Shown here in pieces: positions 1 to 64,000 of a DNA stretch of 64,000 bases; position 1 is the first letter of the stretch, and every line of letters begins with the position of its first letter. The position numbers and the translations under genes are program-made. The notes beneath the pieces were generated by a model. It did no database searches. It saw only the letters and a program-made list of their open reading frames with translations, and was not told the origin of the DNA. The DNA lies in the NCBI GenBank assembly GCA_017303395.1, contig JAFLBN010000009.1, forward strand, positions 62,001 through 126,000, in the 5' to 3' direction. This DNA is from Chitinophagales bacterium (lineage in GTDB: Bacteria > Bacteroidota > Bacteroidia > Chitinophagales > Chitinophagaceae).

Positions 1-1086
1 CTTCACAGTTGCCCTATGTGCAGCGATGCTGCAGACGGGCTGATGGCGCAGCAAGGAAAAGGTGTAGAAGTATTGAACGCCATCAATGCCGATTTCCTTA
101 CAAAACATCTTGGTGCTGCAAATCCGCAGTCGTCACGCAATATAAATATGTCAGCTACAAATAATACCAACATAAACGACACGAAGAAAAAGCCTTCACC
201 TGCCATGATAAAGGCAAAACCTGTGAGAAGCTATTTTGCGTTCAGGACAATGTCTGTTGCAGCTGTTATTTTGTTTGCAATAGTTGGTATATGGTACTAC
301 AGGCTTACAAACGATGTATTGCAGGAAAGCCAACCCGTAGCACAGGAGCTACCAAAGCCTGCACCTGTAGAGCAACCTGCAGTAGCGCAATATGCAGAAG
401 ATACAGAACAGGCAGTAGCTGCAGCCGCAGATATGATGAGCAATGGTGCCGCAGAAGTAGGCACGCAACCATCTATTACACAAAGTCCCGCAACAAAAGA
501 TAAGGGAGTAGTGGCGATGGCTGCACCTGCACCCGAAAAAGAAGAGAAACAGGGACTGCTGAAAAGGCTTGGCAATAAAATAGAAGCAGCAGCTGCAAAG
601 AAAACAACTCAGCAATTATTGGGTGCTATCAAAAACGATAACCCTGATAAATATGCAACATCTGCAAAGAACCAGTTTGTAGAAGAGCAGCGCATGAAGC
701 CTAAAGAAGAGCGCTCAGATGTAGCAGATATGCAACCCGGAAATGCTTCAAGAGCTACAGGCAACAGCTACCAGCCTACTGAAGATGTAAAAGCGGTAAC
801 AGTAAGCGAAAAAGAAGCATTGGAGCCTGTCAGCAAAATTGATAAAGCAGATCAGTTATTGAAATCAGGCAAGGCAAGCGATGCGCTTAATCTCTATACA
901 CAGGAAATGCGTGGTGCAAGCAGTAAGGGCAAACGTCAGGAAGCAGCTATTGGTGCCGCACGCTGTTATGTTGCTTTGGGCAACCGCTACAAAGCAAAAG
1001 ACATACTGCTAAGCATAGTAGATGAGGGTGGTCCACGCAAACGTGAAGCCAAACGTATGCTGAAAGAGCTGGGTTGGGAGGAATAA
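1..1086 (+). CDS. Anti-sigma-factor-like membrane protein with C-terminal TPR-like region (5' end outside window)
   Basis: The frame is open from the first base, so the gene starts before the window. The first visible residues, LHSCPMC, look like the tail of a zinc-binding His/Cys motif as found at the N-terminus of anti-sigma factors; this is inferred from a few residues only. A basic stretch is followed by one membrane segment near visible residues 83-100 (SVAAVILFAIVGIWYY). The rest would be periplasmic: an Ala/Gln/Pro-rich linker, a Lys/Glu-rich region, and about 80 C-terminal residues resembling tetratricopeptide helices (DQLLKSGKASDALNLY, then GAARCYVALGNRYKAKDILL). An ECF sigma gene would be expected just upstream. 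A general membrane TPR protein is the alternative. Confidence 0.6.
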   Translation, partial: LHSCPMCSDAADGLMAQQGKGVEVLNAINADFLTKHLGAANPQSSRNINMSATNNTNINDTKKKPSPAMIKAKPVRSYFAFRTMSVAAVILFAIVGIWYYRLTNDVLQESQPVAQELPKPAPVEQPAVAQYAEDTEQAVAAAADMMSNGAAEVGTQPSITQSPATKDKGVVAMAAPAPEKEEKQGLLKRLGNKIEAAAAKKTTQQLLGAIKNDNPDKYATSAKNQFVEEQRMKPKEERSDVADMQPGNASRATGNSYQPTEDVKAVTVSEKEALEPVSKIDKADQLLKSGKASDALNLYTQEMRGASSKGKRQEAAIGAARCYVALGNRYKAKDILLSIVDEGGPRKREAKRMLKELGWEE

Positions 1087-1102
1087 TGATTTTATCAGGC
1101 AC

Positions 1103-1130
1103 AAAAAAACCGCTCTGCAATTGAGAACGG
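1103..1130 (-). terminator. Intrinsic terminator of the candidate RNA
   Basis: Minus-strand stem CCGTTCT/AGAGCGG with a 7-nt loop, followed by seven T. The stem holds one U-G pair in this orientation and would have a C-A mismatch in the other. Confidence 0.7.
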
Positions 1131-1217
1131 TAATATGATGAAGGCTTTGTGGTTGTAGCTCTGGTGTTAGCTCATACAGGGGCTGTATCCGATATCGACC
1201 ACACACTTCATTTGCCT
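1103..1217 (-). ncRNA. Candidate structured small RNA with its own promoter and terminator
   Basis: On the minus strand, paired segments nest like a multi-branched RNA. Outer helix: ATGAAG/CTTCAT (plus 1206-1211 with 1138-1143). Next helix: TGTGGT/ACCACA (1198-1203 with 1148-1153). Inside are a hairpin ATACAG-CCC-CTGTAT (1174-1188) and a weak AGCT/AGCT pair (1157-1160, 1169-1172). A 7-bp hairpin and T7 tract follow (1103-1130). One terminator pair is U-G on the minus strand but C-A on the plus strand, which fixes the orientation. A perfect TATTTTTG -7 box lies at 1224-1231. I see no convincing coding frame. Rfam families of Bacteroidota such as Flavo-1 are possible matches that I could not test. 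Confidence 0.6.
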
Positions 1218-1223
1218 CGGCTA

Positions 1224-1231
1224 CAAAAATA
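1224..1231 (-). promoter_or_regulatory. -7 box of the candidate RNA promoter
   Basis: TATTTTTG on the minus strand matches the Bacteroidota -7 consensus TAnnTTTG exactly. No clear TTTG/TTG -33 box is seen at the usual distance. Transcription would start near 1216-1220. Confidence 0.5.
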
Positions 1232-1374
1232 TATCAATAAGTTCGAATTAAGAGTAAATTAAATGTAAAAAATATCTTAAATAATCTGCGCCGCTATTAA
1301 CATCTGTTACAAACTTCCCCCTTTTTGCCAATTTTCCTTGTTGTATTTTCACGCTGTTTTACGAAAAGATTAAT

Positions 1375-4300
1375 ATGAGAAGATATTTATCTCTGTTGCT
1401 GTGTCTTACGGTTGTTACAACCACGTTTGCACAATCAGGCGATTATAGAAGTACATCCAATCCGCTGTATTGGAAAAACCGCAAACCCGATGGGGCATAC
1501 TGGCAACAGGATGTTCATTACAAGATAGATGCCAAAATAGACGAGACTACCAATATCATTACAGCCGACGAAACGCTGGAGTATTGGAACAACTCGCCCG
1601 ATACATTGCGCTTTGTATATTTCCACCTGTGGCAGAATGCTTTTGTAAAAGGCTCGCACCTGCACGATCTGGAAGAGGCCATCAATACCAAAATACGCAT
1701 GGGCAGGTATGAAAGGCAAGGGCTTGGTACCACCATCGATGGCTTGAAAGCTGACGGACAGGAAGTAAAAACAGAACTGGATAATACGATACTGAAAGTG
1801 TACCTGCCAAAGCCATTGTTGCCTAATAGCAAGGTTACCTTCACGATGGATTTCAAAACCTATTACGATAACGGAGCTACACGCCGTCGTATGAAGATGT
1901 ATGATGCTTGGGGCTATAAGCACTACAACGGTGTGCAGTGGTTTCCTAAAATATGTGTGTACGACCGCAAGTTTGGCTGGGATACGCACCAACACCTTAA
2001 TAAAGAATTCTATGCAGACTTTGGCTCTTACGATGTATCGCTCGATTTTGCATCGAACTATATAGTAGAAGCAACAGGTGCGTTGCAAAACAGGAAGGAA
2101 GTACTGCCTGACGACCTGCGTGCAAAACTGGATATTAAAAACTTTGCCAGCAAACCTTGGAATGAAAAACCAAGCGAGATAATACCATATAAAAAAGGCG
2201 AGCGCAAAGTATGGCGATTCAAAGCAAACAACGTACACGACTTTGCATTTACTGCAGACCCTACTTACCGCATAGGCACTACTACATGGAATGGTGTGGA
2301 ATGCGTAGCACTTGTGCAGGAGCCACATGCAAAAGGCTGGCAGAATGCTGCAGATTATGTTGCAAAAATCATCAAGACTTTCTCTGAAGATGTAGGCATG
2401 TATCAATACCCTAAAATGGTAGCTGCAGATGCAGCAGATGGTATGGAATACCCGATGCTGACATTAGATGGTGGTAGCGACCCTGGTTATCGTGGTTTGC
2501 TGGTGCACGAGATTGCACACAATTGGTTCTACGGTCAGGTAGGTAATAACGAAACATACCGTGCAGCGCTCGATGAAGGCTTTACGCAGTTCCTCACAGC
2601 ATGGGGCCTGCGCAGAATAGATGGCGATACATTGGTAGAGAACAAGCCGCGCGGTTACAAAGGTTTGTTTTACGAGCCTGAAATAGTGGTTGATAAAAGA
2701 GTATATAACGCATACTTGTTTGATGCATTGAATAAAGAAGAGCTGCCGCTCAATACACACTCAAACGATTTTAATGATGCAGTAGGTCACGAGGGTGGTT
2801 ACCGTGGTGTGTATTACAAAACAGCTACTATGCTGTATAATCTTCAGTACACATTGGGCGATTCATTGTTTCAGGCTGCACTGAAAAACTATTTCCACCA
2901 ATGGCGTTTTGCACATCCTTATTTCGAAGATTTCCGCAATTCTATAATACAATATACTAAGGTAGATCTCAACTGGTTTTTCGACCAATGGTTGGAAACA
3001 ACAAAAGCTATTGACTATAGCATTGAGGGCATACGCAGAAAATCGGACGATACATTTGCTATCAAATTCCGTCGTAGGGGGCAAATGCAAATGCCGATAG
3101 ATTTCACCGTTACCACCCGCAATGGCGAAAAGCAAAACTTCCACATACCTAATACATGGTTTGTAAAAGAAACGCCTGCAACGGTACTGCCTAAATGGTA
3201 TGGCTGGGGCAAGCTGCACGATGAGTACACTGCTTATGTGCAAGTACCCGATGGTATTCGCAATGTGCAGATAGATACCAGCTACAGGCTGGCAGATGTG
3301 TACATACTGGACAACTATAAAACACGCGGCTTACCATTATCTCCTAAAGCAATAGCAGTAAAACTGGATGGTGGTGTATCTGCACCGTGGGACAGAAGGC
3401 ACAAGCGCATGTATGTGCGTCCTGATGTATGGTACAATCCCGTTGATGGTATAAAAGCAGGTATCCACTTCGAGGGAGATTATCTATACACAATGCATAA
3501 AGTAGATGCTACTATATGGTGGAATACACACGTATTGCAGCACTACGATTTTAAATCTACTGTCAGCCAAAGCTGGTACGAAAAGTATGTGCCTGTAAAT
3601 TATACATTCTCGCATACATCACCCATCACACGTTGGATGCCTAAACTGCAGTCGCAAATCAGCAGCCGTTTCTTAGATGGTTTGTGGTATCATCGTGCAG
3701 GTGGCAACTATCTTGTCAACAGCCGTAATACATTGTCGCTCTATGCACAAACTATGTGGCGTTCGCTCAGTTACGACAGAGATTACCTGATTTATCAGAA
3801 CGAGTGGAGCAGCGCACGCGCTATGCCCAATTCATCGCTCAATGCTTCATGGTCTAACAGTTATACATACAAGAGAGGGCATGGTAATTACAAATTCCAC
3901 CTGCGTGCGCCATTCCTTACAGGTAATAATCCTGCTGCATTCAATTATGCATATGCACAACTGGAAGCGGTTAATTATAATAAACTAGGTAAGCTGGAAA
4001 TCCGCACACGCATCTTTGGCCGCTATGGTACTGGTACGAATGTGCCTAACGAAAGTGCATTGTGGCTGGCAGGTGCAAACCCCGAAGATCTGATGGAAAA
4101 TAAATATACCCGCAGCATTGGTTTCATTCCCGATAACTGGAGCAACATTTCTCAATATGAAACAAACCATTTCCAGATGGGTGGTGGTTTGAATCTGCGT
4201 GGCTATGCAGGCTACTTTGTAGCAGACCAGCGCAATGGCAATATACTGATTGGCTATAAAGGACGCAGTGGTGCATCTGCAAGTGCCGAGGTAGATTTTG

Positions 4301-4623
4301 ATGAGTACATAAAATTCCATCCAAAGTATCTGCGCGATTATCTGCATCTGGATGCATACCTGTTTGCAGATGCGGGTGCAATAGAATTGAGCAATGCAAC
4401 ACTTTCGCAATATTGGAATATTGCACCTACTACCATGTGGAGCGATATTCGCTTAGATGCAGGTCTTGGTTTTGCACTGACGGTTAAGAAGTTTGGTTGG
4501 TTTAATAAAGCCAACCCGCTTACATTGCGTTTCGATATGCCGGTGTTGCTCAATCGTCCGCCGTATGCAAATCCTGATTACGCAAACTTCCGTTATGTGG
4601 TTGGTGTAAACAGAACATTCTAA
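1375..4623 (+). CDS. M1 family metallopeptidase fused to a probable outer-membrane beta-barrel
   Basis: A 1082-aa exported protein with a signal peptide at residues 1-19 (ends TTTFA). The first ~600 residues are an M1 aminopeptidase-type domain: substrate-anchoring GMEYPM at 356-361, zinc motif HEIAH at 378-382 and third ligand Glu401 in LDEGF, the HExxH-x18-E spacing of gluzincins. M1 enzymes remove N-terminal residues from peptides. The C-terminal ~430 residues do not look like M1 sequence. They are rich in alternating aromatic strands, contain GGLNLRGYAGYF near 935-946 as in surface-antigen/BamA-type barrels, and end in Phe. I infer an outer-membrane-anchored peptidase. The gene is transcribed alone and ends at a strong hairpin. 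Confidence 0.85.
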   Translation: MRRYLSLLLCLTVVTTTFAQSGDYRSTSNPLYWKNRKPDGAYWQQDVHYKIDAKIDETTNIITADETLEYWNNSPDTLRFVYFHLWQNAFVKGSHLHDLEEAINTKIRMGRYERQGLGTTIDGLKADGQEVKTELDNTILKVYLPKPLLPNSKVTFTMDFKTYYDNGATRRRMKMYDAWGYKHYNGVQWFPKICVYDRKFGWDTHQHLNKEFYADFGSYDVSLDFASNYIVEATGALQNRKEVLPDDLRAKLDIKNFASKPWNEKPSEIIPYKKGERKVWRFKANNVHDFAFTADPTYRIGTTTWNGVECVALVQEPHAKGWQNAADYVAKIIKTFSEDVGMYQYPKMVAADAADGMEYPMLTLDGGSDPGYRGLLVHEIAHNWFYGQVGNNETYRAALDEGFTQFLTAWGLRRIDGDTLVENKPRGYKGLFYEPEIVVDKRVYNAYLFDALNKEELPLNTHSNDFNDAVGHEGGYRGVYYKTATMLYNLQYTLGDSLFQAALKNYFHQWRFAHPYFEDFRNSIIQYTKVDLNWFFDQWLETTKAIDYSIEGIRRKSDDTFAIKFRRRGQMQMPIDFTVTTRNGEKQNFHIPNTWFVKETPATVLPKWYGWGKLHDEYTAYVQVPDGIRNVQIDTSYRLADVYILDNYKTRGLPLSPKAIAVKLDGGVSAPWDRRHKRMYVRPDVWYNPVDGIKAGIHFEGDYLYTMHKVDATIWWNTHVLQHYDFKSTVSQSWYEKYVPVNYTFSHTSPITRWMPKLQSQISSRFLDGLWYHRAGGNYLVNSRNTLSLYAQTMWRSLSYDRDYLIYQNEWSSARAMPNSSLNASWSNSYTYKRGHGNYKFHLRAPFLTGNNPAAFNYAYAQLEAVNYNKLGKLEIRTRIFGRYGTGTNVPNESALWLAGANPEDLMENKYTRSIGFIPDNWSNISQYETNHFQMGGGLNLRGYAGYFVADQRNGNILIGYKGRSGASASAEVDFDEYIKFHPKYLRDYLHLDAYLFADAGAIELSNATLSQYWNIAPTTMWSDIRLDAGLGFALTVKKFGWFNKANPLTLRFDMPVLLNRPPYANPDYANFRYVVGVNRTF

Positions 4624-4649
4624 TACACAGCAATCTTTCTGATAATAAT

Positions 4650-4673
4650 AAAGCCGCTCATTGAGCGGCTTTA
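4650..4673. terminator. Bidirectional intrinsic terminator
   Basis: Stem AAAGCCGCTC/GAGCGGCTTT with an ATT(G) loop and T-rich flanks on both strands. It lies between the M1 peptidase stop and the convergent T9SS-domain remnant. Confidence 0.75.
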
Positions 4674-4706
4674 TTTATTGTAGTGTGTAGTGCAAATAAT
4701 ATGCAA

Positions 4707-4925
4707 TCAGTATTTTACTATCTGCTGCGTAAAGCTGGTGTTTGTTGTTTGGAATATCAGCGTATAAATACCCGATAGTAAAGAACGCAGGTCTAATGTA
4801 AGGTTGGCCAATGGTTCCATACTTGTTTCATAACATACACGTCCGTTCATATCTACTACCAGTAGCGAGCATGCTTCTTGTTCTTTGTTTTTGATGTTTA
4901 TCATCTTTCCGTCTGCGTTGTTGTT
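4707..4925 (-). pseudogene. Remnant of a T9SS C-terminal sorting domain
   Basis: The reading frame encodes about 65 residues (from ATG 4904) that match the last part of a T9SS type A sorting domain: an LLVVDMNGRVCYE strand, the LSGIYTLIF strand and a basic C-terminal end IVKY. A stop codon at 4926-4928 closes the frame upstream, and the usual YPNP start of the domain and the cargo protein are missing. It lacks a signal peptide, so it could not be exported. I read it as a decayed cargo gene. A very small functional gene is unlikely but not excluded. Confidence 0.55.
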
Positions 4926-5044
4926 TTAAGGGTTTTTAAAAACAAAATCGTCTTACATGATAACAGTATTCCAACCAGTTTGGTTGTGTTTGTTTGTTCA
5001 ATATTCGGTATCGATTTTTAGTCGCTGCAACCGGTTCTTTTACA

Positions 5045-5079
5045 CAAAAAATAAGGTGCCTTATTTTTTATAAGGCACC
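5045..5079 (-). terminator. Intrinsic terminator downstream of purF
   Basis: Perfect 10-bp stem GGTGCCTTAT/ATAAGGCACC with a 5-nt loop, followed on the minus strand by TTATTTTTTG. It lies about 80 bp past the purF stop codon. Confidence 0.75.
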
Positions 5080-5156
5080 GAAACTATGTAATAATTCAGT
5101 ATTTGAAAATTAATTTTTCAGCAGTTTTCTAAGTGTTTGTTTATCAATAAAATATA

Positions 5157-6998
5157 TTAATAACCCCTGCCTTCCTTACGTTCCATGTAGTTGATAAAGG
5201 CCTTGTTGGCTACTTTATTACCTCCCGGTGTAGGGTAGTTGCCGGTAAAATACCAGTCGCCATGATTCTTAGGGCATGCATCATACAGGCCTTCTATCGA
5301 TTGGTAAATGATATCCACTTCGGCAGTTACATCATCAGGGCGCAGCATCTTAGCAATCTGTGCGCTTATCTCATCCGGAGTAAACGGCGCGTAGATAGCC
5401 TGTACAAAGTTTTGTTCTTTCAGTGTACCTGCTTCGTCTGCAGCTTTACATTTAGCATATACTTCATGCAGCAGTGCTTCCTTGCCGTTCTCCTTCAGCA
5501 AAGCAACAGCAGCCTGGAAGGCAATGAAATCGCCCATGCGGCTCATGTCTATGCCATAACAATCAGGATAGCGTATCTGCGGTGCGGAAGAAACGATGAT
5601 GATGCGTTTTGGCCCCAGCCTGTCCAGCATTTTAATGATGCTTTCGCGTAGGGTTGTACCGCGTACTATCGAGTCATCTATCACAACCAGTGTATCAACA
5701 CCGCGCTCTACAGTACCATAGGTAATATCGTATACGTGTTGCACCATCTCGTTTCGGCTGGCATCTTCTGTAATGAAGGTGCGCATCTTCACATCTTTGA
5801 TGGCTATCTTTTCGATGCGTACACGGCGGTTGATGAGTTCTTCTGTTTCTTCAGCACTCAGCTTGCCCGATGTGATGCGTTCTACTTTTATCTTATTCAG
5901 GAACTGTTCCAGCCCTTTTATCAAACCATAGAATGCAGTCTCTGCTGTATTCGGTATGAATGATATGATGGTATTCTTCAGCTTGTAGTCTACAGCCTCC
6001 AGCACTTTCTCTGCAAGGTTGCGTCCCAGTTGCTTACGTTCTTTATATATTTCAGTATCGCTACCACGGCTGAAGTAGATGCGCTCAAAGCTGCATGCTT
6101 TCAATTCTTTTTCCGGCAGTATGCGTGGGTTGCTGAAGTCGCCGTTTGCTTTAACGATAACAGCATGCCCCGGTTGCAGTTCTTTCACTTCTTCCAGAGG
6201 CGCATTGAATGCAGTCATAATAGCCGGGCGTTCAGATGCTACAACCACTACCTCGTCATCTTTGTAGAAATATGCAGGGCGTATGCCGTTTGCATCACGC
6301 AGTACAAAGCTGTCACCGTTACCTACAAGGCCGCTGCAAACAAAACCGCCGTCAAAATGAGCAGCTGCTTGTTTCAGTGCACCTTCCAGATTCAGGTTTT
6401 GCGGGTCTGTCTCATCTGCCATACACAGGTAGTAATGCACCATTTCTATCATAGCGCCCAAATCGCTCTCGCGGATGGTGCTGGTAGGGTGTGCATTCAG
6501 CAGGTCAAACAATTCATCCGTATTTACCAGATTGAAGTTGCCCGCCATAGCAAGGTTGCGTGTCGGGTTTATGTCCGGCTTGTGGAACGGATGGCAGAAC
6601 TCAATGTTGTTCTTGCCCTGTGTACCGTAGCGCAGGTGGCCCAGCAACACTTCGCCCATAAAGCGCAGGTAACCTTTCAGTAGTCCCGGATACTGACGTA
6701 TCTCAGGGTACATCTTCTCGAGCTCGCTAACCTCTTGTTGTACGTTCTGGAAAATCTGGGAGATAGCTTGTGCGCCGCTTACCCGCAGGCGGTGCATAAA
6801 CTGGTGTCCCGGTTCTGTATTCAGTTTTACGGTTGCAATACCGGCGCCGTCCTGTCCACGGTTATGTTGTTTTTCCATGAGCAGGTACAGTTTGTTAAGG
6901 CCGTAGAAAGCTGTACCGTATTTGCGGTGGTAATATGCCAGTGGCTTCAGCAGGCGGATATAAGCCAATCCACATTCGTGGCGAATCGCGTCAGACAT
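5157..6998 (-). CDS. purF: Amidophosphoribosyltransferase (glutamine PRPP amidotransferase)
   Basis: A 613-aa class II glutamine amidotransferase joined to a phosphoribosyltransferase domain. It moves the amide nitrogen of glutamine to PRPP, the first committed step of purine synthesis. The nucleophile Cys9 follows an eight-residue leader (MSDAIRHE) that could be removed as in propeptide-bearing PurF. GQDGAGI lies in the glutaminase fold, and the PRPP loop VVIDDSIVRGTT has its acidic pair at 441-442. It is ~100 residues longer than E. coli PurF and has an N-terminal insert; this long form occurs in Bacteroidota, sometimes beside a standard PurF, so a paralogue elsewhere is possible. Its start is 15 bp after the lysE-like stop, with its own TATCTTTG box. 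Confidence 0.85.
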   Translation of the reverse strand: MSDAIRHECGLAYIRLLKPLAYYHRKYGTAFYGLNKLYLLMEKQHNRGQDGAGIATVKLNTEPGHQFMHRLRVSGAQAISQIFQNVQQEVSELEKMYPEIRQYPGLLKGYLRFMGEVLLGHLRYGTQGKNNIEFCHPFHKPDINPTRNLAMAGNFNLVNTDELFDLLNAHPTSTIRESDLGAMIEMVHYYLCMADETDPQNLNLEGALKQAAAHFDGGFVCSGLVGNGDSFVLRDANGIRPAYFYKDDEVVVVASERPAIMTAFNAPLEEVKELQPGHAVIVKANGDFSNPRILPEKELKACSFERIYFSRGSDTEIYKERKQLGRNLAEKVLEAVDYKLKNTIISFIPNTAETAFYGLIKGLEQFLNKIKVERITSGKLSAEETEELINRRVRIEKIAIKDVKMRTFITEDASRNEMVQHVYDITYGTVERGVDTLVVIDDSIVRGTTLRESIIKMLDRLGPKRIIIVSSAPQIRYPDCYGIDMSRMGDFIAFQAAVALLKENGKEALLHEVYAKCKAADEAGTLKEQNFVQAIYAPFTPDEISAQIAKMLRPDDVTAEVDIIYQSIEGLYDACPKNHGDWYFTGNYPTPGGNKVANKAFINYMERKEGRGY

Positions 6999-7005
6999 GA
7001 GGCGG

Positions 7006-7013
7006 CAAAGATA
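7006..7013 (-). promoter_or_regulatory. -7 box directly before purF
   Basis: TATCTTTG on the minus strand matches TAnnTTTG exactly. It ends 7 nt before the purF ATG and lies right after the stop codon of the upstream exporter gene. A transcript from here would have almost no leader. Confidence 0.5.
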
Positions 7014-7721
7014 CTAAGCTTTGGCAAAGTTTGTATTATATACGGATTGAATTTGCTGATATGCTTTAGGTTGCTTGATTTCGGGCTGCTTGAAATGGAT
7101 ATTCAACGCTGTGCTGATGAACAAAGCAATACCTATAGACAATATGCAAATAGCAGATATTTTCTGCAAATACATGATTCTGCGTAGTGTCAGCTTGCGG
7201 CGGATGGCATCGGCAAGAAATACTTTTAATATGTCTATAGATAGTATCAGCCCCAGACAAGTACCAAACAGTACAAATCGGTATAAAGACGTGGTATTAG
7301 CTGTAGCAGTAACAGCGCCTAGCCATATAATAATAACCCCAGGGTTAAATGTATTAATCAAAAAACCACTGCTGAATATACGGAAGTAGTGCCCGCCGCT
7401 GATGGTAATGGTTTTTGCACTGGGCCTCACTGGTTTATACTTTCTGATGACACCTGCCAATCCCACAATTATCAGTACAATGGCACCTCCATATGCAATG
7501 TATTTTTCATATTCATTCAGCAGTTCCAGCCATTCTGCGGCTACATTAGCAATGGTTACATACAATATGTCACTCAGCGATACCCCGGCTATAAATGCAA
7601 TGCCGGCTTTGTAGCTGTGGTTCAGGCTATAGCGCAATACGGCAAACAGGGTAGGGCCTACCGAGATAGCCATAAACAGTCCAAGCAAAAATCCTTTTAT
7701 GATAGCATCAATCAAATGCAT
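7014..7721 (-). CDS. LysE/RhtB family amino-acid exporter
   Basis: A 235-aa inner-membrane protein with about six hydrophobic segments. The N-terminal helix GFLLGLFMAISVGPTLFAVL has the conserved glycine/proline pattern of the LysE/RhtB superfamily, followed by GVSLSDILYV, also typical. Family members export amino acids or related small metabolites; the substrate cannot be read from sequence. A basic loop (IRKYKPVRPSAK) separates the two halves. It lies between tsaE (81 bp upstream) and purF (15 bp downstream) on the same strand, so the three may share a transcript, although purF and tsaE each also have a nearby -7 box. Confidence 0.8.
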   Translation of the reverse strand: MHLIDAIIKGFLLGLFMAISVGPTLFAVLRYSLNHSYKAGIAFIAGVSLSDILYVTIANVAAEWLELLNEYEKYIAYGGAIVLIIVGLAGVIRKYKPVRPSAKTITISGGHYFRIFSSGFLINTFNPGVIIIWLGAVTATANTTSLYRFVLFGTCLGLILSIDILKVFLADAIRRKLTLRRIMYLQKISAICILSIGIALFISTALNIHFKQPEIKQPKAYQQIQSVYNTNFAKA

Positions 7722-7802
7722 ACTGTAAGATATAAAACTTATACAGAAGGGAGATTGATTATCGTCATAAAGCAGATATAAAATATATACTATAGTGTAG
7801 AA

Positions 7803-8249
7803 TTATTTAACCCAAACAGTCATGCTACGGGTGTCAGGCCCTGTAGATTCTATGGTAATCCACAAGTATGGATGTGGCAGTAATTCAGGTGCTTTTTCAG
7901 GCCACTCTATGAAGGAATAGTTATTTTTCTGCATCACACAGTCTTCCATGCCTGCATTAATAGCTTCTTCTGTATCACGCAGACGGTACCAGTCCATATG
8001 ATAAATAGTACGGTCTGCACCGTCTTTCATAAAATGGTATTCGTTTATCAGCGCAAACGTAGGGCTGCTTACAGCGTCTTGCACGCCAAGGGTATTGCAA
8101 AGGGCGTGTACAAAAGTGGTTTTGCCTGCACCCATCTCGCCGCTGAAAGCCCATACATTATATTGATGTGCAGATTGCCACAACTGATTTACAGCATTTT
8201 CTATTGTGGCCAAAGAATAGGAAATTTGTAATAACGGAGCCGGTACCAT
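7803..8249 (-). CDS. tsaE: tRNA threonylcarbamoyladenosine biosynthesis ATPase TsaE
   Basis: A 148-aa protein with Walker A motif GEMGAGKTT at residues 37-45 and the downstream SSPTFALINEY segment conserved in TsaE. The HMDWYRL and FIEWPEKA motifs are also characteristic. TsaE works with TsaB and TsaD to put threonylcarbamoyl on A37 of ANN-decoding tRNAs; its ATPase activity resets the complex. Length is normal for the family. The start is separated from the divergent copper ATPase gene by only 22 bp, and a TATCTTCG box 7 nt before the ATG suggests a nearly leaderless transcript. Confidence 0.93.
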   Translation of the reverse strand: MVPAPLLQISYSLATIENAVNQLWQSAHQYNVWAFSGEMGAGKTTFVHALCNTLGVQDAVSSPTFALINEYHFMKDGADRTIYHMDWYRLRDTEEAINAGMEDCVMQKNNYSFIEWPEKAPELLPHPYLWITIESTGPDTRSMTVWVK

Positions 8250-8256
8250 AGTAGCG

Positions 8257-8264
8257 CGAAGATA
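8257..8264 (-). promoter_or_regulatory. -7 box directly before tsaE
   Basis: TATCTTCG on the minus strand, one mismatch from TAnnTTTG, ends 7 nt before the tsaE start codon inside the 22-bp divergent gap. Confidence 0.35.
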
Positions 8265-8271
8265 CTATCAA

Positions 8272-10422
8272 ATGCCGGTACAAAACATCATGCAGAAAAC
8301 ACATGCAGCAGTAGTAGAGGGGATGACCTGTGGCAATTGCGCGTTGACGATTTCTAAACTGCTGGAAAAGAAAGGGGCTACAAATATATCTGCAAACGCA
8401 GCATCGGGCGATGTGAGCTTTTCGCTTCCTGAAGCACAGGATGTTGCTGTAATCTATGATACCATTGATGGCATGGGTTATCATGTGGTAAGAGAAGGGC
8501 AGGAAGGTATGGGTGCAAACGAACATGCGCATCAGGATAATTCTACACGATATTTAATAATCTGTGCGGCATTTACCATTCCGCTGTTGTTGCACATGTT
8601 TATCTCATGGCATTGGTTACATAACCCTTATGTACAGTTGGTATTATCTACACCTGTATATGCAATAGGTATGTGGGTGTTTGGTAAAAGTGCGCTGCGT
8701 TCATTACAACACCGCCTGCCTAATATGGATGTGTTGATTGTGTTAGGTGCATCCGCGGCATATATCTATTCTATTATTGGTCTTGTGGTTTATACAGACC
8801 GTGCGCACGATTACCTGTTTTTTGAAACAGCGGCATCTATCATAACCTTGGTAATGTTGGGCAATTGGCTGGAGCATCAAACCGTAAAATCTACCACGGT
8901 AGCAATAGATGCGTTGGTAAAACTTCAACCGCAACATGCGCGCATTATTATGACAGATAGTGTAGGCAAAGAAACCATACTGGATGTAGAAAGCAAGTAT
9001 GTACGTGCCGGCGATGTAGTAATGGTGAATCACGGAGACAGTGTGCCAATAGATGGCGAAATAATATATGGCGAGGGGCAGATAGATGAACATATGATAA
9101 CAGGTGAGAGTGTACCCGTACGTAAAATGACTGGCGATGCGGTAGTTGGTGGTACACTGGTTGTAGATGGCAATATTAAAGTGCGCGCTACTACAGTTGG
9201 CAATAGTTCTGTGCTGTCCAACATCATACGCATGGTGCGCGAGGCGCAGGGCACTAAGCCACCGTTGCAAAAACTGGCAGATAAAATCAGTGCCATATTT
9301 GTGCCCACTGTTGCAGGCATTGCATTGCTTACAATTATTATCAATTACTTCTTCCTGCATCACAGCTTTGCAGAGGCTATGATGCGTGCTATAGCTGTTA
9401 TGGTAATATCTTGCCCATGTGCTATGGGGCTTGCAACACCCGCAGCAGTAGCCGTAGGTTTGGGCAGGGCAGCCAGAAATGGTATGCTGATAAAAGGTGG
9501 CGATACATTGGAAAGGTTGAAAACCATCAGGCAGATAGTTTTCGATAAAACAGGCACACTTACCACAGGCAAACTACAGGTAGATGAGTTTGTGTTTGAT
9601 AACAACATCATTAATGAAGCCGATTTCAAATCTGTTGTTGCATCAATCGAAAATCATTCTTCGCACCCTATTGCAAAGTCTGTAAGTAACCAATGGAAAA
9701 ATGAAAAACAAACCGCTTTTGCAGATGTAAAAGAAGTAAAAGGCAAGGGTATGGAAGCCAGAGATGAACAAGGTAATCTCTGGCAACTGGGCTCTGAAAA
9801 ATGGTTGAATAAAGATGCAGCGAAAGCAGGTTATGATTTGTATCTCTATAAAAACAATGAGTATATAGGCGCACTACGTATTACCGACGCATTAAGAACA
9901 GATGCTGTTGCCACTATCAACCAACTGAAAAAAATGGGTTATAAAACCATATTGCTCAGTGGCGATAAGAGGGAGAAATGTGAACGCTTGGCAAGTCAGT
10001 TGGGTATAGATGAGGTTTATGCAGAGCATAGCCCTGAAATGAAGAATGCCAAATTGGATGAGTTGCTTACAAAAGCCCCAACCGCTATGGTGGGCGATGG
10101 TATTAACGATGCACCTGCATTGGCAAAAGCAACGGTTGGCATATCGCTCAGCGAATCTACACAAATAGCTATCCAGTCTGCCAACGTTATATTGTCAAAC
10201 AATCAACTGGGGACTTTGCCCAAAGCCATTCGCCTTGGTATTTATACAGACCAAACCATTAAACAAAATCTGTTCTGGGCATTTTTGTATAATATCATTG
10301 CCATTCCGGTAGCAGCAATGGGTATGCTGAAGCCAACTTATGGCGCTGGTATTATGGCGCTGAGCGATGTGGTGCTGATAATAAACTCACTCAGGCTGGG
10401 TATTCGCAAAATTTCAGATTAG
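8272..10422 (+). CDS. copA: Copper-translocating P1B-type ATPase
   Basis: A 716-aa P-type ATPase. One N-terminal heavy-metal-associated domain carries CGNC at residues 20-23. The membrane metal site is CPC at 381-383 (ISCPCAMGLATP), the mark of P1B-1 copper/silver pumps. Phosphorylation site DKTGT has Asp425, and SSHPIAKS (class HP motif) and GDGINDAPAL follow. It would expel Cu(I) from the cytoplasm. The ATG at 8272 is used, but the in-frame ATG at 8290 would also keep the whole metal-binding domain. It diverges from tsaE with a 22-bp gap, leaving no room for a normal copper-responsive promoter unless this lies inside tsaE. Confidence 0.93.
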   Translation: MPVQNIMQKTHAAVVEGMTCGNCALTISKLLEKKGATNISANAASGDVSFSLPEAQDVAVIYDTIDGMGYHVVREGQEGMGANEHAHQDNSTRYLIICAAFTIPLLLHMFISWHWLHNPYVQLVLSTPVYAIGMWVFGKSALRSLQHRLPNMDVLIVLGASAAYIYSIIGLVVYTDRAHDYLFFETAASIITLVMLGNWLEHQTVKSTTVAIDALVKLQPQHARIIMTDSVGKETILDVESKYVRAGDVVMVNHGDSVPIDGEIIYGEGQIDEHMITGESVPVRKMTGDAVVGGTLVVDGNIKVRATTVGNSSVLSNIIRMVREAQGTKPPLQKLADKISAIFVPTVAGIALLTIIINYFFLHHSFAEAMMRAIAVMVISCPCAMGLATPAAVAVGLGRAARNGMLIKGGDTLERLKTIRQIVFDKTGTLTTGKLQVDEFVFDNNIINEADFKSVVASIENHSSHPIAKSVSNQWKNEKQTAFADVKEVKGKGMEARDEQGNLWQLGSEKWLNKDAAKAGYDLYLYKNNEYIGALRITDALRTDAVATINQLKKMGYKTILLSGDKREKCERLASQLGIDEVYAEHSPEMKNAKLDELLTKAPTAMVGDGINDAPALAKATVGISLSESTQIAIQSANVILSNNQLGTLPKAIRLGIYTDQTIKQNLFWAFLYNIIAIPVAAMGMLKPTYGAGIMALSDVVLIINSLRLGIRKISD

Positions 10423-10514
10423 CGTAATTGTCATAAAAAAGACACACAGGTTACATTTTCCTGCATGGGTTTTGCTAACTTAGTTACCTGAAACCCAACT
10501 CAAATACGCTAAGT

Positions 10515-12740
10515 ATGAGAAGAATTACATTGGCACTATGCCTTATCTTATCACTGAATGCCTCCGCAAATTTCCCGATGTGGAGCAAGTTGTCAAATGT
10601 ACCTGCCTCAGTTAAGCAGGTAGTATTCCCAAGTGCATATACTTTGTTGCAATTGCAGGAAAGTCAATTAAAATCGCTGTTGAGTAAGGATGGCATAACA
10701 ATGCAATTGCCTACACCGGATGGCAAGACAAGAAGTTTTGTTGTAACATCTGCACCATGTATGGAAGCTGGCCTTGCTGCTAAATTTCCTGAAATAAAAA
10801 CATATACCGGTATAGCTACTGATAATAAGAGTGTTACTGCCAAATTCGATTTCACTTATACAGGTTTTCACGCATTGGTGTTCGATGGGGGTAATACATA
10901 CATCATAGATCCGTATGGTGCTAACAGTGCAGGTGGTTATTATGTGTGCTACTATCAGCGCGACATGAACCGTAATAATGACGGTGCGTTTTGTGGTAAT
11001 ACTAATGGTGCGGACAATGAAATACAAACACATAGCCAAATGAGTGTAGGGCGAGGCAAATACCCACCGATGCAAATGAAAGCAAACGGAGCAAACCGTA
11101 AATCTTACAGACTGGCAGTAGCATGTACAGGCGAATATTCTGTTGCTGCAGCAGGTGGTGGCTCTCCTAGCAAAGCGTTGTCTATGAGTGCTATCGTAAC
11201 ATCCATCAATAGGGTGAACGGTCTTTATGAAAGGGAGGTAGGTGTACACATGGACCTTATTAGCAATAATGATGATATTGTTTATTTAGACGGTGGAACA
11301 GACCCTTATGCAAATGGTAGTGGTAATACGATGATGGGGCAAAATCAGACGAATGTTGATGCTGTAATAGGTACAATTAATTATGATATAGGACACGTAT
11401 TTAGTACAGGCGGCGGTGGTATTGCACAGTTAGGCTCGGTATGCGATCCATTGCAAAAGGCACAGGGCGTTACTGGACAGCCAAACCCTTTAGGTGCGGC
11501 TTTCGATTATGATTTTGTAGCACATGAAATGGGGCACCAGTTTGGCGCTGTTCATACATTCAACGCGAATACGGGCTCTTGTGCATCAAATGGTGTGGCA
11601 ACTGCCGCTTATGAACCTGCAGGCGGTACTACCATAATGGCTTATGCTGGTATTTGTTTCGGTAACAATATTCAGAATCATAGCGATGCCTATTTCCATG
11701 CAAAAAGTCTTGATGAGATAACCGAATTTCTTGCAGTAGATGGTGCGCTTTGTGCTACATCTGCGGGTACAGGCAACACTCCGCCTGTTGTGCCCAATTA
11801 TCAGCAATCATATAATATTCCATATCTCACACCTTTTGAGCTGACAGCACCAACTGCAACAGATACAGACCATGATACATTGACATATTGTTGGGAAGAA
11901 TGGGACTTGGGTAGCTTCCGTACGTCTTTTGTAAATACAACTTCCAGCGGACCTATTTTCCGTTCTATGAATCCTGATTTTTCAAGAACACGCATTTTTC
12001 CACGTTTAGATAGCTTGCGCAGAAACGTTACCAATTACTTGGGTGAAAAACTGCCCGAAGTATCGCGCGTGCTCAACTTTAAACTGACAGTAAGGGATAT
12101 TTTGAACGGCAGCGGTACTTTTTACATTCATGACGATTTGATAACGCTTAACGTAACTAATACATCTGGTCCATTCAAAGTAATCTACCCCAATTTATAT
12201 GCAGACTACCTGCAGTCGGGCACATCTTCAACTATTACATGGGATGTTGCAAATACAACAGCAGCACCTGTTGGTTGTAGTAATGTAGATATTCTCTTGT
12301 CTGTAGATGATGGTATAACATTCCCGTATACATTGGCATCAAATACTGCAAATGATGGCACTGAAACTGTAAATATACCTGCGGGTATTTATGCAGGTGG
12401 TTGCAGAATAAAAATAAAAGGTGTTGGCAATGTGTTCTTTGATATGAGCAATGAAGGCTTCCGCATATTCCCGTGGTCTTCTTCGTCAGTAAATAATGTA
12501 GAAGGTGATAATGCTAAAGTATATCCCGTGCCTGCAAAAGAGGTATTGAATATAGAGATAAAAGATAGCGCGAAGTATATGGCAATCATCACCAACGCAA
12601 TGGGGCAGCAGGTTTATACAACAGAAATACAAAATAAGGTTGTAGTAAATACAGCACAGTGGGCTGCGGGTGTTTATTCATTGCAATTAATTAACACAGA
12701 AAACAACGAAGTGCTGAATAAGAAATTTGTCGTTCAATAA
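10515..12740 (+). CDS. Secreted reprolysin-like metalloprotease with T9SS type A sorting domain
   Basis: A 741-aa exported protein. A signal peptide covers residues 1-19 (ends NASA). A propeptide-like region contains APCMEAG, a possible cysteine switch. The catalytic metzincin motif HEMGHQFGAVH is at residues 337-347, followed by a GGTTIMAYAGIC Met-turn. Middle residues 420-640 form Ig-like/fibronectin-like strands (TPTATDTDHDTL style), and the C-terminal ~80 residues are a T9SS sorting domain (KVYPVPAKEVLNIEI ... LNKKFVVQ). It should be exported by Sec, then T9SS, and act as an extracellular endopeptidase. It is monocistronic, bounded by the hairpin at 12761. Confidence 0.9.
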   Translation: MRRITLALCLILSLNASANFPMWSKLSNVPASVKQVVFPSAYTLLQLQESQLKSLLSKDGITMQLPTPDGKTRSFVVTSAPCMEAGLAAKFPEIKTYTGIATDNKSVTAKFDFTYTGFHALVFDGGNTYIIDPYGANSAGGYYVCYYQRDMNRNNDGAFCGNTNGADNEIQTHSQMSVGRGKYPPMQMKANGANRKSYRLAVACTGEYSVAAAGGGSPSKALSMSAIVTSINRVNGLYEREVGVHMDLISNNDDIVYLDGGTDPYANGSGNTMMGQNQTNVDAVIGTINYDIGHVFSTGGGGIAQLGSVCDPLQKAQGVTGQPNPLGAAFDYDFVAHEMGHQFGAVHTFNANTGSCASNGVATAAYEPAGGTTIMAYAGICFGNNIQNHSDAYFHAKSLDEITEFLAVDGALCATSAGTGNTPPVVPNYQQSYNIPYLTPFELTAPTATDTDHDTLTYCWEEWDLGSFRTSFVNTTSSGPIFRSMNPDFSRTRIFPRLDSLRRNVTNYLGEKLPEVSRVLNFKLTVRDILNGSGTFYIHDDLITLNVTNTSGPFKVIYPNLYADYLQSGTSSTITWDVANTTAAPVGCSNVDILLSVDDGITFPYTLASNTANDGTETVNIPAGIYAGGCRIKIKGVGNVFFDMSNEGFRIFPWSSSSVNNVEGDNAKVYPVPAKEVLNIEIKDSAKYMAIITNAMGQQVYTTEIQNKVVVNTAQWAAGVYSLQLINTENNEVLNKKFVVQ

Positions 12741-12760
12741 AACACGACTTACAGATAAGA

Positions 12761-12789
12761 AAAGGGCTGATGAAATTCATCAGCCCTTT
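12761..12789. terminator. Bidirectional intrinsic terminator
   Basis: Near-perfect palindrome AAAGGGCTGATGAA...TTCATCAGCCCTTT with T-rich ends on both strands. It serves the converging metalloprotease and uvrA genes. Confidence 0.8.
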
Positions 12790-12795
12790 ATTGTT

Positions 12796-15648
12796 TTATA
12801 ACTCTTCTTTCAGGTATCTGCCCGTATGGCTCTCTTTTATTTTTGCAATAGCTTCGGGTGTTCCTGCACCAACTAATTGGCCACCGCCACTCCCACCTTC
12901 AGGCCCCATGTCTATAACGTAGTCGGCTACTTTTATCACATCCAGATTGTGCTCTATTACTAAAACTGTATTACCTCTTTCTACTAACCTGTTCAATACT
13001 GCAAGCAGGTGTTTGATATCTTCAAAGTGCAAGCCCGTTGTAGGTTCGTCAAGTATATATATCGTTTGCCCTGTGTCGCGTTTCGAAAGTTCTGTTGCCA
13101 GCTTCACACGTTGCGCTTCGCCGCCGCTTAGTGTTACCGCGCTTTGTCCAAGTGTTACATAGCCAAGGCCTACATCCTGCAGTGTTTTTATTTTGCGGTG
13201 CAGGTAGTTCACGTTCACAAAAAACTCTACGGCTTCATCTACTGTCATGTCCAGTATATCTGCAATAGATTTTCCTTTGTAGCGAATCTCTAGTGTTTCC
13301 CTGTTATAGCGGCGTCCATTACATTTCTCACACGGTACATATACATCCGGCAGGAAGTTCATTTCTATCACACGCATACCGCCACCCTGACATTCTTCGC
13401 ATCTGCCACCTTTTACATTGAAGGAAAAACGCCCAGCATTGTATCCACGGATTTTTGCTTCGGGTACTTGTGCAAACAACTGGCGCACTTCGTTGAAGAA
13501 ACCACAGTATGTTGCCGGGTTGCTACGTGGAGTACGTCCTATCGGGCTCTGGTCTATCTCAATTACTTTATCAAAGTTCTCAACACCATCCGCCTTTTTG
13601 TACGGCATAGGTGTTTGCTTAAAGTTGTGGTAGCAATGCTTGGCAATAATAGGGTAGAGGGTTTCATTTATCAACGTACTCTTGCCACTTCCAGATACAC
13701 CACTTACACACACAAATGTGCCAAGGGGGATTTCTATGTTTACATTCTTAAGGTTATTGCCACTGGCACCTTTTATCACAAACTTTTTGCCATTGCCTTT
13801 GCGACGTTCTTTGGGTACTTCTATTTTCAGTTGATGATTCAGGTAGCCTGCAGTTGTTGTATTACCTTTCAGTATTTCAGCAGGTGTGCCTTGTGTTACA
13901 ATACGTCCACCGTGTTTACCGGCAGCAGGGCCTATATCTATAAGATAGTCGGATGCCAGCATGATGTCTTTGTCATGCTCTACTACCAATACGCTATTAC
14001 CACCATCGCGAAGGTTTTTCAACGCGCTTATCAGTTTGTGGTTATCGCGTTGGTGCAGGCCAATGCTCGGCTCATCCAGTATATAGGTTATACCTGTAAG
14101 CTGCGAGCCTATCTGCGTAGCTAGGCGTATGCGCTGGCTTTCGCCACCACTTAGTGTGCGTGTTGCGCGGTCCAGTGTCAGGTAGTGTAGTCCTACATCA
14201 AGGAGGAAGTGCAGCCTGTCGCGTATTTCTTTCAGTATGTCTTTGGCAATCGTGTTCTGCTTTTTGCTTAGTTTCTTTTCTACTGTCTTAAACCATTCAC
14301 CCAAATCTTGTAGAGACATCTGCGTCAACTCAGCAATATTCTTTTCTGCAAGCTTAAACCATAGGCTTTCTTTCTTCAGCCTTGCGCCATTACATTCAGG
14401 GCATGTGCTCAATTCCATATAACCCTCTGCCCAGTCGCGTATGGCTTCACTGCTTGTTTCATTAAACCAACGCAGCAGCATGTTTACGATACCCTCATAT
14501 TGATTCTCCGCTACTTTTTGTGTGTAGCCTTCACTGTCATCATTCTCATATGTAATGATGCCATCTTCATTGCCGTACAACAGTATGTTGAGTTGCTTGG
14601 CGGGTATATCTTTTACCGGTGTGGTAAGCGATATTTTATTCTTCTTTGCAAGTATGGTTGCCTGGTTGAAAGTCCACGATTCTCTTTCGCCTCCAAGCGG
14701 AGTTATAGCTCCGTCATTAATGCTCTTAGTATTATCAGGTATTACTTCGTTCATGTTTACCTGATATACACTTCCAAGCCCTTTGCACTTAGGGCATGCA
14801 CCATACGGAGAGTTGAACGAAAATGTATTCGGAGAAGGTTCTTCGTAAGAAAGCCCCGTCTCTGCGCACATCAATTGCTTGCTATATTGTGTAACGCTGT
14901 TCTTGTCTGCATCCAGCAAGAACATGAGGTCTTTACCTGTCTGCAGGCTTTTCTGAATGCTTTGGCTAAGACGTGCCATTGCATCGGGTTGCACTATCAG
15001 GCGGTCAATGACCAATTCTATATCGTGTATCTTATACCTGTCAAGCTGCATGCGCTCTTTCATCTCTACTATCTCACCATCTACACGCACTTTCAGGTAG
15101 CCTTGTTTACGTAGCTGTTCAAACAATTCACGATAGTGCCCTTTACGACCACGTACTATGGGGGCGAGCAGCACTATCTTTTTGCCGTCAAAGTTTTGCT
15201 GCACATGCTCAACAATTTCATCTTCGCTGAACTTGGTCATCTTCTTGCCTGTGTTGTAAGAATATGCTTCAGCAACACGCGCATACAGCAAGCGCATAAA
15301 GTCATATACCTCTGTAACAGTACCTACAGTAGAGCGCGGATTTCTGTTAGTAGTCTTTTGCTCTATAGAGATAACAGGAGACAGTCCGCTCACTTTATCA
15401 ACATCAGGTCGGTCAAGATCGCCCATAAACTGGCGGGCATAAGCGGCAAAGCTTTCCATATACCTCCTTTGCCCTTCGGCAAAAATGGTGTCGAATGCCA
15501 GTGATGATTTACCGCTGCCACTGATGCCTGTAATAACTACCAGCTGATTTTTGGGAATGCGTACATCAATGTTTTTGAGATTGTGTACACGTGCGCCTAA
15601 AACTTCTATATAATTTTTGGTTGCAGCAACCGATTCTTTCTTAGCCAT
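12796..15648 (-). CDS. uvrA: Excinuclease ABC subunit UvrA
   Basis: A 950-aa protein with two ABC ATPase modules. First Walker A is GISGSGKSS near residue 40, second is GVSGSGKST near 650. Signature motifs are LSGGESQRIRLA and LSGGEAQRVKLA. Two zinc modules with CxxC pairs are visible (CPKCKGLG and CEECQGGG). UvrA scans DNA as a dimer, finds bulky lesions and loads UvrB for nucleotide excision repair. Length is normal for the family. The downstream hairpin is shared with the opposite gene. There is a 76-bp gap to the upstream polyprenyl synthase gene on the same strand. Confidence 0.97.
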   Translation of the reverse strand: MAKKESVAATKNYIEVLGARVHNLKNIDVRIPKNQLVVITGISGSGKSSLAFDTIFAEGQRRYMESFAAYARQFMGDLDRPDVDKVSGLSPVISIEQKTTNRNPRSTVGTVTEVYDFMRLLYARVAEAYSYNTGKKMTKFSEDEIVEHVQQNFDGKKIVLLAPIVRGRKGHYRELFEQLRKQGYLKVRVDGEIVEMKERMQLDRYKIHDIELVIDRLIVQPDAMARLSQSIQKSLQTGKDLMFLLDADKNSVTQYSKQLMCAETGLSYEEPSPNTFSFNSPYGACPKCKGLGSVYQVNMNEVIPDNTKSINDGAITPLGGERESWTFNQATILAKKNKISLTTPVKDIPAKQLNILLYGNEDGIITYENDDSEGYTQKVAENQYEGIVNMLLRWFNETSSEAIRDWAEGYMELSTCPECNGARLKKESLWFKLAEKNIAELTQMSLQDLGEWFKTVEKKLSKKQNTIAKDILKEIRDRLHFLLDVGLHYLTLDRATRTLSGGESQRIRLATQIGSQLTGITYILDEPSIGLHQRDNHKLISALKNLRDGGNSVLVVEHDKDIMLASDYLIDIGPAAGKHGGRIVTQGTPAEILKGNTTTAGYLNHQLKIEVPKERRKGNGKKFVIKGASGNNLKNVNIEIPLGTFVCVSGVSGSGKSTLINETLYPIIAKHCYHNFKQTPMPYKKADGVENFDKVIEIDQSPIGRTPRSNPATYCGFFNEVRQLFAQVPEAKIRGYNAGRFSFNVKGGRCEECQGGGMRVIEMNFLPDVYVPCEKCNGRRYNRETLEIRYKGKSIADILDMTVDEAVEFFVNVNYLHRKIKTLQDVGLGYVTLGQSAVTLSGGEAQRVKLATELSKRDTGQTIYILDEPTTGLHFEDIKHLLAVLNRLVERGNTVLVIEHNLDVIKVADYVIDMGPEGGSGGGQLVGAGTPEAIAKIKESHTGRYLKEEL

Positions 15649-15724
15649 AACAATGCCTCCTGCCGTAGAGGAGTTGCAAGATAAACAAAGAGGGGATGAA
15701 ACAGTTCGCAGAAAATATTATAGG

Positions 15725-16687
15725 CTAGTACTTTCTGTCTATGGCATAGTTCACCAAAGATTCCATGGCGTCTCTTGCTGGTGTCTGAGGATATTCCTTC
15801 AGCATGGCAAGTGCTTCTTCTTTGTATGCATTCATTTTCTGTGTAGCGTACTCTATACCGCCAGATTTGTTCACGATGTCTATCACCTCTTCTACCTTCT
15901 TACGGTCGGTATTCTGGTTTTTGACGATGTAGATGATTTTGCGTTTAGTGGCAGCATCTGCATTATTAAGGGTATAGATTAGCGGCAGCGTCATTTTCTT
16001 TTCCTTAATATCTATGCCTGTAGGTTTCCCCACATTATCCTGCCCGTAGTCGAAAAGGTCATCTTTTATCTGGAATGCGATGCCCACTTTTTCGCCAAAA
16101 AGCCTGAAATGTTCAGATACCTTCAGGTCGTCTGTAGCAGAATATGCACCTGCCGAGCAGGCAGATGATAGGAGAGAGGCCGTTTTTGCTCTTATGATTT
16201 CGAAGTATATTTCTTCTTTAATGTCGAGCTTTCTGGCTTTTTCCATCTGCAAAAGCTCACCTTCGCTCATTTCCTTCACTGCACGGGATGTTATCTTCAA
16301 AATCTCAAAATCATCATTATCAAGGGATAATAAAAGGCCTTTTGCAAGCAGATAATCGCCCACAAGCACGGCAATTTTGTTTTTCCAGAGGGCATTTATG
16401 GAGAAAAAACCTCGCCTCAGCATGGCATTATCCACAACATCGTCGTGTACAAGGGTGGCCGTATGCAGCAATTCTATGAGGGAAGCAGCCCTGTAGGTCT
16501 TGTCTTTTATCTCACCGGCTATTTTGGCCGAAAGGAATACGAACATGGGGCGCATTTGCTTGCCCTTACGGCGGATGATGAACCGCATAATCCTGTCCAG
16601 CAAAGGGTTTGAGCCTTTTACACTATCAGAAAACTTCTTCTCAAACAAATCCAATTCCTGCCCAATAACCTGCTTTACAAGCTCCAT
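15725..16687 (-). CDS. Trans-polyprenyl diphosphate synthase
   Basis: A 320-aa isoprenoid synthase. The two aspartate-rich Mg-binding motifs are present: DDVVD in LVHDDVVDNAMLRRG and DDLFD in QIKDDLFDYGQ. The KGKQMRPMFVFL segment matches the substrate-binding region at the N-terminus. It condenses isopentenyl diphosphate onto an allylic chain; in Bacteroidota the usual product is the heptaprenyl or octaprenyl side chain of menaquinone. The chain length cannot be fixed from sequence alone. A TACATTTA box lies about 17 bp before the start on the minus strand, a weak promoter candidate. Confidence 0.88.
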   Translation of the reverse strand: MELVKQVIGQELDLFEKKFSDSVKGSNPLLDRIMRFIIRRKGKQMRPMFVFLSAKIAGEIKDKTYRAASLIELLHTATLVHDDVVDNAMLRRGFFSINALWKNKIAVLVGDYLLAKGLLLSLDNDDFEILKITSRAVKEMSEGELLQMEKARKLDIKEEIYFEIIRAKTASLLSSACSAGAYSATDDLKVSEHFRLFGEKVGIAFQIKDDLFDYGQDNVGKPTGIDIKEKKMTLPLIYTLNNADAATKRKIIYIVKNQNTDRKKVEEVIDIVNKSGGIEYATQKMNAYKEEALAMLKEYPQTPARDAMESLVNYAIDRKY

Positions 16688-16833
16688 AACGTGTTAATAA
16701 TCGGTAAATGTAATGTTAACCTATAGTAAAAAAAGCAAAAATCGTTGATGTAATTGATACTTAAAACTACTTTTACGTCCTATACTCTCAAAGTGATATT
16801 TGAAAAAATATAAGATATTTAGTTTTAATGTTC

Positions 16834-16865
16834 TTTGTTTTTTTAAATGGTGTAGCGTACCTTTG
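16834..16865 (+). promoter_or_regulatory. Strong Bacteroidota promoter of the OmpA-family gene
   Basis: TTTG (16834-16837), 20-bp spacer, TACCTTTG (16858-16865): a perfect match to both consensus boxes. It decides the gene start, because it lies inside the longer open frame that begins at 16828, so translation must start at ATG 16915 with a leader of about 45 nt. Confidence 0.8.
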
Positions 16866-16914
16866 TCATGTTTTGAGTATTTTAACCAAAATTTGTATAA
16901 TTAAACAATCTGTT

Positions 16915-18669
16915 ATGGTCAACAAAAAGTACCTATTGCTAGCCAGTGTATGCTCCTTATTGGCAACGCAGCCGGTATTTGCGCAAGAAGGTGTTCAAAC
17001 CGCAAAATGGTCTGGACGTGATATGACATATCGCGGTCAGAGCTACGATGTTTTGGATACGAATTACGTACCCGGCTTCCGTATGAAACAACATCGCAAA
17101 TTCTTAAACCATCAATATGCATTCCCTGCACGTCCTCGTAACATGTGGGAAATCGGCTTCGGTGCTGGTTTGTACAATGTATCGGGCGACGTACCAAGCC
17201 TGATGGCATGGCAAACTAAAGGCGGCGGCGGTATGGGTTACCACCTGCACGTTCGCAAAGCTTGGGGCTATGTATTCTCTACTCGTTTGCAATACGTTTA
17301 TGGTACTGCAAAAGGTATGCAGTGGCAAGAAAGCCGCAACTATCGTTTCAACCCGGCTTGGAAAGATTTCTATCAGGCAGCTATCCTGGATAATCTGAAC
17401 CAACCTACTGATCCTGTTTTCTATAACTATCGTTTAGAAGCACATCAGTTGAACTTGGATATGATTGCGTCTCTGAACAACATCAAATTCCACAAAGCTA
17501 AAACAGGTATCTCTGCTTATGCTTTTGTAGGTCTTGGTGCTTATGCATACAACACTCGTGTTGATGCTAGGGATAAATCAGGTCAGGCTTACGACTTCCA
17601 TCAGATACTGAGGAATCAAAGCCCTGCTGACTCTTTCTATCTGGTTAGAAACCAAATTCACGAAAATCACAGAGATATCCAGAAAGCGCTTCAAGCTGGT
17701 ATGGATGGTGAATATGAACAAGATGCAGAACACGAACGCGATCGTCGTCGTCCTGAAATCTTCAACAATAAAACTTTGCAGTTTGCTCCTAGCTTCGGTC
17801 TTGGTTTCCAAATCCGTCTGAGCCAACGTATTAACCTTTCTATCGAAGACCGCGTTACTATTCCTTGGGATGATGACCTGTTAGATGGTCAGCGTTGGTC
17901 TGAACAAGTATTCGGTTCTCCGGTACAAACTAACCAAAACGATGCGGTTAACTACCTGAATCTGGGTCTGAACTTCAATCTGGGTAACAAACGTAAGAGC
18001 ATTGAGCCTCTGTACTGGGTTAACCCACTGGATCATGCATACAACGAGCTGTCTTACCCTCGTCATATGCAACTGCCTGACCCAATCCTGCCTGACAGCG
18101 ATGGTGATGGTATCACTGATCAATTCGACAAATGTCCTGGTACTCCTGCAGGTGTTGCTGTTGACAGCCACGGTTGCCCACTGGATACAGATGGTGATGG
18201 TGTACCTGATGATCGTGATAAACAACTGATCACTCCGACTGAATGTCAACCTGTTGACGCTGACGGTGTAGGTAAATGCCCTTGTCCGGAAGGTTGTGGC
18301 ACAGTTACTTCATCTTGCGGTAGCATAGGTGCAGGTAGCATCACATTCGATAATAATGCTTCTAAGATCCGCCCTGCAGCTCAGGCTCAACTGGCTACAC
18401 TGGCAGCTCAAATGCAAGCTAACCCAACATGTAAAGTTGTTATAACTGGTGCTGGTAACGGTAGCAAAATTCAACAGCAACGTTCTTGGGATCGTGTAAA
18501 CGGTATCATCGAATACATGAGCGAAAAACACGGTATCGATCGTAACAAATTTATCTTCCAATATGGCCAAGCTGGTGATGCAAATGGTGTAATGTACCGT
18601 TCTGCAATGCCTGGTGAAGAAGGTCCTACTAACGTAGCGCCTCCATTCCCTAACCTGAGGAGAGATTAA
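16915..18669 (+). CDS. OmpA-family outer-membrane protein with thrombospondin type 3 repeats
   Basis: A 584-aa protein from ATG 16915, with signal peptide MVNKKYLLLASVCSLL... ending VFAQ. The N-terminal half is an outer-membrane barrel-like region with an acidic loop (EYEQDAEHERDRRRPE). Calcium-binding type 3 repeats begin near residue 395 (DSDGDGITDQFDKCPGTP, DTDGDGVPDD). The last ~110 residues resemble an OmpA C-terminal domain (GSITFDNNASKIRP), but the peptidoglycan-binding Asp region is replaced by ITGAGNGSKIQQQRSW. Codons favour GCT, ACT, CGT and CTG, unlike most neighbours that prefer GCA and ACA, a sign of very high expression. The perfect promoter supports that. Confidence 0.88.
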   Translation: MVNKKYLLLASVCSLLATQPVFAQEGVQTAKWSGRDMTYRGQSYDVLDTNYVPGFRMKQHRKFLNHQYAFPARPRNMWEIGFGAGLYNVSGDVPSLMAWQTKGGGGMGYHLHVRKAWGYVFSTRLQYVYGTAKGMQWQESRNYRFNPAWKDFYQAAILDNLNQPTDPVFYNYRLEAHQLNLDMIASLNNIKFHKAKTGISAYAFVGLGAYAYNTRVDARDKSGQAYDFHQILRNQSPADSFYLVRNQIHENHRDIQKALQAGMDGEYEQDAEHERDRRRPEIFNNKTLQFAPSFGLGFQIRLSQRINLSIEDRVTIPWDDDLLDGQRWSEQVFGSPVQTNQNDAVNYLNLGLNFNLGNKRKSIEPLYWVNPLDHAYNELSYPRHMQLPDPILPDSDGDGITDQFDKCPGTPAGVAVDSHGCPLDTDGDGVPDDRDKQLITPTECQPVDADGVGKCPCPEGCGTVTSSCGSIGAGSITFDNNASKIRPAAQAQLATLAAQMQANPTCKVVITGAGNGSKIQQQRSWDRVNGIIEYMSEKHGIDRNKFIFQYGQAGDANGVMYRSAMPGEEGPTNVAPPFPNLRRD

Positions 18670-18691
18670 TAATACCAGACTTCATAACAGA

Positions 18692-18720
18692 AAAGTCCCC
18701 TGATTTCAGGGGACTTTTTT
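18692..18720 (+). terminator. Intrinsic terminator of the OmpA-family gene
   Basis: Stem AAAGTCCCCTG/CAGGGGACTTT, loop ATTT, then a run of T. Confidence 0.88.
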
Positions 18721-18732
18721 TATGCCCATCTT

Positions 18733-18752
18733 GTTACGGAAAAATCCGTAAC
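18733..18752. other. Isolated hairpin between convergent genes
   Basis: Perfect 8-bp inverted repeat GTTACGGA/TCCGTAAC around AAAA. It has no T tract, so it is not a normal terminator. The 18720-18846 stretch otherwise shows nothing I recognise. Confidence 0.4.
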
Positions 18753-18846
18753 CGTTTGTAACCATTTTCTCCTAATTATACTGTACATACTGTTTGAAGT
18801 TTAGCTTGTAAGGAATCAGGGATAATTAGGTAACTATAGCCCATAA

Positions 18847-18879
18847 AAAATGCCCGTGCATTGTATGCACAGGCATTTT
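18847..18879 (-). terminator. Intrinsic terminator of the cytochrome peroxidase gene
   Basis: Stem AAAATGCCTGTGCAT/ATGCACGGGCATTTT on the minus strand, with one T-G pair that would be a mismatch on the plus strand, then TTTATGG. Confidence 0.75.
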
Positions 18880-18901
18880 AAAATTGAGATGTTTTATTGT
18901 T

Positions 18902-20086
18902 TTATTTGAAAGGGTTTGAATACTTCACATCGGTAGTGAACTTAGTGTCTGTCAGTGTATTCAGAAAGGCTACTATTGCGTTCTTTTGTTGTTGAGTCAG
19001 GTTAAGGGGTCTCACCTCTCCTGTTACAGGGTCTTTTAATCTATTGTCAAGATTAGGATGGTTTTTGATGCCTGTACTATAATGCTCCAAAACCTGCTCT
19101 ATAGTCTGAAATCTGCCGTCGTGCATATAAGGTGCAGTCAACATCACATTTCTGAGTGAAGGAGATTTGAACTTGCCATTATCAATAGTGCGTCCTGTTA
19201 TTTTACCTACGCCATTGTCAGCATATACAAGGTCCAGTCCATTGTTGCGTGCTACAGGCATAGTTTGCAATTCTGTATTATGACATGGCCCCGCACAGTT
19301 TGCTGTAAATACCCTTAACCCCTGATTTTCCAGTTGTGTAAAGCCAGGTAGGTCTTCATTTGGTGCAGGTGCATGCCCAAGTGCAGTTAACCCATCGTCG
19401 TACTTCGACTGATAAGATACCATAGCACGTATGAATTGTGCCAAAGCTTTTGATACCCTGTCTCTCGTTATTTTATCATCACTAAATGCCTTTTTAAAGA
19501 GTACTTTGTAGTAATCTTTGCTACTCAGTTTTTTCTCAAGGCTGTCCAGTGTCATACCCATTTCTACAGCGTGTTGTATTGGCATCAGCGTCTGGTCTTC
19601 CAATGTCACAGCTCTCTCATCCCAAAAGAACTTTCCGTTTACATAGTAACGTGCATTGGCAAGGCTCATGCTGTTTCTGTCCGTAAGCCCGTCGAGAAAG
19701 CCTTTGCTGAACTGTGACGGATCGGTAAAGCTGTTTGCTTGTTTGTGACAAGATGCGCAAGCAATTGTATTGTTTATAGATAGTCCTTTATCATAAAACA
19801 ATACCCTGCCAAGTGTTGCGCCATCATTAGTTATGGGGTTGGTATTTACAGGTGTATTATCTGTAGATGCAACTGGTGGCGCCAGAAAATGTGCCGGTAG
19901 GTTGAAGCCTGTATAGTTAAATGCAGATTCCGGGAGGTTCAGTGTTGTGCTAATTATTTCATAGTCAGTTTTAGAAAAGCTTGTGTTGCCTGATGGGGTA
20001 GCATTATCGCTATCTTTTTTACATGCCGGCAATAAGCATGTAGCTGCAAGTGTTGCAGCAATAAATCGGGGAGTACGCATAGGCAT
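18902..20086 (-). CDS. Di-heme cytochrome c peroxidase / MauG-type lipoprotein
   Basis: About 395 aa from ATG 20086; ATG 20080 is an equal choice, and the open frame begins further up with TTG. A lipoprotein signal ends at LLPAC. The family has two covalent heme sites. The first is normal, CASCH at residues 110-114. The second reads CAGPCH at 264-269, that is C-x3-C-H rather than C-x2-C-H. TAPYMHDGRFQTIEQVLEHY near the C-terminus is typical of the family. Such enzymes reduce hydrogen peroxide in the periplasm or, as MauG relatives, oxidise other proteins. The GNAT gene ends 57 bp upstream on the same strand, so co-transcription is possible. Confidence 0.85.
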   Translation of the reverse strand: MPMRTPRFIAATLAATCLLPACKKDSDNATPSGNTSFSKTDYEIISTTLNLPESAFNYTGFNLPAHFLAPPVASTDNTPVNTNPITNDGATLGRVLFYDKGLSINNTIACASCHKQANSFTDPSQFSKGFLDGLTDRNSMSLANARYYVNGKFFWDERAVTLEDQTLMPIQHAVEMGMTLDSLEKKLSSKDYYKVLFKKAFSDDKITRDRVSKALAQFIRAMVSYQSKYDDGLTALGHAPAPNEDLPGFTQLENQGLRVFTANCAGPCHNTELQTMPVARNNGLDLVYADNGVGKITGRTIDNGKFKSPSLRNVMLTAPYMHDGRFQTIEQVLEHYSTGIKNHPNLDNRLKDPVTGEVRPLNLTQQQKNAIVAFLNTLTDTKFTTDVKYSNPFK

Positions 20087-20143
20087 ATGTTTGATGTATG
20101 ACTGTTTAGACGTCAATTAGTTTAACATCCTTCGGATATCAAA

Positions 20144-20641
20144 CTACAAAATCTTGCGCATCACATAGTCATTCATCTGGTATCCGTTGCCAATGTCTAT
20201 ATCCTCGCTGTAGACTGTTTCAAACCCCATTTTTTCATAAAAACCCATTGCTGGGTTGTGCCTGTTTACATTCAGTTCCAGTATGTTCTTGCCTGCATCT
20301 TTTACTTTTCCTTCAACTGCCAGCAGTAATAGTTTACCATAGCCCTTGCCTTTGGTTTCTGTAAGGCAGTATAGTTTGTGCAGTTTATATACTTCAGGGT
20401 TTTCTGTTCTCGGAGAATAGGCTGCAAAGCCTGTAGCTATGCCATCTGTATATAGCAACAGATAGCTTTGCGCCCCCGATGCTATTTGTTGGCTGATGGT
20501 CTGTAGGTCGTACATTTTTGCAAGCATGTACTTTATTTGTTCTTCAGTTAGTATAGGTCCGTAGGTCGGCCACCATACTGCTTCCGCCAATTGTTGAATA
20601 CTTAATGCATCCTCTCTAACAGCTTCTCTTATAGTTATCAT
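20144..20641 (-). CDS. GNAT family N-acetyltransferase
   Basis: A 165-aa protein with the acetyl-CoA pyrophosphate-binding signature of GNAT enzymes in TKGKGYGKLLLLAVEGKVKDAG, and the following LNVNRHNPAMGFYEKMGFE segment that closes the fold. It would transfer acetyl from acetyl-CoA to an amine; the substrate is unknown. Length is normal for a single-domain GNAT. It lies upstream of the cytochrome peroxidase gene on the same strand, with no obvious link in function. Confidence 0.88.
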   Translation of the reverse strand: MITIREAVREDALSIQQLAEAVWWPTYGPILTEEQIKYMLAKMYDLQTISQQIASGAQSYLLLYTDGIATGFAAYSPRTENPEVYKLHKLYCLTETKGKGYGKLLLLAVEGKVKDAGKNILELNVNRHNPAMGFYEKMGFETVYSEDIDIGNGYQMNDYVMRKIL

Positions 20642-20741
20642 TGTTTCTATCTCAGAGATATAATTATCCCGTTTGTAAATTATGTAGGAAAAGTGTTTTT
20701 ATGGATTGTTTTTTTGCAGATTGCTTATTATTTTCACAGTC

Positions 20742-20915
20742 ATGAAAAAGTTGATAGTTTTCGCGGGCGTATTATTTGCCCTTACAGCAATATTGGAATC
20801 ATGCGGACCTTCACACAAAATACCTCGTCCACAGGTGCATCCACGCAGGCCTAAGAACCTTACAATGGTTACACCGGTGCATGCACAGGACGCGCCTGTA
20901 CAAACTATAGGTTAA
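20742..20915 (+). CDS. Small lipoprotein of unknown function
   Basis: A 57-aa protein if started at ATG 20742, which gives a clean lipoprotein signal (MKKLIVFAGVLFALTAILESC). The open frame upstream adds 12 residues that would spoil the signal. After the lipid-bearing Cys the mature part is only about 37 residues and is rich in Pro, His and Arg (PSHKIPRPQVHPRRPKN). No family recognised. It is bounded by its own terminator at 20941. Small lipoproteins of this kind are common in Bacteroidota and easy to miss. Confidence 0.65.
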   Translation: MKKLIVFAGVLFALTAILESCGPSHKIPRPQVHPRRPKNLTMVTPVHAQDAPVQTIG

Positions 20916-20940
20916 TCATTTTCCGATTTGCAAAGATATT

Positions 20941-20961
20941 CCCGGCTTGTCCGGGCTTTTT
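20941..20961 (+). terminator. Intrinsic terminator of the small lipoprotein gene
   Basis: Stem CCCGG/CCGGG with CTTGT loop followed by CTTTTT. Confidence 0.7.
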
Positions 20962-21010
20962 GCTTTATACGCGTTATACTTTTCTACGTTTGGCAACTTT
21001 ATAAAACAAT

Positions 21011-21038
21011 GCAGCCCCGGCATACTTGCCGGGGCTGC
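21011..21038 (-). terminator. Terminator downstream of the YceI gene
   Basis: Perfect 12-bp stem GCAGCCCCGGCA/TGCCGGGGCTGC with a 4-nt loop. On the minus strand it is followed by ATTGTTTTAT. Confidence 0.7.
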
Positions 21039-21077
21039 TCACTAAAAACCCACCATTACTATAAAACCAACCTATGC

Positions 21078-21698
21078 TTATGATTTTTGTTGAGCAAACT
21101 CAACTTTGATATCCATTGTTACTTCATCACCAACTACAGCACCACCGGCTTCAGTTACAGCACCCCATTTCAGACCAAAGTCTTTACGGTTTATTTTGCC
21201 GCTTGCTTTGAAACCTGCTTTTACATTACCCCATGGGTCTTTTACAGTACCACCATAAGTAACTGCGAATTTTACTTTCTTAGTTACATCGCGGATAGTC
21301 AGGTTGCCTTCCAGTGCGTATTGATTTCCTTTTATTTTTTTGAATGAAGTGCTAGTAAACTTCATTGTTGGGTATTTCTCTGCATTGAAGAAGTCATCGC
21401 TCTTCAGGTGGCCATCGCGTTTTTCATCGTCGGTATTGATGCTGTTTACATCTACAGAAAAGTTGATAGCTGCATTGTTGAAATCTGCACTTGGAGCGTT
21501 AACCGAACCATCAAATACTTTGAAAGTACCTTCAGTTTCTGATATTACCAGGTGAGAAACACTGAATTTAACTCCAGAGTGGCTGCGATCCAGATTCCAT
21601 TTTGTAGGTGTTGCAGCAGCAGCTGTTGTTTTAGATGTTTGCGCCATCATTACTGCAGGTGCGAAGGCGATAGCTGTAAGTGCCAGTAATTTTTTCAT
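21078..21698 (-). CDS. YceI family periplasmic protein
   Basis: A 206-aa protein with signal peptide MKKLLALTAIAFAPAVMMAQ and the YceI lipocalin-like barrel: WNLDRSHSGVKFSVSHL at the start, GHLKSDDFFNAEKYPTMKFTST in the middle and a GFKASGKINRKDFGL strand near the end. YceI proteins bind long isoprenoid or lipid chains in a central pocket; their physiological role is mostly unsettled. The gene is monocistronic, with a near-perfect promoter at 21741-21773 and a strong terminator. A 12-bp palindrome overlaps the promoter, hinting at control by a dimeric repressor. Confidence 0.92.
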   Translation of the reverse strand: MKKLLALTAIAFAPAVMMAQTSKTTAAAATPTKWNLDRSHSGVKFSVSHLVISETEGTFKVFDGSVNAPSADFNNAAINFSVDVNSINTDDEKRDGHLKSDDFFNAEKYPTMKFTSTSFKKIKGNQYALEGNLTIRDVTKKVKFAVTYGGTVKDPWGNVKAGFKASGKINRKDFGLKWGAVTEAGGAVVGDEVTMDIKVEFAQQKS

Positions 21699-21740
21699 AA
21701 ATCTGTTTTTTCGTTTATTAGTTCTTTAATGTTTGCACAA

Positions 21741-21773
21741 CAAATGTACGTACATGTAATTATCTTTTCCAAA
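21741..21773 (-). promoter_or_regulatory. YceI promoter with overlapping palindrome
   Basis: TTTG (minus strand, 21770-21773), 21-bp spacer, TACATTTG (21741-21748). The perfect palindrome ATGTACGTACAT at 21744-21755 overlaps the -7 box, an operator-like position. Confidence 0.65.
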
Positions 21774-21880
21774 TCAATTTCAATTATAAGACTATCAGAT
21801 AGTATGAGGTATGGCATTATCATTAGTATACATTGACATTCAAGTAGAAATTTATTTTATTTGATAAAAATTTATACATT

Positions 21881-22489
21881 ATGAAGAAGTACCCCCAATT
21901 GATTGCCGCATTTACATTGCTTTTCTCTGCTTGTAAAAAGGACGAAACAACAACACCGGCTACAACAACGCCAACAACCACAGGTATTAAAACTGGAACA
22001 GTATGGACTTATAAACATACTGACTATGATGGTCAGACAGGTACAACAGTGGTTTCTACATCTCAATACACATTGACAATAGTGAGAGACAGCACTATTA
22101 ACAACGAGAAGTGGTTTATTATGGAAAAGAAAGAAGGAGGTAACAGTGTATATGACCTTATAAAATTTACTGCAGATGGAGTGTATAATCTGAAAGGTAC
22201 ACAGACCAAAATGGCGCTGAAATTTAAAGCTGCAGTAAATGATAGCTGGGAAGACAGGAATGACCAGACTTGTAAAGTAATATCGCTTAATCAGTCTGTT
22301 ACAGTGCAGGCAGGTACATTTACCAATGCATACTATATGGAAAGTAACGATGCCAACAGCCTGGAGGATAAAATATGGTATAATGAAAAGGAGACGCTGC
22401 TAAAACATCAGGAATATGATGAAAGCCCAACCCAACCGGGTGTAATGATTGTAGATTACATGGATGAATTGGTAAGCTACAAGGAATAA
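21881..22489 (+). CDS. Hypothetical lipoprotein
   Basis: A 202-aa protein with a lipoprotein signal (MKKYPQLIAAFTLLFSAC) followed by a Thr/Pro-rich linker of about 20 residues. The folded part (from about residue 38) begins GTVWTYKHTDYDG, which resembles the opening of small Bacteroidota lipoproteins of beta-sandwich type. No enzyme motif is seen and I do not recognise the family. It stands alone, with a terminator whose stem begins inside the stop codon region. Likely anchored in the outer membrane or facing the periplasm. Confidence 0.7.
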   Translation: MKKYPQLIAAFTLLFSACKKDETTTPATTTPTTTGIKTGTVWTYKHTDYDGQTGTTVVSTSQYTLTIVRDSTINNEKWFIMEKKEGGNSVYDLIKFTADGVYNLKGTQTKMALKFKAAVNDSWEDRNDQTCKVISLNQSVTVQAGTFTNAYYMESNDANSLEDKIWYNEKETLLKHQEYDESPTQPGVMIVDYMDELVSYKE

Positions 22490-22526
22490 AGAATATGGCC
22501 CGCTTAGCGGGCCATATTCTTTATTC
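22488..22526 (+). terminator. Intrinsic terminator
   Basis: Long perfect stem AAAGAATATGGCCCGC/GCGGGCCATATTCTTT with TTA loop, then ATTCCTTAATTT. It overlaps the end of the lipoprotein stop codon. Confidence 0.8.
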
Positions 22527-22540
22527 CTTAATTTCGTGGC

Positions 22541-23113
22541 ATGCAACCAACAATACCTGACACTATAGTATTAGAGACGGAAAGACTATTGCTAAAAGAA
22601 TTGACTCCAGAGCTGTATGACTACATGTTTGAAAACTGGGCAGATGCTGAAATAATGACTTATCTGGGCAGTACAAGCGAGGCAGATTTTGAGCTGGAAA
22701 AGCAGAAATACACAAAAGGACTTACCTCTTTTTATCTCAGTTTTAAAAACTTCCTCATTGTTGAGAAATCGACAAGCCGTATAATAGGCCGTATAGGCTA
22801 CCATACATGGAAAGCAGCACATGAACGTGCAGAAATAGGTTATGGCCTCTACTATGAGGAAGACAAGAACAAGGGATACATGAAAGAGGCTATGAAAACA
22901 GTCCTTATTTACGGCTTTGAACAAATGAATCTGAATAGAATAGAGGCATTTGCCAGCCCTTTAAATACACCGTCAATAAAACTAATAGAGAGATACGGTT
23001 TTCAATATGAAGGATTGCTGAGACAGCACTACGGGCGTAACGGTGTTCGCGAAGATTCTGCTGTTTACGGGCTGCTGCGTTCGGAATATGAATCTCTTAA
23101 ACATAGCTGGTAG
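22541..23113 (+). CDS. GNAT family N-acetyltransferase, RimJ/RimL type
   Basis: A 190-aa protein beginning LETERLLLKELTPE, the typical opening of RimJ/RimL-like acetyltransferases. RIGYHTWKAAHERAEIGYGL and NKGYMKEAMKTVLIYGFEQM form the acetyl-CoA-binding core, and ASPLNTPSIKLIERYGFQYEG closes the fold. Members acetylate protein N-termini, small molecules or antibiotics; the target is not readable here. TAATTTCG (22529-22536) ends 4 nt before the ATG, so the transcript may be leaderless. Confidence 0.88.
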   Translation: MQPTIPDTIVLETERLLLKELTPELYDYMFENWADAEIMTYLGSTSEADFELEKQKYTKGLTSFYLSFKNFLIVEKSTSRIIGRIGYHTWKAAHERAEIGYGLYYEEDKNKGYMKEAMKTVLIYGFEQMNLNRIEAFASPLNTPSIKLIERYGFQYEGLLRQHYGRNGVREDSAVYGLLRSEYESLKHSW

Positions 23114-23116
23114 ATA

Positions 23117-23148
23117 TTTAGAAATTAGGGATAAAAAGCGTAGGTTTG
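23117..23148 (+). promoter_or_regulatory. Promoter of the acyl-CoA dehydrogenase gene
   Basis: TTTA (23117-23120), 20-bp spacer, perfect TAGGTTTG (23141-23148). The leader would be about 30 nt. Confidence 0.6.
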
Positions 23149-23185
23149 CAGCACATTTTTTTACAGTAAAGCATATTATTCTAAT

Positions 23186-24328
23186 ATGAATTTTCAACTT
23201 ACAGAAGAACAATTAGCAGTACAGGCAGCAGCACGCGACTTCGCGAAAAATGAATTGTTGCCGGGTGTTATTGAACGCGATGAGCACCAGAAGTTTCCCG
23301 CAGAACAAGTAAAGAAACTGGGTGAACTCGGTTTTCTGGGTATGATGGTAGATCCTAAATACGGTGGTTCTGGTATGGATACAGTATCGTATGTACTGGC
23401 TATGGAAGAAATCTCTAAAATAGATGCTTCTACTTCTGTATGTATGAGTGTAAACAACTCGCTGGTTTGCTGGGGTCTTGAAACATATGGTAACGAAGAG
23501 CAAAAGCAAAAATACCTGACAGAATTGGCTAGTGGCCAGAAGATAGGTGCGTTCCTGCTGAGCGAACCTGAAGCAGGTTCTGATGCTACATCTCAACGTA
23601 CTACTGCTGAAGATATGGGTGACTACTACCTGCTGAATGGTACTAAGAACTGGATTACAAACGGTAGTACAGCTTCTTACTATCTGGTAATAGCACAAAC
23701 ATACCCTGATAAGAAACACAAAGGCATCAATGCACTGATAGTGCATAAAGACTGGCCAGGTGTAACGGTAGGTGCTAAAGAAAACAAACTTGGTATTCGT
23801 GGTAGCGATACACACAGCATCATGTTTCAGGATGTGAAAGTGCCGAAAGCAAACCGTATAGGTGATGATGGTTTTGGTTTCACTTTCGCGATGAAAGTAC
23901 TGGCAGGTGGCCGTATAGGTATTGCTGCACAAGCACTGGGTATCGCTAGTGGTGCATACGAACTGGCATTGAAATATTCTAAAGAGCGTAAAGCATTCGG
24001 TACAGAAATATCTAACCACCAATCTATCGCTTTCAAATTGGCGGACATGGCTACTGCTATTGAAGGTGCAAGGTTGATGGTGCTGAAATCTGCTTGGACA
24101 AAAGACGAAGGTAAAGACTACACACTGTCTGCATCTATGGCAAAACTTTATGCATCTGAAATTGCACAGTGGGTAACTAACGAAGCGGTACAAATACACG
24201 GTGGTTATGGCTATGTAAAAGAATTCCACGTAGAGCGCCTGATGCGCGATGCGAAGATTACGCAGATATACGAAGGTACCAGTGAGGTACAGAAAATTGT
24301 TATCAGCCGTACGGTACTGAAAGACTAA
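23186..24328 (+). CDS. Acyl-CoA dehydrogenase (short/medium-chain type)
   Basis: A 380-aa flavoenzyme that introduces a trans-2,3 double bond into acyl-CoA, passing electrons to ETF. Visible family marks are AFLLSEPEAGSDA, the KNWITNG strand contacting FAD, and the catalytic base Glu in IYEGTSEVQ near residue 365, the position used by butyryl- and medium-chain enzymes. QIHGGYGYVKEFHVERLMRDAK is the second signature. Length is normal. Codon use is shifted to GCT, CGT and CTG, pointing to high expression. Transcribed alone with its own promoter and terminator. Confidence 0.95.
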   Translation: MNFQLTEEQLAVQAAARDFAKNELLPGVIERDEHQKFPAEQVKKLGELGFLGMMVDPKYGGSGMDTVSYVLAMEEISKIDASTSVCMSVNNSLVCWGLETYGNEEQKQKYLTELASGQKIGAFLLSEPEAGSDATSQRTTAEDMGDYYLLNGTKNWITNGSTASYYLVIAQTYPDKKHKGINALIVHKDWPGVTVGAKENKLGIRGSDTHSIMFQDVKVPKANRIGDDGFGFTFAMKVLAGGRIGIAAQALGIASGAYELALKYSKERKAFGTEISNHQSIAFKLADMATAIEGARLMVLKSAWTKDEGKDYTLSASMAKLYASEIAQWVTNEAVQIHGGYGYVKEFHVERLMRDAKITQIYEGTSEVQKIVISRTVLKD

Positions 24329-24354
24329 TAATCAGTCATTAAATAAGATTTAAG

Positions 24355-24384
24355 CAGAGCTTGTTTTACAGGCTCTGTTTTTTT
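24355..24384 (+). terminator. Intrinsic terminator of the acyl-CoA dehydrogenase gene
   Basis: Stem CAGAGC/GCTCTG with an 11-nt loop, then seven T and G. Confidence 0.7.
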
Positions 24385-24397
24385 GTATATTCATAGT

Positions 24398-24781
24398 ATG
24401 AAAAAACTACTTATAACCTCGCTCCTTGCAATTACATCTTTAGTAAGCAATGCGGAATCAAAGAAGAAAGATGCAGTAATAGTTAGTACTGCAGTGAATT
24501 GTATAATTGAAAAAGATAAGTTGCTGGCAGACCCTAATCTGCACCTTACAGAAGCATATAAAGATTACAAGATAAAAAGCTACGCGCTTACGTATGTCCC
24601 GAAACTGGGGGATAAAGATCATGGGCCGTATTACGAACAAGGTAGTTCTTTTGCTACCGAAGAATTGGCTGTATTGTTTACCAATCTGAATTCGGGCGAC
24701 AGACTGTATTTTGAAGATGTGATATTAGAAGCACCCAACGGGAAAACCATAAAAGTAAATGCAGGAGCAAAGATTAAATAA
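24398..24781 (+). CDS. Small secreted protein resembling the GldM C-terminal domain
   Basis: 127 aa from ATG 24398; the open frame extends 5 codons further but MKKLLITSLLAITSLVSNAES is a clean signal peptide. The mature part of about 105 residues contains SYALTYVPKLGDKDHGPYYEQG, LNSGDRLYFEDVILEAPNGK and ends VNAGAKIK. This order (a strand with VPKxGD, then SGDRxxFExIxxxxPdGK, then a short basic strand) resembles the last domain of GldM, the T9SS/gliding motor shaft protein. I infer a free-standing copy of that domain; full-length GldM is about 500 aa and membrane-anchored. The match is from memory of the family, not a search. Confidence 0.6.
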   Translation: MKKLLITSLLAITSLVSNAESKKKDAVIVSTAVNCIIEKDKLLADPNLHLTEAYKDYKIKSYALTYVPKLGDKDHGPYYEQGSSFATEELAVLFTNLNSGDRLYFEDVILEAPNGKTIKVNAGAKIK

Positions 24782-24792
24782 TCTGTATTATA

Positions 24793-24831
24793 ATAAGGAG
24801 AGCCTGTACATCATGTACAGGCTCTCCTTAT
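24793..24831. terminator. Bidirectional intrinsic terminator
   Basis: Perfect 18-bp stem (ATAAGGAGAGCCTGTACA and its complement) around TCA, with T-rich flanks on both strands. It lies between the convergent GldM_C-like and M43 genes. Confidence 0.85.
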
Positions 24832-24846
24832 TTATCGTTATGTATA

Positions 24847-26229
24847 TTAATAGTGCATCAACTTGGTAGTGGTCGTTGTTTCTGCAAACGTACATTTTAT
24901 GATATACACACCTTTTGCAAGATTGCCGAGGTCTGCATGGAGTATAGTCTCGTTTGCTGCAGGTATGATAGTGTGCACTACCTGCCCAAGATTGTTGATG
25001 ATGTCTATGCGTTTAGCAACAACGTCATTACAATTGATGGTACAAGCATTAGTTGCAGGGTTTGGATAAACAGATACCTCGTTGTTTGCAGCAACATTTT
25101 CTATGGAAGAAGACCACCAATAGATTAAACCGGGGTCGCTTCCCAATTGGTCGCGGTAACCACCACTTGCCAGTTCTACATTCACACGCGCAGCCTGTCC
25201 TTTAGAGAACATGGTGCGGCATGTATCTGCACTATAGTCCATGTGGTTCATGTACATAACGCCTGGGAAAGTTTTAGAACAAGTATCAAGCAATGGAAAA
25301 GAAGGGCAGATGCTTTGCGTAGGGGCGCTTTCCAAAGGAGTATCTGTAACACCATCATCATCTGTACATGTTTTATTGTCCATTGTACTCATGCCGAATG
25401 GGTGAAACAGATTGAAGAAGTGTCCCATTTCATGTACCAATGTTCGTCCTGCAATAGCAGCCTGCAGTGGGAAGAATTGGCTGCCATTTGTGCGCTTACC
25501 GAATGCCATGTAGGAGATAGCTATCCCTTGTTCATTCCATGGAAACATAGATGTGCCACCGTATGCAGGGTAAGGAGGTGGAGTGCCAACGCCCCCTACA
25601 CCCATCGGTGTTATACTTAGTATCCATACATTGATGTATTTCTTCGTATCCCATGCATCTGCTCCACCTGAAGATGTAAACTTAGCATCGCTGCAGTAAT
25701 AGCCTGTACCTGCTGTGCCACTTTGTATATCGAAGCCCGATTTTGTGGTTGTTATTATTTCATAGCCCGGGCTGTAGCTGCCATCAGGTGCTTTGTGTGC
25801 CAGCGAAAACTTAATGCCCATATTGCCATACAAGGGTTTGAAGGCAGTAGGTATTAAAAAACTGTCTGTATTTGCAGCATTGAAGTCTTTGTTCAGTACA
25901 TCTATCTGCGATTGTATGCGTTCTGCAATACCCGAAGTGCCACCTAACTGGTTTATCTGGCTTTGGTTCAGTACTATGTGAAATACAATCGGTACTTCTT
26001 TTACAGCAGTAGTTTTGTTGGCAGTGTTTGTCTGCATATAGGCATCGGCTTTCTGTTCTATCTGCTTGTTCTGTTCATAAAGGTCTGCTCTGAAATTTGG
26101 ATTCTTTTGTTCACATTTTTTCATCAATACATCCCACCCATCTATTATTGTGTTTGGTGTAGTACTTTGTGCCATCACTGCACCATAGGTGCAGATGCCC
26201 AACAGGGCAGTGGTTATTTGCTTGTACAT
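24847..26229 (-). CDS. Secreted M43 (pappalysin-like) metalloprotease with T9SS sorting domain
   Basis: A 460-aa protein with signal peptide ending AVMAQ. The zinc site is HEMGHFFNLFH at residues 266-276, with Asn where most metzincins have Gly (HExxHxxGxxH). GVMYMNHMDYSADTC supplies the Met-turn, and the CTDDDGVTDTP loop is typical of M43. The last ~75 residues are a T9SS type A sorting domain (VSVYPNPATNACTIN ... TTTKLMHY). It should be an extracellular endopeptidase. The gene follows a histidine kinase/response regulator pair on the same strand, with its own TACCTTTG box and a TTAAC direct repeat upstream, so the regulator probably controls it. Confidence 0.9.
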   Translation of the reverse strand: MYKQITTALLGICTYGAVMAQSTTPNTIIDGWDVLMKKCEQKNPNFRADLYEQNKQIEQKADAYMQTNTANKTTAVKEVPIVFHIVLNQSQINQLGGTSGIAERIQSQIDVLNKDFNAANTDSFLIPTAFKPLYGNMGIKFSLAHKAPDGSYSPGYEIITTTKSGFDIQSGTAGTGYYCSDAKFTSSGGADAWDTKKYINVWILSITPMGVGGVGTPPPYPAYGGTSMFPWNEQGIAISYMAFGKRTNGSQFFPLQAAIAGRTLVHEMGHFFNLFHPFGMSTMDNKTCTDDDGVTDTPLESAPTQSICPSFPLLDTCSKTFPGVMYMNHMDYSADTCRTMFSKGQAARVNVELASGGYRDQLGSDPGLIYWWSSSIENVAANNEVSVYPNPATNACTINCNDVVAKRIDIINNLGQVVHTIIPAANETILHADLGNLAKGVYIIKCTFAETTTTTKLMHY

Positions 26230-26252
26230 TTCAGTTACCTCTTTGTTTTTAC

Positions 26253-26260
26253 CAAAGGTA
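26253..26260 (-). promoter_or_regulatory. -7 box of the M43 protease promoter
   Basis: TACCTTTG on the minus strand, a perfect TAnnTTTG. No -33 box is seen at the expected distance, as expected for a promoter that needs an activator. Confidence 0.6.
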
Positions 26261-26292
26261 GACTGGTGTGCAACAGCGTAGATGTAATGAAA

Positions 26293-26312
26293 GTTAATGA
26301 GTGTTAATTAGT
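26293..26312 (+). promoter_or_regulatory. Probable response-regulator operator upstream of the M43 protease gene
   Basis: Two adjacent 10-bp direct repeats, GTTAATGAGT and GTTAATTAGT (9 of 10 identical). OmpR-family regulators bind such 10-11-bp spaced repeats. The site is centred about 45 bp upstream of the -7 box, an activator position. A closely related site precedes the kinase gene at 28479-28496. Confidence 0.6.
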
Positions 26313-26319
26313 GTGAAAG

Positions 26320-27009
26320 CTATTCCTGCACCAGCTTGAAACCATGACCGCGTACATTGATGATAGATAGCGAAGCATCTGCCGCAAGATGCTTGCGTAG
26401 CTTGGCAATATACACATCCATATTACGTCCGTTAAAGAAATTATCATCGCCCCATATTTTAATGAGGGTTTGCCTGCGCTCCATCAACTTGTTTTTATGT
26501 ATCACTAATTCTTGCAACAGCAGTGTTTCTTTGTTGGATAGTTTTATTTTCTCATTGCCCATACTCAATAGCTGCGCCTGTGGCAGGAAAGTGTACTTAC
26601 CAATCTTGTATTCGTCTGCAATGTCTTCTGTACTGACAGTGGTTTTTGTGCGTCTCAGTAATTCATTGATGCGTAGGTATAGTTCTTCGAGGCTGAAGGG
26701 TTTGCGCAGGTAGTCGTTGCCCCCCGATTCATATCCTTTCAAAACATCAGAAGTTTGTGAACGTGCTGTAAGGAATAGGATGGGTATATCTGCGTTGACA
26801 GCACGTATTTGTTTGGCAAGTGTAAAGCCGTCTATGCCCGGCATCATTACATCCAGTATACAAATATCAGGTTGTTCTTTTTTGTAGGCTTGCAATGCAT
26901 CACTACCATTCTTGGCCCATTGCACTGCAAAGCCTTTGTTTTCCATCGCTTCCTTTACAAGCTTGCCAAGTACAGCCTCGTCTTCTGCCAATAGAATATT
27001 TGTTGCCAT
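26320..27009 (-). CDS. OmpR-family response regulator
   Basis: A 229-aa regulator from ATG 27009. The receiver domain has the acidic pair in LLAEDEAV, the phospho-acceptor Asp53 in CILDVMMPG and the conserved Lys in YLRKPFSLEEL. Residues ~130-229 form a winged-helix DNA-binding domain (LSNKETLLLQEL, MDVYIAKLRKHL, NVRGHGFKLV). The kinase stop (TGA 27012-27014) and this ATG are 2 nt apart, so translation is likely coupled. It would be phosphorylated by the kinase next door and bind the TTAAC repeats before its own operon and before the downstream M43 protease gene. Confidence 0.93.
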   Translation of the reverse strand: MATNILLAEDEAVLGKLVKEAMENKGFAVQWAKNGSDALQAYKKEQPDICILDVMMPGIDGFTLAKQIRAVNADIPILFLTARSQTSDVLKGYESGGNDYLRKPFSLEELYLRINELLRRTKTTVSTEDIADEYKIGKYTFLPQAQLLSMGNEKIKLSNKETLLLQELVIHKNKLMERRQTLIKIWGDDNFFNGRNMDVYIAKLRKHLAADASLSIINVRGHGFKLVQE

Positions 27010-27011
27010 TA

Positions 27012-28436
27012 TCAAGTGGTTTGAGGAAGACTGATGATAAACGTGCTGCCAACACCTTGCTGGCTATTGGCCATAATACTGCCATTGTGCAATGTTACAA
27101 TAGCTTTTACATAACTAAGCCCCAGACCGTATCCTTTTACTTCGTGCAGGTCTCCCGCAGGTACGCGAAAGAATTTGTCGAATATCTTATCTGTATATTC
27201 AGCAGGTATGCCTTTCCCATTATCAGTAACAAGTATCATCACATCATCTCCTTGCCTGCTGATTTGTATATCTATTTGTGGCGTGGTTTTGTCGTTGTAT
27301 TTAACAGCGTTGTCTATCAGGTTGATGATGACATTGGCAAGATGGAAGCAGTCTGCTTTTACTGTAAGGTCGGTAGGAGATACTTCCAGGTGAATCTTAG
27401 CATTGTTTTGCTCAAGTAATGGTTTCAAGTTGTTGATGATGTCTTGCACAAATGATTGTAGTGGTATCTGTGATGCAGACATCGTAATTTCATTCTTCTC
27501 GAAAGCCGCCATGCTAAGCACTTTTTCAACAAGGCTGTTCAGACGCTTCAGTTCGTTTTGCGCTATTTGTATATACTCATCTTTTTTGTCTTGTGGTATA
27601 TTGCTATTGCCAAGTAATTCAAGCGCCACAGATGCACCGCTTATAGGAGTCTTCAACTCATGCGTCATGTTGTTGATGAAATCGTTGCGGATTTCCGCCA
27701 TCTTCTTTTGCCTGAAGAATGTGCGCAATACATATACGTAAGAGTATACAAACAATGGAATGAAGATGACTGACAGTACTATCAGCCACAGCATCTTTTT
27801 CAGGATGTATGCGTTGATATTGCTGAACCCCATTACAATGGTTTGCAAAGGCTTCTTTGAGAGTATAGTAGATTCTTCTTTTTCCGGATATACTTTGAAT
27901 AGTTTGTTGAATGAGGCACTGTCTGTTGTGCAGTCCTTTATCTTCTTTTTTTCTAGTAGTGCCAGTTCGAAGTGAATATCTATGCCACGTTTTTTAAACC
28001 CTGTTATCAGATTCTTTTTATGCTGTTGCAGGTCTTCTTTCGGTATGCCAGGCGTAAGGCTACTGAACTCAAGCATCAGTTTGGCAGTATCCAGCATGCG
28101 TTGTATTTCCGTTGCAGTGTCTATGTAAGTGCCTTTTGCTGACAGATGTTTTTGCGATAGTGTTTTTAATTGTTTTTCAAGGTTGGCTTTGTTACCACTC
28201 AGCATACTTTCGCGTATGCTCTCCGTCAAAGCTTTGTTGACGGAGTCCGGCTCATCCATTACCATAACGTTCATGCTGCCTGCAACAACAGATTCCATCA
28301 GCGCATTGCGCGTGTCTGTGATGAAGTGTTGCTTTTGTTCTTTGAAAAGGGAAATCAGCCAAAAGACCTGCAACCCTATTATAAGTGCAACAGATACACT
28401 GGCAGTGCCAACCAGTATGCGTAGCCTCTTTTGCAT
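27012..28436 (-). CDS. Membrane sensor histidine kinase
   Basis: A 474-aa kinase with two membrane segments (about residues 8-31 and 215-238) flanking a periplasmic sensor region of about 185 residues that I cannot assign. The cytoplasmic part begins with the HisKA dimer domain: His259 in NNMTHELKTPISG. The ATPase domain has N-box NLIDNAVKYN, G1 DNGKGIPAE, and G2 YGLGLSYVKAI. It pairs with the response regulator immediately downstream. It is clearly related to the lone kinase at 61340-62614, with the same layout and DFINNMTHELKTP motif. A TTAAC repeat 43-60 bp before the start suggests autoregulation. Confidence 0.93.
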   Translation of the reverse strand: MQKRLRILVGTASVSVALIIGLQVFWLISLFKEQKQHFITDTRNALMESVVAGSMNVMVMDEPDSVNKALTESIRESMLSGNKANLEKQLKTLSQKHLSAKGTYIDTATEIQRMLDTAKLMLEFSSLTPGIPKEDLQQHKKNLITGFKKRGIDIHFELALLEKKKIKDCTTDSASFNKLFKVYPEKEESTILSKKPLQTIVMGFSNINAYILKKMLWLIVLSVIFIPLFVYSYVYVLRTFFRQKKMAEIRNDFINNMTHELKTPISGASVALELLGNSNIPQDKKDEYIQIAQNELKRLNSLVEKVLSMAAFEKNEITMSASQIPLQSFVQDIINNLKPLLEQNNAKIHLEVSPTDLTVKADCFHLANVIINLIDNAVKYNDKTTPQIDIQISRQGDDVMILVTDNGKGIPAEYTDKIFDKFFRVPAGDLHEVKGYGLGLSYVKAIVTLHNGSIMANSQQGVGSTFIISLPQTT

Positions 28437-28444
28437 AACAAGTG

Positions 28445-28496
28445 TAAAGATATTTTATGTCGGTACAATGTATTAGCCCGTTAACACTAGTTAACG
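28445..28496 (-). promoter_or_regulatory. Promoter and operator of the histidine kinase/response regulator operon
   Basis: TATCTTTA -7 box (minus strand, 28445-28452; one mismatch) ends 8 nt before the kinase ATG. At 28479-28496 lies CGTTAAC-ACTA-GTTAACG; read on the plus strand, GTTAACACTAGTTAAC matches the minus-strand sequence before the M43 gene (ATTAACACTCATTAAC) at 13 of 16 positions, with the same 10-bp TTAAC spacing. Confidence 0.6.
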
Positions 28497-28579
28497 TTGT
28501 CTGTACAAGGATTGTGTAAGCTACAATGCTTAATAATGGGATAATATCAAATATTTTAAATATTGTCGGTATTTAGCTG

Positions 28580-28587
28580 TATCTTTG
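28580..28587 (+). promoter_or_regulatory. -7 box of the DEAD-box helicase gene
   Basis: TATCTTTG matches the consensus exactly and lies 30 nt before the start codon. The -33 region is only T-rich. Confidence 0.55.
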
Positions 28588-28617
28588 CCGCTTCTTATAT
28601 AAAAAGTTCTTTATTAG

Positions 28618-30336
28618 ATGATTTCATTTTCGAGCCTCTCGCTTAGAGAGGAATTGACTCGTGCCGTATCGGACATGGGCTTTGAGACGCCGACTCCTAT
28701 TCAACAAAAAGTTATCCCTCAACTTCTATCTCAACCTTCTGATATTATCGCTCTTGCGCAAACCGGAACAGGTAAAACTGCCGCGTTTGGACTGCCGTTA
28801 CTGCACCACACAGACGTTGCACTGAAACATGTGCAAACCCTTGTATTGAGCCCTACACGCGAATTGTGTATGCAAATACAAGAGGAATTTAAAAAATATG
28901 GGTACTACATGCGTGGCCTTAAAACCACTGCTGTATATGGAGGTGTGCCTATAGGTGGCCAGATTCGTGAGGTAAAAGCAAACCCTCAGATCATTGTGGC
29001 TACACCGGGCAGGCTGATAGACTTGCTGGAACGTAAAGCAATATCATTGGAACAGGTACAGTACGTAGTGCTGGATGAAGCCGATGAAATGCTGAACATG
29101 GGCTTCCGCGAGGATATTGAGTTTATCCTGAAAAGCACACCTGCACGCCAATACACATGGTTGTTCTCTGCAACTATGAACAATGATGTGCGCAACATCG
29201 CCAAACGCTTTATGAGCAAATGGCAGGAGTTTGCTGTTGCCAAAGAAAACGTAACCAACGAAAATATTGACCACCAATACTATGTAACCAGCCACCACAA
29301 CAGGTTTGAAACCCTGCGCCGTTTGCTGGATTTCACACCGGGTATTTATGGTATCATATTCACACGTACCAAACAAGACTGTCAGGATATATCTGAAAAG
29401 CTGATGAAGATGGGCTACCACGTAAGCCCGCTGCACGGTGATATGGACCAAAAGATGCGTAGTAAGGTGATGGAGCGTTTCAAAAACAAATCACTGCAAT
29501 GCATTGTAGCTACAGACGTAGCCGCGCGTGGTATTGACGTGAACGACATCAGCCACGTTATTAACTACGAATTGCCGGATGATCCTGAAGTATACACACA
29601 CCGCAGTGGCCGTACGGCACGTGCAGGTAAGTCAGGTATCTGTATGTCTATCGTATCTCCAAAGGAGATTTCAAACATCCGACAGGTAGAGCGTATATCT
29701 AAAACACGCTTCCACAAGAGCGATATTCCTGATGGTGCAGAGATAGTACGTAAGAAACTGTTCTACTATCTGGAACAAATTGAAACAGCACAGCCTGAGG
29801 CAGATTTTGCCAAAATATACCAGTCTACTATCCACGAGAAATTTGAGGATATGGATAAAGATGAGCTGATTCGTCGTCTGGTATGGTTGCAACTGAAGGA
29901 AACAATAGAAACATATAACGATGCCGAAGACCTGAACGCAGGTTATGAGCAGAAAGAACGTAGCCGCGGCAACCGTAGTAGTGTGCGCCTGTTCATCAAT
30001 ATCGGTATGAAGGACGGTATCAGTGGCCCTGAAAAACTGTTACAGTTCATTACAGACAGCACAGATATGGAGGCGAATACAATAGACCGTATTACTGTAC
30101 GTGATTTGAGCAGCTTCTTTAATGTGAGTGGTACTGCTGCAGAATTCATTGTTCAGACGCTTTCTGCCAAGAAATACAAAGGCCGTAAGATAAGGATAGA
30201 AGAAGCTGAACAGCGTGACCGTGAACGTGGTGGATTCCCTGCAAATCGTTCATTTTCAAGGGATAGTGGAGGTCATGGTTACCGTAGTGGTAAGCCCAGT
30301 TCACATAAGTTTAACAGGAGAAATAGCGATAAATAA
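28618..30336 (+). CDS. deaD: DEAD-box RNA helicase with C-terminal RNA-binding domain
   Basis: A 572-aa helicase. Core motifs run in order: Q motif GFETPTPIQ, Walker A AQTGTGKTA, PTRELC, TPGRL, DEAD in VLDEADEML, SAT, and HRSGRTARAGKSG. The C-terminal third holds a DbpA/DeaD-type RNA-recognition fold (RLFINIGMKDGISGPEKLL ... GRKIRI) and a basic Arg/Gly/Ser-rich tail. DeaD/CsdA proteins unwind RNA during ribosome assembly and cold growth. The symbol is by family resemblance; several paralogues may exist in the genome. It has its own promoter and ends 53 nt before the RlpA gene. Confidence 0.9.
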   Translation: MISFSSLSLREELTRAVSDMGFETPTPIQQKVIPQLLSQPSDIIALAQTGTGKTAAFGLPLLHHTDVALKHVQTLVLSPTRELCMQIQEEFKKYGYYMRGLKTTAVYGGVPIGGQIREVKANPQIIVATPGRLIDLLERKAISLEQVQYVVLDEADEMLNMGFREDIEFILKSTPARQYTWLFSATMNNDVRNIAKRFMSKWQEFAVAKENVTNENIDHQYYVTSHHNRFETLRRLLDFTPGIYGIIFTRTKQDCQDISEKLMKMGYHVSPLHGDMDQKMRSKVMERFKNKSLQCIVATDVAARGIDVNDISHVINYELPDDPEVYTHRSGRTARAGKSGICMSIVSPKEISNIRQVERISKTRFHKSDIPDGAEIVRKKLFYYLEQIETAQPEADFAKIYQSTIHEKFEDMDKDELIRRLVWLQLKETIETYNDAEDLNAGYEQKERSRGNRSSVRLFINIGMKDGISGPEKLLQFITDSTDMEANTIDRITVRDLSSFFNVSGTAAEFIVQTLSAKKYKGRKIRIEEAEQRDRERGGFPANRSFSRDSGGHGYRSGKPSSHKFNRRNSDK

Positions 30337-30346
30337 TAATATGTGC

Positions 30347-30377
30347 TTGCATAGGCAGGTTATAATGCCTATTTTTG
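30347..30377 (+). promoter_or_regulatory. Promoter of the RlpA-like gene
   Basis: TTG (30347-30349), 20-bp spacer, TATTTTTG (30370-30377), both perfect. It overlaps the TTG codon at 30375 that would extend the frame, so the true start is ATG 30390 or 30396. Confidence 0.7.
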
Positions 30378-30389
30378 CATAAATTTATA

Positions 30390-30836
30390 ATGTGTATGAG
30401 GCGGTTGTTACTATTAACATTTTTAACGTTCACCTTGCCCGGGCTTAAAGCTCAGGACGCTCAGAAGAAAATCTCTGAGAGCGAGAAAGGTGTGGCAAGT
30501 TATTATCACGATAAGTTTGAAGGTCGTAAAACGACTACAGGCGATGTGTTTGATAATGACAAGTTCACTGCTGCCAGCAACAAAATAAAGCTGGGTTCGT
30601 ACGTTAAAGTTACCAATATCTCTAACGGAGAGGTGGTATATGTAAAGGTAAATGACCGTATGGCTGCAGGCAACAAACGCCTGATAGACCTTGCAAGTAT
30701 TGCTGCTAAAAAGCTCGACTTTCACAAAAAAGGCATCACTAAAGTAAAAGTAGAAGTGGTGACAGAAGAAGAAGGCAAAACAGGCATATTGGCACAGAAG
30801 GTGATAGATATGCAACTCCACAAAAACGAACTATAA
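30390..30836 (+). CDS. RlpA-like double-psi beta-barrel protein
   Basis: About 148 aa (ATG 30390; ATG 30396 gives the cleaner signal peptide MRRLLLLTFLTFTLPGLKAQ). The domain starts GVASYYHDKFEGRKTTTGDVFD, contains FTAASNKIKLGSYVKVTN and VKVNDRMAAGNKRLIDLA, the hallmark sequence of RlpA and its relatives. RlpA proteins are septal or envelope lytic transglycosylases acting on naked glycan strands; the family Asp in NDRM is present. It lacks the SPOR domain of longer RlpA proteins. Transcribed from its own promoter. Confidence 0.85.
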   Translation: MCMRRLLLLTFLTFTLPGLKAQDAQKKISESEKGVASYYHDKFEGRKTTTGDVFDNDKFTAASNKIKLGSYVKVTNISNGEVVYVKVNDRMAAGNKRLIDLASIAAKKLDFHKKGITKVKVEVVTEEEGKTGILAQKVIDMQLHKNEL

Positions 30837-30876
30837 TTACTTTGGCCACTATGCCATAGGATATAGAGATAAAATT

Positions 30877-30902
30877 AAAGCCCCGATATTCGGGGCTTTA
30901 TT
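30877..30902. terminator. Bidirectional intrinsic terminator
   Basis: Stem AAAGCCCCGA/TCGGGGCTTT with TAT loop and T-rich flanks. It separates the RlpA gene from the convergent BNR-repeat gene. Confidence 0.8.
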
Positions 30903-30924
30903 ATTTGAATTCAGTTAAGATTTC

Positions 30925-33573
30925 CTATTCTATCAGGAATCGTTGTCGGCCTATTACAGCTTTCTCGGCTGTTATGTCTATGATATAAGTACCAACAGGT
31001 AAGCCCATTGCCCTTACATATGTTACACCGTTAGCATTTAGCTTTTGCTCATTTTGCCATACTGTACGGCCGCTTCTGTCCAGTATGCGGATGGTAGCCA
31101 ATGTGTTTGCATACATAGCAATATTCGTCTTCACTTCAAATATACCATTGTTAGGGTTCGGGTATATTGAAAGATTTTTGTTTGAGTATGGTATGATGCT
31201 GATTACAGTAGTAGTATCTGTAGTATCTACAGGTTTAGTCGGGTACACCTGCAATTTACTCTTCCAGAGCCCACGCCCGTATGTTGATGCCCATATTTCT
31301 CTGGTTTTGTAGTTAATGCCAAGGTCCGTAACCTCTATACTAGGCATTGCATTACCGTTGTTGAATACTTCCCATTTATTAGTTGTTGTATCCCAGTGAT
31401 AAACACCTATGTCTGTACCAAGGTATTTGAAGCCTGTAGCAGAATCTATTTCCATACAATGTACAGGTACGTTTGGCAGTCCTGTATTATATGGTGTCCA
31501 TACACCGGCATCATATTGTGCAACCAGCGGGCTACCATAGCTGCTGAAAGTAAGCCAGAAACGGTCTTTCTTCTTAGGATCTACTTTAATGTCAGATGGT
31601 CTTGATTGGTATGGAGTTACAATAGTATTGAAAGTAGTTGGTGTGCTTGCGCTATAGGCATATGTGTAATATACTTTCGTTGTATCGCTGCCTGAATATG
31701 CAGTAATAGCATACAATGTTTTATTGTCTGCGGCAGTCATTGCCAGTTTATGTACATCGCGCGATGCGTTGAGCGCACTACCTGAAATAGACATCCAGCT
31801 ATCGCCGCGGTCTGCAGATGCATATACATGTCTGTAACCTGCAATTACTTCTGCAGGGTTGTGAGGGTTAACAACAAAAGGAGTTATCCATGCGCCATTA
31901 CTTGGTTTGCCCACAATATTATTAGATATCTGGTCGTCTCCCCATGTAGGTGAATGGCGATCTATATTTCCGTACTGTGTAGATGTGTAATAGGTTGTGC
32001 TGTCTGTAAAGTCTATCTGACAATCCATACCATCACCACCATTTTCATCTACCCAGGTAGTATTGCGCAATCCTTTAGTACCATTATCCTGTGCGCCCGC
32101 AAGTTGAAAATTCCTGTCAGGACTCACAGCGTTGCGGTAAAACTGTGTGATACCCATGCCGTTCGTCATATCTGTCCATATAGTACTCGATGTGTTATCT
32201 GTACGGTATATACCACCATCGTTGCCTTCCATCAATCTGCCAGATACCAACGGATGGAAACCGAGGAAGTGTTTGTCTGCGTGTACGGTTGCAACACCCG
32301 GTAATTGAGACCACCACTGTGTAGCAATTGACCAGCTAGAACCACCGTTGGTAGAACGCCAAGTATTAACACCGCCTACAAATACTTCATTGGCGTTGCT
32401 AGGATTGATAGCAATACATAAGTCGTACCAACCTTGCCCACCGCATCCGTTGCCACTCATGGCACCTACAAGAATATTACCTGTGCAACCACCACCCGAA
32501 GCAGCATAAATTGAAGTAAATGTTTTACCAGTATCTGTAGAATTGTATATGCCTGCAAGGCCGTTTGATGTATTGCTGACAACAAGTTTTACAATCGCAA
32601 CATTGGCAGGAGTAACGGCAATTGCTATACGTCCGAGGCCTGAAAAAGTTGAAGACAGGTTTGTCCAGTTTTTACCACCGTTTGAAGAACGGTAGTATAG
32701 AGCAGAACCAACAGCATACATGATGTTTGAATCTGTAGGGTGGTAAACGATGTCTTTAAAATTGCCTGTTTGTACGCGTGTAAAGTTTACCCCAGCGTTA
32801 GTAGATTGATAAATACCATCGCTTGTAGCAACGGTTAGTGTATTTGGATTTTGTTTGTTAATAACCAAAGCATTGGTAAGCCTGCTCTGTGTTACAGCCC
32901 ATTTCAACCCTGTAGTATCCCATGACAGGCCACCGTTTAATGATTTCATAACACCTATACTATATGTATCGCTGGCATCTCTGTCGCCTGTACACATATA
33001 TATTACGTTTGGGTTATTGGGGTGTATATCTATATCTGATACACCAAGAACGGGCAACATGTGAGACATAGATGTCCAGCTTAGGCCATTATTGGATGTT
33101 TTCCATGCACCACCACCTGCACTGGCTACCCAGAGTTGGTTTGCGTCTGTGGGATGGAAGGCAATAGAATTGATACGTCCTATACCTGCATAGCCGCCGG
33201 TGCTGGTTGTTGGCCCCTGAAAACTCCAGTTAGCAGATGTTGATGATCCGGATGTGGTCTTGCTGGCAGTGTTACCGTAATACTTTCTCCATTCCTCGTA
33301 GTTTCTGGCAGCAGGTACCAGATAGCCATTCTGGTCTGTGTGCGACTCTGCATGCCATTTCCAGCGATAGAAATGATAGTCTTTGTTTTCTTTTACAGGT
33401 TCTCCTTTTACTCGCTGTTCCTCTATGGTAGCGGCTTTTTGCGCTTCGTGCGCGTTAATGATGTCCTGTAGTTTGGTTTGTTCTACATTTACATTTTCAA
33501 GCCACGGTTGTGCATTTGTTACATTAACTGTAACCATACCAAGCCCCAGTAGCAGTAATGATTTTCTTATCAT
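30925..33573 (-). CDS. Secreted BNR/sortilin-type repeat protein with T9SS type A sorting domain
   Basis: An 882-aa exported protein with signal peptide ending VTNAQ. The body is a beta-propeller of VPS10/BNR type: many Asp-box turns such as SNNGLSWTS, SLNGGLSWD, STNGGSSW and SADRGDSW. About 75 C-terminal residues form a T9SS sorting domain (LSIYPNPNNGIFEVK ... RQRFLIE). Proteins of this layout are common extracellular products of Bacteroidota; some BNR folds are glycosidases, but no catalytic residues can be assigned. It is a paralogue of the 864-aa protein at 53610-56204: the N-terminal regions (HYHF/DYHFYRWKW, HTDxNGYLV) and blade order agree throughout. Confidence 0.85.
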   Translation of the reverse strand: MIRKSLLLLGLGMVTVNVTNAQPWLENVNVEQTKLQDIINAHEAQKAATIEEQRVKGEPVKENKDYHFYRWKWHAESHTDQNGYLVPAARNYEEWRKYYGNTASKTTSGSSTSANWSFQGPTTSTGGYAGIGRINSIAFHPTDANQLWVASAGGGAWKTSNNGLSWTSMSHMLPVLGVSDIDIHPNNPNVIYMCTGDRDASDTYSIGVMKSLNGGLSWDTTGLKWAVTQSRLTNALVINKQNPNTLTVATSDGIYQSTNAGVNFTRVQTGNFKDIVYHPTDSNIMYAVGSALYYRSSNGGKNWTNLSSTFSGLGRIAIAVTPANVAIVKLVVSNTSNGLAGIYNSTDTGKTFTSIYAASGGGCTGNILVGAMSGNGCGGQGWYDLCIAINPSNANEVFVGGVNTWRSTNGGSSWSIATQWWSQLPGVATVHADKHFLGFHPLVSGRLMEGNDGGIYRTDNTSSTIWTDMTNGMGITQFYRNAVSPDRNFQLAGAQDNGTKGLRNTTWVDENGGDGMDCQIDFTDSTTYYTSTQYGNIDRHSPTWGDDQISNNIVGKPSNGAWITPFVVNPHNPAEVIAGYRHVYASADRGDSWMSISGSALNASRDVHKLAMTAADNKTLYAITAYSGSDTTKVYYTYAYSASTPTTFNTIVTPYQSRPSDIKVDPKKKDRFWLTFSSYGSPLVAQYDAGVWTPYNTGLPNVPVHCMEIDSATGFKYLGTDIGVYHWDTTTNKWEVFNNGNAMPSIEVTDLGINYKTREIWASTYGRGLWKSKLQVYPTKPVDTTDTTTVISIIPYSNKNLSIYPNPNNGIFEVKTNIAMYANTLATIRILDRSGRTVWQNEQKLNANGVTYVRAMGLPVGTYIIDITAEKAVIGRQRFLIE

Positions 33574-33648
33574 TTATAACTAAATTTTAACTACTTATGT
33601 CCTTAATAGCCTACTAAAATACATCATTTTAGCTTTAATATCAGCTTT

Positions 33649-33984
33649 GTGGAAGATAAACGGTCAATTAAAATATCAATTTCAGACAATGCGTGGCAGG
33701 CAAAAATTGCTTCTCGTTTCCTGAAATCGGATAAAGCAGCTATTGTATTTGGGCGTAATATCTATCTGTGGGGGGCTTCCAAACAAATATTCCTAGATAA
33801 CCAAAGGTGGCTGCTGCACGAGTTGCAGCATGTATTACAATACCAAAGGGATGGTTTTGCAGGGTTTATATACAAGTATTTGCTAAATCATATTAAACAC
33901 GGATATTATAACAACCCATATGAGGTAGAGGCAAGGGCTGCAGAGCAAAACGAAGAATTGCTTAAACAGTTTGATTTGACTTGA
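33649..33984 (+). CDS. Small HExxH protein, DUF4157-like
   Basis: A 111-aa protein that must start with GTG 33649, since no ATG precedes the conserved part and the frame is closed by TAG at 33607. It contains LLHELQHVLQYQRDG and, 35 residues on, NPYEVEARAAE. HExxH plus a downstream Glu is the layout of a minimal zinc site and resembles the DUF4157 putative metallopeptidase domain. It has no signal peptide or membrane segment, so it would be cytoplasmic. It diverges from the BNR-repeat gene and is followed by a 2TM protein gene. The substrate is unknown, and peptidase activity is not proven for the family. Confidence 0.7.
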   Translation: MEDKRSIKISISDNAWQAKIASRFLKSDKAAIVFGRNIYLWGASKQIFLDNQRWLLHELQHVLQYQRDGFAGFIYKYLLNHIKHGYYNNPYEVEARAAEQNEELLKQFDLT

Positions 33985-34015
33985 TTTACCGCTTTTAACT
34001 TTAAAGTTTAGCCAT

Positions 34016-34023
34016 TATATTTG
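34016..34023 (+). promoter_or_regulatory. -7 box of the 2TM protein gene
   Basis: Perfect TATATTTG, 20 nt before the start codon. A CTTT/TTTT stands where the -33 TTTG would be. Confidence 0.5.
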
Positions 34024-34043
34024 CATTCAAATTATCAGAAGCA

Positions 34044-34292
34044 ATGCCTCAGAAAATAAAACCAACAGGCCGTCAGAAATCTATATTCTTCCTGCATTTC
34101 GCTGTATTTGCAGTTGCATCTGCTATCATGCTGCTTACATATGATAAAGGTGCTACTACCTGGGTATATCCTTGGCCGGCATGGATAGTTGCTGCTTGGG
34201 GCCTTTCACTGATAGGACACGGCTGCGCAGTATATACCAGCTACGAAGATCCTGGACATGCAGACTATACGCGTCAGGAAAATAACGGTTAA
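34044..34292 (+). CDS. 2TM domain protein
   Basis: An 82-aa membrane protein with two hydrophobic helices (about residues 16-34 and 46-64) joined by a short loop containing WVYPWPAWIVAAWGLSLIGHG. This pattern, with Trp/Pro in the loop and GHG/H after the second helix, matches the 2TM domain found in Bacteroidota, alone or joined to histidine kinases. No enzymatic motif. It has its own promoter and a strong terminator, so it is a separate unit. Confidence 0.75.
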   Translation: MPQKIKPTGRQKSIFFLHFAVFAVASAIMLLTYDKGATTWVYPWPAWIVAAWGLSLIGHGCAVYTSYEDPGHADYTRQENNG

Positions 34293-34321
34293 TAAATCTT
34301 TATACTAACTATATTATTGAG

Positions 34322-34358
34322 GCACCTCTTGCAATGCGGCAGGAGGTGCTTTATTTTT
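34322..34358 (+). terminator. Intrinsic terminator of the 2TM protein gene
   Basis: 11-bp stem GCACCTCTTGC/GCAGGAGGTGC (one T-G pair) with a 6-nt loop, then TTTATTTTT. Confidence 0.8.
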
Positions 34359-34377
34359 AATGTATTGATATTGAAAT

Positions 34378-37011
34378 ATGGATACCCCAAGATATAAGGA
34401 GTTACAAAAGGAATACGACATACTGAAAGATGAACGCGCAAAGATTGACGTCTATGTGCAGATGGCTGTGGAGGTCAGGAATTTTGATGTGGAGCAGGCG
34501 ATGGATATGGCCAATGAAATCATCAATCGTGCAGATGCTATAGGTTACAGGCTGGGTAAAGGCCGTGGCATGAACCTGAAAGGCTGGTGTTACTGGCAAC
34601 AAGGCGAGTATGATGATGGTGTAGATATACTGCAAGATGCGCTGAAGATATCGCGCGATATTAACAATAAGCCATTGCAGGCACGTGTGTTGAATAACCT
34701 TGGTTATATCTACCGCGACCGTGGCGATCTTGCAGATGCACTTAACCACTTTGAAGGGGCATTGAAGATAAATGAAAAGCTGGGTGATGAGGTAGCACAA
34801 TCTGTAAACCTGTCGAGCATTGCTTATCTGCTATACGATCTGAATGATTACGAAAACGCACTAGAGTTTGCATTGCGTTGCCTGCCGATATTTGAAAAGG
34901 CAAACGACCTGCATAGGCTCAATGCACTGTACCACATACTTGGTAATATCTACTTCAAACAAGAGCAACACCTGGAGGCACTGAGGTATTTTGAAGAAAA
35001 CCTGCGCCTGAGTGAGCAGGATACCGTAATGCACGCATTGGCTATCAGCGGGCTGGGTAAGGTGTACTACAAGATGAATGATTTAGCGAATGCGCGCAAA
35101 CATCTTGTAGATGCATTGAAGGAATCGGAAGAGTTGAGTAATGTAGAGGTGCAGATTATATGTCAGTTCTACATCGGAAGGATGATGATGGACGAAGGTA
35201 ATTACCGTCAGGCGCAGCAGCACATGAATGCAGCTTTTGAGCTGGCAGATGAATATAATCGTAAGCACGACGTGATGAGCGTACACGAAGCCCTGGCACA
35301 GCTGTATGATAAGATGGGAGATATTCCTAAAGCCTTTTATCATCTGAAGACCTATGAACAGATGAAAGAGGAAATCTTCAAGCAAACAACATTTAATAAA
35401 ATACGCAACCTGCAAACACGCCAGCAGGTAGAGCTTGCACAGAAAGAAAAAGAAGTAGCAGAGCAGACCGCACAGTTAAAGCAACAGTTCATGGCGAATA
35501 TGAGCCATGAAATACGCACCCCTATGAATGCGATAGTGGGTATGACAAGCCTGTTGATGAGCAAGAATCCGCTGCCAGAGCAGATGAAATACCTGAAAGC
35601 CATTCAGCAATCGGCAGACAATCTGCTTGTAATCATTAACGACATCCTTGACCTCTCTAAGATAGAAGCAGGTAAAATTGTTATTGAACAAACCGACTTT
35701 TCGTTGCGTGAAGTGACGAATAGTGTGCGTGATATGCTGATGTTCAAAGCAGAAGAAAAAGGCCTGCAATTCATGGTGAATGTTGAAGAAGGGATACCTG
35801 TAAGGGTGATAGGAGACCCGACACGCATCAATCAGGTTTTGATAAACCTTGCAGGTAATGCGCTGAAGTTTACAGAGAAGGGGTATATAGAAGTTCGTGT
35901 TACCATTCAGAAGAAAGCAGAAAAGAAATACTGGCTGAAGTTCGAGGTGATAGATACAGGTATCGGTATTTCTCCAGACTATGTAAACAAGATATTTGAA
36001 AGCTTTACACAGGCAGGTACAGATGTTGCGCGTAGGTTTGGTGGAACAGGTCTGGGTCTTACCATATCAAAACAATTGGTAGAGTTGATGGGTGGCGAAA
36101 TAGGTGTTACCAGTGAATTGGGCAAGGGCACTACGTTCTTTGCCATCATACCACTTACCGAGTCTGATGTGCAGATAGTAGAGCAAAAAAGCTCAGCCGT
36201 GGATGAACAGACGATGAAGAAGTTGAATGATGTGAAGCTGTTGCTGGTAGAGGACAATGAGTTTAATCGTATGGTGGCTGAAGATACACTGAAAGAACTG
36301 TTGCCGGACATTACAATAGACATAGCGATAAACGGACAGGAAGCTGTAGACAGGGTGCAGGAAGAGCACTATGATATTGTACTGATGGATATACAGATGC
36401 CAGTGATGGATGGCGTAACAGCAACACGTACAATAAGGACTACACTTTCTGCGCCGGCAAAAGATGTAAAAATCATTGCCATGACGGCAAATGTATTGCA
36501 GGAAGACGTGGCGCAGTACTTTAATACCGGTATGAATGCCTATGTATCTAAGCCGTTTCAGGTAGATGAGTTGTTGCTGAAAATGGCTGCTGTGCTTGAA
36601 GGACAAAAACCTGCCATGCAAGGGGCTGCTACAGTAAAAAATACAATTGTGGCAGAACCCGCAATGCCATCGCTGCCCGATAAGATAACAGACATGCAGT
36701 TTTTGAGGCAGTTTGCAGGTGGTAATGACGAAAAAATGGCCAAATACGTGGGAATGTTCCTTGAAAATGGTCCTAAACTGCTGAATACGATAGAACAATC
36801 GCTGCAGGCGAAAGACTATGCGGCAGTGAAAATAGCGGCACACTCTATGAAGCCGCAATTGTCTTACATGGGTGTGAAGGAAGATGTTAGCCATATCTTC
36901 CTGATAGAACAGACTGCAGGAGAGTCTGCCCACTACGATAGGTTGCCTACACTGGTTGTAAACCTGAAAAGGGTGTGTGAGAAAGCTTTTGAAGAACTGA
37001 GAAACATATAA
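34378..37011 (+). CDS. Cytoplasmic TPR hybrid histidine kinase with receiver and Hpt domains
   Basis: An 877-aa protein without signal peptide or membrane helix. Residues ~1-340 are tetratricopeptide repeats, a protein-binding platform (NLGYIYRDRGDLADALNHFEGAL). A coiled coil leads to the HisKA domain with His377 (NMSHEIRTPMN) and an ATPase domain (NLAGNALKFTEKG, DTGIGISPDY, GGTGLGLTI). A receiver follows with Asp671 (IVLMDIQMPVMDG), then a C-terminal histidine phosphotransfer domain with His822 (AAHSMKPQ). This is a complete His-Asp-His relay in one chain. The adjacent receiver protein at 37104 is the natural candidate for the last Asp. Confidence 0.93.
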   Translation: MDTPRYKELQKEYDILKDERAKIDVYVQMAVEVRNFDVEQAMDMANEIINRADAIGYRLGKGRGMNLKGWCYWQQGEYDDGVDILQDALKISRDINNKPLQARVLNNLGYIYRDRGDLADALNHFEGALKINEKLGDEVAQSVNLSSIAYLLYDLNDYENALEFALRCLPIFEKANDLHRLNALYHILGNIYFKQEQHLEALRYFEENLRLSEQDTVMHALAISGLGKVYYKMNDLANARKHLVDALKESEELSNVEVQIICQFYIGRMMMDEGNYRQAQQHMNAAFELADEYNRKHDVMSVHEALAQLYDKMGDIPKAFYHLKTYEQMKEEIFKQTTFNKIRNLQTRQQVELAQKEKEVAEQTAQLKQQFMANMSHEIRTPMNAIVGMTSLLMSKNPLPEQMKYLKAIQQSADNLLVIINDILDLSKIEAGKIVIEQTDFSLREVTNSVRDMLMFKAEEKGLQFMVNVEEGIPVRVIGDPTRINQVLINLAGNALKFTEKGYIEVRVTIQKKAEKKYWLKFEVIDTGIGISPDYVNKIFESFTQAGTDVARRFGGTGLGLTISKQLVELMGGEIGVTSELGKGTTFFAIIPLTESDVQIVEQKSSAVDEQTMKKLNDVKLLLVEDNEFNRMVAEDTLKELLPDITIDIAINGQEAVDRVQEEHYDIVLMDIQMPVMDGVTATRTIRTTLSAPAKDVKIIAMTANVLQEDVAQYFNTGMNAYVSKPFQVDELLLKMAAVLEGQKPAMQGAATVKNTIVAEPAMPSLPDKITDMQFLRQFAGGNDEKMAKYVGMFLENGPKLLNTIEQSLQAKDYAAVKIAAHSMKPQLSYMGVKEDVSHIFLIEQTAGESAHYDRLPTLVVNLKRVCEKAFEELRNI

Positions 37012-37103
37012 AAACTGACAGAAAATATATAAAGGTTGATATTAATCCTTTTTTATTTCTGAATATTTTTTCTATTTTACTAACAAATTGAATGATTTAG
37101 CTC

Positions 37104-37631
37104 ATGGCTACTGAAAACGCTCGCTACATGTTTCTGGTTGATGACGAACCAATCCAGAACGAAATGTTGAAAGATTACCTTTCTGAAAGGTTTTTATATA
37201 CCATCAAAACATTTGATAACGGCGAGGAGGCGGTTAACAACCTATCGTTGAATCCTGAAATTATCGTGTTAGATTATCACCTGAATGCGCACCTGCCAAA
37301 TGCCAAAAACGGTGTTGACATTCTTAAAATGATTGTAGAGCGTGCGCCTTCAACACAGGTTATCATGCTATCAGGTCAAGATAAAATTGATGTTGCCATC
37401 GATAGCATGAAGTATGGTGCATACGATTATGTTGTAAAAGGTGAAACCGCGTTTTCGCGTATCGAAAACGTTATCAACAACGTAAGTGAACTGCACAAGG
37501 TTAAGACCATCAACAATGCGTATAAGAAAACAATCATATTCTTATCTGTTGTAATAGGGCTTATAGTTCTGCTTGCGTTATACCTTACATTCTTTACATC
37601 TGCGTTCTCGCATATGTCATCTGCATCATAA
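37104..37631 (+). CDS. Response regulator receiver with C-terminal membrane anchor
   Basis: A 175-aa protein. Residues 1-128 are a receiver domain: acidic pair in LVDDEP, phospho-acceptor Asp57 in IIVLDYHL, Ser/Lys positions in MLSGQD and YVVKGE. No DNA-binding or enzymatic output follows; instead a linker leads to one membrane helix at about residues 143-164 (IIFLSVVIGLIVLLALYLTFF) and a short Ser-rich tail. With no signal peptide, the receiver would face the cytoplasm, tethered by its C-terminus. It lies 92 bp after the hybrid kinase gene, so it may accept phosphate from that kinase's Hpt domain. The output is unknown. Confidence 0.85.
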   Translation: MATENARYMFLVDDEPIQNEMLKDYLSERFLYTIKTFDNGEEAVNNLSLNPEIIVLDYHLNAHLPNAKNGVDILKMIVERAPSTQVIMLSGQDKIDVAIDSMKYGAYDYVVKGETAFSRIENVINNVSELHKVKTINNAYKKTIIFLSVVIGLIVLLALYLTFFTSAFSHMSSAS

Positions 37632-37707
37632 GGCAGTATTTTAAAGGTTTTTTATCGCATTCTTATTTAGATTTGTTGTTTCGAACAACGATACAGATTG
37701 ATATTTT

Positions 37708-38898
37708 ATGCAATTAGCCCAAAGATTGAACCGTATATCTGAGCCGCAAACTATTAAAATGGCCAAACTTGGCCGCGAGTTGAGGGCACAGGGTGCTGAT
37801 GTGATAGACCTGAGCCTGGGCGAACCGGATTTTAAAACACCGGCACATATTTGTGAAGCTGCTACCAAGGCAATGGAAGAAGGCTACACCAAGTATACAC
37901 CAGTAGTGGGCTATCCGGAACTGAGGCAGGCAATTGCAGATAAGCTGAAGCGTGATAACGGGCTGGAATATGCCATAGATGAAATCATAGTTTCTACAGG
38001 TGCAAAACAATCTTTGGCGAATGCCATATTGAGCCTGATAAATCCGGGAGATGAGGTGATAATACCTACACCATACTGGGTTACATACAGTGCACTGGTA
38101 CAGCTGAGCGAGGGTGTGGTGAAATATATTGATTGCTTTATAGATACAGACTTCAAGCTTTCTCCTGAAAAGCTGGAGGCTGCCATAACGCCGAATACAA
38201 AACTTTTCATATTCTCTTCACCTTGCAACCCTACAGGTAGTGTTTATTCAAAAGCAGAACTGCAGGGATTGGCTGAAGTGTTCAAGCGTCATACGCATGT
38301 TGCCATCATCAGCGACGAGATATATGAATACATCAATTACACAGGCAAGCACGAAAGCATAGCACAGTTTCCCGAACTGAGAGATAGGGTAGCGATAATA
38401 AACGGAATGTCTAAAGGCTTTGCCATGACAGGCTGGAGGCTCGGCTATATGGCAGGCCCTAAAGATCTGGTACAAGCTTGCGAAAAGCTGCAGGGACAGT
38501 TTACATCTGCCACTAGTTCTGTAACACAACGTGCATCAATAGCTGCATTGACGGGTGATTTAACACCTACATTCAACATGACAAAATCTTTCAGAGAACG
38601 TCGTGATTTTGTTATAGGTGAGTTGCAGAAAATGCCGGGTATTAAAATCAATATGCCGGAAGGAGCTTTCTATGCTTTCCCGAACATCAGCGAATTCTTT
38701 GGTAAATCTGATGGTACTACAATCATCAATACAGATGAAGACCTGAGTATGTATCTGCTACACAAAGCGCATATCAGTTCTGTAAACGGTGCCGCATTTG
38801 GCAACAGTAATTGTATTCGTCTTTCTTTTGCTACAAGTATGGATAAGCTGGAAGAGGCAATGAAGCGTATGGCAAAAGCACTGAGCGAATTACACTAG
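37708..38898 (+). CDS. Class I/II pyridoxal-phosphate aminotransferase (aspartate aminotransferase-like)
   Basis: A 396-aa fold-type I aminotransferase. DLSLGEPDFKTP at the start, the PLP-ring segment STGAKQSLANA, NPTGSVYSK, SDEIYEYI with the Asp/Tyr that hold PLP, and the Schiff-base lysine in SKGFAMTGWRLGY are all present, as is a C-terminal Arg (CIRLSFATS) that binds the substrate carboxylate. It most likely interconverts aspartate and 2-oxoglutarate with oxaloacetate and glutamate, but prephenate- or other-specific members share these motifs. A 6-bp inverted repeat GTTGTT-TCG-AACAAC lies at 37675-37689, just upstream. Confidence 0.9.
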   Translation: MQLAQRLNRISEPQTIKMAKLGRELRAQGADVIDLSLGEPDFKTPAHICEAATKAMEEGYTKYTPVVGYPELRQAIADKLKRDNGLEYAIDEIIVSTGAKQSLANAILSLINPGDEVIIPTPYWVTYSALVQLSEGVVKYIDCFIDTDFKLSPEKLEAAITPNTKLFIFSSPCNPTGSVYSKAELQGLAEVFKRHTHVAIISDEIYEYINYTGKHESIAQFPELRDRVAIINGMSKGFAMTGWRLGYMAGPKDLVQACEKLQGQFTSATSSVTQRASIAALTGDLTPTFNMTKSFRERRDFVIGELQKMPGIKINMPEGAFYAFPNISEFFGKSDGTTIINTDEDLSMYLLHKAHISSVNGAAFGNSNCIRLSFATSMDKLEEAMKRMAKALSELH

Positions 38899-38900
38899 GT

Positions 38901-39254
38901 CTATTTATTAGGATAAGTAGCTTCCATCTTACTAATCATAGGAATCATAGCTGCATATACAGAATCCAGTTTTTCAGGATTCAGTTTATACCATTTGATA
39001 CTTTCATTGAATTCTTCAACAGATACTTTGTGGTGCTCTAATATTGATTTGTAGAATACAGCTAAGGAGTCCATGTTCTTAGCGCCAGACATGTGCAGGG
39101 TGTCATTTACCATAGAGCTGTAGGTATCTGCATAGTGCATATCCGTCAATATGTCTTTCATTTTGTCCGCAGATATTACATCGTCGGCGCTTTTTGATGT
39201 ACACGACGCTGCTATGCAACACAGTATGGTAATAATAGACTTTCGTAAACGCAT
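38901..39254 (-). CDS. DUF4296 domain lipoprotein
   Basis: A 117-aa lipoprotein; signal ends IAASC. The DUF4296 pattern is visible: ISADKMKDILTDMHYADTY, then YKSILEHHKVSVEEFNESIKWY and a C-terminal LDSVYAAMIPMI segment. The domain is restricted to Bacteroidota and has no proven role. The gene starts 2 bp after porD on the same strand and its stop lies 2 bp from the stop of the convergent aminotransferase gene. No terminator is seen, so the two transcripts may overlap. Confidence 0.8.
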   Translation of the reverse strand: MRLRKSIITILCCIAASCTSKSADDVISADKMKDILTDMHYADTYSSMVNDTLHMSGAKNMDSLAVFYKSILEHHKVSVEEFNESIKWYKLNPEKLDSVYAAMIPMISKMEATYPNK

Positions 39255-39256
39255 GT

Positions 39257-40174
39257 TTACTTGATGTTGTTATACTTTTGAATATTTGGGATATCTAGCT
39301 GTTGCAGCATTGATATGTATTTTGTTTTTTCACCTTGCTCTTCTTGCGCTACAAGGCTGGCAAACTCATCAGATTTTGCACTGAAGAAAAATTGCAACAG
39401 TATAGAACTTGGATTTTCCCTGTTAAGCTGTACAAGTTGTGGTAGTGTTTCCAATATTAGTTTACGGCTTTCTGCAGGCTTGGTAGACATCTTGTCAAGC
39501 CCCTCTCTGTGTATGTTGTACCAGATAGCACGGAAAGCTTTGAAACGTGGATTCAGCATCTGGTCTATAATCCAATAGCGATTCTTATTACCATCAACTG
39601 CTTTCCAGCCTGTTATTGCTTTCCCCGATTCAGGTGCATTGTTAACTATGTTCTGTGCTTTTTTGAAATAGTCTGTACCACCGTTTGGCGCAAAACTGTC
39701 ATAGTCCAATCCTATAACAAGGTATGCATAGTATGCAAGTGTAGCCGTAAGGTTGGATGCAAAAGGATCGTTACCAACTATTCGGTTATCATCAAACTGT
39801 AGTGGTGTAAACTGATTGAAGCGAAACTTGAATTCCCTGTCTATAAAATTGACTAAAGAAGAATTATAGCTGGTATTGAATACAGGTCGCGATGCCTGAA
39901 TATTGAGTGTAGCCTCAAACGCATCCTGTTCTATCTGCGATGTCAGGTTGATGAGTATGTTACATTCAATGCGTTCATTGGTTTGAAACTGATCGGTAGT
40001 CCATTTGCGCGTGTTCATAAACTCGGAAATATTACGTTCCATACCAATGAATACCTGCTTGTCTATACCTTGAATACGGTCATACATCACTTTTACCTTA
40101 CAGTTCAGCTCTTGTGCAAAACTATTGATGGCAACCAGTGAAAGCAGTAATATATTAAACAGCTTTTTCTGCAT
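39257..40174 (-). CDS. porD: PorD, DUF4835 component of the type IX secretion system
   Basis: A 305-aa exported protein (signal MQKKLFNILLLSLVAINSFAQ). It begins ELNCKVKVMYDRIQGIDKQVF and runs FMNTRKWTTDQFQTNERIECNILINL, the recognisable start of DUF4835/PorD. PorD is needed for T9SS function in Porphyromonas, where its exact part is unknown. The start overlaps the coaBC 3' end by 20 bp and the stop is 2 bp from the DUF4296 gene, giving one operon. The coaBC-porD neighbourhood is widespread in Bacteroidota and supports the call. Confidence 0.85.
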   Translation of the reverse strand: MQKKLFNILLLSLVAINSFAQELNCKVKVMYDRIQGIDKQVFIGMERNISEFMNTRKWTTDQFQTNERIECNILINLTSQIEQDAFEATLNIQASRPVFNTSYNSSLVNFIDREFKFRFNQFTPLQFDDNRIVGNDPFASNLTATLAYYAYLVIGLDYDSFAPNGGTDYFKKAQNIVNNAPESGKAITGWKAVDGNKNRYWIIDQMLNPRFKAFRAIWYNIHREGLDKMSTKPAESRKLILETLPQLVQLNRENPSSILLQFFFSAKSDEFASLVAQEEQGEKTKYISMLQQLDIPNIQKYNNIK

Positions 40175-41372
40175 GTATCAGATCTGTTATACGGGTTACA
40201 ATTGCATCAGCCACAGCTTGTTTGCTTTGCAATGGTAATTCCAGTTGGGTTCCTTGTTTATCTATTAAAGTTACTTTATTTGTATCATGCCCGAAGCCAG
40301 CCCCTGCATCTTTTAACGAATTCAATACAATCATATCGGCATTCTTACGGTTCATCTTATCCATTGCATGATGCAATTCGTTGGTAGTTTCCAATGCAAA
40401 ACCTACTAACAACTGTCCTGCTTTTTTAGAAGAGCCGAGTGTTGCAAGTATGTCTTTGTTCTTTACCAATTGTATATCTAACGTATCGCCCTGCTTTTTT
40501 ATTTTTTCAGGGGCTTTATTTGCAGGTTTATAATCTGCAACCGCCGCAGATAATACTGCTATATGTGTATCTGAAAAAGCTGCTGTACAGGCATTATACA
40601 TCTCTTCAGCACTTTCTACATTGATGGTCTGTATGCCTGCCTTATGGGTGTGCAAATGGCTAGGACCCAATACCAGTGTCACTTGTGCACCTGCATCTGC
40701 CAGTGCTTCGGCAATGGCGATGCCCATTTTGCCGGTAGAGAAATTGCCAATAAAACGAACAGGGTCTATACGTTCATAAGTAGGGCCTGCGGTTACAAGG
40801 GCTTTCTTCCCATTTAACAGGCTATTGTTTTTTTTTTGAAAGTAGCCTGCCAGAAAAGTTGCCAGTTCTTCGGGCTCAGCCATGCGGCCTTCACCTATCA
40901 GTCCGCTTGCAAGCTCTCCGTGTGCTACAGGAATAATTGTATTGCCATAGCTGCGTACTTTTTCAAGATTGTTTTTGGTGCTTTGATGCAGCCACATATC
41001 CTCGTCCATAGCAGGTGCTATGAATACAGGGCAAATAGCAGACAGATACACGGCACATACCAGATTGTCGCAAAGGCCATTGGCCATTTTAGCAAGCGTA
41101 TTGGCACTGCAAGGTGCTATCAGCATGGCATCTGCCCAACGGCCAAGCTCTACATGGTTGTTCCATGCACTACCATCGGCTACATTGCTATATACAGGGT
41201 GTTTTGACACCGTGGCTAATGCAAGCGGACTGACAAATGCTTCTGCTGCTGAGGTTGTAATAACGCGTACCTCCGCACCTGCTTTTATAAGCAAACGCAC
41301 CAACTGAGGTGTTTTGTAAGCAGCAATGCTGCCTGTTACTGCCAGCACAATTTTTTTACCTGCTAATTGCAT
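40155..41372 (-). CDS. coaBC: Bifunctional phosphopantothenoylcysteine decarboxylase / phosphopantothenate-cysteine ligase
   Basis: A 405-aa bifunctional enzyme for two steps of coenzyme A synthesis. The N-terminal CoaC half is a flavoprotein decarboxylase: VTGSIAAYKTPQLVRLL, the active-site His in WNNHVELGRWADAMLIAP, and CDNLVCAVYLS. The PAMDEDMW loop is present. The CoaB half (from about residue 190) starts KALVTAGPTYERIDPVRFIGNFSTGKMG, binding CTP. Length is standard. It heads the porD-DUF4296 cluster; in many Bacteroidota recN follows too, but here recN sits about 11 kb away. Confidence 0.96.
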   Translation of the reverse strand: MQLAGKKIVLAVTGSIAAYKTPQLVRLLIKAGAEVRVITTSAAEAFVSPLALATVSKHPVYSNVADGSAWNNHVELGRWADAMLIAPCSANTLAKMANGLCDNLVCAVYLSAICPVFIAPAMDEDMWLHQSTKNNLEKVRSYGNTIIPVAHGELASGLIGEGRMAEPEELATFLAGYFQKKNNSLLNGKKALVTAGPTYERIDPVRFIGNFSTGKMGIAIAEALADAGAQVTLVLGPSHLHTHKAGIQTINVESAEEMYNACTAAFSDTHIAVLSAAVADYKPANKAPEKIKKQGDTLDIQLVKNKDILATLGSSKKAGQLLVGFALETTNELHHAMDKMNRKNADMIVLNSLKDAGAGFGHDTNKVTLIDKQGTQLELPLQSKQAVADAIVTRITDLIHAEKAV

Positions 41373-41453
41373 AGTAATATTTTGTATGCGAGCCTTTTGG
41401 CTTGCTCTGCAAGGTACAGATTTTTAGAAGATATTCATTTTGTAGCAAGCTCC

Positions 41454-41807
41454 TTACCGAGCCGATTGTATGTGAATAATCACATAGGCTAGGATTATCA
41501 ATAAAAGAATTACAACTATTGCTACCCAAGCCCAGTAATTGTCTTTAATGGCTTTGGAGCGCCTGCGTGGTTTTTTTCTTATTTGTTGCTGCAGTTCACG
41601 GTTCAGCTTGTTGGTTATTTCACGGCTTTCGTTGGCGGGTATGGTATGCAAGCCTTCCAATGCATCTGCTTCTATGCCTGTTTCAGACAACCACATTTCT
41701 ACCTCATGCTGTTGTTCGGCCGATAGGTTGCCGTCAAAATATGCCTGTAGCATATCTTCGGTCAGCTTATCGCTTTTGCGGTTCCATATGTTGTCCTTAC
41801 CGTTCAT
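41454..41807 (-). CDS. Anti-sigma factor-like single-pass membrane protein
   Basis: A 117-aa protein. The N-terminal part, LTEDMLQAYFDGNLSAEQQHEVEMWL, resembles the sigma-binding helix region of small anti-sigma factors but lacks the zinc His/Cys set. A very basic stretch (IRKKPRRRSKAIK) precedes one membrane helix near residues 91-112 (WVAIVVILLLIILAYVII), leaving almost nothing outside. Its ATG overlaps the stop of the ECF sigma gene (TAATG), so the two are made together. It would hold the sigma factor at the membrane, but no periplasmic sensor part is visible. Confidence 0.75.
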   Translation of the reverse strand: MNGKDNIWNRKSDKLTEDMLQAYFDGNLSAEQQHEVEMWLSETGIEADALEGLHTIPANESREITNKLNRELQQQIRKKPRRRSKAIKDNYWAWVAIVVILLLIILAYVIIHIQSAR

Positions 41808-42361
41808 TATTTCTTTTGCGTCAGTATCAGTTTCAGGTTGCGTTTCCCATTTTGAATATAGCTCTTTACCTGTTCAAAGGTAAATTTTGTATGCTCCATT
41901 ATCTGTTTATAGCTCTGCTTTTGCATGTAGAAGAGTTGTATACACAGTTTTTGTTCAGGTTCCAGCTTCTGTATGGCATCTTGCATAGCTTCAAGTGTTG
42001 CCTCTTTCCATACACGGTCTTCCTTATCGTCTTCTGTTGCAGATACATTATACAATACAGCTTCGTCTGTATGATAATGTTTGTCTCTCAATTGTTGCAA
42101 ACAGTAATTGCGCATCAGCACATATAGCCATCCCTTAAAGTTTTGAATATCATCTTTGGGCAGGTGAGATATTGCCTTCATGAATACATGCTGTACAGCG
42201 TCCTCTGCTGCAGTTTTGTCCTTCAGGTATTTCATAGCCACACCTAGCAGCAACATTGTGTAGCGTTGCAGCAGCAGCCCCATCAGCGTATTGTCTCCGC
42301 TTTTTCTGAAGGCGCTCAGCAGTTCTTCATCGGTTTTATATGTAGTTTCTCCTGTCGGCAA
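41807..42361 (-). CDS. ECF-type RNA polymerase sigma factor
   Basis: A 184-aa sigma-70 family protein of the extracytoplasmic function group. Region 2 is visible as LLLQRYTMLLLGVAMKYLKDKTAAEDAVQHVFMKAI and FKGWLYVLMRNYCLQQL; region 4 as LEPEQKLCIQLFYMQKQSYKQIMEHTKFTFEQVKSYI with its helix-turn-helix. The start is TTG 42361, because the next ATG (residue 27) would remove part of region 2. Paired by overlap with the anti-sigma-like gene. No autoregulated promoter could be recognised. Confidence 0.92.
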   Translation of the reverse strand: MPTGETTYKTDEELLSAFRKSGDNTLMGLLLQRYTMLLLGVAMKYLKDKTAAEDAVQHVFMKAISHLPKDDIQNFKGWLYVLMRNYCLQQLRDKHYHTDEAVLYNVSATEDDKEDRVWKEATLEAMQDAIQKLEPEQKLCIQLFYMQKQSYKQIMEHTKFTFEQVKSYIQNGKRNLKLILTQKK

Positions 42362-42475
42362 ATGACAAACTATATGCTATAGAAGCAAGAAACAGCAATT
42401 TCCACAAAAATGACGATTAACTGTTTGTATATAATAATGTTTTATTGCATTTTTAGTGTCAAATATCAACTACCT

Positions 42476-43345
42476 ATGATAAACAGACTACCTGTATTTC
42501 TGCTATTATTTGTTCTTGCTTTTTCCGGTAGCTTCCAATCTTTCGCTAAGGAAGATTATATAAAACAAGGTTATGTTAAGCAAAGCCGTCTTCCTTATAG
42601 CCTTCATAAATTCCAATTGGGTATATCTTCATTTGCAGCTAGCTCTTATTATAAGGGCGATTTTGTAAGCTATATAGGTGGTAACTATAAAAGTGTTTAC
42701 TACGATGGGCCGTCAACTTCCAAAGGAGGGCTTGGTGTAACACTAGGCACGCATTCCCGTTTGTTGAGGATGGGTAAAGCAACTGTATTGACCTGGGATT
42801 TGGATTTCATGTACGGGTGGACATATTGGAAAGGTATAGGTCAGGGGTTCTATAGAGAAAGAGAATGGACCAATGGTGCAGTGACAACACAAATGGCATT
42901 GCCTACTGGTATTAGCCTGAGGTTTGGCTCAGACGCTGCGCGTGAAAAAAATCAGCGCTTCTGCTTCAATTTTGGTGGCGGTGTTATGCCTATGTACAAC
43001 AAAACAAGACTGGAGGATACAGGAAAGAAAAATCCGAATGTGCAGAAGTTTTTCGGGCTTACGCCATATATGCGATTTGAAGTGGGCATATTTGCAGGTA
43101 TCTGTTGGAAACTGCGTGTAAACTATAACTTCGGCGACTTCAAACTGATTGATGATAATGACAACTGGCATGAAAACAATCCGTTTGGTGTTGATAATTT
43201 CAACCTGAGAGGAAAAACAGGGTTGAATGTATCATTGATTATGATGCCTTTCTCTTACGACTGGCCGGATAACGGTTGGTGGAATAATTCCCGAACATCT
43301 ACCAAAATGTGGAAGGGGTGGAAGGCGCGAAACAAAACAGATTAA
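42476..43345 (+). CDS. Hypothetical outer-membrane protein
   Basis: About 289 aa from ATG 42476, which gives signal peptide MINRLPVFLLLFVLAFSGSF...SFAK; the open frame starts 22 codons earlier without making sense of it. The mature part has alternating aromatic strands (FQLGISSFAASSYYKGDF, MRFEVGIFAGICWKLRVNYNFGDF) typical of an eight- to ten-strand barrel. No named family recognised. The start of the next gene lies 29 bp after its stop, with a terminator-like hairpin overlapping that start. Confidence 0.7.
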   Translation: MINRLPVFLLLFVLAFSGSFQSFAKEDYIKQGYVKQSRLPYSLHKFQLGISSFAASSYYKGDFVSYIGGNYKSVYYDGPSTSKGGLGVTLGTHSRLLRMGKATVLTWDLDFMYGWTYWKGIGQGFYREREWTNGAVTTQMALPTGISLRFGSDAAREKNQRFCFNFGGGVMPMYNKTRLEDTGKKNPNVQKFFGLTPYMRFEVGIFAGICWKLRVNYNFGDFKLIDDNDNWHENNPFGVDNFNLRGKTGLNVSLIMMPFSYDWPDNGWWNNSRTSTKMWKGWKARNKTD

Positions 43346-43359
43346 CGCCTCAATCTTTT

Positions 43360-43367
43360 TATCTTTA
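43360..43367 (+). promoter_or_regulatory. -7 box directly before the M14 carboxypeptidase gene
   Basis: TATCTTTA (one mismatch to TAnnTTTG) ends 7 nt before the ATG. Transcription would begin within the 5' arm of the hairpin at 43366-43389. Confidence 0.45.
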
Positions 43368-43396
43368 GCCATCTATGAAAAGATGGCTATTTTTTT
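43366..43396 (+). terminator. Terminator-like hairpin whose loop contains a start codon
   Basis: 9-bp stem TAGCCATCT/AGATGGCTA, six-base loop ATGAAA, then seven T. The loop's ATG (43375) is the start codon of the carboxypeptidase gene and the T tract encodes its Leu-Phe-Phe. Confidence 0.7.
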
Positions 43397-45099
43397 GCTT
43401 CTCGCTGTTGTTGGCATCTGCCAATGCACAGGACTTTGAAACAGTGTTTGAACGTAGTGGCGGCACCCAATCTGTCACATATCAGCAGCTGATAAAGTAT
43501 TATCATGAGCTGGATGAACAATATGCTACCATACGCATGGCAGAAGCAGGTGAAACCGATACTTACTATCCGCTGCATGTAGTGTATTATAGCAACGATG
43601 CGGGTTTTGATATAGCCGAGTGGAAGGCTAAGAATAAACTGATAATACTGATAAACAACGGCATACATCCCGGAGAGCCCGATGGTATAGATGCCAGCAT
43701 GATGTTGCTGCGCGATGCTGCACAGGGCAAAATAAAAGTACCCGATAATGTAGTGTTGGCAGTGATTCCCGTATTCAATATTGGTGGTATGCTGAATCGT
43801 GGCAGCCATAGCCGTGCCAATCAAAACGGCCCACTGGAATATGGTTTCAGGGGTAATGCACAGAACCTTGATCTGAACAGAGACTTCATGAAGATGGATG
43901 CTAAAGAAACGCAAAGCCTTGTATCACTGTTCCGCAGTCTCGACCCCGATATATTTATTGATAACCATGTAAGCGATGGAGCAGATTACCAGCATGTAAT
44001 GACACTGCTTACAACACAGTACGATAAACTTGGTGGTGTGATGGGCAAATACCTGAAAGAAAATCTGGAACCTTCTGTGTACAGAGAAATGAAGAAGAAG
44101 GACTACGACCTTGTACCTTATGTAAATCATTGGGGGCATACACCGGAGCAGGGTTGGCTGGCTTTTCATGAAGGTCCGCGTTTTGCAAGTGGATTTGCAG
44201 CACTGTATCATACTTTTTCTTTTGTCAGCGAAACACACATGCTGAAACCGTTTAAGCAGCGTGTAGAAGCCACCTATACAATGATGAGCAGCTTTATACG
44301 TATTGCAGGTGCTGACGGTGCAGAGATACAGAAAACAAGAGCCAGGCAAAAAGCAGCCTATATGAAGCAATCTGCCATACCTATAGCATGGGTGTCCGAT
44401 TCTTCAAGCCATTCTACCATCACCTTCAAAGGCTATGAAAGTGGTTTCAAACCAAGTGATATATCTGGTAAGCCAAGATTGTATTACGACAAAGAGAAGC
44501 CTTATACCAAACAGATAACGTACTACGATCATTACAAGGCATCACAGACGGTTGCTGCGCCGCGCGCATATTATGTGCCACGTGGCTGGGGCAGGGTAGT
44601 AGAGAGGCTGAAAGTGAACAATGTGATGATGCAGGAAGTGCAGTCAGATACATTGATGCAACTGGGCGTATATATTATAGCGGGTTATGAAACATCTCCG
44701 CGACCGTACGAAGGGCATTATTTGCACAGTAAAGTAAGGGTAAAGTATGAGAAGCAATTTGTGAAACTATATAAAGGCGATTATATCGTTTCGCTCAATC
44801 AGCCATCTGCACGCTATCTGGTAGAAGTGCTGGAACCTACGGCACCGGATGCATTCTTTGCCTGGGGCTTTTTTGATGCCATACTGCAACAGAAAGAATA
44901 CTTCAGTGATTATGTATTTGAAGATGAAGGTGCAAGGCTGCTACAGGCAGACAAAGCATTGCAACAAAAGCTGAACGAGCAGAAATCAGCAGATGCAAAA
45001 TTTGCAGAAGATGGCGAAGCACAGCTTGATTTTGTGTACAAAAACTCGCCATACTACGAGCCTGTACACATGCGCTATCCTGTTTTCAGGTTAGATTAG
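43375..45099 (+). CDS. M14 family zinc carboxypeptidase
   Basis: A 574-aa exported protein (signal MKRWLFFCFSLLLASANA). The M14 zinc ligands are His98 and Glu101 in NNGIHPGEPDG; the third, a His, is probably in the IDNHVSDGADYQH region. RGNAQNLDLNRDFMK supplies the Asn-Arg substrate-carboxylate site typical of the family. M14 enzymes cut residues from peptide C-termini, or in some subfamilies trim cell-wall peptides. The C-terminal ~240 residues are additional strands of unknown role. Its start codon lies in the loop of a terminator-like hairpin, and its 3' end overlaps the convergent pterin dehydratase gene by 9 bp. Confidence 0.88.
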   Translation: MKRWLFFCFSLLLASANAQDFETVFERSGGTQSVTYQQLIKYYHELDEQYATIRMAEAGETDTYYPLHVVYYSNDAGFDIAEWKAKNKLIILINNGIHPGEPDGIDASMMLLRDAAQGKIKVPDNVVLAVIPVFNIGGMLNRGSHSRANQNGPLEYGFRGNAQNLDLNRDFMKMDAKETQSLVSLFRSLDPDIFIDNHVSDGADYQHVMTLLTTQYDKLGGVMGKYLKENLEPSVYREMKKKDYDLVPYVNHWGHTPEQGWLAFHEGPRFASGFAALYHTFSFVSETHMLKPFKQRVEATYTMMSSFIRIAGADGAEIQKTRARQKAAYMKQSAIPIAWVSDSSSHSTITFKGYESGFKPSDISGKPRLYYDKEKPYTKQITYYDHYKASQTVAAPRAYYVPRGWGRVVERLKVNNVMMQEVQSDTLMQLGVYIIAGYETSPRPYEGHYLHSKVRVKYEKQFVKLYKGDYIVSLNQPSARYLVEVLEPTAPDAFFAWGFFDAILQQKEYFSDYVFEDEGARLLQADKALQQKLNEQKSADAKFAEDGEAQLDFVYKNSPYYEPVHMRYPVFRLD

Positions 45100-45321
45100 T
45101 TTATCAATATCGTTTGCCAATGCTAGGTCTTTATCGGTAACGATATTGCCTGCGTCGTGCGTGCTCAGCCATATTTCTACCGTACTCCAAACATTCGTCC
45201 ATTTGGGGTGGTGATTATGTTTTTCGGCAAGTATGGCAACGCGTGTCATAAAGGCAAATGCTTCAGAGAAATCTTTGAATTGAAAGCGCTTGTAAAGCGT
45301 ATTGTTTTCTTCTTTCCACAT
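45091..45321 (-). CDS. phhB: 4a-hydroxytetrahydrobiopterin dehydratase (pterin-4a-carbinolamine dehydratase)
   Basis: A 76-aa single-domain protein. EKHNHHPKWTNVW carries the two catalytic histidines of the PCD/DCoH family, and HDAGNIVTDKDLALA the third. It dehydrates the 4a-carbinolamine formed by aromatic amino-acid hydroxylases, regenerating the pterin cofactor; homologues also act in molybdopterin metabolism. It is a little shorter than the usual ~95-110 aa at the N-terminus. No hydroxylase gene is in the window. It overlaps the end of the opposite M14 gene. Confidence 0.9.
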   Translation of the reverse strand: MWKEENNTLYKRFQFKDFSEAFAFMTRVAILAEKHNHHPKWTNVWSTVEIWLSTHDAGNIVTDKDLALANDIDKLI

Positions 45322-45343
45322 AGTATCAGGATTATGACTAAAG

Positions 45344-45736
45344 TTAGTCTTTTACATCAAACCAAACGGGTGTGGCATTGTCCCAATCGCCATTATAATT
45401 GATGGTTAGTTCTTCTCTTTCTGCTATAGCACGTACTGTTTTGATGATGATGATTTTCTCATCATAGTTCATGAAGTATTCGCAGTTGGAAGTATAAGAG
45501 TGATTGTAAACAGAAACATATCCCTGTGCCATACAGCATTGGTTGGGGTTTTCAGGCGGTGTCCATTCGAAAATATAATCGTGCAGCAGGGTTTTATCCA
45601 GTAGTATTCTCTCTTCCGCACTCATTATGATGACAGGCGATACCTCAATTATCGTATCTGCTTCTATTGCCTCCAGTGTAAAAACACCGCGCCCTTTGTT
45701 TGCAGTAGTATCTATGTATAGAGAATGCAGTATCAT
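45344..45736 (-). CDS. SET domain protein
   Basis: A 130-aa stand-alone SET domain. The usual landmarks are in order: NKGRGVFTLEAIEADTIIE at the start, VYNHSYTSNCEY (NHS pseudoknot part) and EELTINYNGDW (the ELxxxY motif). The typical cysteine post-SET tail is absent. SET proteins transfer methyl from S-adenosylmethionine to lysines; the bacterial targets are mostly unknown. It lies 22 bp upstream of phhB on the same strand. A GACATTTG box ends 4 nt before the ATG, so the transcript could be leaderless. Confidence 0.85.
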   Translation of the reverse strand: MILHSLYIDTTANKGRGVFTLEAIEADTIIEVSPVIIMSAEERILLDKTLLHDYIFEWTPPENPNQCCMAQGYVSVYNHSYTSNCEYFMNYDEKIIIIKTVRAIAEREELTINYNGDWDNATPVWFDVKD

Positions 45737-45769
45737 ACTACAAATGTCTTTTGAATATGCATTAAAACA

Positions 45770-45800
45770 AAAACATCCCGCAAATATTGCAGGATGTTTT
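45770..45800 (-). terminator. Intrinsic terminator of the DUF6580 gene
   Basis: Stem AAAACATCCTGCAA/TTGCGGGATGTTTT (minus strand, one T-G pair), loop TAT, then GTTTTAATG. Confidence 0.75.
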
Positions 45801-45820
45801 GTTGTATGATGTAATGAAGA

Positions 45821-46369
45821 TTATGCGTTTTGCACTTGTGTGCTTACAGCTTTCTTTGCCAGATGGTAAGTGCCGAATAATACTACACTACCTATAAGGT
45901 CTGTAACAAGGCTGTTTTTGTAGAAAGGTATAGCATCAATAAACGTCTTGGCAAGACCGCTCATTGCATAGCCATTCCAACCTGCCAGATAGTAACCAAA
46001 GTTTGATACTACGAAGAAGATGAAAGAACCAATGAGTGAATAACCCAATACTTTAACGCCCGTTACATTGCCCATTTTAGTACCCAGGAATGTAGTGAGT
46101 GCCATACCGCCATATACAAATAACTGGTCTATACCATAGAAACCTTTAATGCCTGTAAACAGGGTAAAGTATAAATCGGCCAGGAACATAGCAGCCAGTG
46201 GCAGTATGTAAGCATATTTTTTATCGGCAATAACAGCACCGCCAAACAGGCCTACAGCCGCTATTGGCGTGATGTTCGGTATGAACATTTCTGCAGAAAT
46301 AATGCGCATAACGGCAGCAGCCAGTATTAAACCCGCAGCCAGTATAATATTTGTATAGTTACGTTTCAT
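45821..46369 (-). CDS. DUF6580 family membrane protein
   Basis: A 182-aa protein with five to six hydrophobic helices. It begins IILAAGLILAAAVMRIIS, then NITPIAAVGLFGGAVI, ADLYFTLFTGIKGFYGIDQLFVYGGMALTTFLG and SNFGYYLAGWNGYAMSGL. These match the DUF6580 family, which looks like the membrane S component of energy-coupling factor vitamin transporters, though no substrate is proven. No ATPase or T component is nearby. It lies downstream of secA with a 76-bp gap. Confidence 0.8.
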   Translation of the reverse strand: MKRNYTNIILAAGLILAAAVMRIISAEMFIPNITPIAAVGLFGGAVIADKKYAYILPLAAMFLADLYFTLFTGIKGFYGIDQLFVYGGMALTTFLGTKMGNVTGVKVLGYSLIGSFIFFVVSNFGYYLAGWNGYAMSGLAKTFIDAIPFYKNSLVTDLIGSVVLFGTYHLAKKAVSTQVQNA

Positions 46370-46439
46370 CTTACGTCAAAAGTATAAAGTCGGAAGCAAT
46401 TATTAAAAAACAAAAATTCACATATCCCCAATTGTCATA

Positions 46440-46459
46440 AAAGGGCTATTGTAAGCCCC
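46440..46459 (-). terminator. Short terminator overlapping the secA stop codon
   Basis: Minus-strand stem GGGCT/AGCCC with a TACAAT loop, then TTTTATG. The secA stop codon TAG is in the 3' arm. Confidence 0.5.
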
Positions 46460-49400
46460 TGCCATGACAACTTTTATATTTCTTACCACTACCGCAAGGG
46501 CAAGGGTCATTTCGGCCTATTTTAGGGCCTGCCTGTACCGGTGTGCGCCTTACTGCTGTGTCCTCATTGTATATATCCTGTTCGTCTGCAGCGTAGTCTT
46601 GTCCTGCTTCGTCTATCTCTTCTTTGTTCATCTGCAGCTCGCTCATATCTGTATGATGCGGAATCTCATCTACAGCCTGTGGTGGCGCATCCTGCATTGG
46701 TATGCCGGCACGCAGCAGGAATGATGTGATGGTTTTGTTTGTTTCCAGCATCATTTGTTTAAACAGGTTGAACGCTTCGAATTTGTAGATCAACAGCGGG
46801 TCTTTCTGTTCGTACGATGCCATCTGTACAGAATTGCGCAGGTCGTCCATAGCACGCAGGTGGTCTTTCCACGCATCATCTATCAGTGCCAGTGTCATAT
46901 TCTTTTCCAGTGTCTGGTATACACTGCGGCCGTTAGTGGCAACAGCTTCTTTCAGGTTGGCATATACCTGTATGCCACGAATACCATCTGTAAACGGAAT
47001 AACGATGTTTTCAACACGGTCGCCGTTTTCATTCAGTATCTGTGTAAGTGCAGGCAGTATGTTTTCACTTATAGCAGCAGTTTTGCGTGCGTAGTATTCT
47101 TTTACCTGATTGTACAGTTTATCACCTATTGCAGTCAGGTCACCTTTTGCAAATTCATCTTCTGTAATGCCTTGTGGTTCCATAGCAAGATGCATCATTA
47201 CATCCAGTTTGAATGCTTCAAAGTCTCTGCTGTCTTCAAACTTGGTAGCAGTATCTATGCACACATCATACATTGCATTGTCGATGTCTATTGCAAGACG
47301 GTCGCCAAACAATGCGTGGTTGCGGCGTTTGTATATAACGTCGCGCTGAGAGTTCATTACGTCATCGTATTCCAGCAGGCGCTTACGTATACCAAAGTTG
47401 TTTTCTTCTACTTTCTTCTGTGCACGCTCAATAGATTTGGTAATCATGCTGTGTTGCAGCACCTCACCATCTTTATGTCCCATTTTATCCATCAGCGATG
47501 CAATGCGTTCAGAACCGAACAAGCGCATCAGATCATCTTCCAGTGATACGAAGAATTGAGATGTACCCGGATCGCCCTGACGGCCGGCACGACCACGCAA
47601 CTGGCGGTCTACACGACGGCTTTCGTGGCGTTCTGTACCTATGATGGCAAGGCCACCTGCTTCCTTCACACCCGGCCCCAGCTTGATATCCGTACCACGG
47701 CCTGCCATGTTGGTAGCTATGGTTACAGCACCTGTCAAGCCCGCTTCTGCTACTACCTGTGCTTCTTTAGAGTGTTGTTTCGCATTTAGTACGTTGTGCG
47801 GTATTTTCTTTTGCTGCAGCATACGGCTCAGCAATTCTGATACCTCTACAGATGTAGTACCTACCAGTACGGGGCGGCCTACACCACGTAGTGCTTCTAT
47901 CTCGTCGATAACAGCTTTATACTTCTCGCGTTTTGTTTTGTAAACAAGGTCTTGCTGGTCTTTACGAGCTATCGGTACGTTTGTAGGAATAGCTACTACG
48001 TCCAGTTTATAGATTTCCCAAAGTTCGCCTGCTTCCGTTTCTGCAGTACCCGTCATACCACCCAGTTTGTGGTACATACGGAAGAAGTTTTGCAGCGTGA
48101 TGGTAGCGAATGTTTGTGTAGCGGCTTCAACCTCTACGTTTTCTTTCGCTTCTATTGCCTGATGCAAACCATCGCTATAGCGGCGGCCATCCAGTATACG
48201 GCCTGTTTGTTCGTCAACGATTTTTACTTTACCGTCCATTACCACATACTCCACGTCTTTTTCAAACAATGTGTATGCTTTCAGCAATTGCTGAATAGAG
48301 TGGATGCGGTCTGCTTTTATCGAATATTCCTGCAATAGCGCGTCTTTGCGTTGTGCTTTTTCTTCAGGAGATACGTTCATGTTTTCAATTGCAGTAAGCC
48401 CTGTTGCAATATCCGGCAGGATAAAGAAGTTAGGGTCTTCGCCTGATTGGGTAATCAGTGCAAGGCCTTTTTCTGTAAGGTCTACGCTGTTTTGTTTTTC
48501 TTCTATGTAGAAGTATAGTTCAGAGTCCACCACAGGCATATTGCGTTTTTGCTCGCCTATGAAGTAGTTTTCTGCTTTTTGCAGTATTTGCTTATTACCT
48601 TCTTCGCTCAGGAATTTGATAAGTGCAGTGCTCTTTGGCAAGCCTCTGTATGCACGATACAAGTGCAGGCCACCGTTGTCTTTGTCTGCTTTACCTTCAG
48701 CTATCAGTTTCTTAGCTTCTGTAATGCTGTTATTAATAACACGTTTCTGTGCTTCAATCAGTTTTTCAATGCGTGGCTTCAGTATATGGAACTGTTGCTC
48801 ATCGCCACGTGGCACAGGGCCTGATATGATAAGCGGTGTACGCGCATCATCCACCAGTACACTATCCACCTCATCCACCATTGCATAGTGGTGCTTGCGC
48901 TGCACTTTTTCATCCGGGTGGTGCACCATGTTATCGCGCAGATAGTCAAAACCGAACTCGTTATTGGTACCGTATGTGATATCTGACAAATACGCTTTGC
49001 GGCGCATTGGAGAGTTTGGCTGGTGTTTATCTATACAATCAACCGTCAGACCGAGGAATTCGAACAGTGGTCCGTTCCACTCCTGGTCACGACGAGCCAG
49101 ATAATCATTCACCGTTACTATGTGTACACCTTCGCCCGGAAGTGCGTTCAGGTATGCGGGCAGGGTAGATACGAGTGTTTTACCCTCACCCGTAGCCATT
49201 TCCGCAATTTTACCTTCGTGCAGGGTAAGGCCACCTATCAGCTGTACATCATAGTGTACCATGTTCCATGTTACAGTATTACCTGCAGCCTGCCATGTAT
49301 TGCTGAAGTGGCACATATCGCCTTCTATACGTATGTAGTCTTTTTCAAGCGCCAGTTCTTTATCCAGTTCTGTAGCTTTCGATACGATAACCGGATTTTC

Positions 49401-49772
49401 TTTCAACCTGCGGGCTGCTTCTTTTACTACTGCAAAAGCCTGCGGTGCCAGTTTTTCCAGAATTTCTTCTATTTGCTGGTCGCGTTTTTTTATCAGCTTG
49501 TCTACTTCGTTATATACAGCCTCGCGTGCGTGCAGGTCTGTTTCAGAATATTGCTCTGCAGCGGCTTTTTGTTCAGCTATCTGTGCATCTACATCCTTCA
49601 GGTACTCGCGGATTTGTGCACGGAACTCATAAGTTTTATTACGCAGTTCATCATGCGACAGGGATTGCAGTTCATTGTATATCCTGTTAATCTCGGCTAC
49701 AATCGGTTGTACACGTTTTACGTCTTTGTCAGACTTGCTGCCGCCAAACAGTTTGGAAAGGAAACCAATCAT
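46446..49772 (-). CDS. secA: Preprotein translocase ATPase SecA
   Basis: A 1108-aa motor that drives unfolded proteins through SecYEG. Nucleotide-binding motifs: Walker A ATGEGKTLVS near residue 190 and DEVDSVLVDDARTPLIISG. The second ATPase fold has TNMAGRGTDIKLGPGV and RQLRGRAGRQGDPG. The C-terminal zinc ligand set CPCGSGKKYKSCHG, which contacts SecB or ribosomes, ends the protein. It is about 200 residues longer than E. coli SecA, as usual in Bacteroidota. Given the number of T9SS cargo genes here, it serves the first step of their export. The promoter at 49896-49926 gives a leader of about 115 nt. Confidence 0.97.
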   Translation of the reverse strand: MIGFLSKLFGGSKSDKDVKRVQPIVAEINRIYNELQSLSHDELRNKTYEFRAQIREYLKDVDAQIAEQKAAAEQYSETDLHAREAVYNEVDKLIKKRDQQIEEILEKLAPQAFAVVKEAARRLKENPVIVSKATELDKELALEKDYIRIEGDMCHFSNTWQAAGNTVTWNMVHYDVQLIGGLTLHEGKIAEMATGEGKTLVSTLPAYLNALPGEGVHIVTVNDYLARRDQEWNGPLFEFLGLTVDCIDKHQPNSPMRRKAYLSDITYGTNNEFGFDYLRDNMVHHPDEKVQRKHHYAMVDEVDSVLVDDARTPLIISGPVPRGDEQQFHILKPRIEKLIEAQKRVINNSITEAKKLIAEGKADKDNGGLHLYRAYRGLPKSTALIKFLSEEGNKQILQKAENYFIGEQKRNMPVVDSELYFYIEEKQNSVDLTEKGLALITQSGEDPNFFILPDIATGLTAIENMNVSPEEKAQRKDALLQEYSIKADRIHSIQQLLKAYTLFEKDVEYVVMDGKVKIVDEQTGRILDGRRYSDGLHQAIEAKENVEVEAATQTFATITLQNFFRMYHKLGGMTGTAETEAGELWEIYKLDVVAIPTNVPIARKDQQDLVYKTKREKYKAVIDEIEALRGVGRPVLVGTTSVEVSELLSRMLQQKKIPHNVLNAKQHSKEAQVVAEAGLTGAVTIATNMAGRGTDIKLGPGVKEAGGLAIIGTERHESRRVDRQLRGRAGRQGDPGTSQFFVSLEDDLMRLFGSERIASLMDKMGHKDGEVLQHSMITKSIERAQKKVEENNFGIRKRLLEYDDVMNSQRDVIYKRRNHALFGDRLAIDIDNAMYDVCIDTATKFEDSRDFEAFKLDVMMHLAMEPQGITEDEFAKGDLTAIGDKLYNQVKEYYARKTAAISENILPALTQILNENGDRVENIVIPFTDGIRGIQVYANLKEAVATNGRSVYQTLEKNMTLALIDDAWKDHLRAMDDLRNSVQMASYEQKDPLLIYKFEAFNLFKQMMLETNKTITSFLLRAGIPMQDAPPQAVDEIPHHTDMSELQMNKEEIDEAGQDYAADEQDIYNEDTAVRRTPVQAGPKIGRNDPCPCGSGKKYKSCHGRGLQ

Positions 49773-49850
49773 TTTTACGTTCTGTTATTAATTATGATTC
49801 CGAAATATCTCTTTGAGCCATCCGGGGTTAAAAAACAATAAGTATCAAAA

Positions 49851-49877
49851 GCTGTGCAGTTTTTGAAAACTGACAGC
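49851..49877 (-). promoter_or_regulatory. Hairpin in the secA leader
   Basis: Minus-strand GCTGT-c-AGTTT-tcaa-AAACT-gc-ACAGC: two 5-bp helices separated by a small internal loop, located 79-105 nt before the secA start codon. Possible leader control element; unproven. Confidence 0.4.
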
Positions 49878-49895
49878 CTGACACCTAAAGGGCAC

Positions 49896-49926
49896 CAAAA
49901 CTACGCCAAATGCTGCATTTGAGCAA
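49896..49926 (-). promoter_or_regulatory. secA promoter
   Basis: TTG (minus strand, 49924-49926), 20-bp spacer, TAGTTTTG (49896-49903); both boxes match the Bacteroidota consensus. Confidence 0.7.
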
Positions 49927-49975
49927 GGAAATAAATGCCATAAACGCCTGATTAAAAAAAAATTGCCCCTACCTA

Positions 49976-50007
49976 TTGCAAGGCAAGAAAATTTTTATGT
50001 ATTTTGG
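49976..50007 (+). promoter_or_regulatory. Promoter of the three-repeat secreted protein gene
   Basis: TTG (49976-49978), 21-bp spacer, TATTTTGG (50000-50007; one mismatch). The leader would be about 25 nt. Confidence 0.5.
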
Positions 50008-50036
50008 AAACGATTTAGAAAAAAAAGCGACTAATT

Positions 50037-50576
50037 ATGAAAAAAACCTTCATCCTCATTACAACTGTGTTGGCATCGGTTTTTGCTACTAATACTGGTT
50101 TTGCTCAAAACGATGAACTGGTTAGGGTATATCGTTGGTACAATCCAAACGATCAGAACTATGTTACAGTTGCTGAAGGAGAATATCAGGACGGCCAAAT
50201 GCTGAACTGGGGCTGGAAAGAAAAAACTTTGATGTTTGTAGCTTATCGCAACCCGGGTCCTGGTCGCGTAGCTGTTAACAGCTGGTACAATCCTGACACT
50301 AAAGATTATGCGAGCATTGCTGACGATGAATTCAGCGATGACCAAATGATAAAAATGGGTTATACTAACAAGCACTCACAATTCTATGCCCTCACAGGCC
50401 GTGGTGCTAACACGGTAACTATCTACCGTTGGTATGTTCCTAAAAATCACGATTGGGTAACTATACCTGAAGAAGGTAACACTGATGCGTACTACAAAAA
50501 AGGCTACCGCAAGAAATCATTCCAATATTTCGGTATAGCTCGCGCAGCAGATGCTTATATCTACAACCAACTGTAA
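50037..50576 (+). CDS. Secreted protein of three ~47-residue repeats (DUF5648-like)
   Basis: A 179-aa protein: signal peptide to about residue 24 (ends GFAQ), then three repeats starting VRVYRWYNPNDQNYVTVAEG, VAVNSWYNPDTKDYASIADD and VTIYRWYVPKNHDWVTIPEE. Each has WY-x-P, an aromatic-Val/Ala-Thr/Ser strand, a Gly-Tyr/Trp turn and an FxAY/FYAL/FQYFG strand. The layout recalls the DUF5648 repeat, often found in secreted lipases and peptidases, but here the repeats make up the whole protein. No catalytic residues. Codon use is close to that of the OmpA gene, so it may be abundant. No T9SS domain is present, so it probably stays in the periplasm or outer membrane. Confidence 0.7.
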   Translation: MKKTFILITTVLASVFATNTGFAQNDELVRVYRWYNPNDQNYVTVAEGEYQDGQMLNWGWKEKTLMFVAYRNPGPGRVAVNSWYNPDTKDYASIADDEFSDDQMIKMGYTNKHSQFYALTGRGANTVTIYRWYVPKNHDWVTIPEEGNTDAYYKKGYRKKSFQYFGIARAADAYIYNQL

Positions 50577-50605
50577 TATCTTATTTAGTAAGTATATACA
50601 ATGTT

Positions 50606-50635
50606 AAAGGCTACCATCCGGTAGCCTTTAGTTTT
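50606..50635 (+). terminator. Intrinsic terminator
   Basis: 10-bp stem AAAGGCTACC/GGTAGCCTTT with ATCC loop, then AGTTTTT. Confidence 0.8.
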
Positions 50636-50659
50636 TAATATCTCTGTTTGATTTCTCTT

Positions 50660-51832
50660 TTACAATACCTGTACTATCAGGAATTTCAGGTATTGTGTGG
50701 TTGGTACATGCCAAAGTATCGGGTGGTCTGATGCCTGTGTCTGCCAGGTTACCTGACGTATTTTCCTTTTTGCGTCTTTAGCTGCCATTTCGATTGTTTT
50801 TAGGAACATATCGGGCGGTACCAGATTGGTACATGATGCTGTAACAAGGAATCCACCCGGCTTAGTCAGCTTCATACCGCGCAGGTTTATTTCTTTATAC
50901 CCGGTTATGGCTTTTTGTATGTTCTCGCGGCTTTTGGTAAATGCAGGCGGGTCAAGCATTACAACATCATAACGCTTACCTTCTTTTACCCATTGTTTCA
51001 GTACATCAAAAGCGTTTACGGCATCAAACTTGCATTTGTCTTGGAAACCGTTCAGCTCTGCATTGCGGCGTGCAGTGTTTACAGCACTTTCTGAAATATC
51101 AAGCCCAAGTACAGACTTTGCACCATAGTGTGCGGCATGCATAGAGAATGTGCCTGTGTAGCAAAATGCTTCCAGTACGTCTGCACCTTTTACTATATGC
51201 TGTACAGCACGGCGATTGTCCTGCTGATCAAGGAAATAGCCTGTTTTCTGTCCGTTTACGATGTCAACATGAAATTTCAATCCGTTTTCATTAAGGATGA
51301 TGTTGGTATCGAATGGGGCAGATAAGAATCCTTTTTGTTGTGGTAATCCCTCCAGTTCGCGTACAGGTACATCGTTCCTTTCGTAGATGCCCTTTGGTTT
51401 GAAGATAGTCTCCAAAGCCTTTACTATGGCTGGTTTCCACTTGTCTATACCAAGTGCCAGTGTTTGTATTACAAAGTAGTCGTTGAACTTATCTATGATA
51501 AGTGCCGGCAATTGGTCGGCCTCGCCAAATATCAGCCTGCAATTTTCTATATAGCCTATGCTTTGCCTGTAGGCCCATGCCTCGGCAATGCGCTTATGAA
51601 AAAACTGTTCATCAATCACTTCTTCCTTATCTCTTGACACAAGGCGGATGCGTATTTGCGATGCAGGGTTTATATAGCCCTTACCCACAAAAGAACCGTT
51701 GTAAGAAAATACATCTACAATATCCCCCGGTTCGTAAGTACCTTCACTATCGCCAAGTTCGTTGCCGAAAATCCATGGGTGGCCGTTTATGACACGGTCG
51801 CCTGCTTTTTTCCTCAAAAAGAATTTTGCCAT
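50660..51832 (-). CDS. rlmI: Class I rRNA methyltransferase with PUA domain (RlmI/RlmK family)
   Basis: About 390 aa from ATG 51832 (MAKFFLRKKAGDRVINGHPWIF); the open frame extends nine codons further, with a poor N-terminus. Residues 1-80 form a PUA RNA-binding domain, and the C-terminal part is a Rossmann methyltransferase: VLEAFCYTGTFSMHAAHYGA, GLDIS, VMLDPPAFTKS and a TASCTNLV segment with the likely catalytic Cys. The family methylates C5 of a cytosine in 23S rRNA (RlmI) using S-adenosylmethionine. The symbol is by family; exact site not proven. Divergent from recN, with 64 bp between starts. Confidence 0.85.
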   Translation of the reverse strand: MAKFFLRKKAGDRVINGHPWIFGNELGDSEGTYEPGDIVDVFSYNGSFVGKGYINPASQIRIRLVSRDKEEVIDEQFFHKRIAEAWAYRQSIGYIENCRLIFGEADQLPALIIDKFNDYFVIQTLALGIDKWKPAIVKALETIFKPKGIYERNDVPVRELEGLPQQKGFLSAPFDTNIILNENGLKFHVDIVNGQKTGYFLDQQDNRRAVQHIVKGADVLEAFCYTGTFSMHAAHYGAKSVLGLDISESAVNTARRNAELNGFQDKCKFDAVNAFDVLKQWVKEGKRYDVVMLDPPAFTKSRENIQKAITGYKEINLRGMKLTKPGGFLVTASCTNLVPPDMFLKTIEMAAKDAKRKIRQVTWQTQASDHPILWHVPTTQYLKFLIVQVL

Positions 51833-51871
51833 CGTGCAAAAATAATATACTGCCGACAACAGGGGGTTATT

Positions 51872-51879
51872 TATTTTTG
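51872..51879 (+). promoter_or_regulatory. -7 box of recN
   Basis: Perfect TATTTTTG 17 nt before the start codon. No SOS-like operator was recognised. Confidence 0.5.
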
Positions 51880-51896
51880 TTCTACTGCACAGTTAT

Positions 51897-53558
51897 ATGT
51901 TACAGAAGCTTGTTATAAGAAATTACGCCATTATAGATAATCTGGAAGTAAAGCCGGACGCACATCTCAATACCATAACGGGTGAGACAGGTGCCGGTAA
52001 AAGTATTATTCTCGGTGCGTTGTCGCTCATCCTCGGTGCGCGTGCAGATACGTCTGTACTGATAAACAAAGAGGAGAAGTGTGTGGCAGAAGCACATTTT
52101 GATGTAGCTCATAACAAAGCCTTCCGTCAGTTGCTGGAACAGGAGGATATAGATTTTGAACCTGTAGCCATCATACGCAGAGAGATAAGTGCAGCCGGAA
52201 AATCAAGGGCCTTTGTCAACGATACACCCGTTACATTGCCTGTGCTTACCAAACTAACATCTATGCTGGTAGATCTGCAGCAGCAATTTGGCCATCTTGC
52301 ATTAGAAAACGATAGTTTTCAGCTGGATGTAATAGATGCTATTGCACAATCTGTGCAAGACAGAGAAGCATATAATGTTGAGTACAAAGAATATAAAAAA
52401 CTATCTGCCAGCCTTGCAGACTTACAACAACAACAATTGCAATGGCAGAAGGAGGCAGACTATAATAGCTTTCTGCTGCAAGAGCTTACAGAAGCGGGTT
52501 TCAAAGAAAATGAAATAGAAGACGCCGAAAAGCAATTGAAGCAATTATTGCATGCTGAGAAAATTATCAATACGCTGAAAGCTGCACAAACATCGCTTGA
52601 AGATGGTGAACAGCCGATGGTGAATGAAGCGAAACGCACCACACAAAACTTACAAGCTATTATAGATGTGTTTGCAGAGGCCTCTCCATTGCAAGAACGC
52701 ATGAACTCTGTATGGCTGGAGCTGAAAGATATAGCAGCAGAGCTTTCTGCACTGCAGGATAAAGTAACACTTGATGAAGAGCTGGTAAGCAAGCTACAAG
52801 AGCGCGTAGATATAGGCTATAAACTATTAAAGAAGCATGGCTTACAGGATACCAATGCTTTGCTTGCACTGCAAAACACATTGCAACATGCAATGGACGA
52901 TAACAGTGCATTGACAGACAAGATTGCAGCACTGGAAAAAGAACAACAGGCGTTGTACACCCAATTACAAAAAAGCGGGGGTGCATTATCTGCGAAGCGT
53001 GCAAAAGCGTTGCCTGCATTTACCGCACAGATAAATGATCTACTGGCATTGGTAGGCATGCCCAATGCTCGCATAGATATACAGATGAAAAAGCTGGACG
53101 CACCTGCATTGCACGGTGTTGATGACGTAGCCTTCTTGCTGGATGCCAATAAAAGCGGACAATTCTTGCCGGTACAAAAAGCAGCATCCGGTGGTGAAAT
53201 GAGCAGGATAATGCTTTGTATAAAATCACTGACAGCCGCTGCTATGCAATTGCCAACGCTGATATTTGACGAGGTAGATACAGGTATATCGGGTGAGGCT
53301 GCAAGGCAGGTAGGAATACTGCTGCGCAAACTGGCATCGCATCATCAAATCATCTGCATTACACACCAGCCACAGGTTGCAGCCAAGGGTACTTCTCACT
53401 TCTACGTGTTTAAAGAAGAAGGGAAAGATGGTAGAATTAAGACACAACTAAAGCTGCTGGCACAAGACGAAAGGGTAGATGCTATAGCACGTATGATAGG
53501 TGGCGAGCAGCCAAGCAAAGCTGCCATAGACAATGCAAAAGAACTTGTTGAAGCATAA
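51897..53558 (+). CDS. recN: DNA repair protein RecN
   Basis: A 553-aa SMC-like ATPase. The N-terminal Walker A is GETGAGKSIILGAL near residues 31-44 after MLQKLVIRNYAIID. The middle is a long coiled coil (about residues 150-360), then C-terminal signature ASGGEMSRIMLCIK, Walker B LIFDEVDTGISG and the His-switch ITHQPQVAA. RecN holds broken DNA ends together during recombinational repair. Length is normal. In many Bacteroidota recN follows coaBC-porD; here it stands alone. The terminator is a long palindrome shared with the opposite gene. Confidence 0.96.
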   Translation: MLQKLVIRNYAIIDNLEVKPDAHLNTITGETGAGKSIILGALSLILGARADTSVLINKEEKCVAEAHFDVAHNKAFRQLLEQEDIDFEPVAIIRREISAAGKSRAFVNDTPVTLPVLTKLTSMLVDLQQQFGHLALENDSFQLDVIDAIAQSVQDREAYNVEYKEYKKLSASLADLQQQQLQWQKEADYNSFLLQELTEAGFKENEIEDAEKQLKQLLHAEKIINTLKAAQTSLEDGEQPMVNEAKRTTQNLQAIIDVFAEASPLQERMNSVWLELKDIAAELSALQDKVTLDEELVSKLQERVDIGYKLLKKHGLQDTNALLALQNTLQHAMDDNSALTDKIAALEKEQQALYTQLQKSGGALSAKRAKALPAFTAQINDLLALVGMPNARIDIQMKKLDAPALHGVDDVAFLLDANKSGQFLPVQKAASGGEMSRIMLCIKSLTAAAMQLPTLIFDEVDTGISGEAARQVGILLRKLASHHQIICITHQPQVAAKGTSHFYVFKEEGKDGRIKTQLKLLAQDERVDAIARMIGGEQPSKAAIDNAKELVEA

Positions 53559-53590
53559 ATAAAGGGAAGCAATTGCTTCCCTTTATTTAT
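53555..53590. terminator. Bidirectional terminator between recN and the BNR-repeat gene
   Basis: Perfect palindrome running outward from AATT: AAATAAAGGGAAGC/GCTTCCCTTTATTT. It begins at the recN stop codon. Confidence 0.8.
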
Positions 53591-53609
53591 GACTGAAGTT
53601 GTGTGCTGC

Positions 53610-56204
53610 TTATTGGTAAGAAACCATTTTAGCTTTAGAGAATACAATATTGTCTTTCAATACTTGTACCATATAGCTGCCTGTTGCTAATGATGCATCT
53701 ATATTTACTTTACCGTCAGCAGGTACTTGTGTGTTTTGTTTCCATACAGTGCGTCCCTGCATATCTACAATCTGCACATCTACATTGCTGTTCAGCAATG
53801 CTTTGTTAGTTGTTTGCAGGGTGAAGCTTCCTTTATTCGGGTTGGGGAATACTTTGATAACATCTGCCGCATATGGGCTTAGATTTGAAATGCCCAAAGG
53901 ATAACCGTAACGAGGCGATTTCCACATACCACGTCCGTATGTAGATGCCCATATTTCATTGGTTGTGTAGTTGATACCTAGGTCTGTAACTTCTACATTA
54001 GGTAGGCCATTACTATACATTTCCCACTGTGCCATATCTTTTGCCCTGTAGTATACGCCAAAGTCCGTGCCGATGTAAAGTGTACCGTCAACACTATCTA
54101 CAGCTATGCAATACACGGGTATGTCTGGCAGATTTTCATTCATGGTTTTCCATGTGCCATTCAGTGTGTATTCAGCTACTTTGTTAGTGCCATATCCGCT
54201 GAATGTAACAAATATGCGATCTCCGTTTTTAGGGTCTGCTATAATATCCGATACATCGCCAGCCGGTTTGCCGCTTATAAATTTCCAGTTTGCGCCCAAG
54301 TCTGTAGTATAGCGGATAGCGCCGCTTGTTACTGTTACAAAAATATTATTGTCCTTATCCGGAGATAAAGTAATTCGTTTTGCATTGCCACCAAGCGATG
54401 GTGATATTTCATTCCAGGTAGTACCCTTGTCTGAAGACATATATATTTTAGCATAGCCTGCAAAAAGAATACTGTTATTGTTCGGATGAAGAGTGAATGG
54501 CGTTATCCATTCACCTGTTGGCCTGCCCGGAATGTTGTTTGAAATATCTATAAAGTTGCCACCGCTGTTGGTTGTTCTTCTCAGCTCTCCGTATTGCAGA
54601 GAAGTGTAGAATGTAGTGAAGTCCGTAGGGTCCAATTCACAGTTCATCCCATCACCGCCCGTCAGGTCGCTATATGTTGTGCCACTTATTTTTTTAGAGC
54701 CGTTGTCTTGCGCACCGCCAACTACATAGTTTGCAACGTTTGATACTGCATTTCTGTAAAACTGTGTAATACCCATTCCGTTTGTAAGGTCTGTCCATAG
54801 CAGGCTGAGCGGGTTGCTTGTTTTATACAGACCTCCATCATTACATTCAAACAGTGTATTTGGCAAATTAGGATGATATGCCTGATAATGTTTATCTGCA
54901 TGCACTACTTTAATGCCTGGTAATGAACCTGTCCATTGGTTGGCAATTTGCCAGTTTGCACCGCCGTCAGTAGAATACCATGTATTAACACCGCCGGCAA
55001 CAACATTTTGAGCGTTAGACGGGTTGATAGCAATCGTCAGGTCGTACCAGCCTTGTCCACCGCATGCTTTCCCGCTTGGGGAGCTGGCAAGTATATTGCC
55101 ATCACAAGTAGTGTTGGTTGCTGCTGAATAGATTTTGGTAAATGATTTACCTGTATCGTTAGAGCTATATACCCCTTCCAGACCATAAGATCCATTCGCT
55201 ACTATCGCTTTCACTATGGCTACATCTGCTGGTGTTACTGCAATTGCTACACGGGCATTGGTGCCGAATGATGATTGCTGAGTCCATGTATAACCACCAT
55301 CTGCAGAACGGAATACCTGATTTGTTCCTGTTGTAAAACCGGTTGCATATATAATGCTGGTATCTGAGGGATGATACAACATTTGTTTGAAACCACCACC
55401 AATAGTTTGGGTAAATGTTTTACCACCATCATTCGATTTGTAAATACCAACACTTGTAGAAACAGTTATAGAGCTGGTATCAATCGGGTTTATTAAAACG
55501 CCGGTTATTTGTCTGAAGTCTGTTACATTCCACTTCAGTCCTGTGGTATCCCAGGTAGTACCACCATCAGCACTTCTTAACAGCCCTACACTGTATGTGT
55601 CGTTAGCTTCCTTATCGCCTGTGGCTAGAAATATGATATTCGGATCCAAAGGGTTAATTGCAATATCAGATACACCCATTACCGGAAACTTGTCTCCCAG
55701 AGAAGACCATGTAACGCCACCATCTGTTGTTTTCCAAGTACCGCCGCCTGCAGTACCTACATATAGTGTATTAGTATCCGTCGGGTGAAAGGCAACTTTA
55801 TTTATTCTGCCAATACCACTGTACCCACCAGAAGACTTGTCCGGGCCTGCAAAGGTCCAAGCAGAAATATTGCCTGTAGTTTTATTCTGTGCCTGCTGCT
55901 GTTTTACCTTTTGCCATTCCATCAGGTTTTTAACCGGCGATACCAGATAGCCGTTTTCATCTGTGTGTTGTTCCCAATACCATTTCCATCTGTCAAAATG
56001 ATAATGTTTGCCTTCTTCGGGTTTGTCATTATCACTGTTGTTTTTGTTTGCGCGTTCATCCTCTTTTTCATTCGCGTCTTTCATTGCCTTAACAATGTCT
56101 TCTAACTTTACGGGTTTGTTTCCCAGTTCTTTTACCCATGGCTGTGCATGTACACTGCCTGCAATAAACAGGGTACTGACAGCAAATAATAATCTCCTCA
56201 TCAT
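53610..56204 (-). CDS. Secreted BNR/sortilin-type repeat protein with T9SS type A sorting domain (paralogue)
   Basis: An 864-aa exported protein with signal peptide ending SVHAQ. After an acidic, Lys/Glu/Asn-rich stretch comes HYHFDRWKWYWEQHTDENG, then propeller blades with Asp boxes (TTDGGVTWSS, SADGGTTWD, SSDKGTTWN). The C-terminal T9SS domain starts IKVFPNPNKGSFTLQ and ends KAKMVSYQ. Matches the 882-aa protein at 30925 in the N-terminal region, the blade order and the NGMGITQFYRNAVS and VEVTDLGINYKTREIWASTYGRG-like segments. Upstream by 6 bp is a lipoprotein gene, which is the first gene of this transcription unit. Confidence 0.85.
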   Translation of the reverse strand: MMRRLLFAVSTLFIAGSVHAQPWVKELGNKPVKLEDIVKAMKDANEKEDERANKNNSDNDKPEEGKHYHFDRWKWYWEQHTDENGYLVSPVKNLMEWQKVKQQQAQNKTTGNISAWTFAGPDKSSGGYSGIGRINKVAFHPTDTNTLYVGTAGGGTWKTTDGGVTWSSLGDKFPVMGVSDIAINPLDPNIIFLATGDKEANDTYSVGLLRSADGGTTWDTTGLKWNVTDFRQITGVLINPIDTSSITVSTSVGIYKSNDGGKTFTQTIGGGFKQMLYHPSDTSIIYATGFTTGTNQVFRSADGGYTWTQQSSFGTNARVAIAVTPADVAIVKAIVANGSYGLEGVYSSNDTGKSFTKIYSAATNTTCDGNILASSPSGKACGGQGWYDLTIAINPSNAQNVVAGGVNTWYSTDGGANWQIANQWTGSLPGIKVVHADKHYQAYHPNLPNTLFECNDGGLYKTSNPLSLLWTDLTNGMGITQFYRNAVSNVANYVVGGAQDNGSKKISGTTYSDLTGGDGMNCELDPTDFTTFYTSLQYGELRRTTNSGGNFIDISNNIPGRPTGEWITPFTLHPNNNSILFAGYAKIYMSSDKGTTWNEISPSLGGNAKRITLSPDKDNNIFVTVTSGAIRYTTDLGANWKFISGKPAGDVSDIIADPKNGDRIFVTFSGYGTNKVAEYTLNGTWKTMNENLPDIPVYCIAVDSVDGTLYIGTDFGVYYRAKDMAQWEMYSNGLPNVEVTDLGINYTTNEIWASTYGRGMWKSPRYGYPLGISNLSPYAADVIKVFPNPNKGSFTLQTTNKALLNSNVDVQIVDMQGRTVWKQNTQVPADGKVNIDASLATGSYMVQVLKDNIVFSKAKMVSYQ

Positions 56205-56210
56205 ACTTCT

Positions 56211-56735
56211 TTATGGCATCGCGATGTCCGGTCGTTTAATGCAAGACTTCACCGGTACGTACAGCCAGTTTTTTGATTTTGTTGTAAAGAAAATTCTGTT
56301 AGTCATTTGCGGTGTCACAGCTTCCGGTATCGGTGTCTTGCCACCGTACACAGGGATAAGCTCTACTGTGTCGCCTTTTTTGATTTTATCAGGGGAGATG
56401 TTTGTAGTACTATACCAGTTTTCACCAAATTGATATTTGGGTTTCGTGTTTGTTTTGTTTTTGTTCACTTTGCTGATGGTGCATTCAGTCCATCCGTCTT
56501 CGCCACGCCAAAAGAATGTTTCTGGCTTATTGGTACTTTTCCATACCATCACAATGCGTTTAGTTGTGGTAGGTTCCATTTCGGGCCTGCCCGGTAGTGT
56601 AGTTTGTTCTGTACATTCTATCAATTTGGCATAAGAAGAGCCCGATTGTACAGCAGCAGTTTTTTTTGTTTGTGCACATGCACTCATTGTAGTAAGGTAA
56701 ATGCATGCAAATATGGGTAATGCTGTTTTCTTCAT
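56211..56735 (-). CDS. Hypothetical lipoprotein upstream of the BNR-repeat gene
   Basis: A 174-aa protein; the signal MKKTALPIFACIYLTTMSAC fits a lipoprotein with Cys20. The mature part has strands such as RIVMVWKSTNKPETFFWRGEDGW and KIKKGDTVELIPVYGGKTPIPE, suggesting a small beta-domain. No family recognised. Six bp separate its stop from the start of the BNR protein gene, so both are probably made together. The other BNR paralogue lacks such a partner. Confidence 0.65.
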   Translation of the reverse strand: MKKTALPIFACIYLTTMSACAQTKKTAAVQSGSSYAKLIECTEQTTLPGRPEMEPTTTKRIVMVWKSTNKPETFFWRGEDGWTECTISKVNKNKTNTKPKYQFGENWYSTTNISPDKIKKGDTVELIPVYGGKTPIPEAVTPQMTNRIFFTTKSKNWLYVPVKSCIKRPDIAMP

Positions 56736-56766
56736 ATAAATATGATAAGCTGTAAATATAAGTAAA

Positions 56767-56797
56767 AAGCGGCGTGCAATCAGATTGCACGCCGCTT
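56767..56797 (-). terminator. Intrinsic terminator of the S46 peptidase gene
   Basis: Perfect 14-bp stem AAGCGGCGTGCAAT/ATTGCACGCCGCTT, loop CTG on the minus strand, then TTTACTT. Confidence 0.85.
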
Positions 56798-56825
56798 GAA
56801 TAATTGGGTTATGACAGTTGCCTGA

Positions 56826-59000
56826 CTATTTGCGTATGATTTTCATTTCTTTAAGTAACCAACCGGCATCGCCAAATTTTTCCACAACGAATAGTGTATA
56901 ACGAATATCGAGTGTAATGTTTCTGCACAAATTCGGGTCAAAGTATAAATCGCTCATGGTGCCTTCCCATATTCTGTCGAAGTTTGTACCGATCAATTCG
57001 CCCCTTGCGTTCAGCACTGGGCTGCCGGAATTGCCACCTGAAGTATGATTATTGGCTATAAAAGCCACAGGCACTGTTCCATTCACTGCCCAGCTCCCGT
57101 AGTTTTTCTTATTGTATAGTTCTTTCAATTTTTCAGGCACTTTAAATTCTTCTACATCCTGATTGTCTTTTGCTATTGCACCGTCCAGATTGGTTTGGTA
57201 AGAATAGCCTGCAGGACCGTCAGGGTCTATGCCAGCCACCTGCCCGTAGGTAAGGCGCAGTGTCAGGTTTGCATCCGGGAAGAAAGCTTTGTTCCTGTCC
57301 AGTTTCATTTGTGCGTTCATATACAGTCTGTTCAGGTAGGCCATGTCTGCAGTATATTGAGAAAGAACAGGGTTTATTTTATCTTTTCTTAGTTGTGCAA
57401 TTCCGTTGTATAGTTGCCATGCTGCATCTCCTATTATTTTATTGCTGTCAGCACTTGTTGCTTTGTTTGCAAACATTGTAATTGCATCCTGAGATGCCAC
57501 TATGGAACTGTATACATAATTGCTCCATTGGATATAGTCAGAACCATTTTCTCTATATTGATTACTGAATGATTTAGGGATGAAGTTGCCACCATTCTTC
57601 ATGTACAACGGCATCAATGCAGCAAATACATCTTTATCGGTAGCAGCATCGTAGTTTTTATAATAGCCTGTTGTTGCTTTTGCCAGTTTGTTTAGTGTAT
57701 CCTGCAATGCAGTGCCTTTGTAACCTGCACGCATGGTTTGCAGCATTTTATCCAATACTGCAGCCTGTTGTATTATTTCAATACCAAATGCAGCTTCTTT
57801 AATATACTCATCAGCTTTCAGTACATCGTTTACGGCCATAGACTTTGCTGCGATGTTTGCGAGTAGATTGTCTGCATATGGCAGTTTGTCGTCCAGTGTA
57901 GCCCATCCCTGAAAATTGTTTTCGTAGTCCTGTTTTTTCTGCATTACATTATTTATGCGCAGGCCACGTACTTCGCCCTGCCATTTTTTCCAACCATTAG
58001 CAACACCTGCCCTTTTCGATGTGTATTTCAGAAATACATCCCGATTTTGTTGCATGTTTTTAGTCCATGCATTCAGGCGTAGTGTGCGTGCTTCAATGCG
58101 TATGGGATCAAGTATGCTGTATATCTGATTTAACTGTTGCGACGGTATATATTCCATTGTAGTGCCAGGGAAGCCATACACCATTGTAAAATCGCCTTCT
58201 TTATAGCCCGCTACGTTTATGGCAAAGTATTGCTCTGTCTGATATGGCTTATTGTCCTTGCTATAGTCTGCAGGTTTGTTGTCTTTGCCTGCATATATGC
58301 GAAACATGCTGAAATCGCCCGTATGCCGTGGCCACATCCAGTTGTCTGTATCGCCACCGAAAGACCCTATGCCATTTGGAGGGAAGCCAACCAGCCTGAT
58401 ATCACGATATGTTTCTGAGAGAATCACCCAATATTGATTATTATTATAATATGGCTTGATGGCAGCATCCATACCAGTAGCAAACTTGTAGCCTTTTTCC
58501 AGATTTTTTATTCTGGTTTGTACTACGGCATTGCGGGCAGCTTCATTCATAGTGTCGGCAAGTCCGGTAGTTATTTTATCAGTCACATTTTCCATTTTTC
58601 TGATAAAAGTGACTGTAAGACCGGGGCAAGGAAGCTCCTCAGCATTGTTTTTTGCCCAAAATCCATTGGCAAAATAGTCTTGTTCCTTGCTGCTAAGCCC
58701 CTGAACGGTGCCATAACCACAGTGGTGGTTGGTCAGCAATAGGCCTTTTGAGGATATTACCTCTCCCGTACATCCTTTCCCAAACAATACTACTGCGTTA
58801 TTCAGCCCTGTTCCATTCTCATTATACAATTGCTCAACAGGTATTTCCAGCCCCATCTTTTTCATGTCATTTTCCCTGTTTTTCAGGGTAGGGGGTAGCC
58901 ACATACCCTCTTTGGCAATTGCAGGTGCAAAATTGCCAACCATAGTGGCAAAAACGGCGGTCTTTAAGAATAATGGGCGAAAACGGATGCCTTTATACAT
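56826..59000 (-). CDS. S46 family dipeptidyl-peptidase, DPP11-like
   Basis: A 724-aa exported serine peptidase with a signal peptide (to about residue 29). The catalytic His lies in TNHHCGYG (residues 91-97), and Ser658 in SGGNSGSPV. Eighteen residues after the Ser comes Arg676 (TNFDRIWEG). In Porphyromonas DPP11 the same spacing separates Ser655 and Arg673, the residue that gives preference for Asp or Glu; DPP7 has Gly. So this is probably DPP11-like, removing acidic dipeptides from peptide N-termini in the periplasm. FGGDTDNWMWPRHTGDF is the other strong family signature. Confidence 0.92.
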   Translation of the reverse strand: MYKGIRFRPLFLKTAVFATMVGNFAPAIAKEGMWLPPTLKNRENDMKKMGLEIPVEQLYNENGTGLNNAVVLFGKGCTGEVISSKGLLLTNHHCGYGTVQGLSSKEQDYFANGFWAKNNAEELPCPGLTVTFIRKMENVTDKITTGLADTMNEAARNAVVQTRIKNLEKGYKFATGMDAAIKPYYNNNQYWVILSETYRDIRLVGFPPNGIGSFGGDTDNWMWPRHTGDFSMFRIYAGKDNKPADYSKDNKPYQTEQYFAINVAGYKEGDFTMVYGFPGTTMEYIPSQQLNQIYSILDPIRIEARTLRLNAWTKNMQQNRDVFLKYTSKRAGVANGWKKWQGEVRGLRINNVMQKKQDYENNFQGWATLDDKLPYADNLLANIAAKSMAVNDVLKADEYIKEAAFGIEIIQQAAVLDKMLQTMRAGYKGTALQDTLNKLAKATTGYYKNYDAATDKDVFAALMPLYMKNGGNFIPKSFSNQYRENGSDYIQWSNYVYSSIVASQDAITMFANKATSADSNKIIGDAAWQLYNGIAQLRKDKINPVLSQYTADMAYLNRLYMNAQMKLDRNKAFFPDANLTLRLTYGQVAGIDPDGPAGYSYQTNLDGAIAKDNQDVEEFKVPEKLKELYNKKNYGSWAVNGTVPVAFIANNHTSGGNSGSPVLNARGELIGTNFDRIWEGTMSDLYFDPNLCRNITLDIRYTLFVVEKFGDAGWLLKEMKIIRK

Positions 59001-59102
59001 AAATGTTTCTTGGTTTAAAGAAATAAAAATACAGTATTGCTATAAAAGTTTTGTCCGATTTGTTATATTAGCCCATTAGAAAGTGAAATTCGTTTCAGTA
59101 TT

Positions 59103-61130
59103 ATGAGAAAATACCTACTGTTTGCAGCGCTGCTGATGGTGTCATATATCAATGTATCTCGTGCTCAAGGGTTATTTACAGCCCCTGATACGGTGTGTAT
59201 GCGTCAAAAAGTTCAGCTAAAAAGCAATGTACCGAATGCAGCATCGCATTTCTGGGGTTTCTGCTCAGGTTACATCTTCAACAAGCCTGTAGGTACTAAC
59301 ATGGGCGCTACTTATGGCCTTGATGGTGCTACAGCTATTGAGATTGAAAAAGATGGTGATAACTACTTTGCATTTGCACTGAATGCAGGCCCATCAAACT
59401 CTTTCATAAGATTGGAGTTTGGTAAAAGCCTTGATAATACTCCAAAGATTACCAACTATGGAAATATGGATGGCGTATTGCCTTTGCAGCCAAGCTCTCT
59501 GCATATTGTGAAGGACGAGGCAAAAGGTACATGGCACGTATTTGTAGTGGGTGGTTCTAATATTGCTAATTCTGCTATTGCCCGTATGGACTTTGGTAAA
59601 ACACTGGCGAACACTCCTAATATTGTAAATTTTGGAAACTTCGATAATGTATTGAATAATCCTGTTGGATTATTCGTTGCCAAAGAAGGTAATCAATGGT
59701 TCGGTTACACACTTAACAGGGCTACTAACGAATTGGTGAAAATCGAATTTGATACACTACTTTCTTTTACACCGGTTCTGACAAATCTGGGTGTTGTAGC
59801 AAATATCACTGGTCCGAATGATTACGCACCTATTCTTCATAATGGTATTTGGTACTTCTTCGTAACTAACGAAACGAATAATAATCTTACTCGTCTGTCT
59901 CTTGGCTCTTCTCTTGCTACTCCTGTAGTTTCATCTACATTGCTTGGCAATTTTGCAAATGAACTGAGAAACCCGACTGGTATTTCTATCATCCGTGATT
60001 GCGATAGCTTCCACATATTTATTACAAACAAGCAAACACGCGAATTCGTGAAGCTTGATGTAAATAACATCGCAGGTGTAACTGCTGATTTTACACTTAG
60101 TAATTTTGGTATACTTGGCGATATGTTGGCCCCAACAGGCCTTACAAGGGCTATCAGGCACAGAGATAATATCTACATGTTCTCTACAAACCAAACAGAT
60201 AATATTCTTGTTAAGGTTCAATTCCAACAATGTAGCAGAACAAATATTCAGTCATCTGAAACGAATATACCTCCTGTATATGCATATGATACTGCCGGTA
60301 TTTACAACATTTATTACATGATAAATGAAGGTAAACCTGATATGCAGGCTCAATGCAAGCTGATATACGTACTGCCTACACCACCAATTACAATGAGTAA
60401 TGATACCAGCATTTGTGCAGGTGATACTATATCATTGAAGGTGTTGTCGGTAAATGCAATCAACAAAACATGGAGCCCTGATTACAATATTTCGAGCACA
60501 ACTTTAGATGAAGTGCGCGTATGGCCTCGTTACAGTACCGCTTATCGTATATACATGCCATATCTGTCTGGTTGTACTGTAGATACTGCTATAAAAGTAA
60601 CAGTAGCGAAAGTAAAATCTGATGCAGGCCCCGACCGTACACTTAATGATGGTGCTACTACATTGCTTGGTGGTCCTTTTACAAGCGTTGGTATGAATTA
60701 TACATATCAATGGACACCTGACAGGTACATCAGCAGTACAGGTATAGCTAATCCTTCGGTATATCCTCCGTTCGACTATACTTATTACCTGACTGTTACA
60801 GATGAAAACTCTGGTTGTAAAGCCATAGATACCGTAGTTGTAAATGTAGGTTGCAATGGTGCTAATCTGCCAAATGCATTCATACCGGAAGGCAATAAAG
60901 TTCAAAATCGTTTTGGCCTTGCAAACAGCCAGATTGTTAAGCTTACAGAATTCAGTGTGTTCGATCGTTGGGGGCTGAAAGTATTTACAACTACAGATCC
61001 TACCAAAGAGTGGGATGGTAAAGTAAACGATCAGGTAGCACCAATGGGTGTATATGTTTGGATTGTTGATGGTTTCTGCTCATCAGGTAAGCGAATACAA
61101 CAGAAAGGTAATGTTACCCTGATACGATAA
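59103..61130 (+). CDS. Secreted beta-propeller protein with T9SS type B (gliding motility-associated) sorting domain
   Basis: A 675-aa exported protein with signal peptide ending VSRAQ. Residues ~55-375 show about six related blades with the pattern LEFGKSLDNTPKITNYGN, MDFGKTLANTPNIVNFGN, IEFDTLLSFTPVLTNLG: a propeller of an unusual type. An Ig-like/PKD region follows (about 420-580), then the C-terminal CHU_C domain: NAFIPEGNKVQNRF, FSVFDRWGLKVFTTTDPTKEWDGK, MGVYVWIVDGFCSSGK and a basic end. Type B domains send proteins through the T9SS and attach them to the surface by a different partner than type A. It has its own terminator. Confidence 0.85.
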   Translation: MRKYLLFAALLMVSYINVSRAQGLFTAPDTVCMRQKVQLKSNVPNAASHFWGFCSGYIFNKPVGTNMGATYGLDGATAIEIEKDGDNYFAFALNAGPSNSFIRLEFGKSLDNTPKITNYGNMDGVLPLQPSSLHIVKDEAKGTWHVFVVGGSNIANSAIARMDFGKTLANTPNIVNFGNFDNVLNNPVGLFVAKEGNQWFGYTLNRATNELVKIEFDTLLSFTPVLTNLGVVANITGPNDYAPILHNGIWYFFVTNETNNNLTRLSLGSSLATPVVSSTLLGNFANELRNPTGISIIRDCDSFHIFITNKQTREFVKLDVNNIAGVTADFTLSNFGILGDMLAPTGLTRAIRHRDNIYMFSTNQTDNILVKVQFQQCSRTNIQSSETNIPPVYAYDTAGIYNIYYMINEGKPDMQAQCKLIYVLPTPPITMSNDTSICAGDTISLKVLSVNAINKTWSPDYNISSTTLDEVRVWPRYSTAYRIYMPYLSGCTVDTAIKVTVAKVKSDAGPDRTLNDGATTLLGGPFTSVGMNYTYQWTPDRYISSTGIANPSVYPPFDYTYYLTVTDENSGCKAIDTVVVNVGCNGANLPNAFIPEGNKVQNRFGLANSQIVKLTEFSVFDRWGLKVFTTTDPTKEWDGKVNDQVAPMGVYVWIVDGFCSSGKRIQQKGNVTLIR

Positions 61131-61153
61131 TACTTGATATAACTAATACATAA

Positions 61154-61185
61154 AAAGGCTATCAATGAATGATAGCCTTTTTTAT
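61154..61185 (+). terminator. Intrinsic terminator of the type B T9SS protein gene
   Basis: 11-bp stem AAAGGCTATCA/TGATAGCCTTT with a 5-nt loop, then TTTATTTT. Confidence 0.85.
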
Positions 61186-61275
61186 TTTGGATTGTTTCGA
61201 TTAATAAAATCGGTTCTTATCACATCGTACATTTAGTAATCAGATGTCTTTTGAAGTACTATAACTGTATTTAAT

Positions 61276-61316
61276 AAACAATAGAGGGTGCGTATAATAC
61301 GCACCCTCTATTGTTT
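61276..61316. terminator. Long inverted repeat, bidirectional terminator
   Basis: Perfect 19-bp stem AAACAATAGAGGGTGCGTA and its complement around TAA. It lies 23 bp after the stop of the minus-strand kinase gene. Confidence 0.7.
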
Positions 61317-61339
61317 ATGTCAACTTCTTTTGAACTTAT

Positions 61340-62614
61340 CTAAGCCAATGGAAGCATTACTGTAAATGTACTGCCTTTGCCGAGCGAGCTATCTACATTC
61401 ACCTTGCCCTGATGCGCCTCTACAGTAGCTTTCACATAACTTAGTCCAAGTCCGAAGCCTTTTACATTGTGAATATTGCCGGTGTGTGCGCGATAGAATT
61501 TCTCAAATACTCTGGATTGTGTTTCCCTGTTCATGCCTATACCATTGTCTTTTACAACAATAGCCAGCATACCATTCATAATTTTGGTAGAAACCTCAAT
61601 GTGCAGGTTTTCTTTAGAATATTTAATGGCATTATCCAGCAGGTTGAAGACAATGTTAGAGAAGTGAACCTCATCTGCTTCTATTATATGTCTGTCTGCA
61701 TTAAGCGATAGTGACAATGAGCCGTTCTTTTCCTGTATTTGCAGCGAAAGATTGTCTGCCACTTTGTTGATGATTTCGTGTGCATCCAGCTTTTGCAGGT
61801 TCAGTTTTATGTCCTGACGCTCAATACGTGCAGCCTGTAGTATCTTCTCTACCTGCTTATTCATACGTTTGTTTTCATCCTTTATCATGCTGCTATAGTA
61901 GCGCACTTTGTCAGAGTCGTGAATTACTTTCTCGTTAGTCAGTGCATCTATAGCCAGTGAGATGGTAGCCAACGGCGTTTTCAGCTCGTGAGTCATGTTA
62001 TTGATAAAGTCCGACTTTATTTCCGAAAGCTTCTTTTGGTTGAACAGCGTGCGTACCGTAAGTGCAAAGGCCGATATGATGATGGCAGTAAAGAAGATAG
62101 AAGCCGCAATCATCCAACCCATCTTTTTCAGGATGTAGTTTTTGTCTTCACTTATATACAGGTGAAATACCTCCGGTGTTCTGGATCTGTCAGGGTCTGG
62201 TGTCAGTGATATCGATATGCCATCGTTCAGGTTATCTATATTAAAGCCTTTAGAGTTCTTTACAGGAACCTGATATATGTTAGTGATGGCATATTCATAC
62301 TTCTCTTTGATATTGTATTTGCGTAGCGATGTATCAACAATCAGCTTTACTTCATCATCGCTCAGTGTCTGTACGGTAAAGCCCTGCAGATAGTACATTT
62401 TAGACTCTTCATCCAGATAGCCTATATTACCCGATTTTATCAGGTAGTTGCGCCAGGCCATTTCTTTTATCTGGTTCAGCGCATAGCCTATATCTTCTTT
62501 TCTTTGGTTTTGCCGCAGTTTTATGGCATCCCTTATCCACGACATCTGTATAAAGATGATGCCGAGTACCGACAGGGTTATCAGAAATACTATGACAGGA
62601 AATACTCTTTTCAT
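61340..62614 (-). CDS. Membrane sensor histidine kinase without adjacent regulator
   Basis: A 424-aa kinase with membrane helices at about residues 6-26 and 163-185 around a short periplasmic part of ~135 residues. HisKA His209 is in NNMTHELKTPLAT; the ATPase domain has NLLDNAIKYS, DNGIGMNRE and FGLGLSYVKAT. Very similar in layout to the kinase at 27012-28436. No response regulator gene follows it (the next gene downstream is convergent), and upstream lies a divergent ABC transporter, so its partner must be elsewhere. TAATTTTG ends 7 nt before the ATG. Confidence 0.92.
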   Translation of the reverse strand: MKRVFPVIVFLITLSVLGIIFIQMSWIRDAIKLRQNQRKEDIGYALNQIKEMAWRNYLIKSGNIGYLDEESKMYYLQGFTVQTLSDDEVKLIVDTSLRKYNIKEKYEYAITNIYQVPVKNSKGFNIDNLNDGISISLTPDPDRSRTPEVFHLYISEDKNYILKKMGWMIAASIFFTAIIISAFALTVRTLFNQKKLSEIKSDFINNMTHELKTPLATISLAIDALTNEKVIHDSDKVRYYSSMIKDENKRMNKQVEKILQAARIERQDIKLNLQKLDAHEIINKVADNLSLQIQEKNGSLSLSLNADRHIIEADEVHFSNIVFNLLDNAIKYSKENLHIEVSTKIMNGMLAIVVKDNGIGMNRETQSRVFEKFYRAHTGNIHNVKGFGLGLSYVKATVEAHQGKVNVDSSLGKGSTFTVMLPLA

Positions 62615-62621
62615 GTTATCG

Positions 62622-62629
62622 CAAAATTA
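62622..62629 (-). promoter_or_regulatory. -7 box directly before the lone kinase gene
   Basis: Perfect TAATTTTG on the minus strand, 7 nt before the start codon. Confidence 0.55.
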
Positions 62630-62665
62630 AATGCAAACAGGGGTATTGCAGATAGCTTTCTTTGG

Positions 62666-62685
62666 TTTAACGCCACTTTAACGCC
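62666..62685 (+). promoter_or_regulatory. Tandem TTTAACGCC repeat, probable OmpR-type operator
   Basis: TTTAACGCC occurs twice with an 11-bp period (62666-62674 and 62677-62685). It sits 37 bp upstream of the kinase -7 box and 98 bp before the divergent ABC gene, so it could control either or both. Confidence 0.55.
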
Positions 62686-62783
62686 CATATACTATGCTGC
62701 TTATAGTTTGAAAATACAATTGTTTTTAGTTTTTATAATTAATTATAAACTATACGGCATATACGCTGTTATTTTGCATATCA

Positions 62784-63710
62784 ATGGCGGCAGATATTAT
62801 AATAGAAGCTAAAAATCTATCCAAGTCCTTTGGCAAGTTCAAGGCAGTAGAAGACCTGTCATTTGCCATCAATCATGGCGATGTGTATGGTTTTCTGGGG
62901 CAGAATGGTGCGGGAAAGAGTACTACCATGCGCATGTTGCTGGGGCTTATCTTTCCAGACAAGGGTAGTGTATATATCAAAGGTGAAAAATTCGGCAATG
63001 GCAGCAGGCATTTGCTAAAGCATGTGGGGGCGGTTATAGAACGTCCTGATTTGTATAAATATCTATCCGGTTGGGACAACCTGCGGATGTTTGCGCAGTT
63101 GAGTGGTGTGCCTATTGCTACCAACAGACTGCACGAAGTGTTGGAGATTGTAGGGTTGAAGGGCAGGGAGCAGGATAAAGTAAAAGGCTATTCACAAGGT
63201 ATGAAGCAGCGTTTGGGTATTGCCATAGCAATGGTGCATAATCCCGATTTACTGATACTGGATGAGCCTACCAACGGGCTGGACCCGCAGGGTATCTACG
63301 AAATGCGTGTATTGATACAGCGCCTAAGTAAAGATTTCGGCAAAACCATATTGATATCTTCTCATCTGCTGTACGAAATAGAGCAGATAGCAACACGTAT
63401 GATTATCATAAATCGTGGTAAGAAGATAACAGAAGGTGATGTTACCACACTACTTTCGCCCGATGATACGAATATAGATGTACGCATCGGTGCATTTGAT
63501 ATCACTACATCATTAAAAGCATCGCAATGGGCATCTGCACTGACTAATGCTGTGGATGGTAAATTGCAGTTTCGCATGAATCCGTCCAATATTCCTGCGC
63601 TCAACAAATGGTTGGTAGCACAAGGTGTGGATGTTTATGAAATCAATGCTTCTCACTCATTGGAAGCTTATTTCTTATCACTTACAAACGAAGACAATGC
63701 TAAGGCTTGA
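62784..63710 (+). CDS. ABC transporter ATP-binding protein (ABC-2/BcrA type)
   Basis: A 308-aa ATPase subunit: Walker A GQNGAGKST, signature YSQGMKQRLGIA, Walker B LLILDEPTNGLDP and switch His in SSHLLYEIEQ. The C-terminal ~80 residues are the extra domain of drug- or bacitracin-type ABC-2 exporters. The next gene, a permease, starts inside its end. It would power export of an unknown molecule, or of lipid-like antibiotic. Divergent from a histidine kinase gene, an arrangement common for stress-induced antibiotic exporters. Confidence 0.93.
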   Translation: MAADIIIEAKNLSKSFGKFKAVEDLSFAINHGDVYGFLGQNGAGKSTTMRMLLGLIFPDKGSVYIKGEKFGNGSRHLLKHVGAVIERPDLYKYLSGWDNLRMFAQLSGVPIATNRLHEVLEIVGLKGREQDKVKGYSQGMKQRLGIAIAMVHNPDLLILDEPTNGLDPQGIYEMRVLIQRLSKDFGKTILISSHLLYEIEQIATRMIIINRGKKITEGDVTTLLSPDDTNIDVRIGAFDITTSLKASQWASALTNAVDGKLQFRMNPSNIPALNKWLVAQGVDVYEINASHSLEAYFLSLTNEDNAKA

Positions 63711-64000
63711 GCTCTATAAAATATTCAAACGACCGCGTACCTACATCAGCTTTGCTATCATCACGGCATTTGCATTGGTTATACAGTTGGCGTTGGTTGC
63801 AGATGGGAAGAACTTTATATCATTCGCATTGCAAGGCGTTAATGAACAGTTTGATGTAAAAGGAAACATACTGAATGGCTATCTGGTTACATACATCATA
63901 CTACAATCGCTCCTCGTGCAGATACCGTTATTAGTAGCATTGGTAGCTGGCGATGTGCTTGCGGGTGAAGCCAATATGGGCACCATGCGCTTGTTGCTTA
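63697..64000 (+). CDS. ABC-2 type transporter permease (3' end outside window)
   Basis: The frame starts at ATG 63697, overlapping the ATPase gene by 14 nt, and is open to the window end (about 101 codons). It begins MLRLELYKIFKRPRTYISFA, the usual short basic segment before the first membrane helix (SFAIITAFALVIQLALVA), and shows a second helix (YIILQSLLVQIPLLVALVAGDVLAGE) with the GDVLAGE-like turn of ABC-2 permeases. Together with the ATPase it forms the transporter. Only the first part can be seen. Confidence 0.85.
   Translation, partial: MLRLELYKIFKRPRTYISFAIITAFALVIQLALVADGKNFISFALQGVNEQFDVKGNILNGYLVTYIILQSLLVQIPLLVALVAGDVLAGEANMGTMRLLL

Follow-up and report, generated by a model that had tools for sequence, protein, structure and literature searches.

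The window analysed here is a stretch of 64,000 nt of DNA from a Chitinophagales bacterium (GCA_017303395.1, contig JAFLBN010000009.1, positions 62,001–126,000 of the forward strand). A gap between two protein-coding genes in this window very probably holds an independent small RNA (sRNA) gene, which we call A and which is predicted to be transcribed leftward from its own TAnnTTTG promoter to its own terminator. The features of the locus are as follows.

1..1086, plus strand: gene of a TPR-type protein, the convergent neighbour of A (Pfam match weak, slightly below the cut-off; the gene begins outside the window)
1103..1219, minus strand: predicted transcript of sRNA gene A (start deduced from where the TAnnTTTG box lies, end placed at the T run)
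1103..1109, minus strand: T run of the terminator of A, seven T (sequence)
1109..1131, minus strand: intrinsic terminator hairpin of A (terminator scan, folding and covariation)
1162..1166, minus strand: second block of A, CACCA (CACC invariant in 11/11 homologues), complementary to UGGUG of the multicopy sRNA-like family B
1175..1185, minus strand: core of A, CAGCCCCUGUA, invariant in 11/11 homologues and complementary to B with one G-U pair
1224..1231, minus strand: perfect TAnnTTTG promoter box, TATTTTTG (sequence and homologue comparison)
1375..4623, plus strand: M1-family peptidase gene, the divergent neighbour of A (ORF and Pfam; beside A in 10/11 homologous loci)

Several elements that the first-pass annotation had read in positions 1103–1231 are present as described. 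The perfect TAnnTTTG box is found as TATTTTTG on the minus strand at 1231–1224, and the terminator hairpin at 1131–1109 of the same strand runs into seven T at 1109–1103. A U-G pair in this hairpin had been taken to favour the minus strand, and the energies agree: the folding energy of the hairpin piece is −8.4 kcal/mol for the minus strand (1/200 shuffles equal or better) versus −5.0 kcal/mol for the plus strand (6/200 shuffles), where no T run follows it. One terminator-like hairpin was found on the minus strand of A, versus a mean of 0.5 (sd 0.8) in shuffled sequences. The gap had also been considered free of any credible gene, and the sole ORF of at least 60 aa that overlaps it is a 65-aa frame with a GTG start (1009–1206, minus strand), which overlaps the upstream gene. 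TAnnTTTG boxes are described at −12 to −5 relative to starts in Flavobacterium (PMC9723704), and by this spacing the start of A would lie at about 1219 and the RNA would be about 117 nt long. At the DNA level A is single-copy in its own genome. Judged by sequence, it has what is expected of an sRNA gene, namely a promoter and a terminator of its own, a conserved body and no conserved ORF.

For the homologue search, 80 loci encoding relatives of the divergent M1-family peptidase were fetched. Seven of them (L032–L036, L038 and L040) have, at the same place, an element on the minus strand that combines a promoter-like box, CAGCCCCTGTA and a terminator; at L039 the A homologue lies 3 kb off the M1 gene, with a 911-codon gene between the two. 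A covariance model (R1) built from the window and these eight loci detected A in 11 of the 15 genomes of the genus, with E-values from 3e-22 to 2.7e-11. Nine of these 11 homologues had been used to build R1, and the two found later (L121 and L123) are close to the members L035 and L036. Three further genus genomes (G297, G301 and G302) gave only weak, terminator-like R1 matches, and G094 gave none. A perfect TAnnTTTG box begins 5–11 nt before the model start in nine of the 11 homologues, L038 and L040 being without one, and a terminator is recognizable by eye in the alignment of all 11.

A is divergent from the M1-peptidase gene in 10 of the 11 loci. On the terminator side the neighbouring gene is convergent, with three types across the 11 loci, so that A does not serve as a downstream gene's leader. 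The preservation of A beside the M1 gene while the gene types on the other side differ, and 3 kb from it where a gene intervenes (L039), was counted in favour of a real gene. The first proposal, an undescribed Bacteroidota sRNA on the minus strand, is well supported, since 11 of 15 genus genomes hold homologues that share the promoter, the terminator and the invariant core. The accompanying suggestion of Flavo-1 or another known Rfam family is not supported: the Rfam 15 covariance models gave no match at gathering score in the window, and the only matches with E ≤ 10 in the region 1070–1390, fstAT and ceN40, are unrelated, at chance level and far below the cut-off. The homologue loci L113, L121 and L123 likewise had no Rfam match.

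Other searches delimit the range of A. A plain DNA search of 195 family genomes found no full-length relative, the best partial match outside the own genome covering 31 bases (E 8.7e-4), and a search of a plasmid collection found none either. A strict pattern of the core plus a G+C-terminator matched one of 294 genomes and missed A's own locus, where the terminator differs; R1 was used instead. Among 394 family genomes, R1 gave matches with E ≤ 0.001 in 15. The seven of these outside the genus were discarded, as were the inspected weaker matches within it: the core is absent from them and mainly the terminator was matched. Three loci of other genera with weak R1 matches that lack the A core (L173, L176 and L178) look non-coding and carry a terminator; they resemble one another and may represent another sRNA family.

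In the alignment of the 11 A sequences, the 11-nt core CAGCCCCUGUA and CACC are invariant and the remainder drifts, with a 5′ block (approximately GATnAGGAnnTGTG) and AGCCTTAT before the terminator partly kept. The own genome was scanned, with no mismatch allowed, for TRYRGGGGYTG, which complements the core with G-U pairs tolerated. This gave 30 sites, compared with 10 for the reversed-pattern control and a random expectation of about 29 estimated by base count. Four of the 30 sites are copies of a single intergenic seed-terminator element, TTTTCATGGTGATAGGGTTTATAGGGGCTGGCCTGTTCTCAGGCTGGCTTTTTT with small variations, which we call B. A second covariance model (R2), built from these four copies and a copy in L046, found two to seven B matches per genome in all 15 genus genomes at E ≤ 0.01 and, at E ≤ 1e-4, detected B in 41 of 195 family genomes and 22 of 101 genera. 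Five matches lie in the own genome (G000), at C44:130635-130701 and 130764-130830, C12:305520-305586, C1:388491-388557 and C42:35704-35770 (loci L226–L228, L207, L203 and L326).

B is a short multicopy element with a predicted length of about 55–60 nt, whose 5′ region, UUUUCAU(G/A)GUGAUAGGGUUUAUAGGGGCUG, holds the complement of the A core. In an alignment of the 86 best-scoring matches (49 best loci, 58 distinct sequences, weaker copies left out), positions 4–32 are invariant except for one G/A position, one copy being cut at its 5′ end, and the terminator covaries, with three stem pairs changing on both sides. Weaker copies differ; in the own-genome copy on C42, for example, a C replaces the last G of the core complement. 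Of 63 distinct B copies, 45 have a TAnnTTTG box in the 60 nt upstream, with 18 boxes ending exactly 6 nt before the seed, compared with a background of 150 in 4416 windows (3.4%). Rfam assigns B to no family at gathering score, the only matches being weak ones to the L20 leader far below the cut-off, and searches of viral contigs (exact 23-mer), plasmids and phages did not detect B. Four genus genomes and genomes of other genera have B but lack A. We infer that B is transcribed as RNA, and it looks like an unrecognised, highly conserved multicopy sRNA family.

The A core can form 11 pairs with B, including one G-U, in all 11 homologues. At the seed level the predicted A-B duplex has an energy of −30.2 to −33.5 kcal/mol in 11/11, which is equalled by 0–4 of 300 shuffles of each A; when B was shuffled against five A sequences, 0–3 of 300 shuffles equalled the duplex energy. 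Among 21,320 overlapping segments from both strands of the window, A is the second best distinct B site. The columns of A that pair with B are invariant in 15 of 18 cases versus 7 of 62 elsewhere, a difference that is partly circular, since B had been found by searching with the invariant core. On the B side, the core match extends into the terminator stem. With unfolding costs included, A of the window pairs with B no better than shuffled A (15/60 equal or better), and the same is true of L032, L033, L034 and L039 (21, 44, 24 and 15 of 60, respectively), while L121, L036, L123, L035, L038 and L040 do better than their shuffles (1, 3, 5, 5, 0 and 0 of 60). When the 5′ part of B was shuffled with the core match kept, for six of the 11 A sequences, equal duplexes arose in 254/1000 mononucleotide and 106/1000 dinucleotide shuffles. 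Because the shuffled 5′ part pairs as well, the CACC block is no proof of A-B pairing. The pair cannot be tested by compensatory change, as the seed of B hardly varies.

Sites complementary to B, of the types CAGCCCCU and CCUGUAAACCCUAUC, are present in the leaders of several mRNAs. In the 15 genus genomes, CCTGTAAACCCTATC with at most one mismatch has 74 matches versus one for the reversed control, most of them being B itself. All five exact CCTGTAAACCCTATC sites lie 42–81 nt before a same-strand mechanical ORF start, two of the five being orthologous. Eighteen of the 74 matches were taken as neither B nor B-like, and 16 of them were scored, seven as leaders and nine in coding frames. The unscored pair consists of a site in L345 before a relaxase gene and a site in L326 opposite the surrounding genes, which is therefore no leader. 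A wider count with CAGCCCCTATAAACCCTA (56 loci, all non-B places, up to three mismatches) gave 67 sites, divided into five B copies, 45 sites in mechanical ORFs of at least 70 aa and 17 intergenic sites, ten of which precede a same-strand ORF by at most 130 nt. Several leader sites are orthologous or paralogous, so that the independent cases are fewer than these counts.

By Pfam, the genes behind the B sites include that of a TrwC relaxase in L385, L345, L329 and L330; in the last two, a gene of a type IV coupling protein is also found behind such a site. L383 reads like L385, and relaxase-leader sites are found in five genomes (L383, L385, L345, L329 and L330); the site in L345 shares positions with a mechanical ORF of the opposite strand. 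In L151 (G299:C3), L180 (G294:C7) and L381 (G094:C1; 65 nt), a B site precedes a DUF4440 gene by 65–79 nt, and in the first two the leader contains the 11-mer of the A core within longer B complementarity. L151 and L180 were considered as a second sponge and dropped, since the DUF4440 gene behind them, likewise present in L381, makes a leader site more likely. Three leader genes (L386, L395 and L396) have no Pfam match. This distribution suggests that B may regulate mRNAs through such leader sites. In L151 and L180, a terminator-like hairpin and a T run lie between the B site and the start codon in an attenuator-like arrangement. In L369 (G301:C326:1894), a B-like complement site lies 128 nt before the gene of ribosomal protein S12.

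We propose that A is a base-pairing sRNA acting through B, probably as a decoy (sponge), a reading whose chances we judge to be about even. A would pair through its core CAGCCCCUGUA, partly presented in a small hairpin, and its most likely partner would be B, through the complement of the core in the 5′ region of B. A looks like a target of B that lacks a coding region, which would be the anatomy of a decoy. By titrating B, A would most likely relieve the action of B on mRNAs with leader sites; both the pairing and the sponge role are predictions of this model. The confidence placed in the A-B mechanism goes no higher because the energy controls are mixed when unfolding costs are included and negative beyond the core. 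A more ambitious version is a speculation that we consider rather unlikely: A might be a dedicated decoy, perhaps the first for Bacteroidota, that titrates a FopS-like B with TrwC relaxase and coupling-protein leaders among its targets, the whole forming an RNA circuit that sets the expression of mobile elements and some other genes.

The decoy model competes with several others. A may be an ordinary trans-acting sRNA whose C-rich core acts on G-rich mRNA sites, the match to B being coincidental; we regard this as a minority possibility, albeit one of some weight. The core is both C-rich and invariant, its complementary sites in the own genome are about as numerous as expected by chance, and the energy controls for B beyond the core are mixed or negative. 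None of the 30 own-genome sites, however, is a convincing leader site of a long ORF, the exception being the B copy L227, 63 nt before one, and the search for targets of A among these sites yielded nothing convincing except B. B is also the only match with the anatomy of an RNA gene, within a no-mismatch scan that would miss weaker targets. As the site count is near chance, B could be a lucky match, for which we allow a very small probability. In the genus, TACAGGGGCTG has 58 matches versus four for the reversed control, 11 of the 58 being A itself; this was rejected as target enrichment, because most inspected sites lie in open frames, several of them opposite an apparent Pro/Ala-rich stretch.

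The direction of the interaction might also be the reverse, with B acting on A, so that A is a regulated target or the two RNAs degrade each other. That B sites of the same type occur in several mRNA leaders makes B look like the regulator, as this arrangement would have it. Regulation of A for its own sake, on the other hand, would need a second function of A, which has no conserved ORF and, outside the core, CACC and the short, partly kept blocks, is poorly conserved. We consider this arrangement improbable.

It is less probable still that A binds a protein or senses a ligand as a structured RNA whose branched fold is functional. The multi-helix fold described in the first-pass annotation is recovered as the minimum-energy fold of 1104–1216 on the minus strand, but its conservation across the 11 homologues is not confirmed. 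Its energy of −29.2 kcal/mol is equalled or bettered by 5/200 shuffles (z −2.17). The plus strand of 1104–1216 folds better (−34.9 kcal/mol; 4/200 shuffles, z −2.58), which makes the fold alone weak evidence that does not mark the minus strand. Single folds that beat most shuffles in the window, in L038 (clearly, 0 of 200 equal or better) and in L033 (mildly, 7 of 200) speak for a functional structure, whereas those of L034, L035, L036 and L039 (140, 62, 24 and 30 of 200) are not clearly better than shuffles. Covariation of the A fold without the terminator is also above controls (0.161 versus at most 0.120 for slid controls; 0/500 shuffles), but the fold does not stand out in the two measures that, according to the tool, are affected less by relatedness, where 32 and 191 of 500 shuffles reach the same level. 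Across the 11 homologues, helices 1, 2, 3 and 5, four of the five outside the terminator, are paired in only 55–67% of cells, compared with 89% for the core hairpin and 87% for the terminator, and RNAalifold applied to the first nine homologues kept only the small core hairpin and the terminator. In this nine-sequence consensus, 3/11 pairs change on both sides, all three in the terminator hairpin.

The initial picture of a structured multi-helix RNA is weakly supported, the core hairpin and the terminator holding better than helices 1, 2, 3 and 5. Compensatory changes in the outer helix ATGAAG/CTTCAT, which had been named as potential support, gave a mixed result: three of the six pairs change on both sides and one never varies, but three pairs, two of them among those changing on both sides, are broken in 6–7 of the 11 sequences. 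The closing stem of A may exist in shifted registers. The clear constraint on A falls on an 11-nt sequence. A small protein encoded by A is highly improbable and was rejected, as the 14-codon ORF over the core (MKCVVDIGYSPCMS) in the window and L032, and the 16-codon ORF in the same frame in L034, have no counterpart common to the 11 homologues, among which the ORFs vary in frame, start and length, not every spacing change is a multiple of three, and L036 has no ORF of at least 10 codons over the core.

Returning to the decoy model, the likeness of A to the sRNA sponges of Enterobacteriaceae lies in a non-coding transcript that can pair with another sRNA's seed; unlike them, A is predicted as a separate gene. 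Examples of the Enterobacteriaceae sponges are processed pieces of mRNAs or tRNA precursors, or prophage RNAs, and mostly act with Hfq. Bacteroides is described in the report on FopS as lacking the classical sRNA chaperones (PMC11697453). Rfp18 of Flavobacterium psychrophilum, a species in whose genome TAnnTTTG-type promoters dominate, is reported as an independent, genus-conserved sRNA (PMC9723704). A is like Rfp18 in being an independent sRNA conserved in a Bacteroidota genus; by its description, Rfp18 is set apart as strongly structured and protease-linked (PMC9723704). Flavo-1 (RF01705) and 6S-flavo (RF01685) are Bacteroidota non-coding RNAs (PMC2864571), and A differs from both in matching no Rfam family at gathering score. 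A literature search covering titles and the beginnings of abstracts found no Chitinophagaceae sRNA and no Bacteroides sponge RNA. A is apparently a new genus-level sRNA of a known kind, and both families, A and B, look new. The match of the A core to the B seed yields a candidate circuit of two RNAs that is concrete and open to test.

A itself is not FopS-like, and the closest parallels of B are FopS and GibS, sRNAs of Bacteroides thetaiotaomicron (PMC11697453). Like FopS as described there, B is short and multicopy, with a 5′ seed and, in many copies, a TAnnTTTG-type promoter (PMC11697453). In local alignment with the 70% FopS consensus published there, the B seed scores 11–13 versus 6 ± 1.2 for shuffles. 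For two B seed variants, 3 and 0 of 2000 mononucleotide shuffles are as good; the similarity to FopS R1′ is partial, and the sequence is not the same. Unlike FopS, B is carried by members of another family (Chitinophagaceae, Flavipsychrobacter and the like), and its leader sites lie mostly 42–128 nt upstream of starts. FopS, to which RbpB binds, pairs with start-codon regions of susC-type genes. Of the 17 ATYAYYATGAAA sites outside B in the own genome (narrow pattern), one (L263) coincides with the start of a long ORF, which is not SusC-like. The words "sponge", "decoy" and "mimic" are absent from the main text of the FopS paper (PMC11697453). With its candidate sites in relaxase leaders, B may be the larger find and merits a study of its own.

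The genomic settings of individual B copies vary. Two own-genome copies stand in tandem downstream of infC (Pfam IF3). A variant copy belongs to a recurring element (L326 at 2239, L327 at 2263, L328 at 2048, L332 at 3149 and L333 at 2940, the last on the minus strand), which also carries a recombinase gene of the resolvase type (Pfam Resolvase for L326) together with a series of same-strand genes. In L326–L328, TATAAACCC-type repeats lie on the other strand near the start of the downstream ORF.
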